Positions 1 through 64,000 of a DNA stretch of 64,000 nucleotides are shown here, in pieces. Source of the stretch: Dictyophora rubrovolvata (Eukaryota > Basidiomycota > Agaricomycetes > Phallales > Phallaceae); the NCBI GenBank assembly GCA_029959195.1, contig CP114120.1, forward strand, positions 558,001-622,000. The letters run 5' to 3'. A program made the position numbers and the translations under genes. Every line of letters begins with the position of its first letter. The first letter of the stretch is position 1. A model generated the notes under the pieces. That model did no database searches. It was not told the origin of the DNA and saw nothing but the letters and a program-made list of their open reading frames with translations.

Positions 1-1289
1 ATACCTGTAGAACTGGGTATGAGATTAAATTAATTGCGAACAACCCCTGCTAATGCGATACACTGGTCAGACAAGAACTTTGCTGCATTTCCCACGTATC
101 CCGTAGTCCTTCCGTTCAAACGTCAGTCAAAAGCAATCGCAAGATGAACACGAAAATCTTATACTTGATGTAGTTGACAAACCAGATGTTGTCGATTTTC
201 GCGAAATGTTTGGTAATCGAGGGAAACCAGTTGAGGGATTACCCATATTCAACCCAGACCGCGTGGTAACTATATAGCTGCACCATTCTACCCTTTCATG
301 CAAATTCCGACACGGTCAAAAGGTCCATGGTTCTCAATACATTCAAGTTTTGAAGTCGTTACCTTTAACGGGTAGCGAAGGTTGGACACTTAAACGAAGA
401 GTTGTGGGTGTTCATGAAAATAGTACGTCCATACATCTTACATGGGCAGCAGATTATTCAACAATAAAAAGAATCCGGTATTATCCTTGATCAAGAAAAC
501 ACTATCATATCACCGTCAGGCGAAACGTACACGAGGATGTTTGTTAGTACCATAATCTAGTATGCTGTCTTAAACTAAACTAAAGACTCTTCTCAGACAT
601 CGTCTTTCCACGTCGGCGCAAAGGCGCTCAATAAACCATTCAACAAAGTAATTGCCGGTCCTCCCTCAACCAAGCCCATTCCTGAAGATCGCAAACCCTC
701 TTATGTCTTCACTCAAACCATTCCTGAAAATCAAGCTGCGGTATATAGGTTGAGCGGAGACTATAATGCTTTGCATATAGGTATAAAAGCACCTTCATAA
801 CCTGCAAAACGTCATTTTTAACAATATATCTTTAAATGGTAGAACCTGCGATTGGAATCAAAGCCGGGTTTGGTGGTCCAATCTTACATGGTCTATGTAC
901 CTTTGGCTTTGTTGCTCGTGGGATTGTCGCCGCTGTAGGTGGGAATGACGCCAATTCTCTCAAAGCGTATGGTTGTAGATTCACGAGTCCGGTTAAACTT
1001 GGTGGTGAGTATCAATTTTGATCTAAGTCTTCATGTCTTTGCCGCTCACATGAATATACTTTCTTAGATAAATTAGAAACGTCAGTTTGGGAGGTTGGAG
1101 AAGGACCCAATGGTACAACAGAGGTGGTCTTCGCTACAAAGAACCTTAATTCCGGGAAGGCGAGTAATTTTCTCCTTTCTTCAGAGTTTCTTGATAATAA
1201 ATTGTTATCATTTAGTTGTCGTTGGGGGCGGGTACAGCGTATATAAAGAAGACTCAGAAAAGCAAATTATGATTTGTTGTTTTGTATAA
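1..1289 (+). CDS. MaoC-like / hydratase-2 family enoyl-CoA hydratase (5' partial)
   Basis: This is the C-terminal part of a two-hot-dog enoyl-CoA hydratase 2 (MaoC-like dehydratase), a family that hydrates trans-2-enoyl-CoA to (R)-3-hydroxyacyl-CoA, often in peroxisomal beta-oxidation. Exons read as 1-16 (partial), 71-265, 323-422, 472-542, 597-780, 843-1004, 1068-1163 and 1216-1289, all with GT-AG junctions. The N-terminal hot-dog segment reads FAAFPTYPVVLPFK, then FNPDRVVHGSQYIQVLKSLP. The catalytic motif YRLSGDYNALHIEPAI keeps the Asp and His, although the family pattern usually has N-P where N-A stands here. It is followed by GFGGPILHGLCTFG. In exon 71-265 the reading frame of LPFK (to about 120) and that of QDEHENLIL (from about 140) differ by one base, so there is an indel, an assembly error or a broken allele. 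The start lies left of the window. Confidence 0.85.
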
Positions 1290-1836
1290 CCACGTTTTGA
1301 TTCAAGCAATTGACTTCTCATTCAAATTGACCATGTTATCGAGGTATGCAATAGTGTTCACATGTCTCATTTCCGCCAGATTGCGGATTATCAGTCGTTA
1401 GTCACTGCCAACATCGGCGGGTCAGTGGAGGACGATGCATGTGTTCCCTTCAGTGAATCTGACCCAGCCGCTTCTATCTCAACCACGTTACCTTGTTCCC
1501 TTATACACAGGGTGAATGTCCATCAGCCCGGGCCCGTGCCTTTCTGACGGACGGTGAGGAAACATCTCTCGTTCGTTGTATTATTCCCCCTCGTCGTAAG
1601 CAAATACTTTGGGCTCGGATGGTTCATTAATGTTCTCAGGTCTCATACCATGCACTATCAACCTACAGGGCTTCATTTAATATCAATGCCATGTTGCACC
1701 ACACTCAGCATTCGCACTAAGTTCAGCAGGAGACCACCCTCGTCCAAACAAAGACTTCGGCGATTTCGCTCCAGTTCTCAATTCTTTGGTCCCCCGTCCA
1801 AAAGTCTAAAAGGTAAATGTATAAACTTGTCTGCCA
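1290..1836. other. Intergenic region, MaoC 3' flank to F-box promoter
   Basis: The frame of the F-box gene stays open from about 1554, but no family similarity is visible before the Met at 1950. I read this stretch as 3' flank plus upstream promoter. Confidence 0.5.
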
Positions 1837-1844
1837 TATATAAA
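1837..1844 (+). promoter_or_regulatory. TATA-like box of the F-box gene
   Basis: TATATAAA lies 106 nt upstream of the chosen ATG, a plausible core-promoter position. Confidence 0.5.
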
Positions 1845-1859
1845 CCAGTGGAACGCTTC

Positions 1860-1935
1860 GTCTCACTCACCCTTCCCCCCACTTGCTTTTCCCCCTCGCC
1901 CTTCCCCCCTCACTCACCTTTCTCACCCCTCTCCA
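1860..1935 (+). promoter_or_regulatory. Pyrimidine-rich tract upstream of the F-box start
   Basis: About 75 nt made almost entirely of C and T, between the TATA-like box and the ATG. CT-rich blocks next to transcription starts are common in filamentous fungi. This supports the start at 1950 rather than the upstream extension of the frame. Confidence 0.5.
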
Positions 1936-1949
1936 ACAGACGCAGAAAA

Positions 1950-3512
1950 ATGGAATCACAATCAGCTGCAATCAATGATCTTCCATACGACATCTTTCGA
2001 CAAATAATCATTTACGCCTATACACACACGCCGAGGTCATACCAACGCTGTCAAGGTTTCTCGCACATACAAATACTCGCACCTCCTTTCTCTGCATCTC
2101 GTGTATGTCGTGCATGGAGATGCGCCCTTTTGTCAGATCAGACAATGTGGACGAATTTGTCAATCCCAGAAATTAAACCAAGCGGAGTGAAAGAGCTGAT
2201 TCTTCGATCTGAGTCGGCTCCATTAAACATTATTCTTTTCATGAAGGAAGACCAAATGCGATACTATAACATGTCCAATGCGCTTTCTCACATTTTTCGG
2301 TATATTGATCGATTCAAGTCATTGAGTGTGTACATTCAAGTTACATACCCTTTTTTCTGGTCTTCCGCGCGTATGGCACCGATTCGACGGCTCCTATTAT
2401 TCCTCCAACGGCCTGCTCCGAGCCTGCAAGTCTTTTCCTTCAGGTATATCGGCGCCGACCCTTCTCACCAACAAATGTTTTTGAACAAGTTATTTTCGGG
2501 GTCTGCACCTAATCTGAAACGTATGGATTATCAAGTTTCTGGCACTGCATTTCGAGATTTAATCTCCCCGTTATTCTACCGTCTGTCGGAACTTCACCTA
2601 TCTTGCTGTGACAACGCGAACCTTGACATTGTTCTCGCTCTTCTCAAACTTTCGCCCTCTCTTGAAGTACTTGGTATCTCTGTCGATTGGCATTTGGTAG
2701 ACTGGCACAGGGTCCCGTCCGAGCGTTCAGGATCTGCGAATTTGCCACACCTGCAACGACTCGTACTCAAGGCGTTCAATTCAACGGAATTAATAACCTT
2801 CGTTAACGAATACCTGACTTTACCTCCAAATGTCAGATGGGACATTACTGTATCGGTTGATCATTTGTTCGCAGATTCGCCCTCCTTGCTTGAAATTATA
2901 CCTCAAGTACGTTTCACAGGCCTCAACGTCCTGTTTAAGGGATCTCCGTATATAACCCCAGACGATGAAACCGTCCCTACGGATTTCGATGAAATCGATG
3001 GCAATAAGCTGACGTACAATTTTCATGACACGGCTTTCCTAGCTGGAATTTGGTGTGATCTTTTGATGAATTCCGCCGATTTTTCTAGTATCACCCACTT
3101 TAATCTTGAATTCATGTGGTGGGAGAGACTCCGAGTCAAGACATTATTTATGACAATTTACTCCATTTTCTTTGCCATGCAAAATCTCAAGTACCTGGTT
3201 ATCAAGCAAAACCTTATATATCGCTCCAATCCCAGAGATCAGGCGTGTCTGCATTGCTTATCCGCACTAATGTCCCCAGGACGAGACGGGGCAAAACCTC
3301 TTTGTCCCCTGCTACGCCAAATAACTCTTAAACTAGAAGAACCATTCAACAGGACTTACGCGAGTATGCTTTACGCTTGTTCTAAGGCACGGCGGGAAAG
3401 AGGATGTCCTGTCGAGATATTGGTTTACTACCCCGAAGTATGGCAGTCTGGTGTTAAATCCGAATTGGAAGGCAATATTCGCGTCTCAGTTCTTCCGTTC
3501 GATGCGGATTAG
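1950..3512 (+). CDS. F-box domain protein
   Basis: Single-exon gene of 520 residues. An N-terminal F-box-like segment runs from about residue 9 (INDLPYDIFRQIIIYA) through PPFSASRVCRAWRCALLSDQTMWTNLSI, the usual layout in Agaricomycete F-box proteins. F-box proteins are substrate adaptors of SCF ubiquitin ligases. The rest is Leu-rich and probably an LRR-like or irregular substrate-binding part, with no other domain I recognise. The Met at 1950 was chosen because it directly precedes the F-box and follows the CT-rich tract. The frame is open about 130 codons further upstream but looks non-coding. Agaricomycetes carry large, fast-evolving families of such genes, so a specific substrate cannot be inferred. 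Confidence 0.8.
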   Translation: MESQSAAINDLPYDIFRQIIIYAYTHTPRSYQRCQGFSHIQILAPPFSASRVCRAWRCALLSDQTMWTNLSIPEIKPSGVKELILRSESAPLNIILFMKEDQMRYYNMSNALSHIFRYIDRFKSLSVYIQVTYPFFWSSARMAPIRRLLLFLQRPAPSLQVFSFRYIGADPSHQQMFLNKLFSGSAPNLKRMDYQVSGTAFRDLISPLFYRLSELHLSCCDNANLDIVLALLKLSPSLEVLGISVDWHLVDWHRVPSERSGSANLPHLQRLVLKAFNSTELITFVNEYLTLPPNVRWDITVSVDHLFADSPSLLEIIPQVRFTGLNVLFKGSPYITPDDETVPTDFDEIDGNKLTYNFHDTAFLAGIWCDLLMNSADFSSITHFNLEFMWWERLRVKTLFMTIYSIFFAMQNLKYLVIKQNLIYRSNPRDQACLHCLSALMSPGRDGAKPLCPLLRQITLKLEEPFNRTYASMLYACSKARRERGCPVEILVYYPEVWQSGVKSELEGNIRVSVLPFDAD

Positions 3513-4111
3513 CGCTTACGGATTTTAAGGTTTCTATTCAGAGGAGGATTCAGTCATGCTAAAAACTTTGATTTTTTCGTCAATGAAATCTGCAATCACT
3601 CACCTACTAAATTTACCAAAATTATAACTTTTTCCATTTTAAAACATATGTTATGTAAAAAATAAAGTGATTATATAAACCTGGCAGGAGAGACGTACAA
3701 CTATAGCTATATTACCGTGCCATGAGATCTGAGGTCTTTAGGCTGGTTGATTAATGAGATCACGCCCACAGGGAAAAATCAGCAATGCTCGTTACCCCAA
3801 GAAAATCTATCTTTCTAACCTACAGTACCCTTTGACGACCCAACTAGAGTACAGCACAATAAATGGTACAAGCCAAAAAATAGTCACGAAATGTCCGAAT
3901 GTCCAAACAGCAAAGTTAATGTATTTACATCTATTCCCTGCTCGTTTATCATACCATATCCTGTACACGCTGATCGTCAGCTTTCTCATCCGAATCCACT
4001 GAGCAATTGGCCGGATTTAAGGTTTTAATCAATCTAGTCTCAACGGCGTCAAAAAGATGCGATAACCTATACGAAAACTTGAAACCAAGAGGGTCTCGTA
4101 AGATATCCAAA
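3513..4111. other. Intergenic region between convergent genes
   Basis: AT-rich 3' flanks of the F-box and DUF6535 genes. The short overlapping frames on both strands look like chance. Nothing else seen. Confidence 0.5.
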
Positions 4112-7003
4112 TTAAATTATTTGTTTAGAATGAGCACGTACTGCCTCCTTTTGGTGAAGCAAGTCATTCAGTTTATTGATCCTATCCGGACTATGTTCAG
4201 GGAAAATATTAGATAACTCCCGTAATGCGAATTCATTTCCAGAAAGGTCCATTTTCAGAATAGAACGAAGACGATGGCACACTGAGTATAGCAAAAACCA
4301 TTCTTTACGATAAGCTTGATAAAACGGGGGAATATCCTCGCGACCGTGACCCATGGAGGTCTCTAAAGCGGCCTCAATCGATACTAAAAGCCGTTTATAA
4401 CAATGCTTCCAATTCGGATTTGACGAATCTAAACGCGCGATTCGGTAGAGGTAACGAGAGCATTCGGGGCTTGACATGCATTTGCAGAGCTCCTCGAGAA
4501 CAGCAGGGTCGTAAAGAATATGGTAAAGTTTAGAAGAAGGGTTTCGAGATGCCACTTTGTATACGGAGACGAACTTTTCCGCGTGAGAGGGTGTGAAGCC
4601 CTGTCTTGCATAGGACAAAACGAGAGCCAGCTCTGGATCTCGTAAGGTACAGAGGGATTTACAAAACTTTGGAAGGGTCGGGCCTGCAAGTAAAAGCAGG
4701 GCTGTTTGACAAGATTCCAGTGAAGGGACCCATCGTGGTGTATCCGGTTGGACCAAATGATGGTATGCACAGTGAATTGTTTTGTCATGAAGAGGCTCCG
4801 CCATGTGTTCCGCCCGAAGAATATTGTAGATCTGGAAGATACGAGCACGGGTTTGAGGCACTACAGCCTGATCATTAAAAAACGCATCCGACCAAAGAAC
4901 ATCATGTTCAAAGGCTTTGCATAACTCGCCAAAATCGTCCAAATTGAGCTCCTGAGCCGTAGTATAAGTTTCGAAATTTCGTACGAGGTAAAACAAGCTT
5001 ATTTTAACCAGGAAGGAATTCCATCTGGAGAATTCGGATTCTAAGCTCGGCCGGCTCAGAGCGTGATAAATGGTTTTGAACAGTGAATATCGAATATAAT
5101 AGTCCTTCCCAAGGTGAATGAACTGTGAATGTTTCTTATCCATTGGAACGTCGAAAAATTTGCAAAGGTAATTGAAGACCCATCTTCCGAATATATGTGG
5201 ATGCCGGATTGACAGCTCTGATAAAGTCAGCTGCTCCTTTCCCGGGACAGGAACTACACGTCGATCGTCCCAAGTGAATAAATTATCGCCTGGCGCCCAG
5301 GTCAAGAGTGCCACAGCCAAGGCACTCCGATGTTCCGCACTTCGAAACAAAAATGACCAAACAACCAAGGGCCGATCGACCTCTTGCATATTACCCTGCA
5401 AACACTCTACAAGCGTGCCCGCGGGATCCGAGCGAAGAAAATTGCACAAATTAGCGAAATCAGGCTCATAACCTCGTATTTTTCGGGTTGTGGGAAACCA
5501 GACGAAATCATCGCCCTCGTCGCTTTCGTAGTGTAACCACGATAGGATTAGACGACGAAGCGTGCTTACTTGCACTGCTGAGAATTCCCGTAAATTGGAG
5601 AATTCATCGATGTACTGGTAAACCGAGCGTTCCTCAATATATATATGTTCGTTTATACCATAAGGCAAACCACCGATAGCTTGTGTAGTGATTCTCCGTA
5701 CACTTGGGTTGGAGGATACGGTGTATAGCCATGATATAGCACCTGCATCGACTAAACTCCCGTTCTGCCGAACTACAGTCGCCTCATGCTCCCTATGGCT
5801 TCGGAGATATATATCTGTCTGGGAGAACTGAAAGTGTAGGCGAAAACGAGATTTGATTAATGATTTGACTTTCTTCGAATGTCGTGATATGTTGGAAAAT
5901 ATCTCTGAACAAGACCGATAGAACCGATGGATAGGGGGGTAAAGGGTTGTGAATAGCTTTGCAGTATCTCCTATGACTACCGTGTAGACTTTTCGTCCGG
6001 GTGATTCATAAGAGAGACCAAAGTTTATGAGCCAATGCCAACCGTATCTAAGCGATTTCCATAAATCTCGAAGATATATTGTCAAGGGAATTGTGTATGG
6101 ACATTGTGGATCCCAAATAGGAATCAAAACCGATGAAATGTAACATGCATATGTTATGCCTGTTATAACACCGACGGTCCAAGCGACTTCCAATTTCAAG
6201 GGTATAAGGAAAATGACCAAGCCTGCTAAGAATAGAGCCAACGTGATATGCATAAGGACTGGAAGAAGTTCGATAATAATGGCAACCTTCCAAATCTCCA
6301 GTCCTTGGAAACGAAATTGTCGTAGACGACAACGCTCTCTTGGCGTTCCGAAAGTGAGCGAACTATATTGGTATAACCATTGCTTGGTCAACACAGCGAG
6401 AAGGGCTGTTGAGAGTGCCAGAGCAAGACTTGTAAACCATAAACCGTTAACAATGGAGTCGGTAACGGAAGGCGTGAACTGAGAGGCTGGGTTGATAGGG
6501 GAAACAGGGATGGATTGGACAGGAACCCCAGTGGCAACAGCGCGTTGTATTTGAACGGACTCGAAAAGAAGGCTCGCTGAGACTTGTAAATAGTCTATTT
6601 GGAGATTTTGAGAGCTTTGAACTACGAGTGTTGTCACGACAGCAGAGAATAAACCCGCCTAAGGGCTTATCAGCTCAATCGGAAAACAAGTCTTGGGACA
6701 AAGTTTTCGTACCAAAACCATAAGCACATCGATGGTATCCTTCCACCCATCTATTTTATCGCGGTCGTATTGTTCGGTCTCATCAAGATATGTCAGCCAT
6801 ACTCTTGCATACTCGCCCGCTTCTTCGCCAGACGGATCCTCTGGGTACTTTTGTTCATAATCAAACCGGCTGAACCCTACAATAAACTCAATGGTGTGTA
6901 CACTATATAATCGTGTAATCTCACCGTTTGCTTGTCCTTTGTCTGATAAAGGAAGTGACTTCTTAATCCCGAGTGTTTTGCCTCTTGAGGGACCTCGTAT
7001 CAT
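4112..7003 (-). CDS. DUF6535 multi-pass membrane protein
   Basis: Two exons (6713-7003 and 4112-6658) join as DVLMVL / AGLFSAVVTTLVVQSSQ and give 945 residues. The first third is the DUF6535 domain typical of Agaricomycetes: an acidic and aromatic lead-in (YARVWLTYLDETEQYDRDKIDGWKD), then about four hydrophobic helices near residues 92-110, 166-190, 225-255 and 262-285. Between helices 2 and 3 lies the conserved loop LTKQWLYQY...PRERCRLRQFRFQGLEIW. The roughly 650-residue C-terminal part is soluble, helical and unrecognised. The domain's function is unknown. The family is abundant and variable in mushroom genomes. A shorter relative lies at 27885-28750. The start could lie in an upstream exon, because an open frame continues in the 7000-7150 region. 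Confidence 0.8.
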
Positions 7004-7765
7004 TTCAGGAGGCTGAGGGATATTGCGACCGTTTCCATCGTTTGTCTCTCGATCTTGATCATCTCTTTGTTTACTACTTCTACTTCTACTCGATGGCGCT
7101 CGTTGACGTTGTGGAACGGAATGACCGTCTTCCGACGATGTTGACGAGCCGTTAAACTCATGGTCACGGTCAGCTCGGGAACGATCACCTCGCCTTGGTA
7201 GGGATTAGTAATTAACAATTCAGGCTTGGATTTTTGGCAAAACGCACATGTTTGAACTCATGGTTCAGTAAATCCTTGTTGAAGAATTGTTGAAAAATTG
7301 TTGCAACTGAAAGGTAAAGAAGAAAAACCGAACTAGGACTATTTAGGTGATTCTTCCCTGATTTCGCCGTGCTAGGTTCTGAAGGAAGCGCTCAAAGTCG
7401 AACAAATGTTTGTTTATTTCAGGAGAAAACTTCGTTGCGTGGTTAGGGGATATTGTGATTTCTTAACAGTTTCCCCTAACCACCAATCACATTATAGCTG
7501 GACGGACCCAATCGTTGAGCTCGGAGAATATTGACAGGCTCGTGGCATCACTGGCGTGTTCATGGGCTAGAACACTACCAAATTGTCCGGTCTAGATTAT
7601 GACGTCGTAACACACACAGCAAACGAGTATGGATTTTTTGCAATCGCTTTATAGCAGTGCGTTATTTACACAAGAAAATATTTATGAGACGGACCTACTA
7701 AATCCCGGGTTGAGCGAACGTATACAAACCAATAGGAGTCAGTCATATAAATAGACATACAGTTT
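7004..7765. other. Intergenic region
   Basis: 5' flank of the DUF6535 gene and 3' flank of the P450 gene. A short minus-strand frame around 7000-7160 could be an extra 5' exon or UTR of the DUF6535 gene. No other feature seen. Confidence 0.4.
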
Positions 7766-10154
7766 CTATGAAACGGGTCTGATAAAAAGGGGCATTTGTG
7801 CCTTCCTATCATCCTCTCCTTTGACACTTGGGTATACAGTCGTAGTCACCTTTTTCAAGATAGTTGGATTTGAGGCGGTTGGAGCGAATTCGAAATGTTC
7901 CAGCAAACCCGTCATGATGGCCAACATTTCTAAAAGGCTAAAAGTGCATAAATCAATGAAATGAAACCTCGACCTTGATTGCGCAACATACGCGAAACGC
8001 CACCTAAATACACTAGGTTAACACGCGCTGAGAAGTGGCGGTCATATAAGCTTACCCAATACAAGCATGCACCCCACTACTAAATGTCGCTCTTTGAAAA
8101 TACAATAATTACCAAAGATACATAAACAATAAAGTCCACAAGAAATAATCCTTACAGATGGGCATATACGCCTAAAGTTCGCTTGGAGCGTTCGGTTTCA
8201 TTCTCACGAAGGAATCTGTCTGGGTTCCATACATCCGCGTCCGGTCCCCAAAGATCTTTAATGAAGTTGTAGCCGTAAAATGATACCAGAACCTGTTGGC
8301 CTCGTTTAACATGGAGAGCATGGGCTTCTCTCCCGGAGGCCGTTTTAACTGGATAAGCTAGCGGAATAATATCATCCCGCTCCGCACGGCGGGAAGCTAT
8401 CATGGCGATAGGATCAAATCTAAGAGTCTCTCTGTACGAAGCAGCTAAATGTGAAGTTTCAAACCAATAACAACACAAAATTAACTCACTTCAAGACAGC
8501 TGTGGTATAATGCAATGATTCCAATTCCGAAGGACCAAGCTCTTGCACACCCTTCGCTTCTTTGACTGACCTGATTTCTTCTCTGATTTTGGCTTGAGCC
8601 TCAGGATGATGGGCGAGTTCGTAAAAGACCCATTGCAGCATAGATGACGTAGTATCATGACCGGCAATAGCGAATGCGCTTCAGAAAAAAAAAAAGTGAT
8701 GAACACAACAATTCGGTTTACAAAAAGGGAGCGGGCTGAAGTCGTACTTTATTTGAGACAACATTTCATCATCTGTAACCTGATTTTTGGGATCTAGGTT
8801 CATATTTGCACGAACTAGATTGGCATACATTCAGTAGCAGGCCACGACGTTTAATAAGAATTTACCTAGAATACTTAAAAGGTCTTTGCTCGGCGGTTTG
8901 CCCAGACTGACCGCTTCTTTCTCTCTGAGAACTATGGAGTTACATAATTTAGATGATATCGCCATAAACCTTTCAAATCGGTTCATTCCCTTAACAGAGA
9001 GGCTTAACAAGGAGCGGCCTATAAAGTCTGGTAGCCGGCAAAGAGTAGCTTGCACAATCAACTGAAAGTTCGTGCGGTCTGTGAACATGTCGACACTAAA
9101 ATCATACTCTTTAGTAATATATTAAGAGAGAGCGATTTGGTATTTTGTACTGACAAAAGACCACGAAATGCTTCCCCATATTCGCTTGGTTTATCCGTTA
9201 ATGCACCGAAATCGTGGGAGAGAACAGCTAAACGATATGGTTTGAGATTATTATAATACCAATATAATACGATTGAAAACGTTGAGCACCTTGTCCGAGT
9301 GCGTCCAATGTAAGACGAGAGAGCCACACGTATAAATCAACATCGATTCCTTTACTTTGGTTGGCTGCTATGAGATCCTTCCATTGTTCAACAGCCTGAA
9401 AAAAACTGTCAGTAATCATCACTGAAAAAATATATATTAAACACATCCACCTTGGACGTGACCTGCGTAAACGCAGGGACGATTTCATGCATGTGCGATT
9501 GTGAGAAACTCGGAAGGAGCATCTTACGTTGTCGAGCATGTTCATCACCTAATAATTACTGTTTCATAAAAAGTGACGAACATAGAAAGACAGGCAACAA
9601 TAACCTTCAACAGCGAGTATATTATTCCCTAAAAACAATCTGCTGAGCCTAGCTGCCTCTCGCTTATGGAAGTTATAGCCGGATGTGTTTAACACATATT
9701 GTAGGCCCTTTTAAGTCTTGAGTCCTCGAGCTTTTGAAAGGACTCAACGTACTTACCTTAGGATCAACTAGATAAAGGACATCTCTCTATAATTTATGTG
9801 AGTCTAACGAGGTAACCAAAAAAAAGGAAACTATTTTTACATTAAAGAAAAATTTGATTTTATAAGCCAGCCCAAATCGTTCAATCAAACTTTTATGCTC
9901 ATCATCTGCATTTTCACGTTTGAGGAACGTGGAGAAGTGCCCTGATCGCCATCAGTAAATTGCTCCAAGTATAGAAAAGCCAAATCTATTTTACCTGCAA
10001 GCCAGGATGGAGAAGGTGGGCCCTGTAGTTGACCAATAGAAGCTGTGGAAACGGTAGAATCATTGTAACTCTGATTACTACGCTTCCTGAAATACACAGC
10101 TATGAATGTGGATAAGAGAAACGTCGTAAGGCCAATTGTGGTTGGGGAAATCAT
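7766..10154 (-). CDS. Cytochrome P450 monooxygenase
   Basis: A 14-exon gene encoding about 540 residues; the exon sum of 1623 nt is a multiple of three. P450s insert oxygen into substrates using electrons from a reductase, usually at the ER. The sequence starts with a hydrophobic anchor (MISPTTIGLTTFLLSTFIAV), then the proline hinge GPPSPSWLAG. The B/C region reads EGDEHARQRKMLLPSFSQSHM. The I-helix is AFAIAGHDTTSS, the K-helix is KETLR (ExxR), the meander is WNPDRFL and the heme loop is FSSGVHACIGWRF with the axial Cys. WRF, just after the heme loop, is supplied by a 12-nt microexon at 7992-8003. The gene ends with MPLFIRPVS. Substrate unknown. It resembles Agaricomycete P450s with a GDEHxRxRK motif, but I do not assign a CYP number. 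Confidence 0.92.
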
Positions 10155-10200
10155 GGTGCTAGATATCGTTAAACACGACGCAGTCGACCTTAGTGGCTTC

Positions 10201-10208
10201 TTATATAG
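10201..10208 (-). promoter_or_regulatory. TATA box of the P450 gene
   Basis: CTATATAA on the minus strand, about 47 nt upstream of the P450 ATG. Confidence 0.55.
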
Positions 10209-11055
10209 CACTTTCGTTTATCGGAAAGAATTGATCGATTATTTCATCTCTTCTTGAATGATAGTGGCAACCCGACGTCAGGCTCCGCAAGATCCCTCTT
10301 CCCCAATCAACTTCGTCGAAATCACAATTGGCGATGCAGATATATTGAAATGTCAGGAGACACCGGGACCGTGCTTATCCACAGTTGAAAAGAACAACGC
10401 AGTACATTCATATGATTCACGGCGCTGCCCCGTGCACGTCATGACTGAAGGAGATATCGGCCATTATTTTCGCTTTCGTAAGAACCGACAAGTGACTCGT
10501 TTTTGGTTAAGCTTCCCGCCTATTAAAAATAGTTGGTTTGTATTGCGGAAATTGATTTGGCGATACATTTTAGTTCAGTCTTAAAGAGACATAGAGAATT
10601 GGTTGAGACGTGGAGCAGCAAAGCGGGTGGGACCATAGGACTGGTTTCAAGACAGGGAATGATCGCGCGAATGAATTAATGCCTAAAGGGATCAGCGCAA
10701 GAGGTTTCTGTGTCTGGCTAAACATCACCTTAGGCGTCATTAAAATGACTCAGATATTCAAAAGAAACAAAAGACTGGGTCATCATGCATCATGATTCGC
10801 CTTCCAATTCAAATGGGCATCCACGAGACTTGCTAAAACGGAGTAAAGTACTCTCCAGAGGAGAGAGCTGAACATCAGCTTTGGTCAATATAGAAGGTAG
10901 TACAGAGAACCCGAAGCTTCTACAAGAAATATGCAGTAGAATCCAAATCCAACAATAAGATGTCGTGTTATACAGATATGAGGAAATGAGAAAAAACAAC
11001 AAAAGCACAGCAATGCGACAATGGTTAATGAATGATACGAATGGATATTGACATT
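10209..11055. other. Intergenic region
   Basis: P450 promoter side and the 3' flank of the RING-finger gene. The plus-strand frame 10258-10584 has no recognisable similarity or splice context and is probably chance. Confidence 0.4.
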
Positions 11056-13307
11056 CTAAGTTTCCACTTCCTCTACGACTATCCGCCGGGTATTTGGGTA
11101 TTTGTAGCTCGAATACACCTGTTGTTGACCATCATAATCATATCCCAGCTCTTCTTGAGAATCGCGTGATGGCACGTCTCGGAATCTGAACCGCACAACA
11201 GTTGGAGGCGGCGGAGTATAATGATGTTGACGATCGTAATAATAATGTTCATAAGTTCCTTCCGGAGCGTCTTCAACGCTGTATTGATAGTGTTGAGGGT
11301 GGGGTTGCGATTGCGATTGCAATTGAGACTGTGTTCGCAATCTTGCCCGTCTCACGTCCTGAGCATCTCTCGTGGTTGGAGGAAGGACGGAAGGCGAAGA
11401 GACCCGTCTGGGCGATTGTATAGGCGTATGATCGGGTTGCTTTGTGAGAGGACGGGCCGCTGCTAAAGGAGATGCCGCCTCCTGGGCGGTCGAAGGTTGG
11501 GTATACGTGAATGGAGACACAAACCCGGCACCTCCCCAGCCAGGGTATTTCTCAACGTAGGGAGGGTCCTCGTAAGATATATATTCGTCGTAAGTAAGGT
11601 AGGACGGTAAAGTGTTAGCCTTTGCCGGATGAGCAATGACAGCCTGAAAGGTGGGGGTAGGTGCGATGGTTAGAGTGGTATTCGGGTCTGACTGTTCATC
11701 TTCAGAAACAAGACCCGTTGGTTCCTGGGAAGAACGAAGGCGTCGAATTGGCTCGCGGGACGCGTCTACGTGATGCTCCGACGATGATGATACTTGCCAA
11801 GAACTGAGCGCATTATTAGATTCAGCGCGAGTGTCTTCCCAATGTGGGATACGCTTTGGTGGCTTGAACACCAAGGTCGTAACTTCAGAATGACCATTAT
11901 TTGAGTCATTAGCATTGTGAAGAGGCTTTCTGGATGGATATGTAGCGGCTAATGTAGGAACAAACACCGATGACATTGGATCACTTTCGGATTGTCGTTT
12001 AGACGAAGAAGCCTTACTTGGACTAATCGGACTTGCAGCGCGACTGTGCCGTTTCTCTTCCTCCATCTCGGTTATGGTGTTACTGGCTCTACGAGCGGCA
12101 GTGCTCTTTGCCATATACTTAATGAATGGGATCTCCACCTGCTTGGGAGGCGGTGGCAAAGGATTGGATTGGCGTCGAGAATGAGCCCGAGCTTCGACTG
12201 CTTTGACGAGCGACTGCGTCTGAGCCTGAACTTGGGCTTGCACTTGCGTCTGGATATGAGTCTGAATCTTGCCATAGTAGTCTCGATACTCCGCAATTCG
12301 TTTTTGCTCCGCCTCCTGGTATTTTGTAGTTTGCGAACGGAGATCGGTGCACTCGTCTCGAAGAGTCATAAGCTCCATCTTGGCCGTCTGATAAAGATTC
12401 CGAACGGCATCCAACGTGGATTGATTTTGCTTTTCACGTTCTTTATATTGGTCCAATTGAGATTGGAGTAACTCTGCCTCTGTTTCGAGTTGAGAAAGGG
12501 CTGCTTTAGTTTCACGATACTGCATGGATGGTGATTAGTAACGAGGGACCCTGAACGTCAAGGGCTGGTATAAATACCTTGCTAGAAACATACATGTACG
12601 TCAGATTTATTTGATAAATAAAGATGCCGTTGTTTATAGCAACATACCTCTTATAGTCATTGATGTGTAAATCACTAGTATTCCGCGCCTCTTCCAGAGA
12701 GCGTCGTAACTCATCCTCTTTTTCAGCAGCCTCAACCTTGAACTGCTCCAAGCTATGTTCAGTAGTAGATAATTTATCTTTCATTTCGTGAAATCCGCAT
12801 AAAACAGCCGCAAATGCTCTTAAAACTAAGTACTATATATTATGGGTAAAATCAGCGACAATGAATTTGTGTGGCACGAAAAAAAAAAGACGGCACCTCC
12901 TCATCAGGTTGTTCATCCAACCAATCTTGAACTTCTTGAAACAAACTTAGACTTTCAGCAAGTGTCATGTCCGGAGAAGTCTGAACAAGTTTCATTTCCA
13001 ACGTCCGGGCAAAATGATCCCGAGAAGATGGTAAACTGAGATGAAGCTTCCGCATAGTATGAACAGAAAATTCTTGACGACATAAAGGACATCGCGAAGG
13101 ATTCGTAGCAATCAAACATGATAAACAGAAAACGTGACCTAAAAAGAAAGAAATAGAGAAAAAAGCATGTATGTTAAAATTTCTGTCCTCGCCGCTGGGT
13201 AGACAAACGGAGACAAACTGACCACAAGGAATGCAATGGTATGATATACCTTCTGAATAAGTGTCGAAACAGACATCACAAGTCGAAGATGAGTGAGCAA
13301 TGAGCAT
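11056..13307 (-). CDS. RING-finger coiled-coil protein (putative E3 ubiquitin ligase)
   Basis: Modelled as five exons: 13223-13307, 12878-13138, 12648-12777, a 4-nt exon 12578-12581, and 11056-12519. Together they give 647 residues in frame. Residues 10-48 form a C3HC4 RING (CDVC, CGHVFCLSC, CPLC) interrupted by intron 1. RING domains recruit E2 ubiquitin-conjugating enzymes. A Glu/Lys/Gln-rich coiled coil follows at roughly residues 120-260, including heptad-like QTQVQAQVQAQTQ. The rest is a long disordered tail rich in Ser, Pro, Gln and Tyr. The join between exons 2 and 3 is the weakest part of the model: the phase-compatible donor lies after a short poly-Phe run near 12878. Partners and substrates are unknown. 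Confidence 0.75.
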
Positions 13308-14932
13308 TTTGCCCAATGTGCATCGCCCTGTCCTCCTTATGAGCGATATGTATATGCCTTGAGGCGGGGAGGTTTTGAACAATGTTGTTACGCGTTTGTC
13401 ACACGTACGGTGGAAGCGAATTCGTCGTTTCGTCCATCAACCATCATCTTCTCTCTTATAGGATTTTTGGCATTTGCAATTCTGTGATTGAGAAGAAAGA
13501 AAACAGCAGCATGAAACTATTCGAGGTTTGACTTTCCTGTTTCCTAAAAAAACGCGGAAACATGAATTCTGGACTTGAGCTGAGCCGCTGCTGCATCGTT
13601 TAGTGCAATTATTGTTTCAAAATCATCCTTCAGACCAAATGCGACTTGCTTTTTGCGTCATGAAATCTCATGTTTTGTTTTCTCCAAATGGGAAGGTATA
13701 AAGTCGACCCGGCGGCGACTCTTCTTTAAAACACATGTCATCTTCATGATATCTGCTGCCACGTGGTAAAGAACACCGGTCCAGGGAGTCACATTTGTTT
13801 GACAATCAACCTTCACAATCGCTCTAACTCGCTGGTGACACATGGCGAGCACTACTTCTCCTTGAATGTGGCATAGTATTTCACCGAAGAAATCAGCCTC
13901 CGACACACTATGTGGCAGCATGGCGGTTTCACTGTGTCACCTTCATTAATCTTGATATATCATATGGTGTCTCAGCAGGCTTCAGTACTCTTACCTTGCA
14001 TAAATCATCACTACATAAATGCTATCTGCAGGCGAATTTGCTGTTGCACTCTATCTCGTCTCCTGCAAACCATAATGAGGGAGGCAGACTGTGGATGCCG
14101 GACCGTACACGGTTGATTTATGTATACGGGTTGACACTGCCATCAAACCTTTCGACTCGGAGACTAAATGGAAGGCGAGGCTCGGATACTTGAGGTCTCG
14201 TTGCAGAGGCGTTTGTCGACGAAACACTGCTCACGGGAGTAAGCTCAGCCTGGGAGTAGGGGCTCATTAGGAGATGTATTGGGTCGTAGTGACCGGATGA
14301 CTAGGGATTCCCCGGCTCTGTATATCTTCCATTGAACTGCGAAGTCTGAATCGGCCAAGTCCGTTCCTATAGGTTTCTTGGTTATGTATCAGTGGCTGAC
14401 TTGGACAACGGCCCGAATTGGGTAGTTATATTCAATAATACCTTTAATTGCAACAACTTTGTAGAGAACTGGACTGGATCTTCTATGGGCTATGAGAGGG
14501 TGTCCGATGATGTTGGAGCAACTTGATGGAAGTATTGTGAAGCCCTGGGCAGTTTTAAATCATCACTGCGGCGGAAGCACTGTACATCGACACGGAGGGC
14601 TGTTCTTTGCCGACGCAGGGGAATGATTGCATTATGTTAAGCATCAATTATCCACATCGTTGGAATTGTTCAACGTGACTAGTAATTCAAGGGTCTGAAT
14701 TTGAATGCTGTTCTTCCTCGTAATTAAATGTATAGGCGAATCTCAGACAGCTTATGTGGAGTAGTTCAAGGCATCGATAATGCAATGGGACCTCTGCTCC
14801 TATCGCGTTCTCCACTCTTTTCTAAGGTACTTCACACAGGAGAATCATCTCGGATGTTAGATCTCTGGACGAACAGACTGTGAGCTGCGGACAAGTTGTT
14901 CCTCGAGTGATCTCTACAGAATTTATACAATG
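13308..14932. other. Intergenic region, no confident gene
   Basis: 1.6 kb between the RING gene start and the FAH-family stop. Around 14390-14520 (plus strand) a short frame reads plausibly as protein (GPNWVVIFNNTFNCNNFVEN), but it has no flanking exons I can place. It may be a relic or chance. Confidence 0.3.
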
Positions 14933-16215
14933 TTATTTACATCCAAAGTCATCCAAAGACTTCGCAGAGGTCTTTGTTCGGATGGCGGTTGTAGCGGGAG
15001 GGGATAAGCTGACTGGTGAACGGAGCGTGCCCAGCGGCGGTATGGATACTTCCACAACATCGCCGTCTTTGAGATAAGTGGAAGTCGCCATTCCCGTACC
15101 AACTAAAATAAAAGGTCGATAGTCTTGTTATGACATTTCTTTCGAAAGGACTTGGAAAGAAGGCTTACAAGGCGTCCCAGTCGCAATTATATCACCAGGC
15201 TGAAGCGTTATTCCAAGACTCGCCGTCTCGATTAGAGTTGGAACGTCGAATATCAATTCAGAAGTGTTCTGCGATTGACGGACTGCGCCATTTACTTTGG
15301 TTGTCAGATGCAACTCTTTAAAGTTGAGAGAGGAAGAAGGTACAACGTAGGGTCCCTTGTGAGATATATCAACTTATTGATAGAGTCATCTATTTCATAT
15401 CAACGAGAACCTCACCATCGGACAGAAAGTATCGAGGGATTTTCCAATGAAAAACTGTTTATGATCACGTTGACGATCGCGAGCCGTTACCTACTCATTT
15501 TCAAAGTAATTAATTGGTTTAAACAAATAAGAAAAACATGTCATTCATACATCATTGATGATGACAGCGCCCCTAATAAACAAAAATAATAAGAAAAAAA
15601 ATGGTTGAGAGGCATCCACCGAGGCAGGGAGGTTACCAGACATGTCTCCAAGCCTCCTCTTTTTTGATCTGCCCTCCTCCACGACCAATAATTATACCCA
15701 GTTCACCCTCATAATCGACGGAATTTGTAACTTCTGGATGAAGATAAATAGGATGCCCGTTTGGAATAATGGAAGTTGCCCGTTTCGTGAAGAAAACGGG
15801 GTAAGAAGGCTGATCGTTTTTGTCGGAGGCGTCGAATCCACTTTGATTGAATTCCCTCGCGTGATCAACGTCTGTGAGTGAATGATCATTGAACTTTGAA
15901 AACAACAGGTACACGTAAATGTAAGGATAATTTACAATTCTTCCCGATGCACAAAATATCTCTTCCGGAAAAAGGCGCCAGTTTCTCCACGCTTTCAATA
16001 CTCCTTTCGCTGCCCTTTATTAATTCAAATTCGTGAGTGGCGTCTAGATTTGGATATTCCTCTATAAGGTCATATAGTTCGGAATAGGGCAGTCCCGTGG
16101 AGGCATTCAATATGGCAGTTACTGTGGTCTCACTGCTATCGACTAGTCCAACGAGTGGTTGCTTAGTTGAAAAAATACGATAGCGTAGAAAGCGATGATG
16201 AACGATAGTCGACAT
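14933..16215 (-). CDS. Fumarylacetoacetate hydrolase (FAH) family enzyme
   Basis: Six exons (15936-16215, 15637-15871, a 22-nt exon 15551-15572, 15416-15490, 15169-15355, 14933-15102) sum to 969 nt, or 322 residues. FAH-family enzymes hydrolyse or decarboxylate acylpyruvates and related diketo acids using a divalent metal. Visible motifs are KNYVDHAREF with the catalytic-type His, the metal-binding YEGELGIIIGRGG (E-x-E), NDVTARDRQ, FIGKSLDTFCPMGP, NTSELIFDVPTLI, GDIIATGTP, and the C-terminal YLKDGDVVEVSIPPLGTLRSPV. No active-site residue appears lost. The gene is divergent from the flavin monooxygenase at 17089. The exact substrate (acylpyruvate, fumarylpyruvate or similar) cannot be read from the sequence. 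Confidence 0.9.
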
Positions 16216-17009
16216 TTCCGTCTAGACTGTTCGTACGTTGGGAACGAAGCAATTGACCGACGTGCATTCCGATCCACACTTCTTGCTCCCAGCGGTTCGT
16301 CGGTCCGGCCGCTGTGTCCATTTGAGCTTGGTCAGCAGCGGCTTTTGCCGGGGTGAGGGGTGTCACGCGTCGCGCAGCCAAAATTTACTTCAGCCTCGTA
16401 CCCCACTATTGGATAAAATCCCCGAGCTACGTTCATTCGTTGAAATGTCATGCATTCGTTTATAAAAAAATCAATTTCGGTTCGACCCCCACGGGTTGAA
16501 AAAATTCTCACTGCGCCGGGACAGGGTACGAGTAGAGGACTCCGAGCAATAACATTGACGATTGTCAACGTCAATTTCGAGTTACTTGTCGTCGACAGTT
16601 TGTCGTATATACCGTCATACAATCAGATTCACTCAATGTTTAAGCTATTGGGAAAGGAACATGGCAATTCAACAATCAAGAGCTGGCTTTAATTAGAGCC
16701 GCCCAAGGGCGCCGCCAAATTCTTCCCCAGGCCTTCCATGCTAGGAGCTATATGTAAAACTCATTTCAAGAAACCCCTCTTCGTCCTCTTATGGTGCTTT
16801 TAGCTCCTTGATGGAGATAGCCACATATGTTCGATCTTCTTCATTTGCTGATCTGCTGGGTAATCATAGGGTATCATCGACGCCTCGTAACCCATTATCC
16901 ATATGATTATAGCTCGAAACCAATCAATTGACAGCGGTATCTTCGGGACAACGAAACACGATTTGATCGGACTCGCCAACGGGAAATGAATTTCCGAAGC
17001 AATCCATCG
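16216..17009. other. Divergent intergenic region between FAH-family and monooxygenase genes
   Basis: About 0.87 kb separates the two start codons, so this is a candidate bidirectional promoter. Short frames on both strands have no recognisable similarity. A GGTTCGACCCCC string near 16481 resembles a tRNA T-loop, but no cloverleaf surrounds it. Confidence 0.45.
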
Positions 17010-17016
17010 TATAAAA
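17010..17016 (+). promoter_or_regulatory. TATA box of the flavin monooxygenase gene
   Basis: TATAAAA about 73 nt upstream of the ATG at 17089. Confidence 0.55.
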
Positions 17017-17088
17017 CTGGCGAGTTAACATCTCTCTGACTTGAGAAGCTCCATAGAGAAAGCTTCAGCGTATTTTACCCTTGTGTCC

Positions 17089-19104
17089 ATGGTTACCAAA
17101 GGCGAGACAAAGTATACAGAAATTGTCTGTATTGGCCTCGGGTTTTCTGGAATCTGCCTTGGTGTCCAGCTGAAACGAGCACTTGGGTTTGACGATATCC
17201 ATTTTTATGACCGCAATCCCTCTGTTGCTGGAACCTGGTATGCCAATCAATATCCAGGTTAGTTTTTTTTTTAATTTTAATTTTTCATTCGTCAACTAAC
17301 CGCCGCTCAATAGGAGTTGCATGGTGAATTGTAGCCCCTTTTAAAATGTTATTCAATACTCTTACGCACTTGAAGTGACATCCATGCTGGCTTATACTCG
17401 CTTTCGTTCGAACCGAACATGGAATGGACACGAGGCCTAACGAGAGGGGAAGAAATCAAAGATTACCTTGACCGTGTTGTCGAGAAGTACAACCTCCGTC
17501 CAAAAATGACATTCTCAGTCGAATGGCTGTCCGCTACATGGGATGAAACCCGACAAATATGGAGTGTCGAACTCAAAGACCTAAAGGAGGACAGGAAATT
17601 TATCCACGAATGTCGTATCCTCTATTCAGCCGTCGGACAGCTTGTAGTTCCCAAACCGGCCGACATTCCTGGCATATCGACGTTCAAAGGCGAGATTTTC
17701 CATACCGCGCGTTGGAAAAAGGATGTTAGTCTGAAAGACAAGGACGTGATTATCATTGGAAATGGGTGTAAAAAGAATTTCTGCCATGTTCAAAAGCCAT
17801 TTACTCATAATATTTATGTAGGTTCCGCCTCTCAAGTCGTCCCTTGCATCGTGGACGAAACAAAATCGTTGACCCAGTTTTTCCGGTCTGCACAGTGGAT
17901 GTTTCCTGGCGGTGATCAGCCGGTTTCATCGGAATTCCGATGGTGCCTTAAAAACTTTCCTCTAGCAAACCGACTACTGCGCTTATATATCTATTTTAAT
18001 ACTGAGATATTCGGGGAAATGGTGCAATTGACAAAAAAAGGTGCAAAAATTCGAGAGGAATGGGAGGCCATTTCGAAACAGTACATTCTGAGTACCGCTC
18101 CTGAGAAGTATCGTTCTATCTTGGTCCCAGACTATCAATTAGGCTGTAAAGTATGTCTTTGATTGTTCAAAGAAGGGCTTTGTTCTGAGAATATTACTTT
18201 TCCGTCAGAGACGAATCTTTGATAGAGATAGCGGTTATATGGCAGCCTTACATTCCTCCAACATGTTTCTTACAAAAGATCCTATTCAAGAGATCGTCCC
18301 CGAAGGTGTGTCAACTGCAGACAAGGTCTATCCCGCCGACGTCATAATTCTCGCAAACGGATTCGAAACGGGGCTTAGTGGTCTAAATACTGTGGACGTA
18401 TACGGTCGTGGTGGTCAGTCTTTACATGAATATTGGAAGAAATTTGGTGGACCCATGGCGTATAACTGCACCGCTGTTTCTAACTGTAAGTAATTCATAA
18501 CACCCTCTACTAGTTTTTTTGTCCCGAGACGTATTTGATATGTATAGTCCCGAACTTTTTCTTGCTATTCGGTCCAAACACGGCCACGGGACATACCAGT
18601 CTTATCATCGCCATAGAAAACACGGTTAATTACACATTGAAGATTATTAAACCCATTTTAAACCGCAAAGCGCTCTCCGTCGACGTTAAAAAAGGCGCCA
18701 TGGAAGTTTACGGTAAACAACTGCAAGCTGCCTCGCGCAATACCGTGTTAAATTCATGCCGAAGCGTGCGTTCTGTTTTTTTTTTTTTGGGTTTCTGCTC
18801 AATAATGTATTGGCGCAATAATCCTTCTAGTTCTATGTCGTAGATGGCTGGAATAGTACCATATATCCCTGGTCCCAATTTCATTTCTGGTGGAGATCCG
18901 TTTTTCCCCGCCGGAACGATTGGACATATACCGTAAGCCATTCATAGCTGGGGATTCGTATAGATTAATAATTTTCTCTTTGTCGTAAAGTATAATCCGA
19001 AATCTACTCAATTTAAGAAGATTCTGTTTGGAGTCGGTCTGATCTTCCTGTCCACGGTCTATTTTAATCGCCATCTTATCCCGACTGTTAAGGAAGTTGT
19101 TTAA
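17089..19104 (+). CDS. Baeyer-Villiger-type flavin-containing monooxygenase
   Basis: Eight exons (17089-17257, 17314-17323, 17376-17767, 17822-18150, 18209-18485, 18548-18765, 18831-18932, 19018-19104) sum to 1584 nt, or 527 residues. The FAD Rossmann motif is GLGFSG, followed by GTWYANQYPGVACDIHAGLYSLSFEPN. The Baeyer-Villiger fingerprint F-x-G-x3-H-x3-W is met by FKGEIFHTARW. The NADPH-binding motif is GNGCSASQ, then PDYQLGCKRRIFD, VILANGFET and FFLLFGPNTATGHTS. Known relatives use NADPH and O2 to turn ketones into esters or lactones. A 10-nt microexon supplies VAC of YPGVACD. The C-terminus (KKILFGVGLIFLSTVYF) is hydrophobic and could be a tail anchor, which is inference. Natural substrate unknown. 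Confidence 0.92.
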
Positions 19105-20013
19105 GATACGTTTATGCGCATACAGTCAATAAAAATGTAAAGAAATAAAGTGTATTTTTAGCAGTTTGGAAAAAAGAAACTTAGATAACCAGGTTCCATA
19201 TACACGTATGACAGCAATTAGTTTTGCGCAACTGCCATGCAAATGATTAAATAACAATGGAGGGAGCACACACCACATTAATTTATTGACGCAAAATTTA
19301 AACAATGAAGCTAAAAATCATGATTCAGTTTGTCCCACGGGTGGGCAATTTAGTATTGGAGTATATATGCTATTCTTTTCAATATTATGATGGTGTATCC
19401 AGATTTGTGAAGAAATAATTTTATTGAAAGAATATTTGTAGCTTGTTCCCCGTGTTGAGCCGCTGGAGCAGTTTCGACTCCCCCGAGAAGGTGCCATTAC
19501 GTAAGTCTGATGACCTCAGCACTCAGAGCGCTCAAATTTAAAGTACTTGTTCAGCCTTACCCAACTTGAATGATCAGACAACGACTGCAGAGACCACTTT
19601 GAAATACCACAAGACTTTGTTGGACGGACCCTTGATCCTCTTTTCCGAGTCCATATGATATACACGCAACGGTTATGATGCATGTATGACCGGTTCCTGA
19701 AAATTGCCTCGAATATATCATCCCCACTTATCAGCAGTTGGTGCTCTTGACTCTTGATATTCGATGTTGGGCAACGGGGCCATGTTCTTCACAAGGGACA
19801 CACCCTTTGCGGGCAGAAGTTCGGCGAACTAACCCCATTGAAGGCAGGACCCGTCCGACGGCGATTAGATGACTCGATTCATCTCCGTGTCTTGGACGAG
19901 TAACCAAAACAGAAGTAGAGGAGGATGTGAAGTATCCGAATCGATGGCGTCACACCCCTGCCCCCTGCGAGATAGTCGATGAACGCCGCGTACGCTGACT
20001 GAGACATCACATA
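19105..20013. other. Intergenic region
   Basis: AT-rich 3' flank of the monooxygenase gene. Nothing with coding or structural signal recognised. Confidence 0.4.
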
Positions 20014-21959
20014 TCAAGCAACATCGTCGTCGAAATCACCGCCAGCATCCGCGTCATCATTACCATCTTCACTTCCATTATGCATCATCCTTTCCGCAGC
20101 TTTCGCCTTCCTCGTCCGTTTATCCCAGGGACAGAAAGGATGGTTGTGTGGGATGGCAGCGGGTACGACCACTGCTTTACGAATGTCATGGTCTATAGGT
20201 GACAGAATGGTGATTTTTGCAGGACAAGGGCGCTGCCACATAGTAGCTTCAAATATATCGCCGTTCTCTACATGGATATGGGCTAGGCAAAGGTGCAAAC
20301 CGGTCGGCTTCAATCGATATGTGTAGCTGAGGTTACGTACGACAGTATTTCTGCTTATTCCCCGTTCGCGGTGGGACTGTGAAAGTACACGACCGGTTAA
20401 AGACAAGCGTATCTGAAAGATTGGTTCGACGCGTAGCAAATAGCTTAAGGAGGAGAGCAAGATCCACGTCGGGTGGTATATCGTGATAAAAGTGTCCCCC
20501 GCTTGGATCAAAGAGGGTGTTGGCAGAGCAGCCAATATACGCACTACGCTGGTTTTCAAGAAACCGAGGTCCCTGAACCTTCCGTCAAATCTTGGTTGGA
20601 GATTTGGTCCCAGAAACTTGTATAACTTACAATAGCATCGTATGACTTATACTCCGGCTTGCCTGAGCAATTCCCATTCTCACCAAAACATTTCTCCTTT
20701 ACCATCGCATTATAAAATCTGAAACAGATATGAGGATCAGAAACGCTGATAAAAAAGATAGCAACACTAGCCCCTTCGACGTACCTAACAGCTCGCTCAA
20801 ACCTGCTACGATCCAGTTCAGACGCGCCTCCAGGCTCCTCCCCTTCGAGTGTGTTCCCACTCGCGAAAAGCGGATACTCGGAGTTTTCATCACGGTCCTC
20901 ACGATTGTAATCTTTCCAGAGCCCAGGATCAACACGAGAACAAAGGAAAACACCTCGACAGTCATGTGCCATTTTCTGACATTTCACTCCGGGTCCGATG
21001 AGTGGAACCGTAGTAGCTTTGGTTAATGACCCTCCTGTTCCGCCCGACCATGCATCTGTGCACTGAGAAAAAGCTCGTTAAATAAGCAAAGAAAATGACT
21101 TTTTAAACATATGCACCTTCTGTTTGATCAGGGCAGACATCGTCGTACGCTTGCTCCTCTCTTGCACATGCACAGCTGAATTGTCCGATAGGTCGAGTAT
21201 ATAAGCAACTGAGTCGCCTGAAGAAGGGACACGCCAATGAAGCGGGATCTCTTTGAAATATACGACCCTGTTTACCCAGCTTTGGCGTGTTAGCTGTATA
21301 TAACCGGCGGCGGAGTACAGGGCTTGTTTAGTATTATTACGCTTTAATGGTGGATTCTGGCTTTCTTCGGAAGGACGATATTCGTGAATGACTTCGGTTG
21401 CAGTTACATCTGCATCTGCAGTGGAAAAGTGAGGTCGTTTTTGGGGCACTATCGAAACTGTATCTCCCGGAGTGCATATGGTATCAGCGTATGGAGACGT
21501 CTCCGAGTACGCATACGGGTTCGATGTTGAAGGAGTGCCCACAAGCGGTTCCGTTTGAAGACTGACACCAACGGGAACACTTGGGTCGGCGGACGACGAA
21601 GTAACAAGGCGCGGACTTAAAGGGGGAGATCTCTCTTGATAATACCGCGCCACAAAATAAGCAAACTTATCAAGGTTCACCCATTTTAATGCATTTTCAT
21701 ATGAATAGATAGTTGGGCATGCTTGCAAAATTTGGAATGGGATGTACTAATGCAAAAAGAGGGATTAATGGATGTTGTCTTTCGGTTTTATCTTTCTCCT
21801 TGCCTTATCACGATAAGCCTTAACAACCTCTTCGCCTACAACTTGCAAAAGCCGCTCAAGTGAATCTGATGCCGGGGTCGACGTTGAAGTTGAGGCTGAG
21901 GTGGGAGGGGAGAGATGTGAAGAAGTAGAACTGCTAACATTGGCAGGCAGTGCATTCAT
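20014..21959 (-). CDS. Cys/His-rich hypothetical protein
   Basis: A multi-exon gene I do not recognise with confidence. A low-complexity Ser/Thr/Pro N-terminus (MNALPANVSSSTSSHLSPP) leads into SLERLLQVVGEEVVKAYRD, then CPTIYSYENALKWVNLDKFAYFVARYYQER and a basic linker. The Cys/His-rich part follows across exons: GPGVKCQKMAHDCRGVFLC, then EKCFGENGNCSGKPEYKS, YIGCSANTLFD and GLHLCLAHIH. It ends with IPHNHPFCPWDKRTRKAK and an acidic tail. The spacing suggests a zinc-binding, possibly GCM/FLYWCH-like domain, and I recall similar multi-copy hypothetical proteins in Agaricomycetes. Both statements are inference. The junction after the first exon (near 21775-21830) is unresolved, so the true start is uncertain. 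Confidence 0.55.
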
Positions 21960-22150
21960 CGCGATTGAGGAAGTCCGTGATTAGGTCATCAACCAAAGAT
22001 CGCCAAATACGCAGAAGTGAGTTTGTATTGTGTGTGTATACATAACTTAGGCAAACGATGTGAATGTAAAGATTACAACATGTCAAGAAAGAAAAAAGAT
22101 TTTCAAAGTACATCCTAGGAAACAAAGACCCTCAAACCCAAGCCTCGAAA

Positions 22151-23464
22151 TCACCAATGCAACTTGTGAGTACGGCAATGGTAGCCATTCGGATTCTTGA
22201 GCAGATACTGTTGCTGACTAGCCGATGATTCGCGCCACGATCCGGCAGTTTCAATCCTTGTAACAATCTTCTGTCCCTTTGGATCAAAATGTTTGGCTTG
22301 AACTTCCGCAGAGACACGTCGAGCTATTTGGACTTGTTCATCCGAGAAGGTGAAGATGGCTGAACGGTATTCTTTGCCTTGATCGTTGCCTTGGTGGTTT
22401 AACATTGTGGGATCATGGAAGCGGTAGAAGAATTCTAGACCATGGTAACGTAAGAACCGGAGCGTCTTTCCAGATTGTGTCAACTTACCGACTAGCTCGG
22501 CATAGCTGATAATAGAAGGATCAAACACCACGCGACAGGCTTCAGCAGATCCTTTGCCTTTGGTGGTGTTGTTTGATGGATTTGTGACATCTTCAACACC
22601 TTCAATGATTCCAACAGAGGTGGCGATTATGCCCTTGTTTTCTTTTGTAGGGTATTGCTAAAGAAGGGAAACACAAGTGAAGGTTAGACAACGTTGGTGC
22701 GGAAAGGAGGCTGGTTTTGACGTACCTTCAAAAACATGTACTCTGTTCCCCAGAAACCTGTGTAGACAAATGTAAGATCAACATTCGATATTGATGACTA
22801 TGGCGAGAACTTACATCCAGCGCCGAAGATGGCAACTTGAGGTTCTGTCGACGAAACTTGAGCCGTCTCCTCATGAGATAAGAGTGAACTGGATTTCACC
22901 TGGTTTTTTCATCATGTCGGTTGACATGTCCGAGGCCATATTTTTCATATCATTCGACATGGCTGCACTCTTGTCCATGGACATATCCATTCCCATGCTG
23001 TCTTTCATCATATTATCCTTCATGTCCATATTGTCTTTCTTCATCATGCTGCTTTCCATTGCCATGTCATCTTTCTTCATCATACCGTTCTCCATTGCCG
23101 TATCGTCTTTTTTCATCATCATATCATCCTTCATTCCCATGGCTTCATTCATTCCATCTTTCATCATTCCGCTAGACATGGCGTCCTTCATTGGCATCGC
23201 ACCATCTTGACCTTTGGCCATGGTACTGTTGCCCTCCATCATCATGCCATCTTTAGACGACATCATCGACATGTCCTTGCCAGACATATCAGAAGACATA
23301 TCAGACGACGTCATGCCATCCGACTTCGGAGCCGTAGACATGGACATATCATCCATCATCGTCTCTTTCTTGGCCATGGCCATGCCATCTCCCATGTCCT
23401 TGCTGGAGTGTTTGGAGTGCCTCAAGTGAAACGACGATTTGATAGACTTGAGCTTGCTGAGCAT
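22151..23464 (-). CDS. Methionine-rich domain fused to peptide methionine sulfoxide reductase A
   Basis: Exons 22900-23464, 22815-22856, 22726-22757, 22489-22657 and 22151-22434 sum to 1092 nt, or 363 residues. The C-terminal half is MsrA, which reduces Met-S-sulfoxide in proteins: GAGCFWGTE with the catalytic Cys, EACRVVFDPSIISYAELV, EFFYRFHDPTMLN, YRSAIFTFSDEQ and NPNGYHCRTHKLHW. The N-terminal ~188 residues are about one quarter methionine, with Lys, Asp, Ser and Gly, and probably disordered. The two halves are joined by a phase-compatible 43-nt GT-AG intron (22857-22899). The MsrA frame has no in-frame ATG of its own before a stop, which supports one transcript. The basic N-terminus (MLSKLKSIKSSFHLRHSK) could be a mitochondrial presequence. 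Whether the Met-rich part is a redox sink, sensor or metal ligand is unknown. Confidence 0.82.
23021..23128 (-). repeat. Three tandem 36-bp coding repeats in the Met-rich domain
   Basis: Imperfect 36-bp units at 23021-23056, 23057-23092 and 23093-23128. On the minus strand each encodes a 12-residue unit of the type MMKKDDxAME. Neighbouring sequence is similarly biased but less regular, which suggests growth by slippage or unequal crossing-over. Confidence 0.75.
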
Positions 23465-25269
23465 TGTAAAATAAACGTTGAAGAATGAAAGTCCAATGAG
23501 TTGAGTGAATAGGGACGAGGGTAAGATGTCGAAATACAAAACTGAATTAGATCGAGAAGAGTAAAGTTAAATAAGCCAACAATTAAGAGACACTTGGATA
23601 GAAAGGAAAGAAAACAAAACGCTAAGCTGATGACTGGAACTAGTCAACCTCGAAGGTTTTTAAACGCGAGATACATCAAATGACGTGCTTACAGTGCATC
23701 ATCATCCTGCTAAACAACGGAAACTGAGGCTGCGGTAAAGCGGTGTAGATAATCAAGAGAAAACTATAGAAATGGTTGTCGATTGATGGGGTCAATCCTC
23801 TCCTGTCCAGGCCAGTCTGGTTGTCCGAGCTCGGAGCAATTGGTCATGCTAAGGGTTGATCTCCTACGCAACTTCGGGAAATGCAACCCACTTGTGAATT
23901 TGATATTGTTATCCTCCGAAAGGTCCGAGTTTGTCCATTATAATCCAATTGAACCTTTATACTGGAGCGTAGCTTGTCCCTGCCGAGCTAGGGCATGCAC
24001 AGGCTGTCATGTAGATCTCAGACTGATTGGACTTATCAAATATCCTTAGGTTTTAAGCTGCGCAACGCTTTCGAGGAATGATTGGCACGATACATCCCCC
24101 GAGCATGGATCAGAACGATTGTGGATACAGTAGCAAAATCCAAGAGTGTGACCGACGTGATGTATCCGATTACCCCGCCTCAGCTGCATGACTTTTTACC
24201 TGGATGTTCACAATGTTCACCACTACGATAATTAATCCAGTAAACTCAGTTTCTGGAATTGGTCATACATGAACTTTGCTTGCTTTTAGATTCTGCCTCT
24301 GTAATCTGAGCATCAAGATAACGCATCGAATGGCCAAGGTCCTCTCTCCATTTTCAGTTTTTGAGGATCTAAGTTGGTAACTTATGGGAAAATATAAGCA
24401 GCTATGGATCAAGGAAACGGCACACCGAAAAGTGAACGCCCACGACTGACGAGATCATGAACACCATAAAAAAAACTTGCGCAAACGCAACAACTGAGAT
24501 TATGCAGACTATCGGTCAAACCAATTTTGTGTGGAGATATATATATATATAAGCTGGAGTAAACCGGCAAACAGTGCTTGTCGCAACCTTGATCGCACAA
24601 AGTTATAGTTACCACAACGCTTTTTCAAATGGAGATTTCGGTGAGAATCAAAGCGATCTCGAAGCCAGGACTACCGCGCTAACGTGGAACTCGCACATTT
24701 GAAAGGCATCACGTTAGTGCCGCATCGTTCGATGAATTTGAACCATATAGTCACCTCAAGTGAAGGACGGAGGTTGTGAAGCACCGAGGATCCAACTTCT
24801 ACAGATACCAAATTGCAAGGTGAAGGTAGAGTACACATGAACTGTAAATTTATTCTTGTTATGTGGCTTTATTGAATGATTCAGGGTAGTAAGCAATGCA
24901 TCTCAGCTCAATACGTATTCAATCGGCTTCCACCACCAAACAATACTGGTGAGTGTTTTTCCCGTAAAAATACAAAAGATATCCTGATGTGCTATGAAAA
25001 AATGGTTACAGTTTGATGTATTATAACTAGAGCTAAACACCGGACCTCATTTACACGTGGACATAGAGCTTCTTTTAAGAAGATTGACTTCCGTTATTCT
25101 CGCATGAAGCATAGACAATTGTGCCAGATAAAGTACAATTGAAAAAGTGCCATGCGGAAAATAATATGTAGGATCTGTGAGCGGGTGGTCGTTTGTCTAT
25201 TCGGATCTTTCATGGTGCGACGTTAGCTTATCTAGGAATTGAGCTCTATTGACTGAGACCTGCGCACAA
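23465..25269. other. Intergenic region (1.8 kb)
   Basis: Promoter side of the Met-rich MsrA gene and upstream region of the carboxypeptidase gene. It contains an (AT)7 microsatellite at 24537-24550. The plus-strand frame near 23783-24049 shows no recognisable similarity. Confidence 0.4.
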
Positions 25270-25276
25270 TATAAAT
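25270..25276 (+). promoter_or_regulatory. TATA-like box of the carboxypeptidase gene
   Basis: TATAAAT about 49 nt before the ATG at 25325. Confidence 0.5.
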
Positions 25277-25324
25277 CCACCTTTTACGTGTTTGTTCGGT
25301 GCAAACGCAACTGTTATCTCACCC

Positions 25325-27676
25325 ATGTCTCTTATTACTCTGGGGCTGTTGTTGCTCAATTCCTTCCACTGTATATCTTCTCATCAAATTCCTGTGGTTA
25401 ATGGAGTTATAGGAGGCGTCCGATCCGTGCGTTCAACACCAAAAATCGATTTGAACGTTCAATCTTTCGCAACAACACCTGGAAAGCTTCGTCATGTCGA
25501 AAATTCCGGAATTTGTGGTAAGGGTGTTTTAGGCTACATAATAATCTTGTGGCCTCATTTGTCATCAGAAACGACCCCTGGAGTTTTTCAGGCTTCAGGG
25601 TAACTTATCATAAATGTTTCAATATTCAAGACCTTATTGATTTTAATTTATTTCTTGAAGATATGGTGACTTAACATCTAATCAAAGCATGTGGTACGCA
25701 AATTTTCATCTCAATTATAACTTGAAGGCCAACCTTCAAGTCCGATAGGTTCTGGTTCTTTGCTTCTCGCACAGCAGATCCAACCTCAGGTGAAGTAAAC
25801 CTCTCTTGAACATCTCTGAACCAGAGTTTTCTTATTCCTTCAATCCTTAGATCCATTAACCATTTGGTTGAACGGTGGTGTCAGAATTTGTTTTCTTAAG
25901 AATTGTCGCTTCCTTTATAATTATATAAATTCGTCAATAGCCCGGCAGCTCAAGTATGCTTGGGCTTTTCCAAGAAAATGGTCCTTGCAGAATCACAAAC
26001 GACAGTAGCGGTGTAACTCTCAATCCCAACTCGTGGAATGAAGTTTCAAACATGCTTTATATTGATCAACCCAGTCGGTAAATTTCGTAAATCAGCTTTC
26101 AGATGCACCTAACAACATTCGCAGTTGGGGTTGGGTTTTCTCATGGGACGACTACTGTCGGCACATCTCTCGAGGCAGCTCACGATGTTTGGAAGGTACT
26201 CGTTTCGTTTTCGGTTTTCTTAAGATTTTACCATCAACTTTGTGCGACAGTTTTTGCAAATCTTTCTCTCTGATTCTCGTTTCTCTTACCTTGCTCAAAA
26301 CAAGTTTGCGATTTGGACAGAGTCATACGGTGGTAAGTTTTATATTTAATTAAATTTTACCAAATTGGTTTACTCAGTTTTCGAAGGACATTACGGTCCA
26401 GTCTTTGCAAAGTGAGCTTCAAGCTTGGTATCATCAAACTATATGCAATTTCTTTCATGTTATTTCTTTCTAGTTATTTTTTGCAGCAAAATGCGGCCAT
26501 TGCAAAGGGAAGTATTTCTGGGATTTCTCTTAACCTCCAGGTCTTAGGAGTTGGAGATGGTTTAACTGATCCTCTTAGTCAATACCCTGGTATGCCTAAT
26601 CTTTTGAAATATATGCTTTCTTTTGACGTAGAATTAGGATATCTAACCTATGCGTCGACTAATCGTTATCATTCTCTGGTGCCGCAGAGTACAATTGCAG
26701 ATGCGAATTATAGTTGGACCATGCCTGGAGGATGCAAGGACCAGGTAAGATCGTTACAAATTTGATTGCACGGCATTTCTTATGCTTCCACTACATAGAT
26801 TACAAGTTGCTATAATGGTGGTGGCATGTCAGTTTGTTCAAACGCACAGTCGTTTTGTAATAATGAGTCCGTTAAGTTATTATAACACCACTAATATGAA
26901 AGACTCACGACGACTTTAGTGTTCTAGGTCCTCTTGCCGGAAATTGGGACGTATATTACGTTCCTAGGCAGAATCCTGACCAGTAAAGCCGGGCTCAATC
27001 TTCCATAAATACGCCCTTTTTCTAACGCCGTCATCTTAGGTATCCTCCTGATTTGACACCATATCTAACATCGAATGTGACGTCTAGAATTGGAGCTGAG
27101 AACACTTGGCAAGAAACCAATGACGATGTTTATGACAATTTCGCGGCTACAGGCGATTGGATGACAAATTCACGAATCGAACTACAGAATGTCATTAATG
27201 CAGGGGTATGACAATCCACAAAGAAGTGCTTGACACCAGGGACTGATGGATTATTGTAGATCAAGACCGTGGTATATGACGGAGATGCCGATTACATTCT
27301 CAATTATCAAGGCGTAGAGGCAATGGTAAATCTTTAGACGGGAATCATACATACATAGTGAACTGAAACTTCATCAGGTGAACGCTTTGCAAACAAAATA
27401 TACCGCCGAATATCACGCTCAGGGTTTCACAAATTTCACGGTTGCGGGCCAGCTAACAGGTTTATATAAAAATGCTGGGGAATTTTCCTATGTGAGCCAA
27501 TCTTTTTGTCTTTTACGGTTTACCATTTGGATCGTGTTAAGCAATAATGATAGGTTCGTGTATTTGGAGCGGGACACGAAGTTCCAGCCTATCAATATGG
27601 TACATTGTCTCATGGACAGGCGGCGTTACAGATATTTTCTCAAATCATGTCTGGCAAGCCGTTGTCTTCGACATGA
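25325..27676 (+). CDS. Secreted serine carboxypeptidase (peptidase family S10)
   Basis: An intron-rich gene whose conserved blocks join in frame across GT-AG introns. It begins with a signal peptide ([19 protein letters not shown]) and a pro-region-like stretch. Then come the oxyanion block [39 protein letters not shown], the nucleophile block WTESYGGHYGP (Ser), [11 protein letters not shown] (catalytic Asp) and [12 protein letters not shown] (catalytic His). S10 enzymes remove C-terminal residues from peptides at acidic pH. The signal peptide and Asn-X-Ser/Thr sites suggest secretion or vacuolar routing. All triad residues are present and no disruption is seen. It runs tail to tail with the short DUF6535 gene. 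Confidence 0.88.
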
Positions 27677-27884
27677 AACAGTCTACAAATCTCAATGGCC
27701 TGTATTAGCTTAGTTTAGAGGCTCAATAGAGAAAGCGTTCGTGATTCTCGGAACCATATAATAAGATATCGAAGGGCACCTATGGTACCTAAGTGTGAAT
27801 GATGTATACATAACTTATCATACAATCTTCTGCTAAGTGACCGTTGCTCTGGCAGCACGCCCAAGTCTTCCCAGGCATAATTGG

Positions 27885-28750
27885 TTAGCCTGGTGCGTGA
27901 TGCACAAGCCCTCTCTCTTTAGCAATACAATTAATCCTATTCGTGAGCTCATCCCTGTTATTTCTGTGTTCTTCGTGTTCATCGAATCTCCTATGCGTTT
28001 CGCGAATATGTCCTGAGGGCTTGAATGTACGGTTGTACTTTGTCAATACAGTGGACAAAGCGACAGAGAGAGTCAAAGAGATACTGATAAACCATACGCC
28101 AGCAAGCCAAGGATTCATGGGAGGTTGGGCAGACGACCTGAAATTCTTCCAAACCATTGATTTCTCCAGTAAGGATTCATCTATCGGAGGCAGGTATGAG
28201 AATTCCTCCTGATGTCTTTGAATTATTTCTGAAAGGAGGGCTTTGGATACTTGATTGTAATTTGAGCGTGATTTTTGATATGTATAAGCGGAAAACATTG
28301 CAAGTACGACTGAGAAGAGAACTGCCTGAAATGATGCAGTTAGACCGGTTCGTCTCTGGGAATAGTTGAAAGCCTACAATTAGGAAAAGAAAGTCTGTGG
28401 AGTCTCTCCAACCTTTTACGTTGGCTAAGACGTATCGTCTCGCTTTATGAATGTGAACTGTTGGATCATGCGGGTTATCTACGACTGCCCGTCTCGAGAT
28501 TACTTCCGGATATAACAGTTCGTACTCGCGCTGGTTATAAGCTATGATGGATTGAGCAGTAAGCCATATGTAGAATACGTGCATCTATTGACTTACGGGC
28601 ATAGGAACCAGTTCGCTCTGGCGATAATGATTTGTTCAAGGTGAGTCTTCGGCCTCTCTTCGTTGGACCATTGACAGGTACGTCGTCATACGAAGGCGGC
28701 CGATTCGGATCTGAAATTTTCGCATTGTTCGGAGTGACCTTATTCTGCAT
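27885..28750 (-). CDS. Short DUF6535-type membrane protein
   Basis: Exons 28597-28750, 28378-28541 and 27885-28355 sum to 789 nt, or 262 residues. After a disordered Pro-rich N-terminus come GWRDSTDFLFLIRRTGLTASFQAVLFSVVLAMFSAYTY and a second hydrophobic pair, PWLAGVWFISISLTLSVALSTVLTK. These match the first two helices of the DUF6535 domain. The family normally continues with KQWL...RQFRYEGL and two more helices. Here the frame instead runs into a charged, coil-like tail (GHIRETHRRFDEHEEHRNN) and stops. It is either a natural short form or a 3'-truncated copy. Function unknown. Confidence 0.7.
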
Positions 28751-29564
28751 GATGCAGTTATGTCGGTAGGGCTCTCGAACAAGGACGGCAGTGGGACTGA
28801 ATTGCCAAGACACTGCTCATGTCACAGTCACAGTGCAGGGATAATTCCAAGTGCGCGCTGTGCCAGAGCCCTGTGTACATATTTCGAAATTTTAGAACAT
28901 TGATCAAAAGGAATTCATAATGTTATGATATTTTTGGTGAAAATCCACGTTGGTAAAAGCTTAAGAAGGTTTGATTTGATATCCACAACGTGTATTGCAT
29001 GCAGTTTTACTTGGGCCTCCTCCACATCTTCGTCACCTGGGCATGCATGTAACACATGTACACATAAGGAGATGTACAGGAAATGAAGGCACCTTATTTC
29101 AACAGTGCGTTTACACCATTGAGGTATCATGGCAAGCTTGACGGTGCACGTACATACTGCGTGCTATCGACTTTAGAACATCCGTTTCTAATCTTTCTAC
29201 TCACATGTAATGAAAATACTATTTGTTGAATGTTACGAATAGTAAACATAAAGCTGCGTTAAATGTTGGAAAATGTTGGGAAATTTCGGGAAAATTACAT
29301 CTTAAATCGTTCGATTTCTATTCTTAGATCTTGATTTGTGAACCAGAATAAAATTGTACTGTACCTCCGTTAGTAATATTTAGTATCACTACCTAAAGAA
29401 CAGCTTTACGGTATACACCAACGCTCAGTGGGGACTGCGACGGGCTTGTCGTGACAGTCACACCATCACAGCCGGCGGCAACGGGGTGACGCTCACTCTC
29501 AACTTTTCGCTCCATCCACCACCGTATTCAACCAATCCCTAATTTGTCTTAATCGGACCAAGTC
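28751..29564. other. Intergenic region between divergent genes
   Basis: Upstream region shared by the short DUF6535 gene and the v-SNARE gene. No convincing gene. The segment just before 29565 is the likely v-SNARE 5' UTR. Confidence 0.4.
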
Positions 29565-30204
29565 ATGTATGGTGCCACACTTGTTTCTGAATGAGTTAAT
29601 TCTGAAAAGTATTCTAGGTCAGAGCCTTACGACCCATATGTTCCACGAGGTGGCCCTTCGTCTGGAGATCCTTCTCGACCAGCTGGAAACGCTAAAACTG
29701 CAGCCATCCAAGCTCAAATTGATAGTACTGTTGACATCATGCGAGACAACATCACAAAAGTAGCCGAGCGAGGCGAACGACTAGATGTTCTTCAAGATAA
29801 AACTGGCGAGTTTTCCGCTCTCTTATCTGTGAAAGTCTTCGTCTGACTGGCTCACTTTTATTAGACAATTTGGCAGTTTCTGCTCAGAGCTTCCGAAGAG
29901 GAGCAAACAAAGTTAGAAAGGTCAGCATCTGATCCATTGTCATTCGGTTCTAATTGTCTGATAATCATTCAATCAACTAGAATATGTGGTAAGTTTTAAT
30001 CTGAAAAAGTTACTGACAAACACACTGATGGATAACTCAACTCTCAAGGTGGAAAGATATGAAAGTAAGAAAAGCTACATTCCTTTGTTGTTTTGCCTCT
30101 CTAAAGGGAGGTCTCTTTTGCAGATGCGCATCATCATTGGTGTTGGAATTGCCATATTATTGATCATTATTATTGTCCCCATTGTCAAGTCTGTACATAA
30201 ATAA
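29565..30204 (+). CDS. Synaptobrevin/VAMP family v-SNARE (Snc-like)
   Basis: Six exons (29565-29566, 29618-29805, 29865-29920, 29981-29988, 30049-30064, 30124-30204) sum to 351 nt, or 116 residues, the usual size of fungal Snc proteins. The product starts [13 protein letters not shown]. The R-SNARE motif runs from [33 protein letters not shown] into [20 protein letters not shown] short linker NMWWKDMK precedes a C-terminal membrane anchor ([19 protein letters not shown]). Snc proteins on secretory vesicles pair with plasma-membrane t-SNAREs in exocytosis and endosomal recycling. The start codon is split: AT, a 51-nt intron, then G. The intron at 29806-29864 must use a GC donor to keep the invariant KTDNLA junction. 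Exons of 8 and 16 nt encode the linker. Confidence 0.92.
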
Positions 30205-30512
30205 GTTTGTCTGTGTATCATGGACCGAATTTTGTCGACTCTTTTTACTCCCTTGTTTCTCGCTTTAATCTGTACGTCTTCATAGCCGTGGAATGTCATT
30301 TTTTCCCGTATTTATTTATCTTAGTCTGATTTCTTTGTCACGCAAATTATGTTTGTTTATTTCTCATGAAACTGATGAGTTAAATAAAGCGATACTTTCG
30401 GAGAACGAACTGGTTTTTATTGGAATAAGCTGCGCAACCTGTTCAAGCTGTGTCTCAGGCCAGTGTGACTCGTTTAGTAATACGTGTCGTCACTTTCTTT
30501 CTACGTGTTCTT
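30205..30512. other. Short intergenic spacer
   Basis: 308 bp between the v-SNARE stop and the Pol epsilon start on the same strand. It must hold the v-SNARE terminator and the Pol epsilon promoter. No clear motif seen. Confidence 0.4.
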
Positions 30513-33500
30513 ATGGCCAGAGGCGCGGTTTTCGGTCTGACATCGTCCAGACGGGGACGTGGAGGAGGTTTCAGAGGAAACTGGCGTAGAAATACTCGAG
30601 GAGGAGGCCGATCTGGAAACAATTCATCTGAAAACGCACCGCTGGTTGTGAGAGGGGATGACGGCTCCCAAACGCAAGAGCGGTTTGAGAATGCTAGAAT
30701 TAATGATGAAGTGGACGAGAAACTAGGGTTTGTCCGACTTAACGAAGGCCCTAAGCAGGAGGGGTGGCTCGTTAATATGCACCCCGTGCGTGTCTTTTCT
30801 ACTCGTTGTGCTTTAGGATTAATCAACTATTTAGAGTCTAATCAAAGACCCAGACTGGCCTGGTGGCCGATCCGCGGTAGACTACTACTTTATCAAAGAC
30901 GATGGTGGAATGTTTAAATGCACGCTGCAGTACGATCCATATTTTATAATTGGCTGTAAAGTTCGTAAACACGTTTGAACCTTGACGCTTTCCAACCTTT
31001 CTCCATCAGGGCGGAACAGAAACAGGAGTAGAAGAGTTTCTCATGAAGAAATACGAAGGAACGATATGCCGCATAGTTCGTCAAAGGAAGGAGGACCTCA
31101 AAATGGTTCGTGTTAGTCGAATAACTTTTGTTCATGGTACTCATTTCCCCTTCTATAGCCCAATCATCTCCTAGGTCATCGGAGGATATATCTGCAACTT
31201 AATTTCCGAAATATTTCAGATCTTTTAACGGTCCGTAGGGATCTTATGCCTCTTGCACTGGCGAATGGAAAGAAGATGGATGCCGTCGATGCTTATGCGG
31301 AGGTCGTTAATGCTGAAGCAGCTCTTCGAGTTCAGGCAGATGACGATGAAACTACGGCTTGGGGCGCTGAAGGAAACAGTACTGGTGCAAAAGCTTACAA
31401 AGACAAGGATCCCCGTGAAAGCATTATTGATATCCGAGAATATGACGTCCCATATTATCTTCGGGTGGCCATCGACAATGGTAAGTCGTTCCACATAAAT
31501 TGTCTCCCAAGATTCACCGACGTTGTTCAAACCAGACATTCGTGTGGGACTGTGGTATGCGGTAACTTTCGTTGCTGGACAACCCATCTTTACACCAATG
31601 CCTGAGCGAGTTAAGCGTGCAGACCCTGTAGTAATGGCCTTTGATATTGAAACTACCAAAGCACCCCTCAAGTTTCCTGACCAAGCCATCGACCAAGTCA
31701 TGATGATATCGTACATGGTGGATGGTCAAGGTTATTTGATAACCAACCGGGAGATCGTTAGTGAAGATATAGACGATTTTGAATATACACCTAAAGAAGG
31801 GTATGAAGGACCTTTTACGATATTTAATGAACCCAATGAGGTACTTTTTTCTCGTTTATCTTGATCTATTACTGTGCTGACTTCATCATCCTTTGCAGGC
31901 ATCGACAATCAAACGCTTCTTTGAGCATGTAAGAGAAGTAAAACCTACCGTGATGGCTACGTTCAACGGAGACTTCTTCGACTTTCCTTTTTTACGCGCT
32001 CGAGCGGAAATCCACGGGATGGATATGTTTCTTGAAACTGGATTTGCGAAGGACTCTGAGGATGAATACAAAAGTCGTTCGTGCGCCCATTTGGATTGTT
32101 TCCGTTGGGTCAAGCGGGACTCGTACCTTCCTCAAGGCAGTCAAGGTTTAAAAGCTGTCACTACCGCAAAATTGGGATATAATCCTATAGAACTTGATCC
32201 TGAATTGATGACTCCGTGGGTTTTCGTTTTGTTGCTTACGCGACTGCCTTTCTAATCAGTTGTTAGATATGCCTTGGAACAGCCGCAGGTGCTTGCACAG
32301 TACTCCGTTTCCGACGCAGTTGCAACGTACTACTTGTATATGAAATATGTCCACCCCTTTATATTCTCTCTTTGCAACATCATTCCTTTAAATCCAGACG
32401 AAGTGTTGCGAAAAGGGAGTGGTACGCTTTGTGAAACCTTGCTCATGGTAAGACAAAAGACGGATAAAAAAAGTTGGCGTTTATTCACAAAAACTTTGCA
32501 GGTTGAGGCGTATCGTGGTGAAATTATAATGCCAAATCGTCATGAAGATCCCCATGGGAATATGTTCGAAGGCCATCTATTAGCATCCGAAACGTATGTC
32601 GGTGGACACGTTGAAGCTCTCGAAGCAGGTGTTTTCCGGAGTGATATACCAACGAATTTCAAGATCGTTCCTAAAGCGGTTCAGCAGGTACGACACAATA
32701 GTTGCCTGTCGAAACTACATTAACAACATACCGATGCAGCTTATTGATGAATTAGACGCCGCACTCAAGTTTTGCATTGTAGAAGAGTCGAAGATGAGCC
32801 TGGATAATGTCACAAACTATGATGAGATCAAAGGTCAAATCCAACAAGCATTAGAAGAAATGCGCGACCATCCTATGCGGTTCGACAAGCCTTTGATATA
32901 CCACTTGGACGTTGCTGCCATGTATCCCAATATTATGCTGTCAAATCGTCTCCAACCTGACTCTGTCGTGGAGGAATCTGTTTGTGCAGTTTGCGACTAC
33001 AACACTCCAGACAAAACTTGCGACCGTCGAATGACTTGGGCTTGGCGTGGCGAGTTTTTTCCAGCGCACAGGGATGAATATAACATGGTCAAGCACGCCT
33101 TGAATCAAGAGACTTTTCCGCCCAAGCGTGCTCATGAGCCTCCACGGCGTTACATGGATCTGACGGAAGTTGAACAAACCGCCTTGCTGCATAAGCGATT
33201 AGGAGACTATTCTCGAAAAGTCTACAAAAAAACCAAGGATACGAAAGTAGTCTATCGAGAGTCGGTCATTTGCCAGCGAGAAAACCCTTTTTACGTAGAT
33301 ACGGTGCGGCGGTTCCGTGATCGACGCTACGAGTACAAAGGCCTACACAAGACATGGAAGAAGAATCTCGATACGTTGTTGTCCGAGGGCGCTTCAATGG
33401 GTCAAGTTGACGAAGCCAAAAAGTTGATTGTCGTATATGATTCATTGCAACTGGCACACAAATGTATTCTCAACTCTTTCTATGGCTATGTAATGCGAAA

Positions 33501-36500
33501 AGGAGCGCGTTGGCATTCCATGGAGATGGCAGGGATTACTTGTCTAACTGGTGCAACTATTATTCAAATGGCTCGTCAATTGGTGGAACAAATCGGTCGG
33601 CCTCTTGAGCTGGATACGGATGGTATTTGGTGCATGCTTCCCGGTGTCTTTCCGGAGAACTTTACGTTCAAGGTTATCAAGGGCAAGCCGGTGGCCTTCT
33701 CTTACCCTTGTACCATGTTGAATCACCTCGTCCACGCCAAATTTACCAACCATCAGTATCATGATTATGATAAGAAAACCGGTCGTTACGTTGTCCACAG
33801 CGAAAACTCCATTTTCTTCGAGCTCGATGGTCCTTACAGAGCCATGATATTGCCGTCATCTAAGGAGGAAGATAAACTACTAAAGAAACGATATGCCGTA
33901 TTCAATCATGACGGTTCTTTAGCGGAGCTGAAAGGATTTGAAGTTAAACGAAGAGGGGAGTTGCAGCTCATTAAAATCTTCCAGTCACAGATTTTCGAGA
34001 AATTTCTGCTGGGGACAACTACCGAAGAATGTTATGGAGCAGTTGCTGAAGTCGCCGATAGGTGGTTAGACATCCTCTTTACGAAAGGAGAAACTCTGAC
34101 GGATGACGAGCTGGTCGAGCTTATTGCCGAAAATCGGAGCATGTCGAAGACGTTAGCTGAATATGGTGGTCAGAAATCAACGTCAATAAGTACGGCTCGT
34201 AGGCTAGCGGAGTTCTTAGGTGATCAAATGGTTAAAGACAAGGGTCTGGCATGCAAATTTATTATCTCAGCAAAACCCATTGGTGCTCCTGTTACGGATC
34301 GTGCTGTCCCTATAGCCATCTTTTCAGCAGAAGAAGGTATCAAGCGGACGTATCTTCGAAAATGGCTCAAGGACAGCAGCCTGACAAATTTCGATTTGCG
34401 CTCAATTCTCGACTGGGATTATTATATCGAACGAATGGGTTCCGTTATTCAGAAGCTCATTACTATTCCTGCGGCTATGCAGAAAGTATCAAACCCTGTT
34501 CCACGGATTCGACATCCGGACTGGCTTCATAAACGTGTTGTTGCTTTAGAAGATAAATTCCAGCAGCATAAAGTCACCGACTTCTTTAAAAAAGTCGACC
34601 CAGCCGCGAGGCTTATTCCGGAAGATTTAGAAGATTTTGAATCCCAAGCTGAGCTTAAAGCAGCCGTACCCAAGTCGAAGAAACCGGATGAGAAGAAACC
34701 CAAGCCGTCGAAGGCGCCGCTCCCGAATCCATCTGTTGACTACTCAGCATGGTTGAAAGCTATGCGAGTGCGCTGGAGAGAAAAACGAGCGACCACTTTG
34801 GAGAGTTCTTCTGGCCAAGCTGTCCCCGCCATGTTCCGTGGAGTGAAAGCACGAGTATCTAAATCGTGGGATGTCGTCCAAATCCGTCCCGGTCGTGGTC
34901 CAGGTCGATTTACTCTTTGGCTTTGGGTTGACGCTGAGCTCGTCCCGGTGACCTTGCGGGTACCTAGGGAATTCTATCTGAATCTCAAACAGCCTGCGAA
35001 AGACGGTACTTTTGATGATCATTACACTTGCGAATCTCTAGTTCGTACGTTGCCCCGGAACCGACCTTGTCTTAATTTGTACAAAATTACGACTGCGGAA
35101 GAATTGTATATCCAAGAAGAAGTTCATTTCATCAATCTGATAAATAGTCCGAACGTAGACGGAGTGTACGAACTAAAGGTACATCCTCCCTGATGTCTGT
35201 TCTTCGTTATGTATTAACTCAGTACAGGTACCACTTTCTGTTCGTGCCTTGCTGAAGCTTGGGGCTTCGTGTACACTGGTCAATCAGGGCGAAATGATGC
35301 TAAACCGAGCCCGCGACATTGGTTTTGATCTCCAGCAGCTTGAACGTTCCAGTGTCAGTACTCGTGGAAAAACGAAGTATCTTAACAATGGCGAAGGGTT
35401 CAAATATCTCTTCCTGTATCACGCTATCTCTTCAAATGGGTCTGTTCACATCTTTGCTATTTTCCATCCGGCGGGAAACGTCCATCTACACACCGTAGAT
35501 CCCGCGACACAACGGCAGCCGCTAGTCAAATTGCAAGAAGTATACCGGGAGTTTCTGAAGCGAGTGGGAGGCGATCAATCTCTCATAGAATATCCTGATC
35601 ATTTGGATTTCACAACTTCATACCACAGCAACGACCTGACAGCGTTGAAAGTGATCTCGCGGGAATTGACTATGCTGGAAAACCGTTCAATCATCCTGAT
35701 CATCTCGTCAAGTAAAAGTCTCGAATACTTCGAAAATAACATCCCTAAACTGTCTAAGTTTCCTGTTTTTACCATGCCACACAATCGATCTGCTCATATT
35801 CTCGATACTTTGCCCTGGCAGGTGGATGCTGGAAAAAAGATGCTTACCCGTTATCTTTGTGTTGGACAGTGGCTAAAGCTGACATTGGATCAAGCAGTTT
35901 ACTTCGATGTCCCTATCGGTCATATAGAAGGCGATTATCCTCTTTTTGTGGCGGATATAGTATTTTCCCGGATGCTCCAGAAACAGGATATCTTACTTTG
36001 GTGGTCTCCAAACGAACGGCCTGATTGGGGTGGCATGGAGGACGATTTTCAGCCAGTTGAAGAGCTTCAGAGTCCAGAGTATCATGCTCCTGGCTGTTAT
36101 TCCAATGTCTGCTTGTCAATGAAAATGAAAAACCTTGCCATTGACGCCGTCCTGCAGTCGTCGGTTGTGAACGAGCTGGAAGGAAGCGGGGGAACAACCG
36201 CCTTTGACTCTACGAGCCACACACTGGACGACTACTCTCAGGGTATTCCGCAGACAACGTTAACATTGGGGGATGCTGTCATTTCGCCTCAAATTTTCAG
36301 TATTGTCAAATCAATGGTTAAGACCTGGCTTCTAGATAAAGCGCGCGCTACCGAGAGTCCATCCCCCCCCGATGTCGCAGTTGAGCATTTCTGGCGATGG
36401 GTTTGTGCCAATGCTGCTCATATGTTTGATCCAAATCTTCAAAAGTTCATTAATGGATTAATGCACAAGACTTTTATTCAGCTTCGCGCTGAGTTTAAAC

Positions 36501-37738
36501 GACTTGGATCGAGCGTAGTCTACGCAGATTTCAATAGAATCCTACTTGTCACGTCGAAGCCCCCGGGAACTGCCTTCGCTTATGCCACCTATATCACTTC
36601 GGCGGTCAATTCTCATGAATTGTTCAAGCATATCTTCTTCGAGATGGAAGACTACTACGACTTCTTGCTCTACATGGATAACTTCAATTGCGGGGCGCTT
36701 TGTCAGGAGCACCCTGGGAAAGCTCAGACCACTAGCAAAACGATTTTGAAGATGAGTTGGAGTACAACGCGTTTCTTACCTCCGGCGATTCAACCTCATT
36801 TCTTGGAGGCCGTGAAATATTTTATCCTGGAGATGTCAAAAATAAAACGGAAGAATTCTGAAAACGCGCGCACGCCCATGAGAGTTTTAGAAAATTTGTC
36901 TCAAGATTATGCTACGCAGGCAGACGAAGCGAAACAGAAAGAAGTGGAAAACTGTCATACATTCATCAGTCAACGCTTGACGAGGAAGATGTTACGCATG
37001 GTTGGGCAAATCGTAGATGATTACAAACGTTCCTTCATGACGGCACTGGATGATGATGATGCAGAACCCGAAATGGATTTTGCCTTTCCGATTTTACCGG
37101 GTTCACATCTTTCTCTGTCGAACCCACCGCTAGAATTTATCAAATCCGTTTGCGCAGTCTTTGCGCTCGCGAAGGATTTCAGTACCGAAATTGGGATTCT
37201 CAAACGAAATCTACTGGATCTCATTGGCGTGCGTGAATTCGCTGAAGAGGCGATATTCAAAAATCCATGTGAGCCTCTCAAACTACCCATGGTTATTTGT
37301 CAACATTGCAGTTCTATTCGCGACTTCGACTTTTGTCGAGACATCACTCTTTTCCCATCGAACACGAGAGTTGTGAAGAAGTGGTGCTGTTTGGAGTGTG
37401 GTTGCGAATACGACCGAGCTACTATCGAGTTTGCTCTGATTAGCATGGCCCTTCGGATAGAGGCGATGTTCGTTCCTCAGGATTTGAAGTGCAGCAAATG
37501 CAAGCAACTTCGGTCTGACAACCTCTCGAGGCGCTGTAAATGTTCTGCCAACTATCAGTTTACTCTCAACGCTACTGAATCTCGTCGGAAGCTACGCACT
37601 CTGGTAAATATTGCCACAGTCCATAATCTTCACAAACTTAAGGTTAGTGATCGTATGTTTTGTTTTTTCGTGGTGTATACGTGCTTAGAATCGTTTGGTT
37701 AATAGGAATGTGCTCAAGTTATGTTAGAAAATTGGTGA
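30513..37738 (+). CDS. POL2: DNA polymerase epsilon catalytic subunit
   Basis: Eleven exons (30513-30785, 30835-30960, 31010-31105, 31159-31480, 31536-31840, 31899-32215, 32267-32447, 32502-32687, 32740-35178, 35228-37642, 37706-37738) sum to 6693 nt, or 2230 residues, matching the family length. This is the leading-strand replicative polymerase. The 3'-5' exonuclease has Exo I MAFDIETT (about residue 310), Exo [12 protein letters not shown] and Exo [16 protein letters not shown]. Polymerase motifs are A ([11 protein letters not shown]), B ([18 protein letters not shown]) and C (LELDTDGIW). The Cys-containing [16 protein letters not shown] segment corresponds to the epsilon-specific Fe-S site. 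The second half is the inactive exo-pol repeat. It ends with two zinc modules (CQHC...CCLEC and CSKC...CKC). No disruption seen. Confidence 0.97.
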
Positions 37739-39482
37739 TGACTGCTGCTTAACGGACACATCGGACAATCAGTGTGTATCAATACCCCTTGTTATGTAGT
37801 TGAGATACCCCCCTTTAGAGTATTATTACTTGTATTTCAGGAAAAATTGGAGACCAAATGAGACTGGATCTCTTTTGAGATCTGTTGCATCGAGCCATTG
37901 CTGAATCTTTTTAAAATTGAAATCCGGGTATCTATGAAGTGTGATAGGACACTTGTAAGGTATTTGTACTACTACTGTTCAGTACTAATGTGCGCAGTAG
38001 CAAAAGTGATAGGTTGACATACTGAGCGGAGATGCGAGCTCGAGCGTGGCGCAGGTATATATTCGTCAGTTCATTATCATGATCTTGATTCGATATACGC
38101 GTCGGGGTTAATGCATAATGACGCGGACGTTCCTAATATATATGAATAACGGTCTGCGCGATCAACAGATGGGGAGTTAGGAACCTTCTGTAGGCAAGCT
38201 ATAAAGCCCCATTAATTCATTCGTCGTATGAAAGAACCCGGTTTCGTTTTTCAAATTCGAAATTTTTGTCGGAGTCCGGAGGTAGCCTATATATCATCCT
38301 ACCTATATATATATGCCTCTGGTGAGCTGGCATATCTTTCCGTGAACCAATCGGAAATGTCTATCACTGAAAGACCCCATCGATGACGACTTTGAGTCTA
38401 TTTACGGATGACATAGGTAATTTTTGAATAAATCGTATTCATTTATTTGATTTCATTGACGTTGACAGACCGGGACTTGTGCCTATATATTCAAGCTCGA
38501 ATTCGAATCCTTGTGTCACTATCACGCCAATGCTCGCTTTGACAGGCGAAAATTTTGCGAAAGTAAGGGACAGTGATAAGCATGCACACGATTCAAATTT
38601 GCTCGGAGAGGGTCAAAGAAACTCAAATGTTCCTACACAGGGTCGAGCTGATGCAATGCAAATTTGTTTTTCTTAAATTAATCGCAGGATTGAACGAAAT
38701 TGTCGCTTTCGCTTTCCGGATATCCGAGGTCGGTAAATATGGCTTGCGTGCGAATTTATATGGGCGCCCCGGGTATAATTTATTCAATAATTGATTACTA
38801 AACAGCACTCACGCCATGCCTTTTTCTGTTTTCGGCACTTTCTGAGTGCAACAAAAAAGCTCAAAAAAGTAGCCCGTCAAGTACTTATTTCATTTTATTG
38901 TGTCGTTTGCGCAATTTCCAAACCTTTCAGACATGGGAAAAAACTTTCCGATATGCCAAAATTAATGTCAGGAGTAGGCTTTCCCCCGTCAAAGTTAATT
39001 TACTCAGAAAGGCTATATTAAAGTGAGAATGCCTTGAGGCAGCACCTGCGAATTTTCCGTCTCAATACGCATTTGGAGTTGAGATCTAGTATCATCTTCG
39101 CCTTGTTTTGCCTATCTAGGAATAAATGTGATGCTAGTACCCAAAACACTCACCTCGGCGTGCGGCAAGAGACCACTCGGAGACTGATAAACTTCGGTCT
39201 CGACTGAGGTACACTTCTTTTCACACATTCCGTCCAAGAAACGGTCAATTCCCAATCAATTCCACGCGTATTTGAGAAAGAAGAAAGGTTTCCAGAGCTT
39301 AGCCGCACGGTAGCTCACAATGCAGGTGTTCTGCCATAGACGCTCCTTTCGACCTGTCATCTATTTAAAAAAAAAAAAGTCCTAGCTCTAAAAAAAGTTC
39401 CCCGTCCCCCATCGTATCACGCATATTATTCCAAGAAACAATATAACCACTTCTCCTAATACCATTCTTGTCTTCGTGCACA
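37739..39482. other. Intergenic region (1.7 kb)
   Basis: AT-rich with several TATA-like runs (around 38290-38315). Short frames at 38479-38800 have no recognisable similarity. A T/A-rich tract near 39363-39380 lies close to the Old Yellow Enzyme start and may belong to its promoter. Confidence 0.4.
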
Positions 39483-41117
39483 ATGTCTTCCTTAAGTGAC
39501 TTCCTCCAACTAGGAGAACTGTCTTTACGAAATCGCAACATTGTTGCATCTATGACCCGCAATCGATCAACCGGAAATCTTCCCAACGCGCTTACCGCCG
39601 AATATTATGCCCAAAGAGCATCAGGAAAGGCCGGCTTGATCATAACTGAGGGGACGCTTATAAGCCAACAAGGGTAATTTTCTATTTTCCCTCATTCAGT
39701 TTGCTTCCACGAGGCTGGTAGAATGGAGTTGGTCGCTCATTTGTGTTTTTAATTCTAGCACTGAATTGTCGAATATTCCAGGAATTTGGAATAGAAATCA
39801 AATTAAAGCGTGGAACGAGGTTGTTCGAGCCGTTCATACAGCCGGGAGCCAAATATTTTGTCAAGTAAGTCTGTTTCTCTTTGCCCTCCATCTTGTTTCA
39901 TTATTGATATGTGATAGTTGCTACATGGTACGAAGTTTGAAACATCATCAAGAGGTTGCTTTACTAAAAGAGTCCGTATACAAAGTTGGCCGTCTGAGCC
40001 ATCCAGATATGCCTGAACAAAAGGCCTCAAAAACTGTATGTTACGCCCGTGATTTTCATACATTTAGTCTCCACGCTGAACACGTTCGTTAAGCCCATTT
40101 ATGCACCTTCCGCCATTCCCGCCCGTGGAGGAAGATTTTCCTTACTACCTGGTCATCCTGGATATGTAATGGTCAGCTCTGGTCCGAAGTATTTATTAGT
40201 ATGCCCTTTGCCAATTTACATTCAACCACAGCCAACAGCAATACCCGATCCAAGAGAACTCGTATCGTTGTATAAATCCGCTGCGCAGAACGCTAAACAA
40301 GCAGGTTTTGACGGGGTGGAAAGTAAGGAGCCGATGTTTTTTCACTCGCCTTGCTATCTATTTGACAAAATGATTAAATGGGCTTTCTGCTGCTTTTTTA
40401 GTTCATGCCGGCGATGGCTATCTTCCCCATCAGTTCCTTGATAGTTCCAGTAATCAGCGTGTAGATCGATGGGGTGATAGCATTGAGAACAGAGCTCGGT
40501 TTACGTTGGAGGTAGTACGAGCTCTGATAGAAGTTTGGGGCTACGATCGCGTCGGTGTTAAACTCACTCCGTGTGGAGGGCTTAATGACGTTGGAATGTC
40601 GCTGGAGGATACAATTCAGACGTATACCTATCTCGTGCAGCAGCTCGATGAGTTGCAGGTTGCGTATGTTTGTTTGGTAAGAGAGCCCCCGGACCGGACG
40701 CTATATGTCAGTCACAAAGGTGAGTCCCCGTCCCCGCTTCTGGCTCTAACCACCTGATCAGCAACTGTGTCTTTTTCGGTAGCCATATCTAGAAGCACCC
40801 CACACGACGTCCTGGAGACATACCGCCACTACATCCGTCGATCGTATCTCTTCCTCAATGCTGGCATATCCATCTGCGAAGCAGAAGAACTTCTTCGTGA
40901 AAACAAGATTGATGCTGTAGTCTTTGGAAGGCTGTGGATTTCCCATCCTGATTTGCAGCTTCGAATTGAGCACGGCCTTCCGGTCGACGTTCCTATCGAT
41001 CCCACGACCATCATTGGTGGGTCAGGTGATACAGATCCGAGAAGAGGATATGTAGATTATCCCGCTATTGTTATCAATACTCCAAGTGGAATCACGATTA
41101 AAGGTTTCTCTTGCTGA
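39483..41117 (+). CDS. Old Yellow Enzyme family NADH:flavin oxidoreductase
   Basis: Eight exons (39483-39673, 39759-39864, 39918-39927, 39986-40035, 40094-40171, 40232-40322, 40402-40719, 40783-41117) sum to 1179 nt, or 392 residues. The family uses FMN and NAD(P)H to reduce activated C=C bonds. Landmarks are RNRNIVASMTRNRS, ICQLLHVGRLSHPDM, YAPSAIPARGG, GFDGVEIHAGDGYLPHQFLD, SSSNQRVDRWGDSIENRARF, VFGRLWISHPDL and a C-terminal YPAI. At the substrate-activating site most relatives have H-x-x-N (HGANGYL). Here the motif is HAGDGYL, with Asp where Asn is expected, while the proton-donor Tyr is kept. A 10-nt microexon encodes LLH before VGR. It lies 1.6 kb upstream of two methyltransferase genes on the same strand. 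Confidence 0.9.
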
Positions 41118-42723
41118 TTTGGATCGCTGAAAGCATAACAAGGGAGATCGATATAGTATTTATCATACGCACTGACATACTCATGATCTGGGACTTTGAA
41201 ATTTCGAGAACTAGTAACGCTGTACTTGTTTCCTGTTCAAAGTATCCAAACAAGTAATATACAAGTCAGTGGGGCATTTTTTCATCCAACAATATATTCT
41301 CCGCTTATTATCAACATTTACGAGGATCAAGAACATATTAGGAACACAAGCTTTTAATAACCGCTTCTCTATTAGCCAGAGCTGGTCAGGCATTACTACC
41401 GATCAGAATCAAGGAAATTGCCATTTGCAAATTATTGCAGACATCAATGGAATATCAGTACCCACAGTCCGCCTATGATGAATCAGTGTGGCATGTACAC
41501 CTATAGTTTCGAATTGGAATCGAGATAAATACCATTAATATGTAGACATTTATTGAGAGTATGCAAGCCGTGGCTGAGTTGTTGGTGGTTTTATTGTAAT
41601 GGCCTTCAAAGTCTAAAGCACAATTGAGTTGGCATTAGTCTGTCCAAATTGTCGGGTTCAAACTCATGTCTAGTACATTAGGCCACGATGGTCGCGAAGC
41701 AGAGATCTGCAAGAAGAACGCCATGATACATATATTGAAACCCTGAGAGGTAACCATTTCATATATGCAGCCCTGAAAGAACGAAGACTCGTCGGAGACT
41801 CCTCTTTTCGGAAATCATGCCTGCATAATTGACGGACCGCGACGGCTATTACCAAATTAAGAGAGCGGTGCCGTTAACTACGAAGAATTGACCTTGTTCG
41901 TTTAAGTATAGAAAAAGCCTAAAAGCTTCTTTTTCGGCAGTTCCCTTACGGCTGAAGTGTCGGTGGGCAACGTTTATTTTAAATATGTAAAAGAAAATTC
42001 TCTCGCTCGGCTTCTCACGCGTGCAAAACACGTTTAGCGAACGAGACAAGACGCTGTAGCAAGATTGAGAATCGGGACTCTGGGAAGAGGTCTTAATAGG
42101 AAAGATTCAAGTTTGCTTGTCAACGTGGTATGTATTCCGCTGCACCCTGGAACAATTTGGGAGATTAGATATTGCGTGAATAAATTTTTAAAAAGGCGTC
42201 TTGCATGTCTAGATCGTCAGGAGAATCAACAATTAGTTGGCGAATTTCCATCAAAATACTGAGTGGACCGGCACTGGTCCAGCCGCCGCCAGTGGTACCT
42301 AAGAATCTATTATCTGCCTGACGTCAGCGACCACCCATGACGGTAAATTAGATAACCACTGGCACGAATTTCACCTTCAGAACATCAGGATCATTACGAG
42401 AGAAAGTTCGTAAACGTTTCAAAAATATCCACCAGTTGAGGTCTTGCTGACAAGGAACAGAAACGTAAGCGAACAGGGCGCTTTTTTGAAAGTCGGTCGA
42501 TAATCAATGTCGAGTATGCTGGTGACTCACTGTGTTGAGTCACAGTCCAACAGAGCGTCTTTTTTTTCGACATAAAAGTGCATACATCGTCTTCGGGTTT
42601 ATCAACTTCCGTGCACCCTTTCATTTGTGTTTGTCCTATTGAATCCGTAAGTGTTTGCTCAAAATCCCGAGCCGTCATAATAATGAAGATTGATTATACC
42701 GACAGCTATAGTTCCAAAACAAA
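41118..42723. other. Intergenic region (1.6 kb)
   Basis: No supported gene. A string resembling a tRNA T-arm near 41650 has no cloverleaf. The last 200 nt are the likely promoter and 5' UTR of the first methyltransferase. Confidence 0.4.
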
Positions 42724-43542
42724 ATGTCTGAAACAGCCCCCAAATATCTTCATGGACATCACGAATCAGTCCTTCGATCGCACACATGGAGAACTGCGGC
42801 GAATTCCGCTGCATATCTTCTGGAACATTTAAAGCCAAATTACCACATTCTGGATATCGGATGTGGTCCGGGGACGATCACCGCCGATTTGGCTGCTTTA
42901 GTTCCAAATGGAAAAGTGTTGGGCTTGGATCACTCTTCTGAGGTGTTGGAACAAGCACGAGCGACGGCTTCGAAACGCGATTTGAAAAATATTGATTTTA
43001 CCACCGGAGATGTGCACGCGCTTCAATTTCCCGATGCTACCTTCGATGTCGTACATATTCATCAAGTCCTCCAACATATTCCTGATCCCGTTAGAGCATT
43101 TGCCGAAATGCGTCGAGTCACCAAGCCTGGAGGAATCGTTGCGGTCAGAGAATGTGACATGAGCTCTTTTACGTGGTACCCAGAAACGAAGGATCTAAAC
43201 GAATTCCTACCTGTTTACCTTCGCACGGCCGAAAGCGTTGGTGGCACACCTAAAGCCGGACGTCACCTTATCGCTTGGGCCAGAAAGGGAGGTTTTGACC
43301 GTAGTGATATCACAGTTACTGTGAGCACTTGGGCTTTCACTACCCCCCAAGATAGAATTTGGTGGGGAGAGCTTTGGGCTGACAGAATCTTGTCGTCTTC
43401 CTTCGCCAAGTCCGCAATTGAAGGGAAGATAGCGACACAGGAGGACCTGGAAAGATATTCAAAGGCATGGCGAACTTGGGAAGCTGATGAAGACGGATAT
43501 TTTGCGTTGATGCACGGTGAAGTCATTTGTCGCGTAAATTAA
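42724..43542 (+). CDS. SAM-dependent methyltransferase, copy 1
   Basis: Intronless gene of 272 residues with a class I Rossmann methyltransferase fold of the UbiE/Methyltransf_11 type. Motif I is ILDIGCGPGTITADLA (about residues 41-56), the acidic SAM-binding strand is VLGLDHSS, the next is TTGDVHALQFPDATFDVV, then the HQVLQHIPDP...EMRRVTKPGG block. The C-terminal half carries the family's WWGELWADRI segment. The enzyme class moves a methyl group from SAM to a small-molecule acceptor, which cannot be inferred here. It is followed 413 bp later by a close paralogue on the same strand, so the pair arose by tandem duplication. The ATG at 42724 matches the start of the paralogue (both lead into YLHGHHESVLRSH). 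Confidence 0.9.
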   Translation: MSETAPKYLHGHHESVLRSHTWRTAANSAAYLLEHLKPNYHILDIGCGPGTITADLAALVPNGKVLGLDHSSEVLEQARATASKRDLKNIDFTTGDVHALQFPDATFDVVHIHQVLQHIPDPVRAFAEMRRVTKPGGIVAVRECDMSSFTWYPETKDLNEFLPVYLRTAESVGGTPKAGRHLIAWARKGGFDRSDITVTVSTWAFTTPQDRIWWGELWADRILSSSFAKSAIEGKIATQEDLERYSKAWRTWEADEDGYFALMHGEVICRVN

Positions 43543-43955
43543 AGTTCCAGCCCGGCTCTTTCCATGTACCCGAGCTCGGTCGTAAAATAATACATTGATA
43601 GATAGATTTCTGGAAATCGTGTTTTTTTGGTCGATGTCGTTGGTGATAAAGTATGTCGTATAAAACATCATGGGAATTTTACCTCGCAAGACGAACGTAC
43701 ACTACCGAGTTCCGAATTTAGCAGCTCGGGTTAGATTTCAAGCACCAAATTCTGATTTGGAAATTAGAGGTGAGTCATTTCTAAAAAAAAAACTCTCGGA
43801 CCCGAATCAATGGATAGTATTTATACCCTGAGATAATGGTATTGAACTTGGAAGCTTTAATCTGCTGTACATTCAAAGAGTAGGCGACAGTTCGAAACGT
43901 TTCGAGATAATCTTTCTGAAAATGCTTTAGAACAATTACGTATAAGGACTAGAAA
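43543..43955. other. Spacer between the tandem methyltransferase genes
   Basis: 413 bp holding the 3' end of copy 1 and the promoter of copy 2. No further duplicated coding sequence seen. Confidence 0.4.
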
Positions 43956-44774
43956 ATGACTAGCACAGACACTACCTATCTTCACGGACACCACGAATCC
44001 GTTCTCCGTTCCCATAGTTGGCGCACGGCGGCGAATTCAGCGGCATATCTTCTGAAATATCTGAATCCAAATATGTACATCTTGGATATCGGATGTGGAC
44101 CTGGAACGATTACCGCCGACTTTGCTGCCTTGGTCACCAATGGCAAAGTTCTCGGGTTGGAATATGATTCGGGTGTCTTAGACCAAGCACGAGAGAAGGC
44201 GGCTAAACTTGGATTGAAAAACATCGAATACACGACGGGAGATGTGCATGCGCTGAACTTCCCGGACGGTACTTTCGACGTCGTGCACGCTCATCAAGTC
44301 CTCCAGCACCTACGCGATCCTATCCAAGCCTTCAGCGAAATGCGTCGAGTCACCAAGCCTGGTGGTATAGTCGCAATCAGGGAGGGTGAAGTAGCCACTT
44401 TTACCGTGTATCCCGAAAGCAAAGATTTGGAAGAGTGGAAATCAGTTTACATACGAGCTGGAGAGAAAATCGGAAGCACACCGAAAGCGGGACGTCATTT
44501 AGTCGCTTGGGCTAAAAAGGCCGGTTTTGAACGCAAAGACATCACTGCCACGGCGAGCGCTTGGTGTTTCAATACGGCAGAGGACCGAGCGTGGTGGGGG
44601 GGAATGTGGGCGGACAGATTATTGAAATCATCCTTTTTGAATTCTGTCGTGGACAATCAGATTGCTACAAAAGAGGATTTGGAAAGATATGCGAAGGCGT
44701 GGGTGACCTGGAAGGATGACGAAGATGGGTGGTTGACGATGATCCATAGTGAAGTCATCTGTCGGGTGGTGTAA
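43956..44774 (+). CDS. SAM-dependent methyltransferase, copy 2
   Basis: Intronless, 272 residues, exactly the length of copy 1 and clearly its tandem duplicate (shared HGHHESVLRSH, WRTAANSAAYLL, HQVLQHxxDP, MRRVTKPGGI, SEVICRV-type end). Motif I is ILDIGCGPGTITADFA, followed by VLGLEYDSG with a Glu at the SAM-ribose position where copy 1 has Asp. Differences concentrate in the middle and C-terminal substrate-facing parts (GEVATFTVYPESKDLEEW against ECDMSSFTWYPETKDLNEF), consistent with different acceptors, though that is inference. The frame is intact with no sign of decay. Confidence 0.9.
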   Translation: MTSTDTTYLHGHHESVLRSHSWRTAANSAAYLLKYLNPNMYILDIGCGPGTITADFAALVTNGKVLGLEYDSGVLDQAREKAAKLGLKNIEYTTGDVHALNFPDGTFDVVHAHQVLQHLRDPIQAFSEMRRVTKPGGIVAIREGEVATFTVYPESKDLEEWKSVYIRAGEKIGSTPKAGRHLVAWAKKAGFERKDITATASAWCFNTAEDRAWWGGMWADRLLKSSFLNSVVDNQIATKEDLERYAKAWVTWKDDEDGWLTMIHSEVICRVV

Positions 44775-44929
44775 AAGCACCGTTCAAAGCTTTACTAACT
44801 AATGTGCATAATGTTGACTGGTTGAATTCAAAAAAATGGACTCTAATTAGGTTTGCCAGTACGATGGACTTCCTAGGAGTAGTGCAATGGTGATACGTTT
44901 CAGTTTCTCTCGGTTTAATGTCGAAGAAT

Positions 44930-45200
44930 ACCTTAAGCGAGTTCCGTCAGCCACATACAGAAAGTAGCTGTCAATTTAGTGGCATACCCTTTAGGAATTT
45001 GCTGGGAGGGGAACACATGCGTACTTCTTAGATATCGGGAACAATAACAGCCACACTTACGGTTCTGGTCAACCTTAATGGGAAAAGTGCTTGGTTTGGA
45101 GCATGGTTTGAGCAGGCACGAGCTATTGCATCCGAAGTCGTGATATTGTTGACCGAACCTTCTATCTTGTACGGGCATGTTCGAAGGACGTCATATATGG
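44930..45200 (+). pseudogene. Decayed third methyltransferase copy
   Basis: The nucleotide sequence aligns by eye with the 5' third of the two methyltransferase genes. A CACAT...CAGAAAG...GCATACC stretch parallels the WRTAANSAAYLL region, and TTCTTAGATATCGG matches ILDIG. The GCGPG part of motif I is missing. ATGGGAAAAGTGCTTGGTTTGGAGCA matches NGKVLGLE, and GAGCAGGCACGAGCTATTGCATC matches EQARAxAS. The frame is interrupted and similarity fades after about 45170. No second half is found. It lies directly downstream of copy 2, so a third tandem unit was once present. Confidence 0.7.
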
Positions 45201-47040
45201 TATGACCATAAGGAAACCAAACTGGAAGGAGCTGGTTGCAAACCCAAAAGGAAATATTTATACGAGTACACCATAAGGCAAAAGTGTCGGAGGAGTATCT
45301 GTGAGAGTTTGTTTTCGTGCACGGTAGTTTCGTTGGGAAAGGGTCTCAATTGATCGCTTGAAAAGAAGCGCAAGAATATTCAGCCATCGCGAAAGTGCGT
45401 TCAATACATATGGTCGTCAACATGTTTATTTCGTCTCCTGGAAGAAAAGATGGAAGTTAGAGAAGTACTTTGCGATAACTATTGAAATCGTGAAGACCCG
45501 ATGCTAGAAACTTTTTCGCTCCTTTTGAAATGACCGGAATCAGATCGGGACTGAAGTTTGCAAGCATCATATATTCAAACCAGTGCAAAGACGGGGATTT
45601 TATTTGAGAGAAAAAAAAGCATGAAGAGAAACGAATTTGAACGCGGAAGAAAAGGTAAATGACGTAATCAGGACTTCGCGGGCCACTGCCGGCCTGACCA
45701 ACCACTACTAAGGCCCAGAGGTATGGTAACTGCACAACTATATTTCTAATTCATTTCAGAAAACTGGCCTTTCAAGCAAAAAGTAAGGCCTCACCTCCGC
45801 ATGCCGTAAGACTGATCGTAACGGGATTGTATCAAGGTTGTATACAGGCAATATACAGGTTTTATAAACTAATGAAGCGTCGGTATATGTCTCACGTCTC
45901 GCGTCATGACCGACAATTTGAATCAAAGAAGGTTTATAAATCTTTTTACCTGACTAGTGAAGCTAGTGAAGGGAGTCTTTTCCAAGAAAAAAGTCTGCGT
46001 CTACAATTCAATATCGGCTGGGCGGAGGAGAAATCAGGATGGAGACAGTATCTTTTTTAAACGTTTAGGTGAGGATTCAAATAAAACCCAGTTTGATGAC
46101 ATGACGAAGAAAGGTGTATTTTTAGGCAAGTCCGATTTCGGTTGCCGAACGTGTAGCAATGCAGCAACGATGAGCGTTTGCCATTCATCTTCATTTGGAA
46201 TGCATAAACAGTTCGAATAAGAGAACTTCTGGCGCATCTTCGAAATTAGGTGGCTTCTTTTTGACGTCGGCATCCAATGAATCATGATATCGAGCATTGC
46301 ATCAACGGCTTACAACTGACCGGTACTGACCTTTCAAATTTCGGCAACCACAATGCTGGCTGGTGCTGACTGAATATCTACTCCGGGTTACGTTCCCACT
46401 CATTCAATTCATCCCATCCGACACTTTTTCATCACCTATATGTCATCTGCTTCAAATCGACTCCACGGGATCCGAAAATTTCAAAAATAAAGCTCGTTAA
46501 ACGCGACTCCGCCTGGCTGGGAAGAGTTTTCGGTTACGGGGCATTCGGATGTCAAACATGCTCTCGTGGTATGTATGTATAAAAGTCGCCTCAACGTAAG
46601 AAACACTCAAACTGATATATGTGTGATACTGAAAAACTCACAAGTATACATTATTTGGAAGTCTAAAGAAAGCGATTGGTCTTTCTTAATCATAAGCGAA
46701 CCAGACGTGCCGGCAGTCAGCCGTTGGTATCTCAGGAGCGTTTAGGACTCATCTCAATTCTTTATGGTACACGTAGTCGGAATACCGCTTTCAGAAGGTC
46801 CTATTACTTAACTGAAATCTAGGCTTAAGATAATCCAAAAAAATTATAGCGATCGGAGTTTGCTAGCGCAACGCTGCCAGCCTGAGGGCCCATGTTCATT
46901 TTTGTGAAGCTATTAATATTTGATTTACCAATGTCTCTTACTATGCTACTTTTTCCTTTTCATATGGCTCGCCCTTTTCTCTTATTTCGTATTCGCTGAT
47001 CAAACCGTTCCACTGGACGTTTATTTTTATTAACGTAGGC
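45201..47040. other. Gene-poor region
   Basis: Only short overlapping frames. No further methyltransferase similarity, no recognisable repeat ends, no RNA gene. Confidence 0.4.
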
Positions 47041-48010
47041 CTGGGTTCAGTGACACTTAGTTTAAACTTTTCCTTTGGTTACTCGCCTTCGTGATTTTCA
47101 ATTCAGGCTTCCCCATATTGGTTTTTTGTCAGGGTGTTCTTCTATTCGAAATTTTGTCTCGACCAATCCTGATGACTCTCCCAACCCTCCTCACTTCCTG
47201 TTTGCCTATGAAGAATTTGACCCATCACAGGCCTCACCGATGACAAAATCTAGGTTCGAATGTGGACAATCTCTTCCATATGGTTTTCCGTTCCTCAGGT
47301 AAGTAATATACCACCCTCGTTGTGTGGTGCAAACTCAAACATATGAACTTATCTTCCGGGTACCAACTTGCTTTTCGCTGCGGGGCAATACCGGTAACAT
47401 CTCACCTCCGCCTTCCTTCGTCACCCGACTGACTACTGTATCCGAGTAATCTTAGTCTGTTTCGTAGGTAAACCTCGACACTTCCTTTCATCCTCTCGTC
47501 CCATCGCCTGTGTGTGGACATCAGTTCTAATTTGACCAAAGCTATGGAACATGCGATGAATTCGGTCCAACTCACCCGTCAAAGTGGGCGAAGGGCTTAC
47601 ACCATATCCGACGTAGTTATAACTGCCGCGCTTTTTCTAGCTCCTGTAGCGGCATGTTGTCTCTGTAGGTCAGTAACAATATCCTGATGTAGTGTGATAT
47701 AACAGAGTTGCCCCACCCCAGACCTCCCTCTGTATGTACAACAGTCCTGGCACGTTGCTCTATAACATGTTCATAATACTTTGCTATTTGTTTTATCAGA
47801 TGAGTAAGTACATGATGCTATACCTTCAAGTGTCGATACTTACCTAACTGCAGCAACGGACAATGTCCTCTACAGGTTTTGCCCCGGAGGTTCGGCTAGT
47901 GTGCCAGTGGAGTGCGGGCCCTTCACCCAGTATAGTTTACCAGTAGTGGAGGTGAAGTATATTAAGTTCTCCCCCAAGGTTCCTTCAGCCTGAGCGATTC
48001 CCTCAGATGT
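47041..48010 (+). other. Coding-like block of uncertain status
   Basis: A frame ending near 47300 reads SIRNFVSTNPDDSPNPPHFL and is followed at once by a consensus donor GTAAGT. A second open stretch follows near 47470-47670 (EHAMNSVQLTRQSGRRAY, ITAALFLAPVAACCLC) and a third near 47877-47993 (VLYRFCPGGSASVPVECGPF), separated by plausible acceptor and donor sites. I recognise no family and cannot confirm one continuous gene. It could be a lineage-specific gene, a relic or chance. Confidence 0.25.
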
Positions 48011-51000
48011 CGCCTCAACCGGCGGGTTCAGCAGGAAGAAGAACAACACTCGTTGCTTCATCCCATATCACGAGCAAGTCGTTGCCACTATTATCACATT
48101 CCCCTCATTGACAGCTCACAAATAAACTGAGCAAATGCCATTGCAGAAGATGCTGCCAGAGACGGCAATCTTATATCTGTTCTCATCTTTGTTGGATTCT
48201 GTCATCAACAACGATCCTCCCCACCCAGCTGCTATAGTCTGATGGCGAGACGGATCCTAGCCAGATGGGTGAATCGTTCTTGGTATCCGCAACCTAGTTA
48301 CCAAAGCAATGGGTGCTAATCAATCTAGGCATCTCAGACAATCCAGTCTAGCCCACTCGAGTATTCTATAGAGTCTGCAGCTAACTCTCCGTCGATTGCT
48401 AAAGGCTCGCAGAGAAGAGATATTTGACAGCATCTTGATATCACACAATATTGGAACTGCCCGAGTCGGTCTATAGATGTCGTTCACTTTTGTCAATGTC
48501 TTTCCAACATGCGTAGGAAGGGTCACGTTTGGGGAATGATGAATATGCCTTTGTTTTCCCCTAACTAATGTCATAGCTCTCCTGTTTTTTCTCCTGTCAT
48601 TTTTTACATAATGTACCATGTTTCTTCTTTTTTTTTGGTGACTAAACTTTCTCACCACTTACGCCTGCGAGTACGAATTTCTTTGATTCGGCCCCGGTGT
48701 CTGCTGAATTGAGATTTTATCGAGACTTGCGCTTACACACATACTTTGAGCAACGAATGAAGACTCGTTCGCGCTGCAGCCTTAGTAAGTCGACTCAACA
48801 CGGATCAGGAAAAAGCATTTAAAACAGCCTTGTAGCTGCGAGGCCAAGCATTTCAACAGAGCGGCAAATTTCTGGCTCCTCAGGCTTCCTAGCGTCTTGT
48901 CTTCAACTAATCGATGTTAGCCCTGGGTCTGCGTGTTACCAGGTACACAGGGGAGGCCGTATGTCCTTTCAGTGATTTTCAAGAGTAAAGCGGGAAAAGT
49001 AATTGGAAAGGTATAATTTTAGGCTCATAGAGTCAAATCCTACTCTATATTTCCAAAAACAAGGTCCACAGATCTTCGGCGGCCCGGGAAGTACGCAATG
49101 TTTAGGATGCATTTCCCCGTGATGCGCCAACTATTTTTATTTTGCCAAATTTCCTGCCTGAAGATCACGGTCCTTTTCTGGCTTAGTTAAGGACCTTCTG
49201 TCAAGAAGTGCCATTCCTTTGCCCAGGCGACTGATTGTTTTATCCCAACAGATATTGGCAGCAACTACGAGTTAATAACTAGGATCGGAGCCGATCGTTG
49301 ACCGCCCGAGGATAGGGGGCTTTCTGGAATTAGCATAGGCCATGCCTAAAGATGCGCCGGCAACACTCGAAACTATACCTGAATCGAGGCAGAAAATTTT
49401 ACTTGAATATCTCAACTCAAGTGCAAATTACCGTTATGCTCCCAAATGGAGGGCGTCCTCAATTGAATATGCCTTTCGGTTTCCTTCCTCTCAATCGCTT
49501 GATTTTCGGCAGTGGTGTGGCAAAAGGCTGTTTTTTTTTCGTAATTGATGATGTTTTCATACCGTTTGCACAGGGACAGCCAACAAATTATTTCAAGATT
49601 TTTTTCTTTGAAAAAGTATATGGGGTTAAAATGAACCGATCTCTGCAGGTCGGCTTTGATTTTGACCGACTTCCTAGTCTTTTGGCAGCGGCGGTCCAAT
49701 GTCATTTCTGTAGTTTCATCCCGCAGAAAAATAACAGGGAACCTGAAGACGTGGTTTGTGGTGTTTGATGGCCATCATGAGAGCTGTCAGGAAAGAAAAG
49801 ACAAGGACCATGGCAGTCAATTTCATAAGTCTTGGTTGGCACGGGTGCCGGCGCACAATTATTGAGCGCATCGCATTCCGCTGAGGAATACTAAATATAG
49901 ACTGATTTCGAAGTTCCGACAATGTTAGTGAAACCTCCGGAAAAAATAGGAAATTGAAGATGTTGTAACAAGACGACGAGACTCCAGAGTTGTACGGGTA
50001 AATTTGGCGCTCGAACAAAGTTTTTGGAGTGGTGCACCAGATTACTGTAGACATCAATCCGAAGAAGGCCTCGTGATAACGTTTGGGGCTTCTATGATTA
50101 TTCTAGTTGATAGAAGTATAGTAACCTCAGCGTACGTTTGGAGCTCAGCTGCAAATCTGCAATCGCGTGACATATTTCCTTTTCTGGTCCGGGGTAGATC
50201 GGCAAGCTCCGAATATCAGAATTTATTTGGAATTTATATTCAACGATCATTATATTTCAATCAAATCGCAGTAACGAAAACATATTCTTTTCGCTGCAAA
50301 TTATGTCAAATCATTTATGCATCAAACCAAGATACGGCCCCTTGTTATTTTTTCTGCTAAACGATTTACTCCCAGTGGCAATGGCACCTGTTGGAGCGAA
50401 AACGGGTCAGGAACATGATATTTCTAAAACTTCCAAGGACTATTAGGAAAGGTGATATTACAGAATATAACATTGGTGAATAGCCCTTGACAACTATCTG
50501 ATTGATCATGACCAGCTCCGAGTCCTACTCGGGCCACTCCGCCAGTGCAGCACAGCTTTCAATGATGATTGAACCTTGAACTGAGGGAGAGGAGTACAGT
50601 GCCCCGACTGTTGATCAAAAAGTGGTACAATTAGCGATTGATATATGTGCAAGGCAATTCAGAAGGAAATGAATCAACAGTCGGAAGGAACGTTATGTCG
50701 TTGTGTCGATTGAGGTCCCCAAGACGCCATCATCATGATTAAAGGTTAAAGGCTCTTTCAAATTTCTTTGCGTTGACACATGAGCTCAAACCTGGGAGAT
50801 GTTTCATTAAAGAGAATAAAACCAACAATTTTAAGCGCAAAATATCAAGAAAATGTTTTACTGCAGGTTCCGGGTCCCCCGACCGAAACCGCTCAACTAT
50901 AAACAAGGGAATATTTGGGTAGAAGAAAGAAGTTCATCGACAGAACGAGCATGACCTTACGTCAGGAATTTATAACTGATCATGACACCTTGTTTTCAGG

Positions 51001-52334
51001 ACTGGAATTTTTGTATATTTACACCCAATGTACAACCAGGCATGATGCATGACCGGGGAGACTCGGGAGTCGGGACTCTCAATATTCTAGGGCACTCTTT
51101 AATTCTTGAAATTTCCCTGATCTATCCTCAATTCATAAATTTTATGATTTTGAAAAGACATGAGTCAACCTGCCTCCATGCGGTTTATCCACCATGCGGC
51201 GGAAAAACTTTGCACTTTATATATGCTTATGTGGAAAGTATTGCATTACAACACAGGGCGCAATTGAAAATCAACGACAAGGCAGAAATATGTCGTTCAA
51301 TTGGTCACGGCGAATTCAAGTTGCCCAAAATCAAGTTATAGAAAAGCCAAGCTTTCCACTCGGACCTTGTCCACAGAGACTCACTCAAGTGTATTTAGTT
51401 TGTAGGCTGTTAAAAGAACGAACGGAAGCTGGTTGCTATGAAGTATCTGATGTATTTCTTTGATCCGCTAAATGATTGCCCTCTTCACGTGGCACTCGGC
51501 ATCCGAGACTCCGGAAAGTTGATACGTCAGGCAAATGAAATTGATGGTCACAGGTGCCGCCTGTTTCGGGATATTTTGAACACAAGAGCACTGGTCTACG
51601 AAACCTTTGATTTCACGCCATACACACTATAGAGCAGCAAAAGCTAATTCATGGCGAGGCAGACTTAATGGGTCACTCGGTCTTTTGTCCTAATTTTAGG
51701 TTTCCCAAATATATTTAGGTTGCCGAGGCTTCGACGCTTCGTAATAGCCTGATCTCGTCTCTTGGAACCTCCGATGGTCCTGACGCTATTGGGGAAATGA
51801 AGCTATGTACGATTTTTGCCCTTGTATTTCTTGTAAACCCTGAGCTAGGGGTCTTGTACGCTAACCGAGAGATATGTTCTCAATTCAGGAGTGTATTCTG
51901 TCTTCGAATACGTGGTCAACCTTTGTAAGTACCACAACCGTCAATCTTGTCCTTGCGCATCGCAACAGATTGAAACGCATTACATATGTAGGTTTCAGAC
52001 ACATGCACCATCGCGATGGCATACTGTCGAAACACTCCGTAGTATATATATATATGAAAAACCATACGATTTCCACCCCGATCCGCTTATGCAGCTTATC
52101 GACTGATCAACACATATCAATCCTCATCAAATCCATTTCAAAATGGCCATCCACAATGGTGTAAGGCGATGACTCGTGTTACATCCCTCCTCAGACAAGC
52201 ATGAAAATACCTTTTCCTCGCAACGCAGCCCGTTCAACCATCATATATCATCTAAACGGACGGTGCTGGCCACTAAAAAAAGGGCTTTAACTATTCTTGT
52301 CATTTCGTCAAAATTAGGGAGAAAACAACCAGAA
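48011..52334. other. Gene-poor region (4.3 kb)
   Basis: Several frames of 60-140 codons overlap one another on both strands (for example 49342-49768 and 50982-51463), but none has recognisable motifs, signal sequence or splice context. No intact mobile element seen. Confidence 0.35.
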
Positions 52335-52343
52335 TATATAAAA
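52335..52343 (+). promoter_or_regulatory. TATA-like box upstream of the first C2H2 gene
   Basis: TATATAAAA, 278 nt before the ATG at 52621. The distance implies a long 5' UTR if this box is used. Confidence 0.4.
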
Positions 52344-52620
52344 GGAGCCAGTACCGAAGACGTCTGAAACTAAATTCTGGCTCGAGTCAGGGATTCTTAC
52401 TACCGTCACCAAGCCGTGGATCCGTCGCTTGTATATGTTTGACACCTGCTCGAAGTACGACACTACAACAATCAATCATTTAACTATTTGTCAATCTTTC
52501 TTCATTCTTCATCCTCTGGCCATCTGACGTACGCTGTCAATACCGTCTACTAATTTATATCCAAGAAAGAAAGCTCGGATCCCTTGCCACACAATCACCT
52601 TCGTTTATTTCAATTTTATA

Positions 52621-53664
52621 ATGTCTCATCAAAGTCATTATTCAAGTTCAAAGGAGGAGGGTCGTTCATCGGAGGATAGACGATTACCACCGATTCGAGA
52701 TCTCTTCAAAGGTGAGTCTGCTGCACTTTTTTTGAATCTAGTCTCCCTGGACCCTTCCTAAAACAACGTTTTGTTCCAGCCCTAGAGGAATCTCATCAAA
52801 TGCCTCCCAATTCGGCTCAGGGTTATGGACGGAACCCAAAGGTGAGAAATCCACTATCTATAATGTCCCGTACCGACGCTTACAATATGCAATGTTTCAA
52901 GTCGCAACAAACAGTAAACCTTCCACCACTGTCCAGTCGGGGTCACACGGACGGAACATACTATGATTCTTCGTCCCATTCACGTGCCCGTAGTTCAAGT
53001 TTAACGGGTCCGCACTCAGGTTATTTGGGTTCAGATGGCAGACATGGAGGCTCTAGTTCCATGAACAGAACGGGAGAACGGACCCTACCGGGCGCTGCAC
53101 CGGTATGTTGTCATTGATAATAACCATCGCTTCATTGGGGATTTTGACACGGGTGTCGTTATAATTAGTCAAGACTTTCGTCTACGTACATTTCTCCGGA
53201 GGATTTCGACCCTGACAAACGGTACAAATGTGACTACTGCGGGAAGCGTTTCGATAGACCCAGCAGTCTACAAGTAAGAACTTATCTTTCTTTCCTCGTA
53301 ATATTCTCAATTGAGACGTCTATTTAAGGTTCATATTCGAACCCATACTGGTGCACAACGTAAGCCACCGAGCAATCGATTAAGGTCCCCTCATCTGGCT
53401 AATAAACCTTGTACAGCATATACCTGTGAATGGCCGGGCTGCGCGCGCACTTTCAATGTAAAATCAAACATGTTGCGACACTGGAGATCTCATGAAAGAT
53501 CGGATCTCGGTCCAAATGGCCAAGAGTTGGGCTCTTTTCCTCCCTCTGAGCCTCATCAAGCTGATCAAAGAGGTGCCTGGACAGCTGCTGGCCAGGAAAG
53601 TTTGGGTTCGTCGGGAGGGTCATTTTCACATCCACCAACAAGAAGCACCGGTTATTACTCATGA
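52621..53664 (+). CDS. Two-finger C2H2 zinc-finger protein (putative transcription factor)
   Basis: Four exons (52621-52711, 52780-53102, 53169-53273, 53329-53664) sum to 855 nt, or 284 residues. The N-terminal ~150 residues are Ser/Gly/Arg-rich and disordered (RRLPPIRDLFK near the start). Finger 1, CDYCGKRFDRPSSLQVHIRTH, fits C-x2-C-x12-H-x3-H and is split by an intron just before VHIRTH. Finger 2, CEWPGCARTFNVKSNMLRH...SH, fits C-x4-C-x12-H-x3-H. Such paired fingers bind DNA in many small Agaricomycete regulators. The C-terminus is Ser/Gly-rich. It is a relative of the convergent gene at 58315-61896. Target genes unknown. Confidence 0.88.
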
Positions 53665-56600
53665 AAATGGAAAAAAAGATCAAAAAAACGCCGAGGACAA
53701 ACGCATCCAGGATGGTTCAAAGTTACAATTACATCACAGGAGACCGGAATGTGATTGTATGTCCTAATGGAGTAAGAAAATGTATATTGGATCCTATTTA
53801 ATCTGGCTAAGTTATTGACCGATTTTTCCCCCCTAATCCATCATTGTATATACGCATCAAAACTATGTATCGCGGCCTTTTGATACCCTATTGTATTACA
53901 TCTTTCTATAGAGACAATTACGTAGTTCGTTGCTTTTTGAGGTCATTTGGACTAATAGTATTTATTGATGGACAGAAATTCTCGCCGAGAACCTAGAAAC
54001 TCATTAGCAGAACATATTCGAGTGCAGTGGTAATATTTGCGTGCGACGGCATTGTAAAGTCGCCAAAGATCGATCAAGGACGAATTTCAAAATCAGTTCA
54101 ACAAAGCGGCCCGATTTAATTTTAGTGTAAAGAATTTAATTGTATTTGAAATACTATTACTGAGTCAGTGGCCGAGAAAGAATCTTGATAAGTTGCTGCA
54201 GATATCTAGACTCTTCCTTGTCTTCTCGAGAATTTTTAGCAACTACTAGTAGACTGTGTTACCATATGCAGTCAGGTTATCAATGAATTCCATCTGGGAC
54301 TGTCTGTAATTGACGTACTTTCATCGTAAGCAATTGAACTTGTGTTCCATAATAATAATAATACAGAATTTTGTATTTAAAACTTGAGACAAGATAATGC
54401 TGGTATCTCCACCCTCTGCTAAAATTTCACCGCATTCCGACGATTTGGATGATGCTTTCATAGATACCCGCTACATAGTTCCAATCGCGAATCGCATACA
54501 TGCCGTTTGTCCGTGCAAGTCTCTTCCACGTGGTACTGTGGCGGCCCTTCCACTGTTGCGCTATACCTGATCAGGATCACTCTTTGCGATTGGTGTTCTT
54601 TATTGAGCATTCGATAAGTTTCCGTAGCTCTTGAGATAAATCCCTTTTCTGATCAGGAATTCTGATGGCCTGAAAGGACGGCGTAAAAAAATCAACTTCT
54701 TCTTGACCTGTGTACATTGCTACTGGAAAAATTGATCGTGCGTTTCGGTCTGTCATTACATCTTTGCAATGTTGATTGATTGGGTTGTGAATCGCCTTGC
54801 CTCGGATTTTCAGCACGGGACAACAATTTGAATTGATATTATATCTAGGTTACATACCCGGAAATCCCCCCCCCTTGCCAAACTTACATGAAAAAGAAAG
54901 TTTCGCTAACGTAGTGCTTTGATCTACACCTCCGTATGGCACGGTTGATATACTGCGTATCACACGGTTGTCATAGCTGGTCTCGCGTCTTGATCGTAAA
55001 TCCTATCAACAGGGCAGTATCGCGTCCTCATGCTCTTGTGGGGATTTCGGAGCCTCTCATTTATTTTTACCACCGCACTCCTATAAATGCCGTCGTGGAA
55101 CACTGTAAACGATGATGATTCCCCTTAGACCAAGTTCTTGTGGCAAATTAAACCCTGCTTATTTGAAATATTGCAATTTTCAAATGAAAAATGAAGTCAG
55201 TACTAGTAAATGACGCAAGACAAGGTATCGCCTCACTGTCCGCCAGATCCCGTCGAGACAGGTCGTATCTTGATCTTTTCCGAGGCAACTTTCATCTTGA
55301 TGATTCTGCTAGATAATAAGCAGCTAAATAATGACGTCTTGCAGTCTAAATTATCACACTTATGTAAATGACTCGCAGAACAAAGGTTGCTGCAATCAAG
55401 TCAACTATGTCTCTGATCGAACGCAACGAGCGGGACTTTTAATGAGGCATCATTGGTACATTTGCAATTAGGCTGAGTCCTCCTAATCAATGTCAAAAGC
55501 GGCTTAACTTTTAAGGAAACTTCTATCACTGAGAAGTTATGTCTGAGTTCATGATAAAGAGCAACTCCTTGGAATTTTAACGAAAGCGATTGTCAATACA
55601 AACGGGATGTAATTAAGAGTTAAGAGGGTTTATGGACCAATTGAGAAACGAGTGCTGTGATCCCATATTAAATCATCAATAGCTGGATCTTCTTACGGTT
55701 GCGCATCGATATTTCAAACTGTAACCGTTGTCGGCGACCTTGTACTAGTACTCAAGCTATGTAAATTTAGATCTCAAGTGAATCAAAACAAGATTGCATA
55801 TATGTATATACCAAATAAAATAAAGGCTTTTCTAAATATCCTCCGGTCTACAACTGTACTTCACCTAGAATTTGATTGCCGAGGGATTTTAGCCAACAAA
55901 ACTTTGAGATGACCAATTAGAGTCCAAGGTTGTCAGTGACGTGGAGAGGTTTTATTATTTATCACTTGTTGATTGATAAAAAGGCTCAGATTGAAGTTTT
56001 CCATGTGCCCGATTATTTGAAGAGCTCAATTCCTGCGCTCGGGGTTAATATGTCATCAATATCTAAGGCGATTTATGAACAATAGATAGTATCAACATCA
56101 AGTGATAATCAGAAGACTTCTATACTTCCATTTTCAGGCCGTGATATCGATTTGTGAGATATCATTGAGTAGGGAACTCCATTGGTATGGCACACCCATG
56201 TGCTGCTTGAGGTACGACCTTTAAAGAAAGAATCTTCCTGCATATATGCAAACTGTTCCCATGCTGTGATCACTAGACAGGCCTCAAGTCAAAACTTTCC
56301 TCTCACAACTTACATAAAATATTTGATTTTGCATTTTATTAATAAGGGAGAATTTATTGCCCCCCCCCCCCAGGAAAGAAAATAATCTAAATTGTGCTTC
56401 ACATAAAGCCGAATAACGCCTCAGCTGCGGCTGCACACTGTGATGGTGAGCTGAACCATCTCCAATGCCGGTGTTTCAATTTCTCCTGAGAAAGTCTTTC
56501 TAACAATACTCCGAGTAGAAATGGATGTAGAAATGTAAGAAGAAGGTCTGATACTCTGTTTGTAATACAAATACAATATAGGCTACTATGCATCAACAAG

Positions 56601-58314
56601 AATGTGCATAGTGTGTCCAGCATGACAAGGGCCCACGCCGGTCAAATTTCAATTGATGCAACCCAACCAACTTCGAACTGATTATGACCACGACAACAAA
56701 TTAAGTTTAAGTTGTGCTGTTCTTGTCGTCTTCGATCTTCAGACCCCGGGTGTACATCTCAAGAGATATGAGCTTTGAAAACCCCGGGCGCAGTGATCAA
56801 CTACTGACACTAGTGCCTGTTTTGCCAGGGGTGAATATTTGAATGTTCGAATTCCCAGGGAGCTACTAGTAACTACCTCGATGCCTAGATTTCATTATTA
56901 TTATTTCTCTGATTTTCAATGAGCGGGGGAAGCAATTCAGAATTATGTTTGGCTTCGCTCCAACTGTTTATTATTTATCTCCCTTTGTATAATATTTTAT
57001 CTTCTATTTTTCCATCGAATTTCTAAAAAAAGCACTCCAACCGACAGAATCCGAGAAACCACAGAATCTTCCTATAGAGTCGACTCGGAAAACAGTTCTT
57101 TTGAACTAGCAAATATGCAAGACGCAGATCTCATTACAAGTAACAAACGACCTCGAAGTCCTCTGCCAAACATTCTAATCTCTTGATTTATAATTCATCT
57201 AATATAATATAATTCCAAGCCAGATCGTTAATGACATAAAGGCAGGGTTTGCAATTGAAAGTCAGCTTTGAAGGTCTTTTATCTCAGTCAAATTGATCCT
57301 CTCTTTATAAATCAAGAGCCCCTTGAATTCTCTTTATTTTCCTCCGAAACTTCCGCCTATGACTCCTTCAAGTTAGCCGGCTCCATCATGATCAACTGCG
57401 GTAGTGTGGAACTTCATGATTTATCGGACAATTGAGCTCTAAGCTCATCTTAAGAGCTCATGTTTTTTTTAAACAATTTCCTTCCACGTAGATTCGTCCC
57501 ATCGATCGCTCCGAATGGCATGTTATGCTGGAAAATTCACATCAATTTGGAAAGAAAATAGAATGGGCATCTTACTTGTCCTACTAGCCGACATTTGTGG
57601 AGAATGTGTCGATGGCAAATAAGAGAGAATCTGGGGGAGGGGTCACCCAATATCAAGAACTACCTAACTCAAAGGAGTCGGGGCTATGGACAGACTAGGT
57701 GCCTACTGATAATTCAGACCAAAGGATACTCGAGCCTCATTATTAATTCTCGAGAGAAACGAAAACTTAGTCAGTGCTGGCAATGTAACTCATCTGAATA
57801 TACACTACAAATATGCTCACTGCCCATGATGCATGTCCCCCTTGAGGTGAAGCAGTCGAATTTCACGAGAGGCCATGAAAATGGAACCCTAATCCCTACG
57901 CACCTGCGCAGATAGGACTCAAAGGACAAAAGAAATCCAATTGCATTCGAAGCTACAGACTGAACAATTAACTTTGAAAACGCTTCAATCTCTTCTGCGA
58001 TTGACGGCTGCAGGAATCAAAGGTTCCAGCATCAAATAGAGTACGAATCGTTAATAAAAATAAACTTCAGCTTAATTGAAGACCCAACCGTGCCCAAAAT
58101 GCAAGTCGAGGTCTTCTTCATTATCTACTCTCTTTTGCCCTGGTAATACATACGTCGATATCTATTAATTATAAACCCCTCAATTCATCATTTGACCCCA
58201 AAGTAGCGGATTGAAACCGTCGCCTGTACTAGAAAACGATGTACACACGGGCGAATGACCGTCCATTTGTATTTCCCCTGTCCTTCAATCCTGGGTCTAT
58301 TGGACGAACATTGT
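53665..58314. other. Intergenic region (4.6 kb) between convergent C2H2 genes
   Basis: AT-rich, with no supported gene. It holds a short (AAT)n run near 54350-54363 and a poly-C run of about 12 at 56360-56371. Frames at 54577-54816, 56399-56623 and 57595-57915 show no recognisable features. Confidence 0.4.
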
Positions 58315-61300
58315 TCATGTTTCCATTCTTTTCACTCCTTTTTGTTTTTCTATTTCTTCCGCAAGACCAGGTTTAAGACTTAAAGACCTACCCATGCGTC
58401 CAAAAGTTAACGGGACCTGTTTCTTGCCTCCTCCAACTTCCTCTACGTCCATCTCGTTTTCGCTACCGCCTCCACCACCAGGATCATCCTCTTCATCAGC
58501 TTCGTCATCAAACAACGGTGTTTTGAAGAAAGCTCTTGTTTGCGGTGGAAGCGCTGTAGGCCAAAAACCCTTGTCTTGCTGCGACTCTTCTTCATCTAAA
58601 TGTGAAGCTGAGCGCAAGTGATGATCGGATTCGAGATTACGAGAACTTAAAAGTGTCCTTTTCGACGAAATAGGTGCAAAACGCAAAGTCATTGGGCCAG
58701 GAAACGCCGAACCCCGCGGAAGAGCTTCAATTACATCTCTCAAACGATCATCAATCCGTTTGGACGTAGAGGGTCTGTAGATTTGTTCTTCTGTTTCTTC
58801 TGTTTCATTGTCACCAATATTATTGACTGTCATTTCCCTTGTGCTTAAATGATTATGTGATGAATGTGATTCTGAAATGGTAGGTGATGACGTCTTTCTC
58901 CCGACCGGAGAAGTCGTGCGAGGATGCGACGGGCTCCTCATCGTACTCGAATCTATTGGCTGAGTATTGACAAGCAATCTCTGAAGATTCCCAGCAGGTT
59001 TGGGCGGAGGCGGCAAAAAACCACGATCTGAGTCTGTCGCACTTCCATGACGAACGCTAGTTGACTGGCATGCAGCTGACCGATAAGCTTGATCCGCGGA
59101 GTTCTTAGTTTTATCGTCATTGATATCACTCTCCACCCTCCTTCGTTTATTCGAATGTTGTTGTGAAGACGAATCCGTCTCTAAAATCGGAACTGAAGAC
59201 GTCTCCATTGGAGACGCCGAACGAGGTCCAGGGGAGGCGGAACGTAATGGAGAGCTTTGCTTTGTTACCACACTTGGCTCCGCTTGCGAAGCCTCAACGG
59301 AGACCCCACGAACGTCTCCAGCAGGCTTGGACGCAGATGGCAACAAACCCAAACTTTGTTCTGCGATTTCCTTCACCGCTGTACTTGACTCCGATTGCAT
59401 GACGCCAACAAAGGCTCTCTGGAAATCTCTAGTGGGCCTAGGTGGCGTTGGCCAACAGCCCTGTTCTGAAACTTTCTCCTTTACTGCACTTGACTCCGGC
59501 TGTAGTTTCTCGGCGACTCTCTTATGAGAGTCTGAAGTTTGTTTGCCTAACCCTGACAAGCTACCACGATCTGAAACTCGTTCCGTGTCGTCGTCACTGT
59601 TATCAGTATCTGTTTTTTTCCGTTTATCTGTCCGATGTGGGGTTGAAGACATTCCAGGAGACATTGAGCGTGGCGGCGAATTGAGTCTAGTGGTACCCAG
59701 CGTTATCAGGGCATTAACAAACCTCCTTCTACCACCATTATCCAGGGGTACGGAAGGCCAAAAGCCTTCACCGGGAGAGCTGCGAGTATCTGAAATGGGA
59801 TATAACGTATTTGTTCTGAATCGCGGAGAATAAGGCGAGGGCGAGCGAGTTGCTGTCGGAGGAGACGATTGAAGATGTTGTGGAGACAGCGAGCGAGCTA
59901 ATATAGTAGATGACGTCGTTTGATCGGGCGATTTAGAGAGGCTTCTCTCATGTTCACAATCCGGCATAGCATGCAAAGATGATTCTGAAGCATGTCCTTC
60001 GGTCCCCCCCTCCAATTCTTTCTCCTTTTCAGAAGCTGTGGACACGAGAGGAGAATGAGGCGATTGCATTGAGTACGGCGAATTAGGAGAGTACATCGAA
60101 TGAGGTGATAATAACTCCGATGGAGGCGAGAAAGCAACAGATGTAGGCGCAGAAGTTGAAGCAACGGAAGGCGAGAGCAAACCCATCGACATAATCGATG
60201 CCGACGTGGGTGCCGACGAATACGTCGACTGTGGTGAGTGCGGGGATAGGAGAGGTGAAGGCGATGGAGAAGCAGACGGTGAAATTGGTATTGAGATTGA
60301 AACAGTTGGAGAATCTTCAGATGCGTTTGCCTCTGACATGCTAGCGACCGATGACGAACGCTTGTCAATCAACTCGGTATCTAGCGTGGTACGAGAACGC
60401 GCTCCTGGATGCATTTTCGATGGCGGTGCGGAGGGAGCAGGTGTTAGTGTCAAAATCGGAGGTTTTCGACTCGAGGCAGAAGTGGCCATGCTAGATTTGG
60501 CCTTTTCACTTTCTTTGTTGTTCATCTCGCTATTTTTCTCCACTTCCTTCTCCTTCCCTTTCTCTCTGTCTTTGGGACTTTGAATTGCATCATCAGCTTT
60601 CTTCTCATCAGCAGCAATACTAGCAGCCTTCCTAGCACTAGCAGCCGAAACATCTGCGGCGCTCATACCTGCCCTCCTCGGATGCGACCTGAAGTGCCGT
60701 AACATATTCGACTTGACGCTGAACGCTCTAGAGCATTCTGATTCAGGACACGGGAAAGCTGCAATAACAAAAAGAACGAAAACGCTTATTATCCCCTGAA
60801 ACAATCAATAGAGCCGGATACATACGCTGTTTTCTAGTATGCGAATACTTGTGAACCTCCAACGAGCTCGGCCGATCATACTTCTTCCCACAGCCAGGCC
60901 AATCGCATCTATACCTCTTGTGGCTTTCATCTTCATCCTCAATAATAGCAGTTGGCCTTAATATACCCTGCGCCCTTGCAGAAGGTGTGCGAACATTTAC
61001 AAGATCACCTTGCTGTGCCCTCAATACGTTGAACGAGAACGGGACAGGTCCGCTACTCGGCTGTGGTGCAGTAGGCGTCTGATATACATACGCAGGTGGT
61101 GCTGAGGTTGGTTCGTCTGTAGATGATGAAGACGGTAGGCGATATTGATGCAACAGCGAGTGCTGTTGTGCTTCTAACTCTGGGCCACCTTCTGCCAGTG
61201 ATTTGGGAGACAAGCGAAGGATAGGCCTAGGATCCGAGACAGTTAACAGACGAGGTTGAGAAGCTGGCTGGGATTGTTCCGTTGAAGGAGGACATTGTCC

Positions 61301-61896
61301 AGGTTCTTCGTCATCCTCGTCATCTTTTCCACTATCCTTTTCCCCCGCATCCCCTTCTGGTTCTTCCCCTTCCTCGTCGTCATCATCATCTGGAAAAACA
61401 AGAGTGGGACCTCTTTGCGGTGGCAATTCACTGGGCCAACACCCAGTATTAGGTTTACCAATGGCCCTTGTGGAGTGTATATTGCCCCCCGTATGTTCAC
61501 TTGTCTGGCTCGGCTCTTTCACAAGTGGTTCTCTAATAGGTGGCAAATCCAAGTTCCCATCGTCAATGAGCTATATATCACGACGTTAAGAACGACAAAT
61601 GTTCACCGGGAGAGCGAATGAAATGATCAGGTCCGTGAAGCAATCAGTATTTTGTTTTGAGGATGAGATGATGAATCAAAATCAAAATAAACAAGGCCAT
61701 CGTATAACTAAATACTTGCCGTATTCCATGGACCACTGATTAAATCTTTGAAGTCTTTAAAAGACGGAAGATGGCTTTGGGGCTCTATTTGCGATGACCT
61801 CTGGAGAGACTTTGACATGTATCGCGTGTGCTTTGGGACTTGATTGTTGTAGTTAATGCTGGGAAAGACCTGGAAGTTGTGTGGAAACGTGGTCAT
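58315..61896 (-). CDS. Large two-finger C2H2 zinc-finger protein (putative transcription factor)
   Basis: The 3' exon 58315-60758 and the preceding exon ending at 60826 are joined by a 67-nt intron (60759-60825) between the fingers. Finger 1 is CDWPGCGKKYDRPSSLEVHKYSH. Finger 2 is CPESECSRAFSVKSNMLRHFRSH. Upstream are an acidic stretch (PDDDDDEEGEEPEGD) and a GCWPSELPPQ motif that recurs as GxWP elsewhere in the protein. Downstream lie about 750 residues rich in Ser, Pro and Thr, probably regulatory and disordered. A likely 5' exon is 61716-61896 (MTTFPHNFQVFPSINY...). Its splice to the next exon is unresolved: the acceptor at 61570 gives the wrong phase, and one further into the coding region would fit. 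Confidence 0.8.
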
Positions 61897-62504
61897 ATCA
61901 GCGAGGTGATCATAGACGGAGACAAGGGTAAGCACAACTACACTTAATTAAGTAAAGGTTGTGCGGCTAGGACACATAAAGTCGGATGCTCTGGACGAGG
62001 CGTAAACGTTAAGTTCACAGATACTTTGCATTCAATCGAGTTATGCAAAACCCACTTTGAATAGAACTAGTAGCTGAATCGTCTGATCGATTTGTTACCT
62101 CGACAGAGATTGGTCCTATATGGGTGTTCAAGTGGGGTTGAGAACGAAAATGAGACCAAGCAAAGAGGTACACTGGTAAACAGAAGGCGTGTAAACATTT
62201 CGTACCTGGTATTTAAGCTGAAAAAACGAATTATGAGCTACAGATAGAATTCAAACAACAATAAATCTCAACATACAGGAGGTGTCAGAGACGATGCAAC
62301 GTGGTTTTTTAAGATAGTTAGACCTGGAAACTGCAATCCTTGGCTTCTAACCTCAGATTCTACACGAAAACAAGAATATGAAAACAACTGAAAACAAAGA
62401 CAAACTGGGTTTCTGGAGTCAAAACGAGTAGCGAATCGTTAAAAGTGCAAGTGCTTACATTTCGGCTCCGGCAGATCATCATATTCACAGACGCAGCCTC
62501 AGAC
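61897..62504. other. Promoter-side flank of the large C2H2 gene
   Basis: AT-rich upstream sequence without a recognisable gene. It could contain a further 5' UTR exon. Confidence 0.35.
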
Positions 62505-62580
62505 AGCGCTCGAGCGCTCGAAAAGTATCCTGGATACTTTTGTATTTTTGTCAGACGCTGGCGTTAAGCGCCGTAGCCTG
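62505..62580. repeat. Cluster of short palindromes
   Basis: A perfect 14-bp palindrome (AGCGCTCGAGCGCT, 62505-62518) is followed two bases later by a 10-bp inverted repeat with a 1-nt centre (AAAAGTATCC-T-GGATACTTTT, 62521-62541). About 25 nt further on is a short GGCG-TTAAG-CGCC hairpin. Role unknown: protein binding sites, a structured transcript or the end of a small repeat are all possible. Confidence 0.5.
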
Positions 62581-64000
62581 GGATTTGCCTGGGATAGTAA
62601 TAATTTCAATCATTTTCTGTTTTGGCTAGTTGGAGGCGACAAAATTGACATGATTGATTTCTGACAGTTGAATTCTTTACATTTTAGTAAGTTTTGTATT
62701 TGTCTAACCCACGATAGAGGGTGTATCACATTGCACCCAACGGCACGGCAGAGTCCTATCATACCTATATATTGAATTAAATTTCACATGAAATGACATA
62801 TTCCATATCAATTTTGAAAATCAAGAACGCCCATGCGCACCAGTCATTTTACATCAGTGCCAACTATGGCTTCTAGCAATGCCAGACGAAGCCAGTGTTC
62901 CTGGAGGCTGGAAGCCCCCTCAGCCTCTATTTGAGTAATTCATTAATAATAGGGCTATGTGAGTACAATGTCAAGACGAGACGCTATTGGAGTTTCATAC
63001 TGAGTCGCCCATGAGCAACAAATCATAACTGAAGAATCATTCGCAGCCTACGTAAATCCAGCCTAACTTGAAGCCGAGTGGGCGCAGTTCATATGCGCAA
63101 TTGCCAATTGGTCCGAGCCTCCGGAGTAATAGATCTGAAACGAACACATCGGGCGTCAAAAATGTCCTGACAATTTTAATACACGCACCCTGTTAATCAG
63201 TCTACATATGGGAATAATTCGTTCAGGGATACTCAGCGTCAACCATATTTGAAGCAGGAGAATAGGGGGCAATTCGACAACCTAAAAGAAAGAAATAAAC
63301 ATGTATAACGAGTTACTCTGACATCAAAGACAGTCAGTCACGGTGCCACCACATGATGATCCAGCCTCAGTATACTTACCATTTAATATTGGTCGTAAGC
63401 CATAGCTGATTATCAGTGAGATAGACTTTGCCGGTAATACCGGCAATCTAAAACCTCATATAGAAGTCAATTGAGGCTGAGATGGCACTCGAAACCGCTC
63501 CTCACAGCTGTTGAACGTTCGTTGTTGCCAACGGGACACCGCCCCAACCTTGGCTAAGGTCTGTTCCAAGATAAATGCCATGAAGGCTTAGATATTCTCC
63601 TACTTTTCAACACGTTCCAAGTGCCAAAATGACCGTTCAATGTTGCCTCACGTCACGCCCGATATACGGCGTTTGTTGGCAATTCATGACACCAGATGAG
63701 GTGTTTCGAAGATCCCGCTGAGAATGGATCGTTAGAACTCTTCAAACTTCTTTCATATCATCCACCTGTGACATTGTTTTCAATACTTATTCATTGTGTC
63801 AGGAGATCGCAGCATGAGAAAACCGTTTTCATAATTAGAATGACAAACGTACCACTCATGCGCATTATGCACAGCCATAACCGTTTGTGAATTCAGTTAC
63901 GCTATATCTTCGATTTTGGTTGGGTATCTTCACATCTTCACTTATTCCTCGTGAATCGGAGTACTTTAAAAAACTGAAGTGGAGAATCCGGCCTAAAGTC
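62581..64000. other. Intergenic region to the right edge
   Basis: No supported gene. The frame at 63696-63890 has no recognisable features. Confidence 0.4.

Follow-up and report, generated by a model that had tools for sequence, protein, structure and literature searches.

Can a methionine-rich protein and the enzyme that repairs its oxidized residues be encoded by a single gene? The question is raised by a locus of the basidiomycete Dictyophora rubrovolvata that is read on the reverse strand from position 23464 to position 22151 of the window, i.e. the whole stretch of 64,000 nt analyzed here (contig CP114120.1, positions 558,001 to 622,000). A preliminary description of this DNA had proposed that an N-terminal region with about 50 Met is joined at this locus to the methionine-repair enzyme MsrA. 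Judged from the gene structure and from a comparison with a paralog in the same genome, the fusion is very probably real. What the fused protein would do is weighed after the evidence on its two parts.

Gene structure and the intron plan shared with a paralog

All five exons lie on the reverse strand, and the spliced frame is open through all of them. Exon 1 (22900-23464) begins with an ATG at 23464 and encodes the methionine-rich domain in 188 codons plus one nucleotide, with 50 Met, which bears out the N-terminal frame as it was originally read. It is followed by intron 1 (22845-22899 in the preferred model; 55 nt, phase 1, CAG/GTGAAA ... GACAG) and by exon 2 (22815-22844; 30 nt), which carries PQVAIFGAG and the first base of the catalytic Cys codon. 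Intron 2 (22758-22814; 57 nt, phase 1) splits that codon, as it does in the paralog, and exon 3 (22726-22757; 32 nt) supplies the remainder of the Cys codon together with FWGTEYMFLK. Beyond intron 3 (22658-22725; 68 nt, phase 0), exon 4 (22489-22657; 169 nt) encodes the middle of MsrA, where the Tyr of the NPxY motif (the Tyr82 equivalent) and the His of GHAE are lost and the Glu equivalent to Glu94 is kept. Intron 4 (22435-22488; 54 nt, phase 1, GTAAGT ... TCTAG) was missing from the gene model first put forward; its counterpart in the paralog sits at the corresponding position and agrees in phase. Exon 5 (22151-22434; 284 nt) encodes the end of MsrA, with GND, EYRS, a replaced AExYH, a C-terminal GYHC and the stop. 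Once spliced, the MsrA with GCFWGTE that had been recognized on the same strand as the Met-rich frame matches Pfam family PF01625 (peptide-methionine (S)-S-oxide reductase) with 140.9 bits (cut-off 23.7) over profile positions 2-152 of 153, and MsrA is the sole Pfam family that passes its cut-off in the fusion chain.

A scan of the genome (28.2 Mb in 11 contigs) found at least two MsrA places, the fusion and a paralog (L001, 2407-1477, on contig C2, with MsrA matches at 2547630-2548126), and at least one MsrB gene, seen as three adjacent exon matches on contig C8. Both MsrA and MsrB are reported from almost all Basidiomycota studied, in an article whose main text does not use the term “methionine-rich” (PMC10512322). 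The paralog is an ordinary protein of 228 aa with a first exon of 56 codons that is not Met-rich, and the first exons of the two genes do not align. Downstream, intron phases are 1, 1, 0 and 1 in both genes, in the same order, and exons 2-5 measure 27, 32, 175 and 284 nt in the paralog vs 30, 32, 169 and 284 nt in the fusion. Under the 55-nt model, intron 1 of the fusion has the same phase as its counterpart, and the distances of the two introns to the catalytic Cys are equal within one codon. This agreement of all four introns in order and phase indicates that the plan probably predates the duplication, and the ancestral gene is best read as having had a coding exon ahead of the MsrA body, joined to it by a phase-1 splice.

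The two parts had initially been linked by a 43-nt GT-AG intron, which does keep the frame, but an intron of 55 nt fits better. From the donor of intron 1 at 22899, three acceptors preserve the frame: 22857 (43 nt, AAG, a protein of 363 aa), 22845 (55 nt, CAG, 359 aa) and 22836 (64 nt, AAG, 356 aa). We consider 22845 more likely than 22857 because it is the sole YAG among the three, and YAG ends all seven other introns of the gene and its paralog; because those seven introns are 54-71 nt long, a range that takes in 55 nt, and also 64 nt, but not 43 nt; and because exon 2 then comes close in length to exon 2 of the paralog. The intron 1 donor, GTGAAA, is the weakest of the set, the remaining seven donors of the two genes all being GTNNGT; a donor-motif scan over 264 kb gave no usable signal (GTRNGT, 72 vs 57.8 expected; GTGAAA, 18 vs 10.2). 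If intron 1 were kept in the transcript, translation would reach a stop after 197 aa (window 22899-22871, reverse strand) and yield a Met-rich protein without MsrA, and the weak donor could possibly serve a regulated choice between the two products.

The same stop in the unspliced exon 1 frame would suit an arrangement of two genes, in which a Met-rich protein ends inside intron 1 and MsrA begins from another exon, and 46 one-intron models with an intron of 151-1000 nt can indeed be drawn. A GTRNG donor with a YAG acceptor occurs in just three of the 46, however, and individual inspection was confined to these: two run through the Met frame, whereas the third would start with a one-codon exon followed by a 303-nt intron. 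The paralog, too, has a phase-1 intron ahead of its MsrA body, which also speaks against separate genes, and we regard this arrangement as improbable. The MsrA frame has no ATG of its own ahead of a stop, as had been noted before: no intronless model reaches the catalytic Cys, and all eight one-intron GT-AG models of 40-150 nt that reach it use the ATG at 23464 and hence the Met frame. One polypeptide with both parts is thus well supported by the intron plan common to the paralog together with the enumeration of gene models.

The methionine-rich domain

Residues 23-188 of exon 1 comprise 49 Met, 32 D+E, 21 K+R and 12 Ala and contain no I, L, V, F, W, Y or C, so that Met is at once the sole bulky hydrophobic and the sole readily oxidized residue in this region. 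The densest 60 residues hold 21 Met. In the 335 other stop-to-stop frames of the window with 60 codons or more, the count per 60 residues never exceeds eight, and in 1099 such frames from a genome sample of 20 stretches of 10 kb it never exceeds 11. This Met density is far from chance. The Met-rich part includes tandem repeats of 36-bp units (2.6 copies) and 12-bp units (2.3 copies), both lengths being divisible by three. The codons used for Asp, Lys, Ser and Gly are mixed; this suggests, though it is no proof, that what has been maintained is the protein and not a DNA repeat. The domain is probably disordered. Its first 22 codons (23399-23464, reverse strand) are basic, with six K/R, three His and no acidic residue, and from this composition a mitochondrial presequence is possible; the start of the paralog has a similar helical moment (0.51 vs 0.50).

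Because ATG reads CAT on the opposite strand, a run of Met codons has a His-rich mirror, and such a frame lies opposite the exon (22925-23488, forward strand). An antisense artefact was considered and rejected, since the His-rich frame contains no Met and hence no ATG. Where internal repeats differ in a codon, the change is synonymous in 13 of 62 codon pairs when read on the Met strand vs 5 of 62 on the opposite strand, the pairs overlapping one another, and this excess would argue weakly against an antisense artefact as well.

Relatives of the Met-rich exon were sought in searches whose low-complexity filtering may hide matches: at E <= 10 the genome yielded no further copy, and there was no confirmed relative among 26 pattern matches in prokaryote genome contigs and no relative in plasmids. 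Against the PDB, the exon gave two insignificant matches (best E 0.28). With only the MsrA parts of the pair as query, 122 pattern matches in viral contigs included no confirmed relative. Among 23 bacterial MsrA loci, the region before the Cys has at most four Met per 60 residues, in open N-terminal stretches that are often short (12-154 residues). Exon 1 contains five overlapping MxKD and did not match penta_MxKDx (TIGR02953) at E <= 10, in a search where HMMER filters may drop weak low-complexity matches. One locus, L006, was tried as a TIGR02953 relative and rejected: its score of 33 bits is below the cut-off, it contains three stops, and it has no stretch of 10 Met in 60 residues. A different locus, L028, holds from 5523 on the forward strand a 106-codon candidate frame with up to 11 Met per 60 residues. 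No described Met-rich/MsrA fusion was found among titles and the beginnings of abstracts, which cover the literature in part.

Conserved and altered residues of the MsrA domain

The MsrA of this chain had been called complete, and this is half right: the match extends over the whole domain and the catalytic Cys is in place, but 10 of 36 near-invariant positions differ. Kept are GCFWG with the catalytic Cys, the Phe and Trp, the Glu that acts as acid catalyst in MsrA, the Asp of GND, the Tyr of EY and the C-terminal Cys. This Tyr of EY is the second of the two Tyr that matter for catalysis, presumably the residue numbered Tyr134, and lies where EYRS of the fusion aligns with QYRS. In these features the domain resembles other members of PF01625; it differs from them in lacking the Tyr82 equivalent, the Tyr of VGY, the His of GHAE and AExYH, and in carrying an extension of 188 Met-rich residues. 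At the Tyr82 equivalent (NPxY) the fusion has a gap, and Tyr occupies this position in 22 of 22 outgroup rows and in the paralog. The literature numbers this residue Tyr82 or Tyr103, and it was placed by means of a mutagenesis primer given in PMC5334523. For the Neisseria enzyme, Cys51 is reported as the nucleophile, Glu94 as the acid catalyst and “Tyr82 or Tyr134” as the proton donor (PMC6210582). Since the two Tyr are named there as alternative donors, loss of the Tyr82 equivalent does not by itself exclude activity, and with the Cys, the Glu and the second Tyr retained an active fusion MsrA is still plausible on sequence grounds.

As a control from bacteria, stretches of the paralog, WWPAEEYH among them, were used to retrieve 24 MsrA loci. 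Twenty-three of the 24 were parsed, L046 being excluded because its frame as read contains no CxW. L048 entered the count of Met content but not the alignment, which thus has 22 outgroup rows. Across the 36 columns that are near-invariant in these rows (at least 90%), the fusion departs at 10 and the paralog at one, a comparison affected by the leaning of the set toward the paralog with which it was gathered. The departures of the fusion are the Tyr of VGY, a Gly, the Tyr of NPxY, a Val, the His of GHAE, one Leu, and the Ala, Glu, Tyr and His of AExYH; the departing Leu is common to fusion and paralog. Yeast MsrA (in the 3pil alignment) is likewise without the His of GHAE and the Gly after VGYx. 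In a smaller set built on 10 of the 24 loci, with 43 conserved columns and the paralog counted in, the fusion departs at nine columns and the paralog at one.

The two fungal MsrA copies are sisters in the tree (support 100/99). The end branch of the fusion, which was flagged as a long row of unsure placement, measures 0.79 and that of the paralog 0.12. A 12-row tree gave 0.65 vs 0.082, and the branch of the fusion is 6-8 times longer than that of the paralog. Between the two MsrA domains dN is 0.27 and dS 1.73 (LWL85), the latter a rough value with NG86 saturated, and the pairwise dN/dS pools both lineages. That dN is well below dS points to purifying selection overall; the MsrA domain seems to have changed fast yet not freely.

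Possible functions of the fused protein

We tentatively read the gene as a duplicated MsrA that has specialized on its own Met-rich tail and works as an oxidant sink, with MsrB needed in trans, and would put the chance of this somewhat short of even. A self-regenerating sink had been among the first suggestions for this locus and it is still the best functional reading, qualified by the need of the R form for MsrB and by the divergence of the MsrA domain. After duplication of MsrA, the exon that precedes the phase-1 intron common to both genes would have come to encode a charged Met-rich domain, and the enzyme domain would have specialized on the domain attached to it. Expressed and correctly spliced, the gene would yield a protein, possibly located in mitochondria, whose Met-only tail is struck by oxidants (H2O2, hypohalous acids) in place of other proteins. 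The tethered MsrA would act in cis and turn S-sulfoxides back to Met, with thioredoxin recharging it via the C-terminal Cys, and R-sulfoxides would be cleared by the separate MsrB of the genome. MsrA is established as acting on the S-sulfoxide only (PMC8394241), and the R form would therefore depend on that separate MsrB gene. Tethering would lower the need for tight binding, so that residues on the substrate side might loosen while the catalytic core stays.

By analogy, the fusion may follow the same logic as a bacterial system in two pieces. MXKDX peptides of the MrpX/BcrX type are described as paired with MsrPQ (YedYZ), and so combine a Met-rich peptide with a Met-sulfoxide reductase, and MrpX-type Met-rich peptides with Msr systems are reported as sacrificial sinks in trans (PMC8315932, PMC4623255). 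MrpX and BcrX are bacterial and separate periplasmic proteins that work with MsrPQ/YedYZ, whereas a single fungal chain with a thiol MsrA is predicted here. MsrA/MsrB fusions such as MsrAB of Helicobacter pylori likewise place MsrA inside a larger chain, but the partner reported there is a second repair enzyme (PMC8000184) and here it is a substrate-like tail. A fast-changing, pattern-breaking MsrA beside a slow and ordinary paralog would offer an example of an enzyme that may be adapting to a substrate attached to it. To our knowledge, Met as a renewable antioxidant has mostly been studied with substrate and enzyme separate; a gene that naturally joins a Met-only domain to its repair enzyme, if true, would provide a clean, genetically encoded test of this idea, in a single gene with one catalytic Cys to mutate and one tail to delete.

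Other readings overlap with the sink and with one another, and their odds need not sum to one. In an unlikely but serious alternative, the protein would sense oxidants rather than scavenge them in bulk: oxidation of the Met-rich domain would alter its interactions or its condensation, and the attached MsrA would reset this redox switch. Droplets of TDP-43 and of yeast ataxin-2 (Pbp1) are reported to melt on Met oxidation and to re-form on MetO reduction (PMC8394241), and the domain described here is Met-rich and of low complexity, as are the reversibly oxidized domains of those proteins. TDP-43 and ataxin-2 are RNA-binding proteins on which Msr enzymes act in trans; in the fusion, by contrast, no RNA- or DNA-binding partner domain was recognized, only MsrA passing a Pfam cut-off, and residues 23-188 are without aromatics.

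Divergence at otherwise fixed positions means that activity of the MsrA domain is not certain, and the departures from near-invariant columns, taken with the long branch, would also fit a loss of activity. The enzyme may then be degenerate, a pseudoenzyme attached to a Met-rich part that alone matters and is perhaps also made on its own by retention of intron 1; the weak donor and the stop after 197 aa would fit this. We consider this quite unlikely, as the frame is open over five exons, the catalytic Cys, the Glu and the C-terminal Cys have been kept, and dN lies well under dS.

Work by Lim from 2011, cited in PMC6162775 and PMC5334523, reportedly identified MsrA as a stereospecific Met oxidase. 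A reading marginally less probable than loss of activity is that the diverged MsrA catalyzes an H2O2-dependent oxidation of the tail it carries, besides or instead of repair. The protein would then be a peroxidase of a new kind, whose peroxidatic substrate is the Met-only tail; MsrA would both steer and reverse the oxidation of this tail, with H2O2 turnover paid for by thioredoxin. In favor of this reading, a Met-oxidase activity of MsrA is in print (PMC5334523), and rat MsrA with Tyr103Ala, a change at the Tyr lost in the fusion, is reported to have had 74 ± 6% of the peroxidase activity left in a dimethyl sulfide radical-scavenging assay (PMC5334523); a changed reaction would also fit the fast evolution of the domain. 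In the same rat study, however, Tyr103 is reported to aid the oxidase reaction (PMC5334523). The two reactions are, moreover, indistinguishable by sequence.

Least favored, and very improbable in our estimation, is the earlier suggestion of a Cu(I)-binding Met-rich module with MsrA attached as protection: Met-rich copper-binding proteins exist, and exon 1 holds 12 overlapping MxM and 11 overlapping MM, but it has no Cys, its three His are confined to residues 1-22, the absence of I, L, V, F, W and Y from residues 23-188 makes a membrane segment unlikely there, and MxMxxM, which we take to define the CTR-type copper-binding Met motif when it occurs in a membrane protein, is found zero times.

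Two further frames of the window gave matches, one to DUF6535 (27885-28373, reverse strand; 38.5 bits) and one to an FMO-like flavin monooxygenase (17374-18162, forward strand; 24.2 bits). The DUF6535 match, like the rDNA and the abundance of short introns, is in keeping with a basidiomycete. Elsewhere in the genome, a third 5.8S/ITS copy (L012) lies on contig C2 at 2622909-2623063 and scores 151.5 bits, vs 157.7 for the two copies on contig C8. By eye, this copy runs into unrelated sequence beside the 18S part, and it may be a decayed rDNA fragment.
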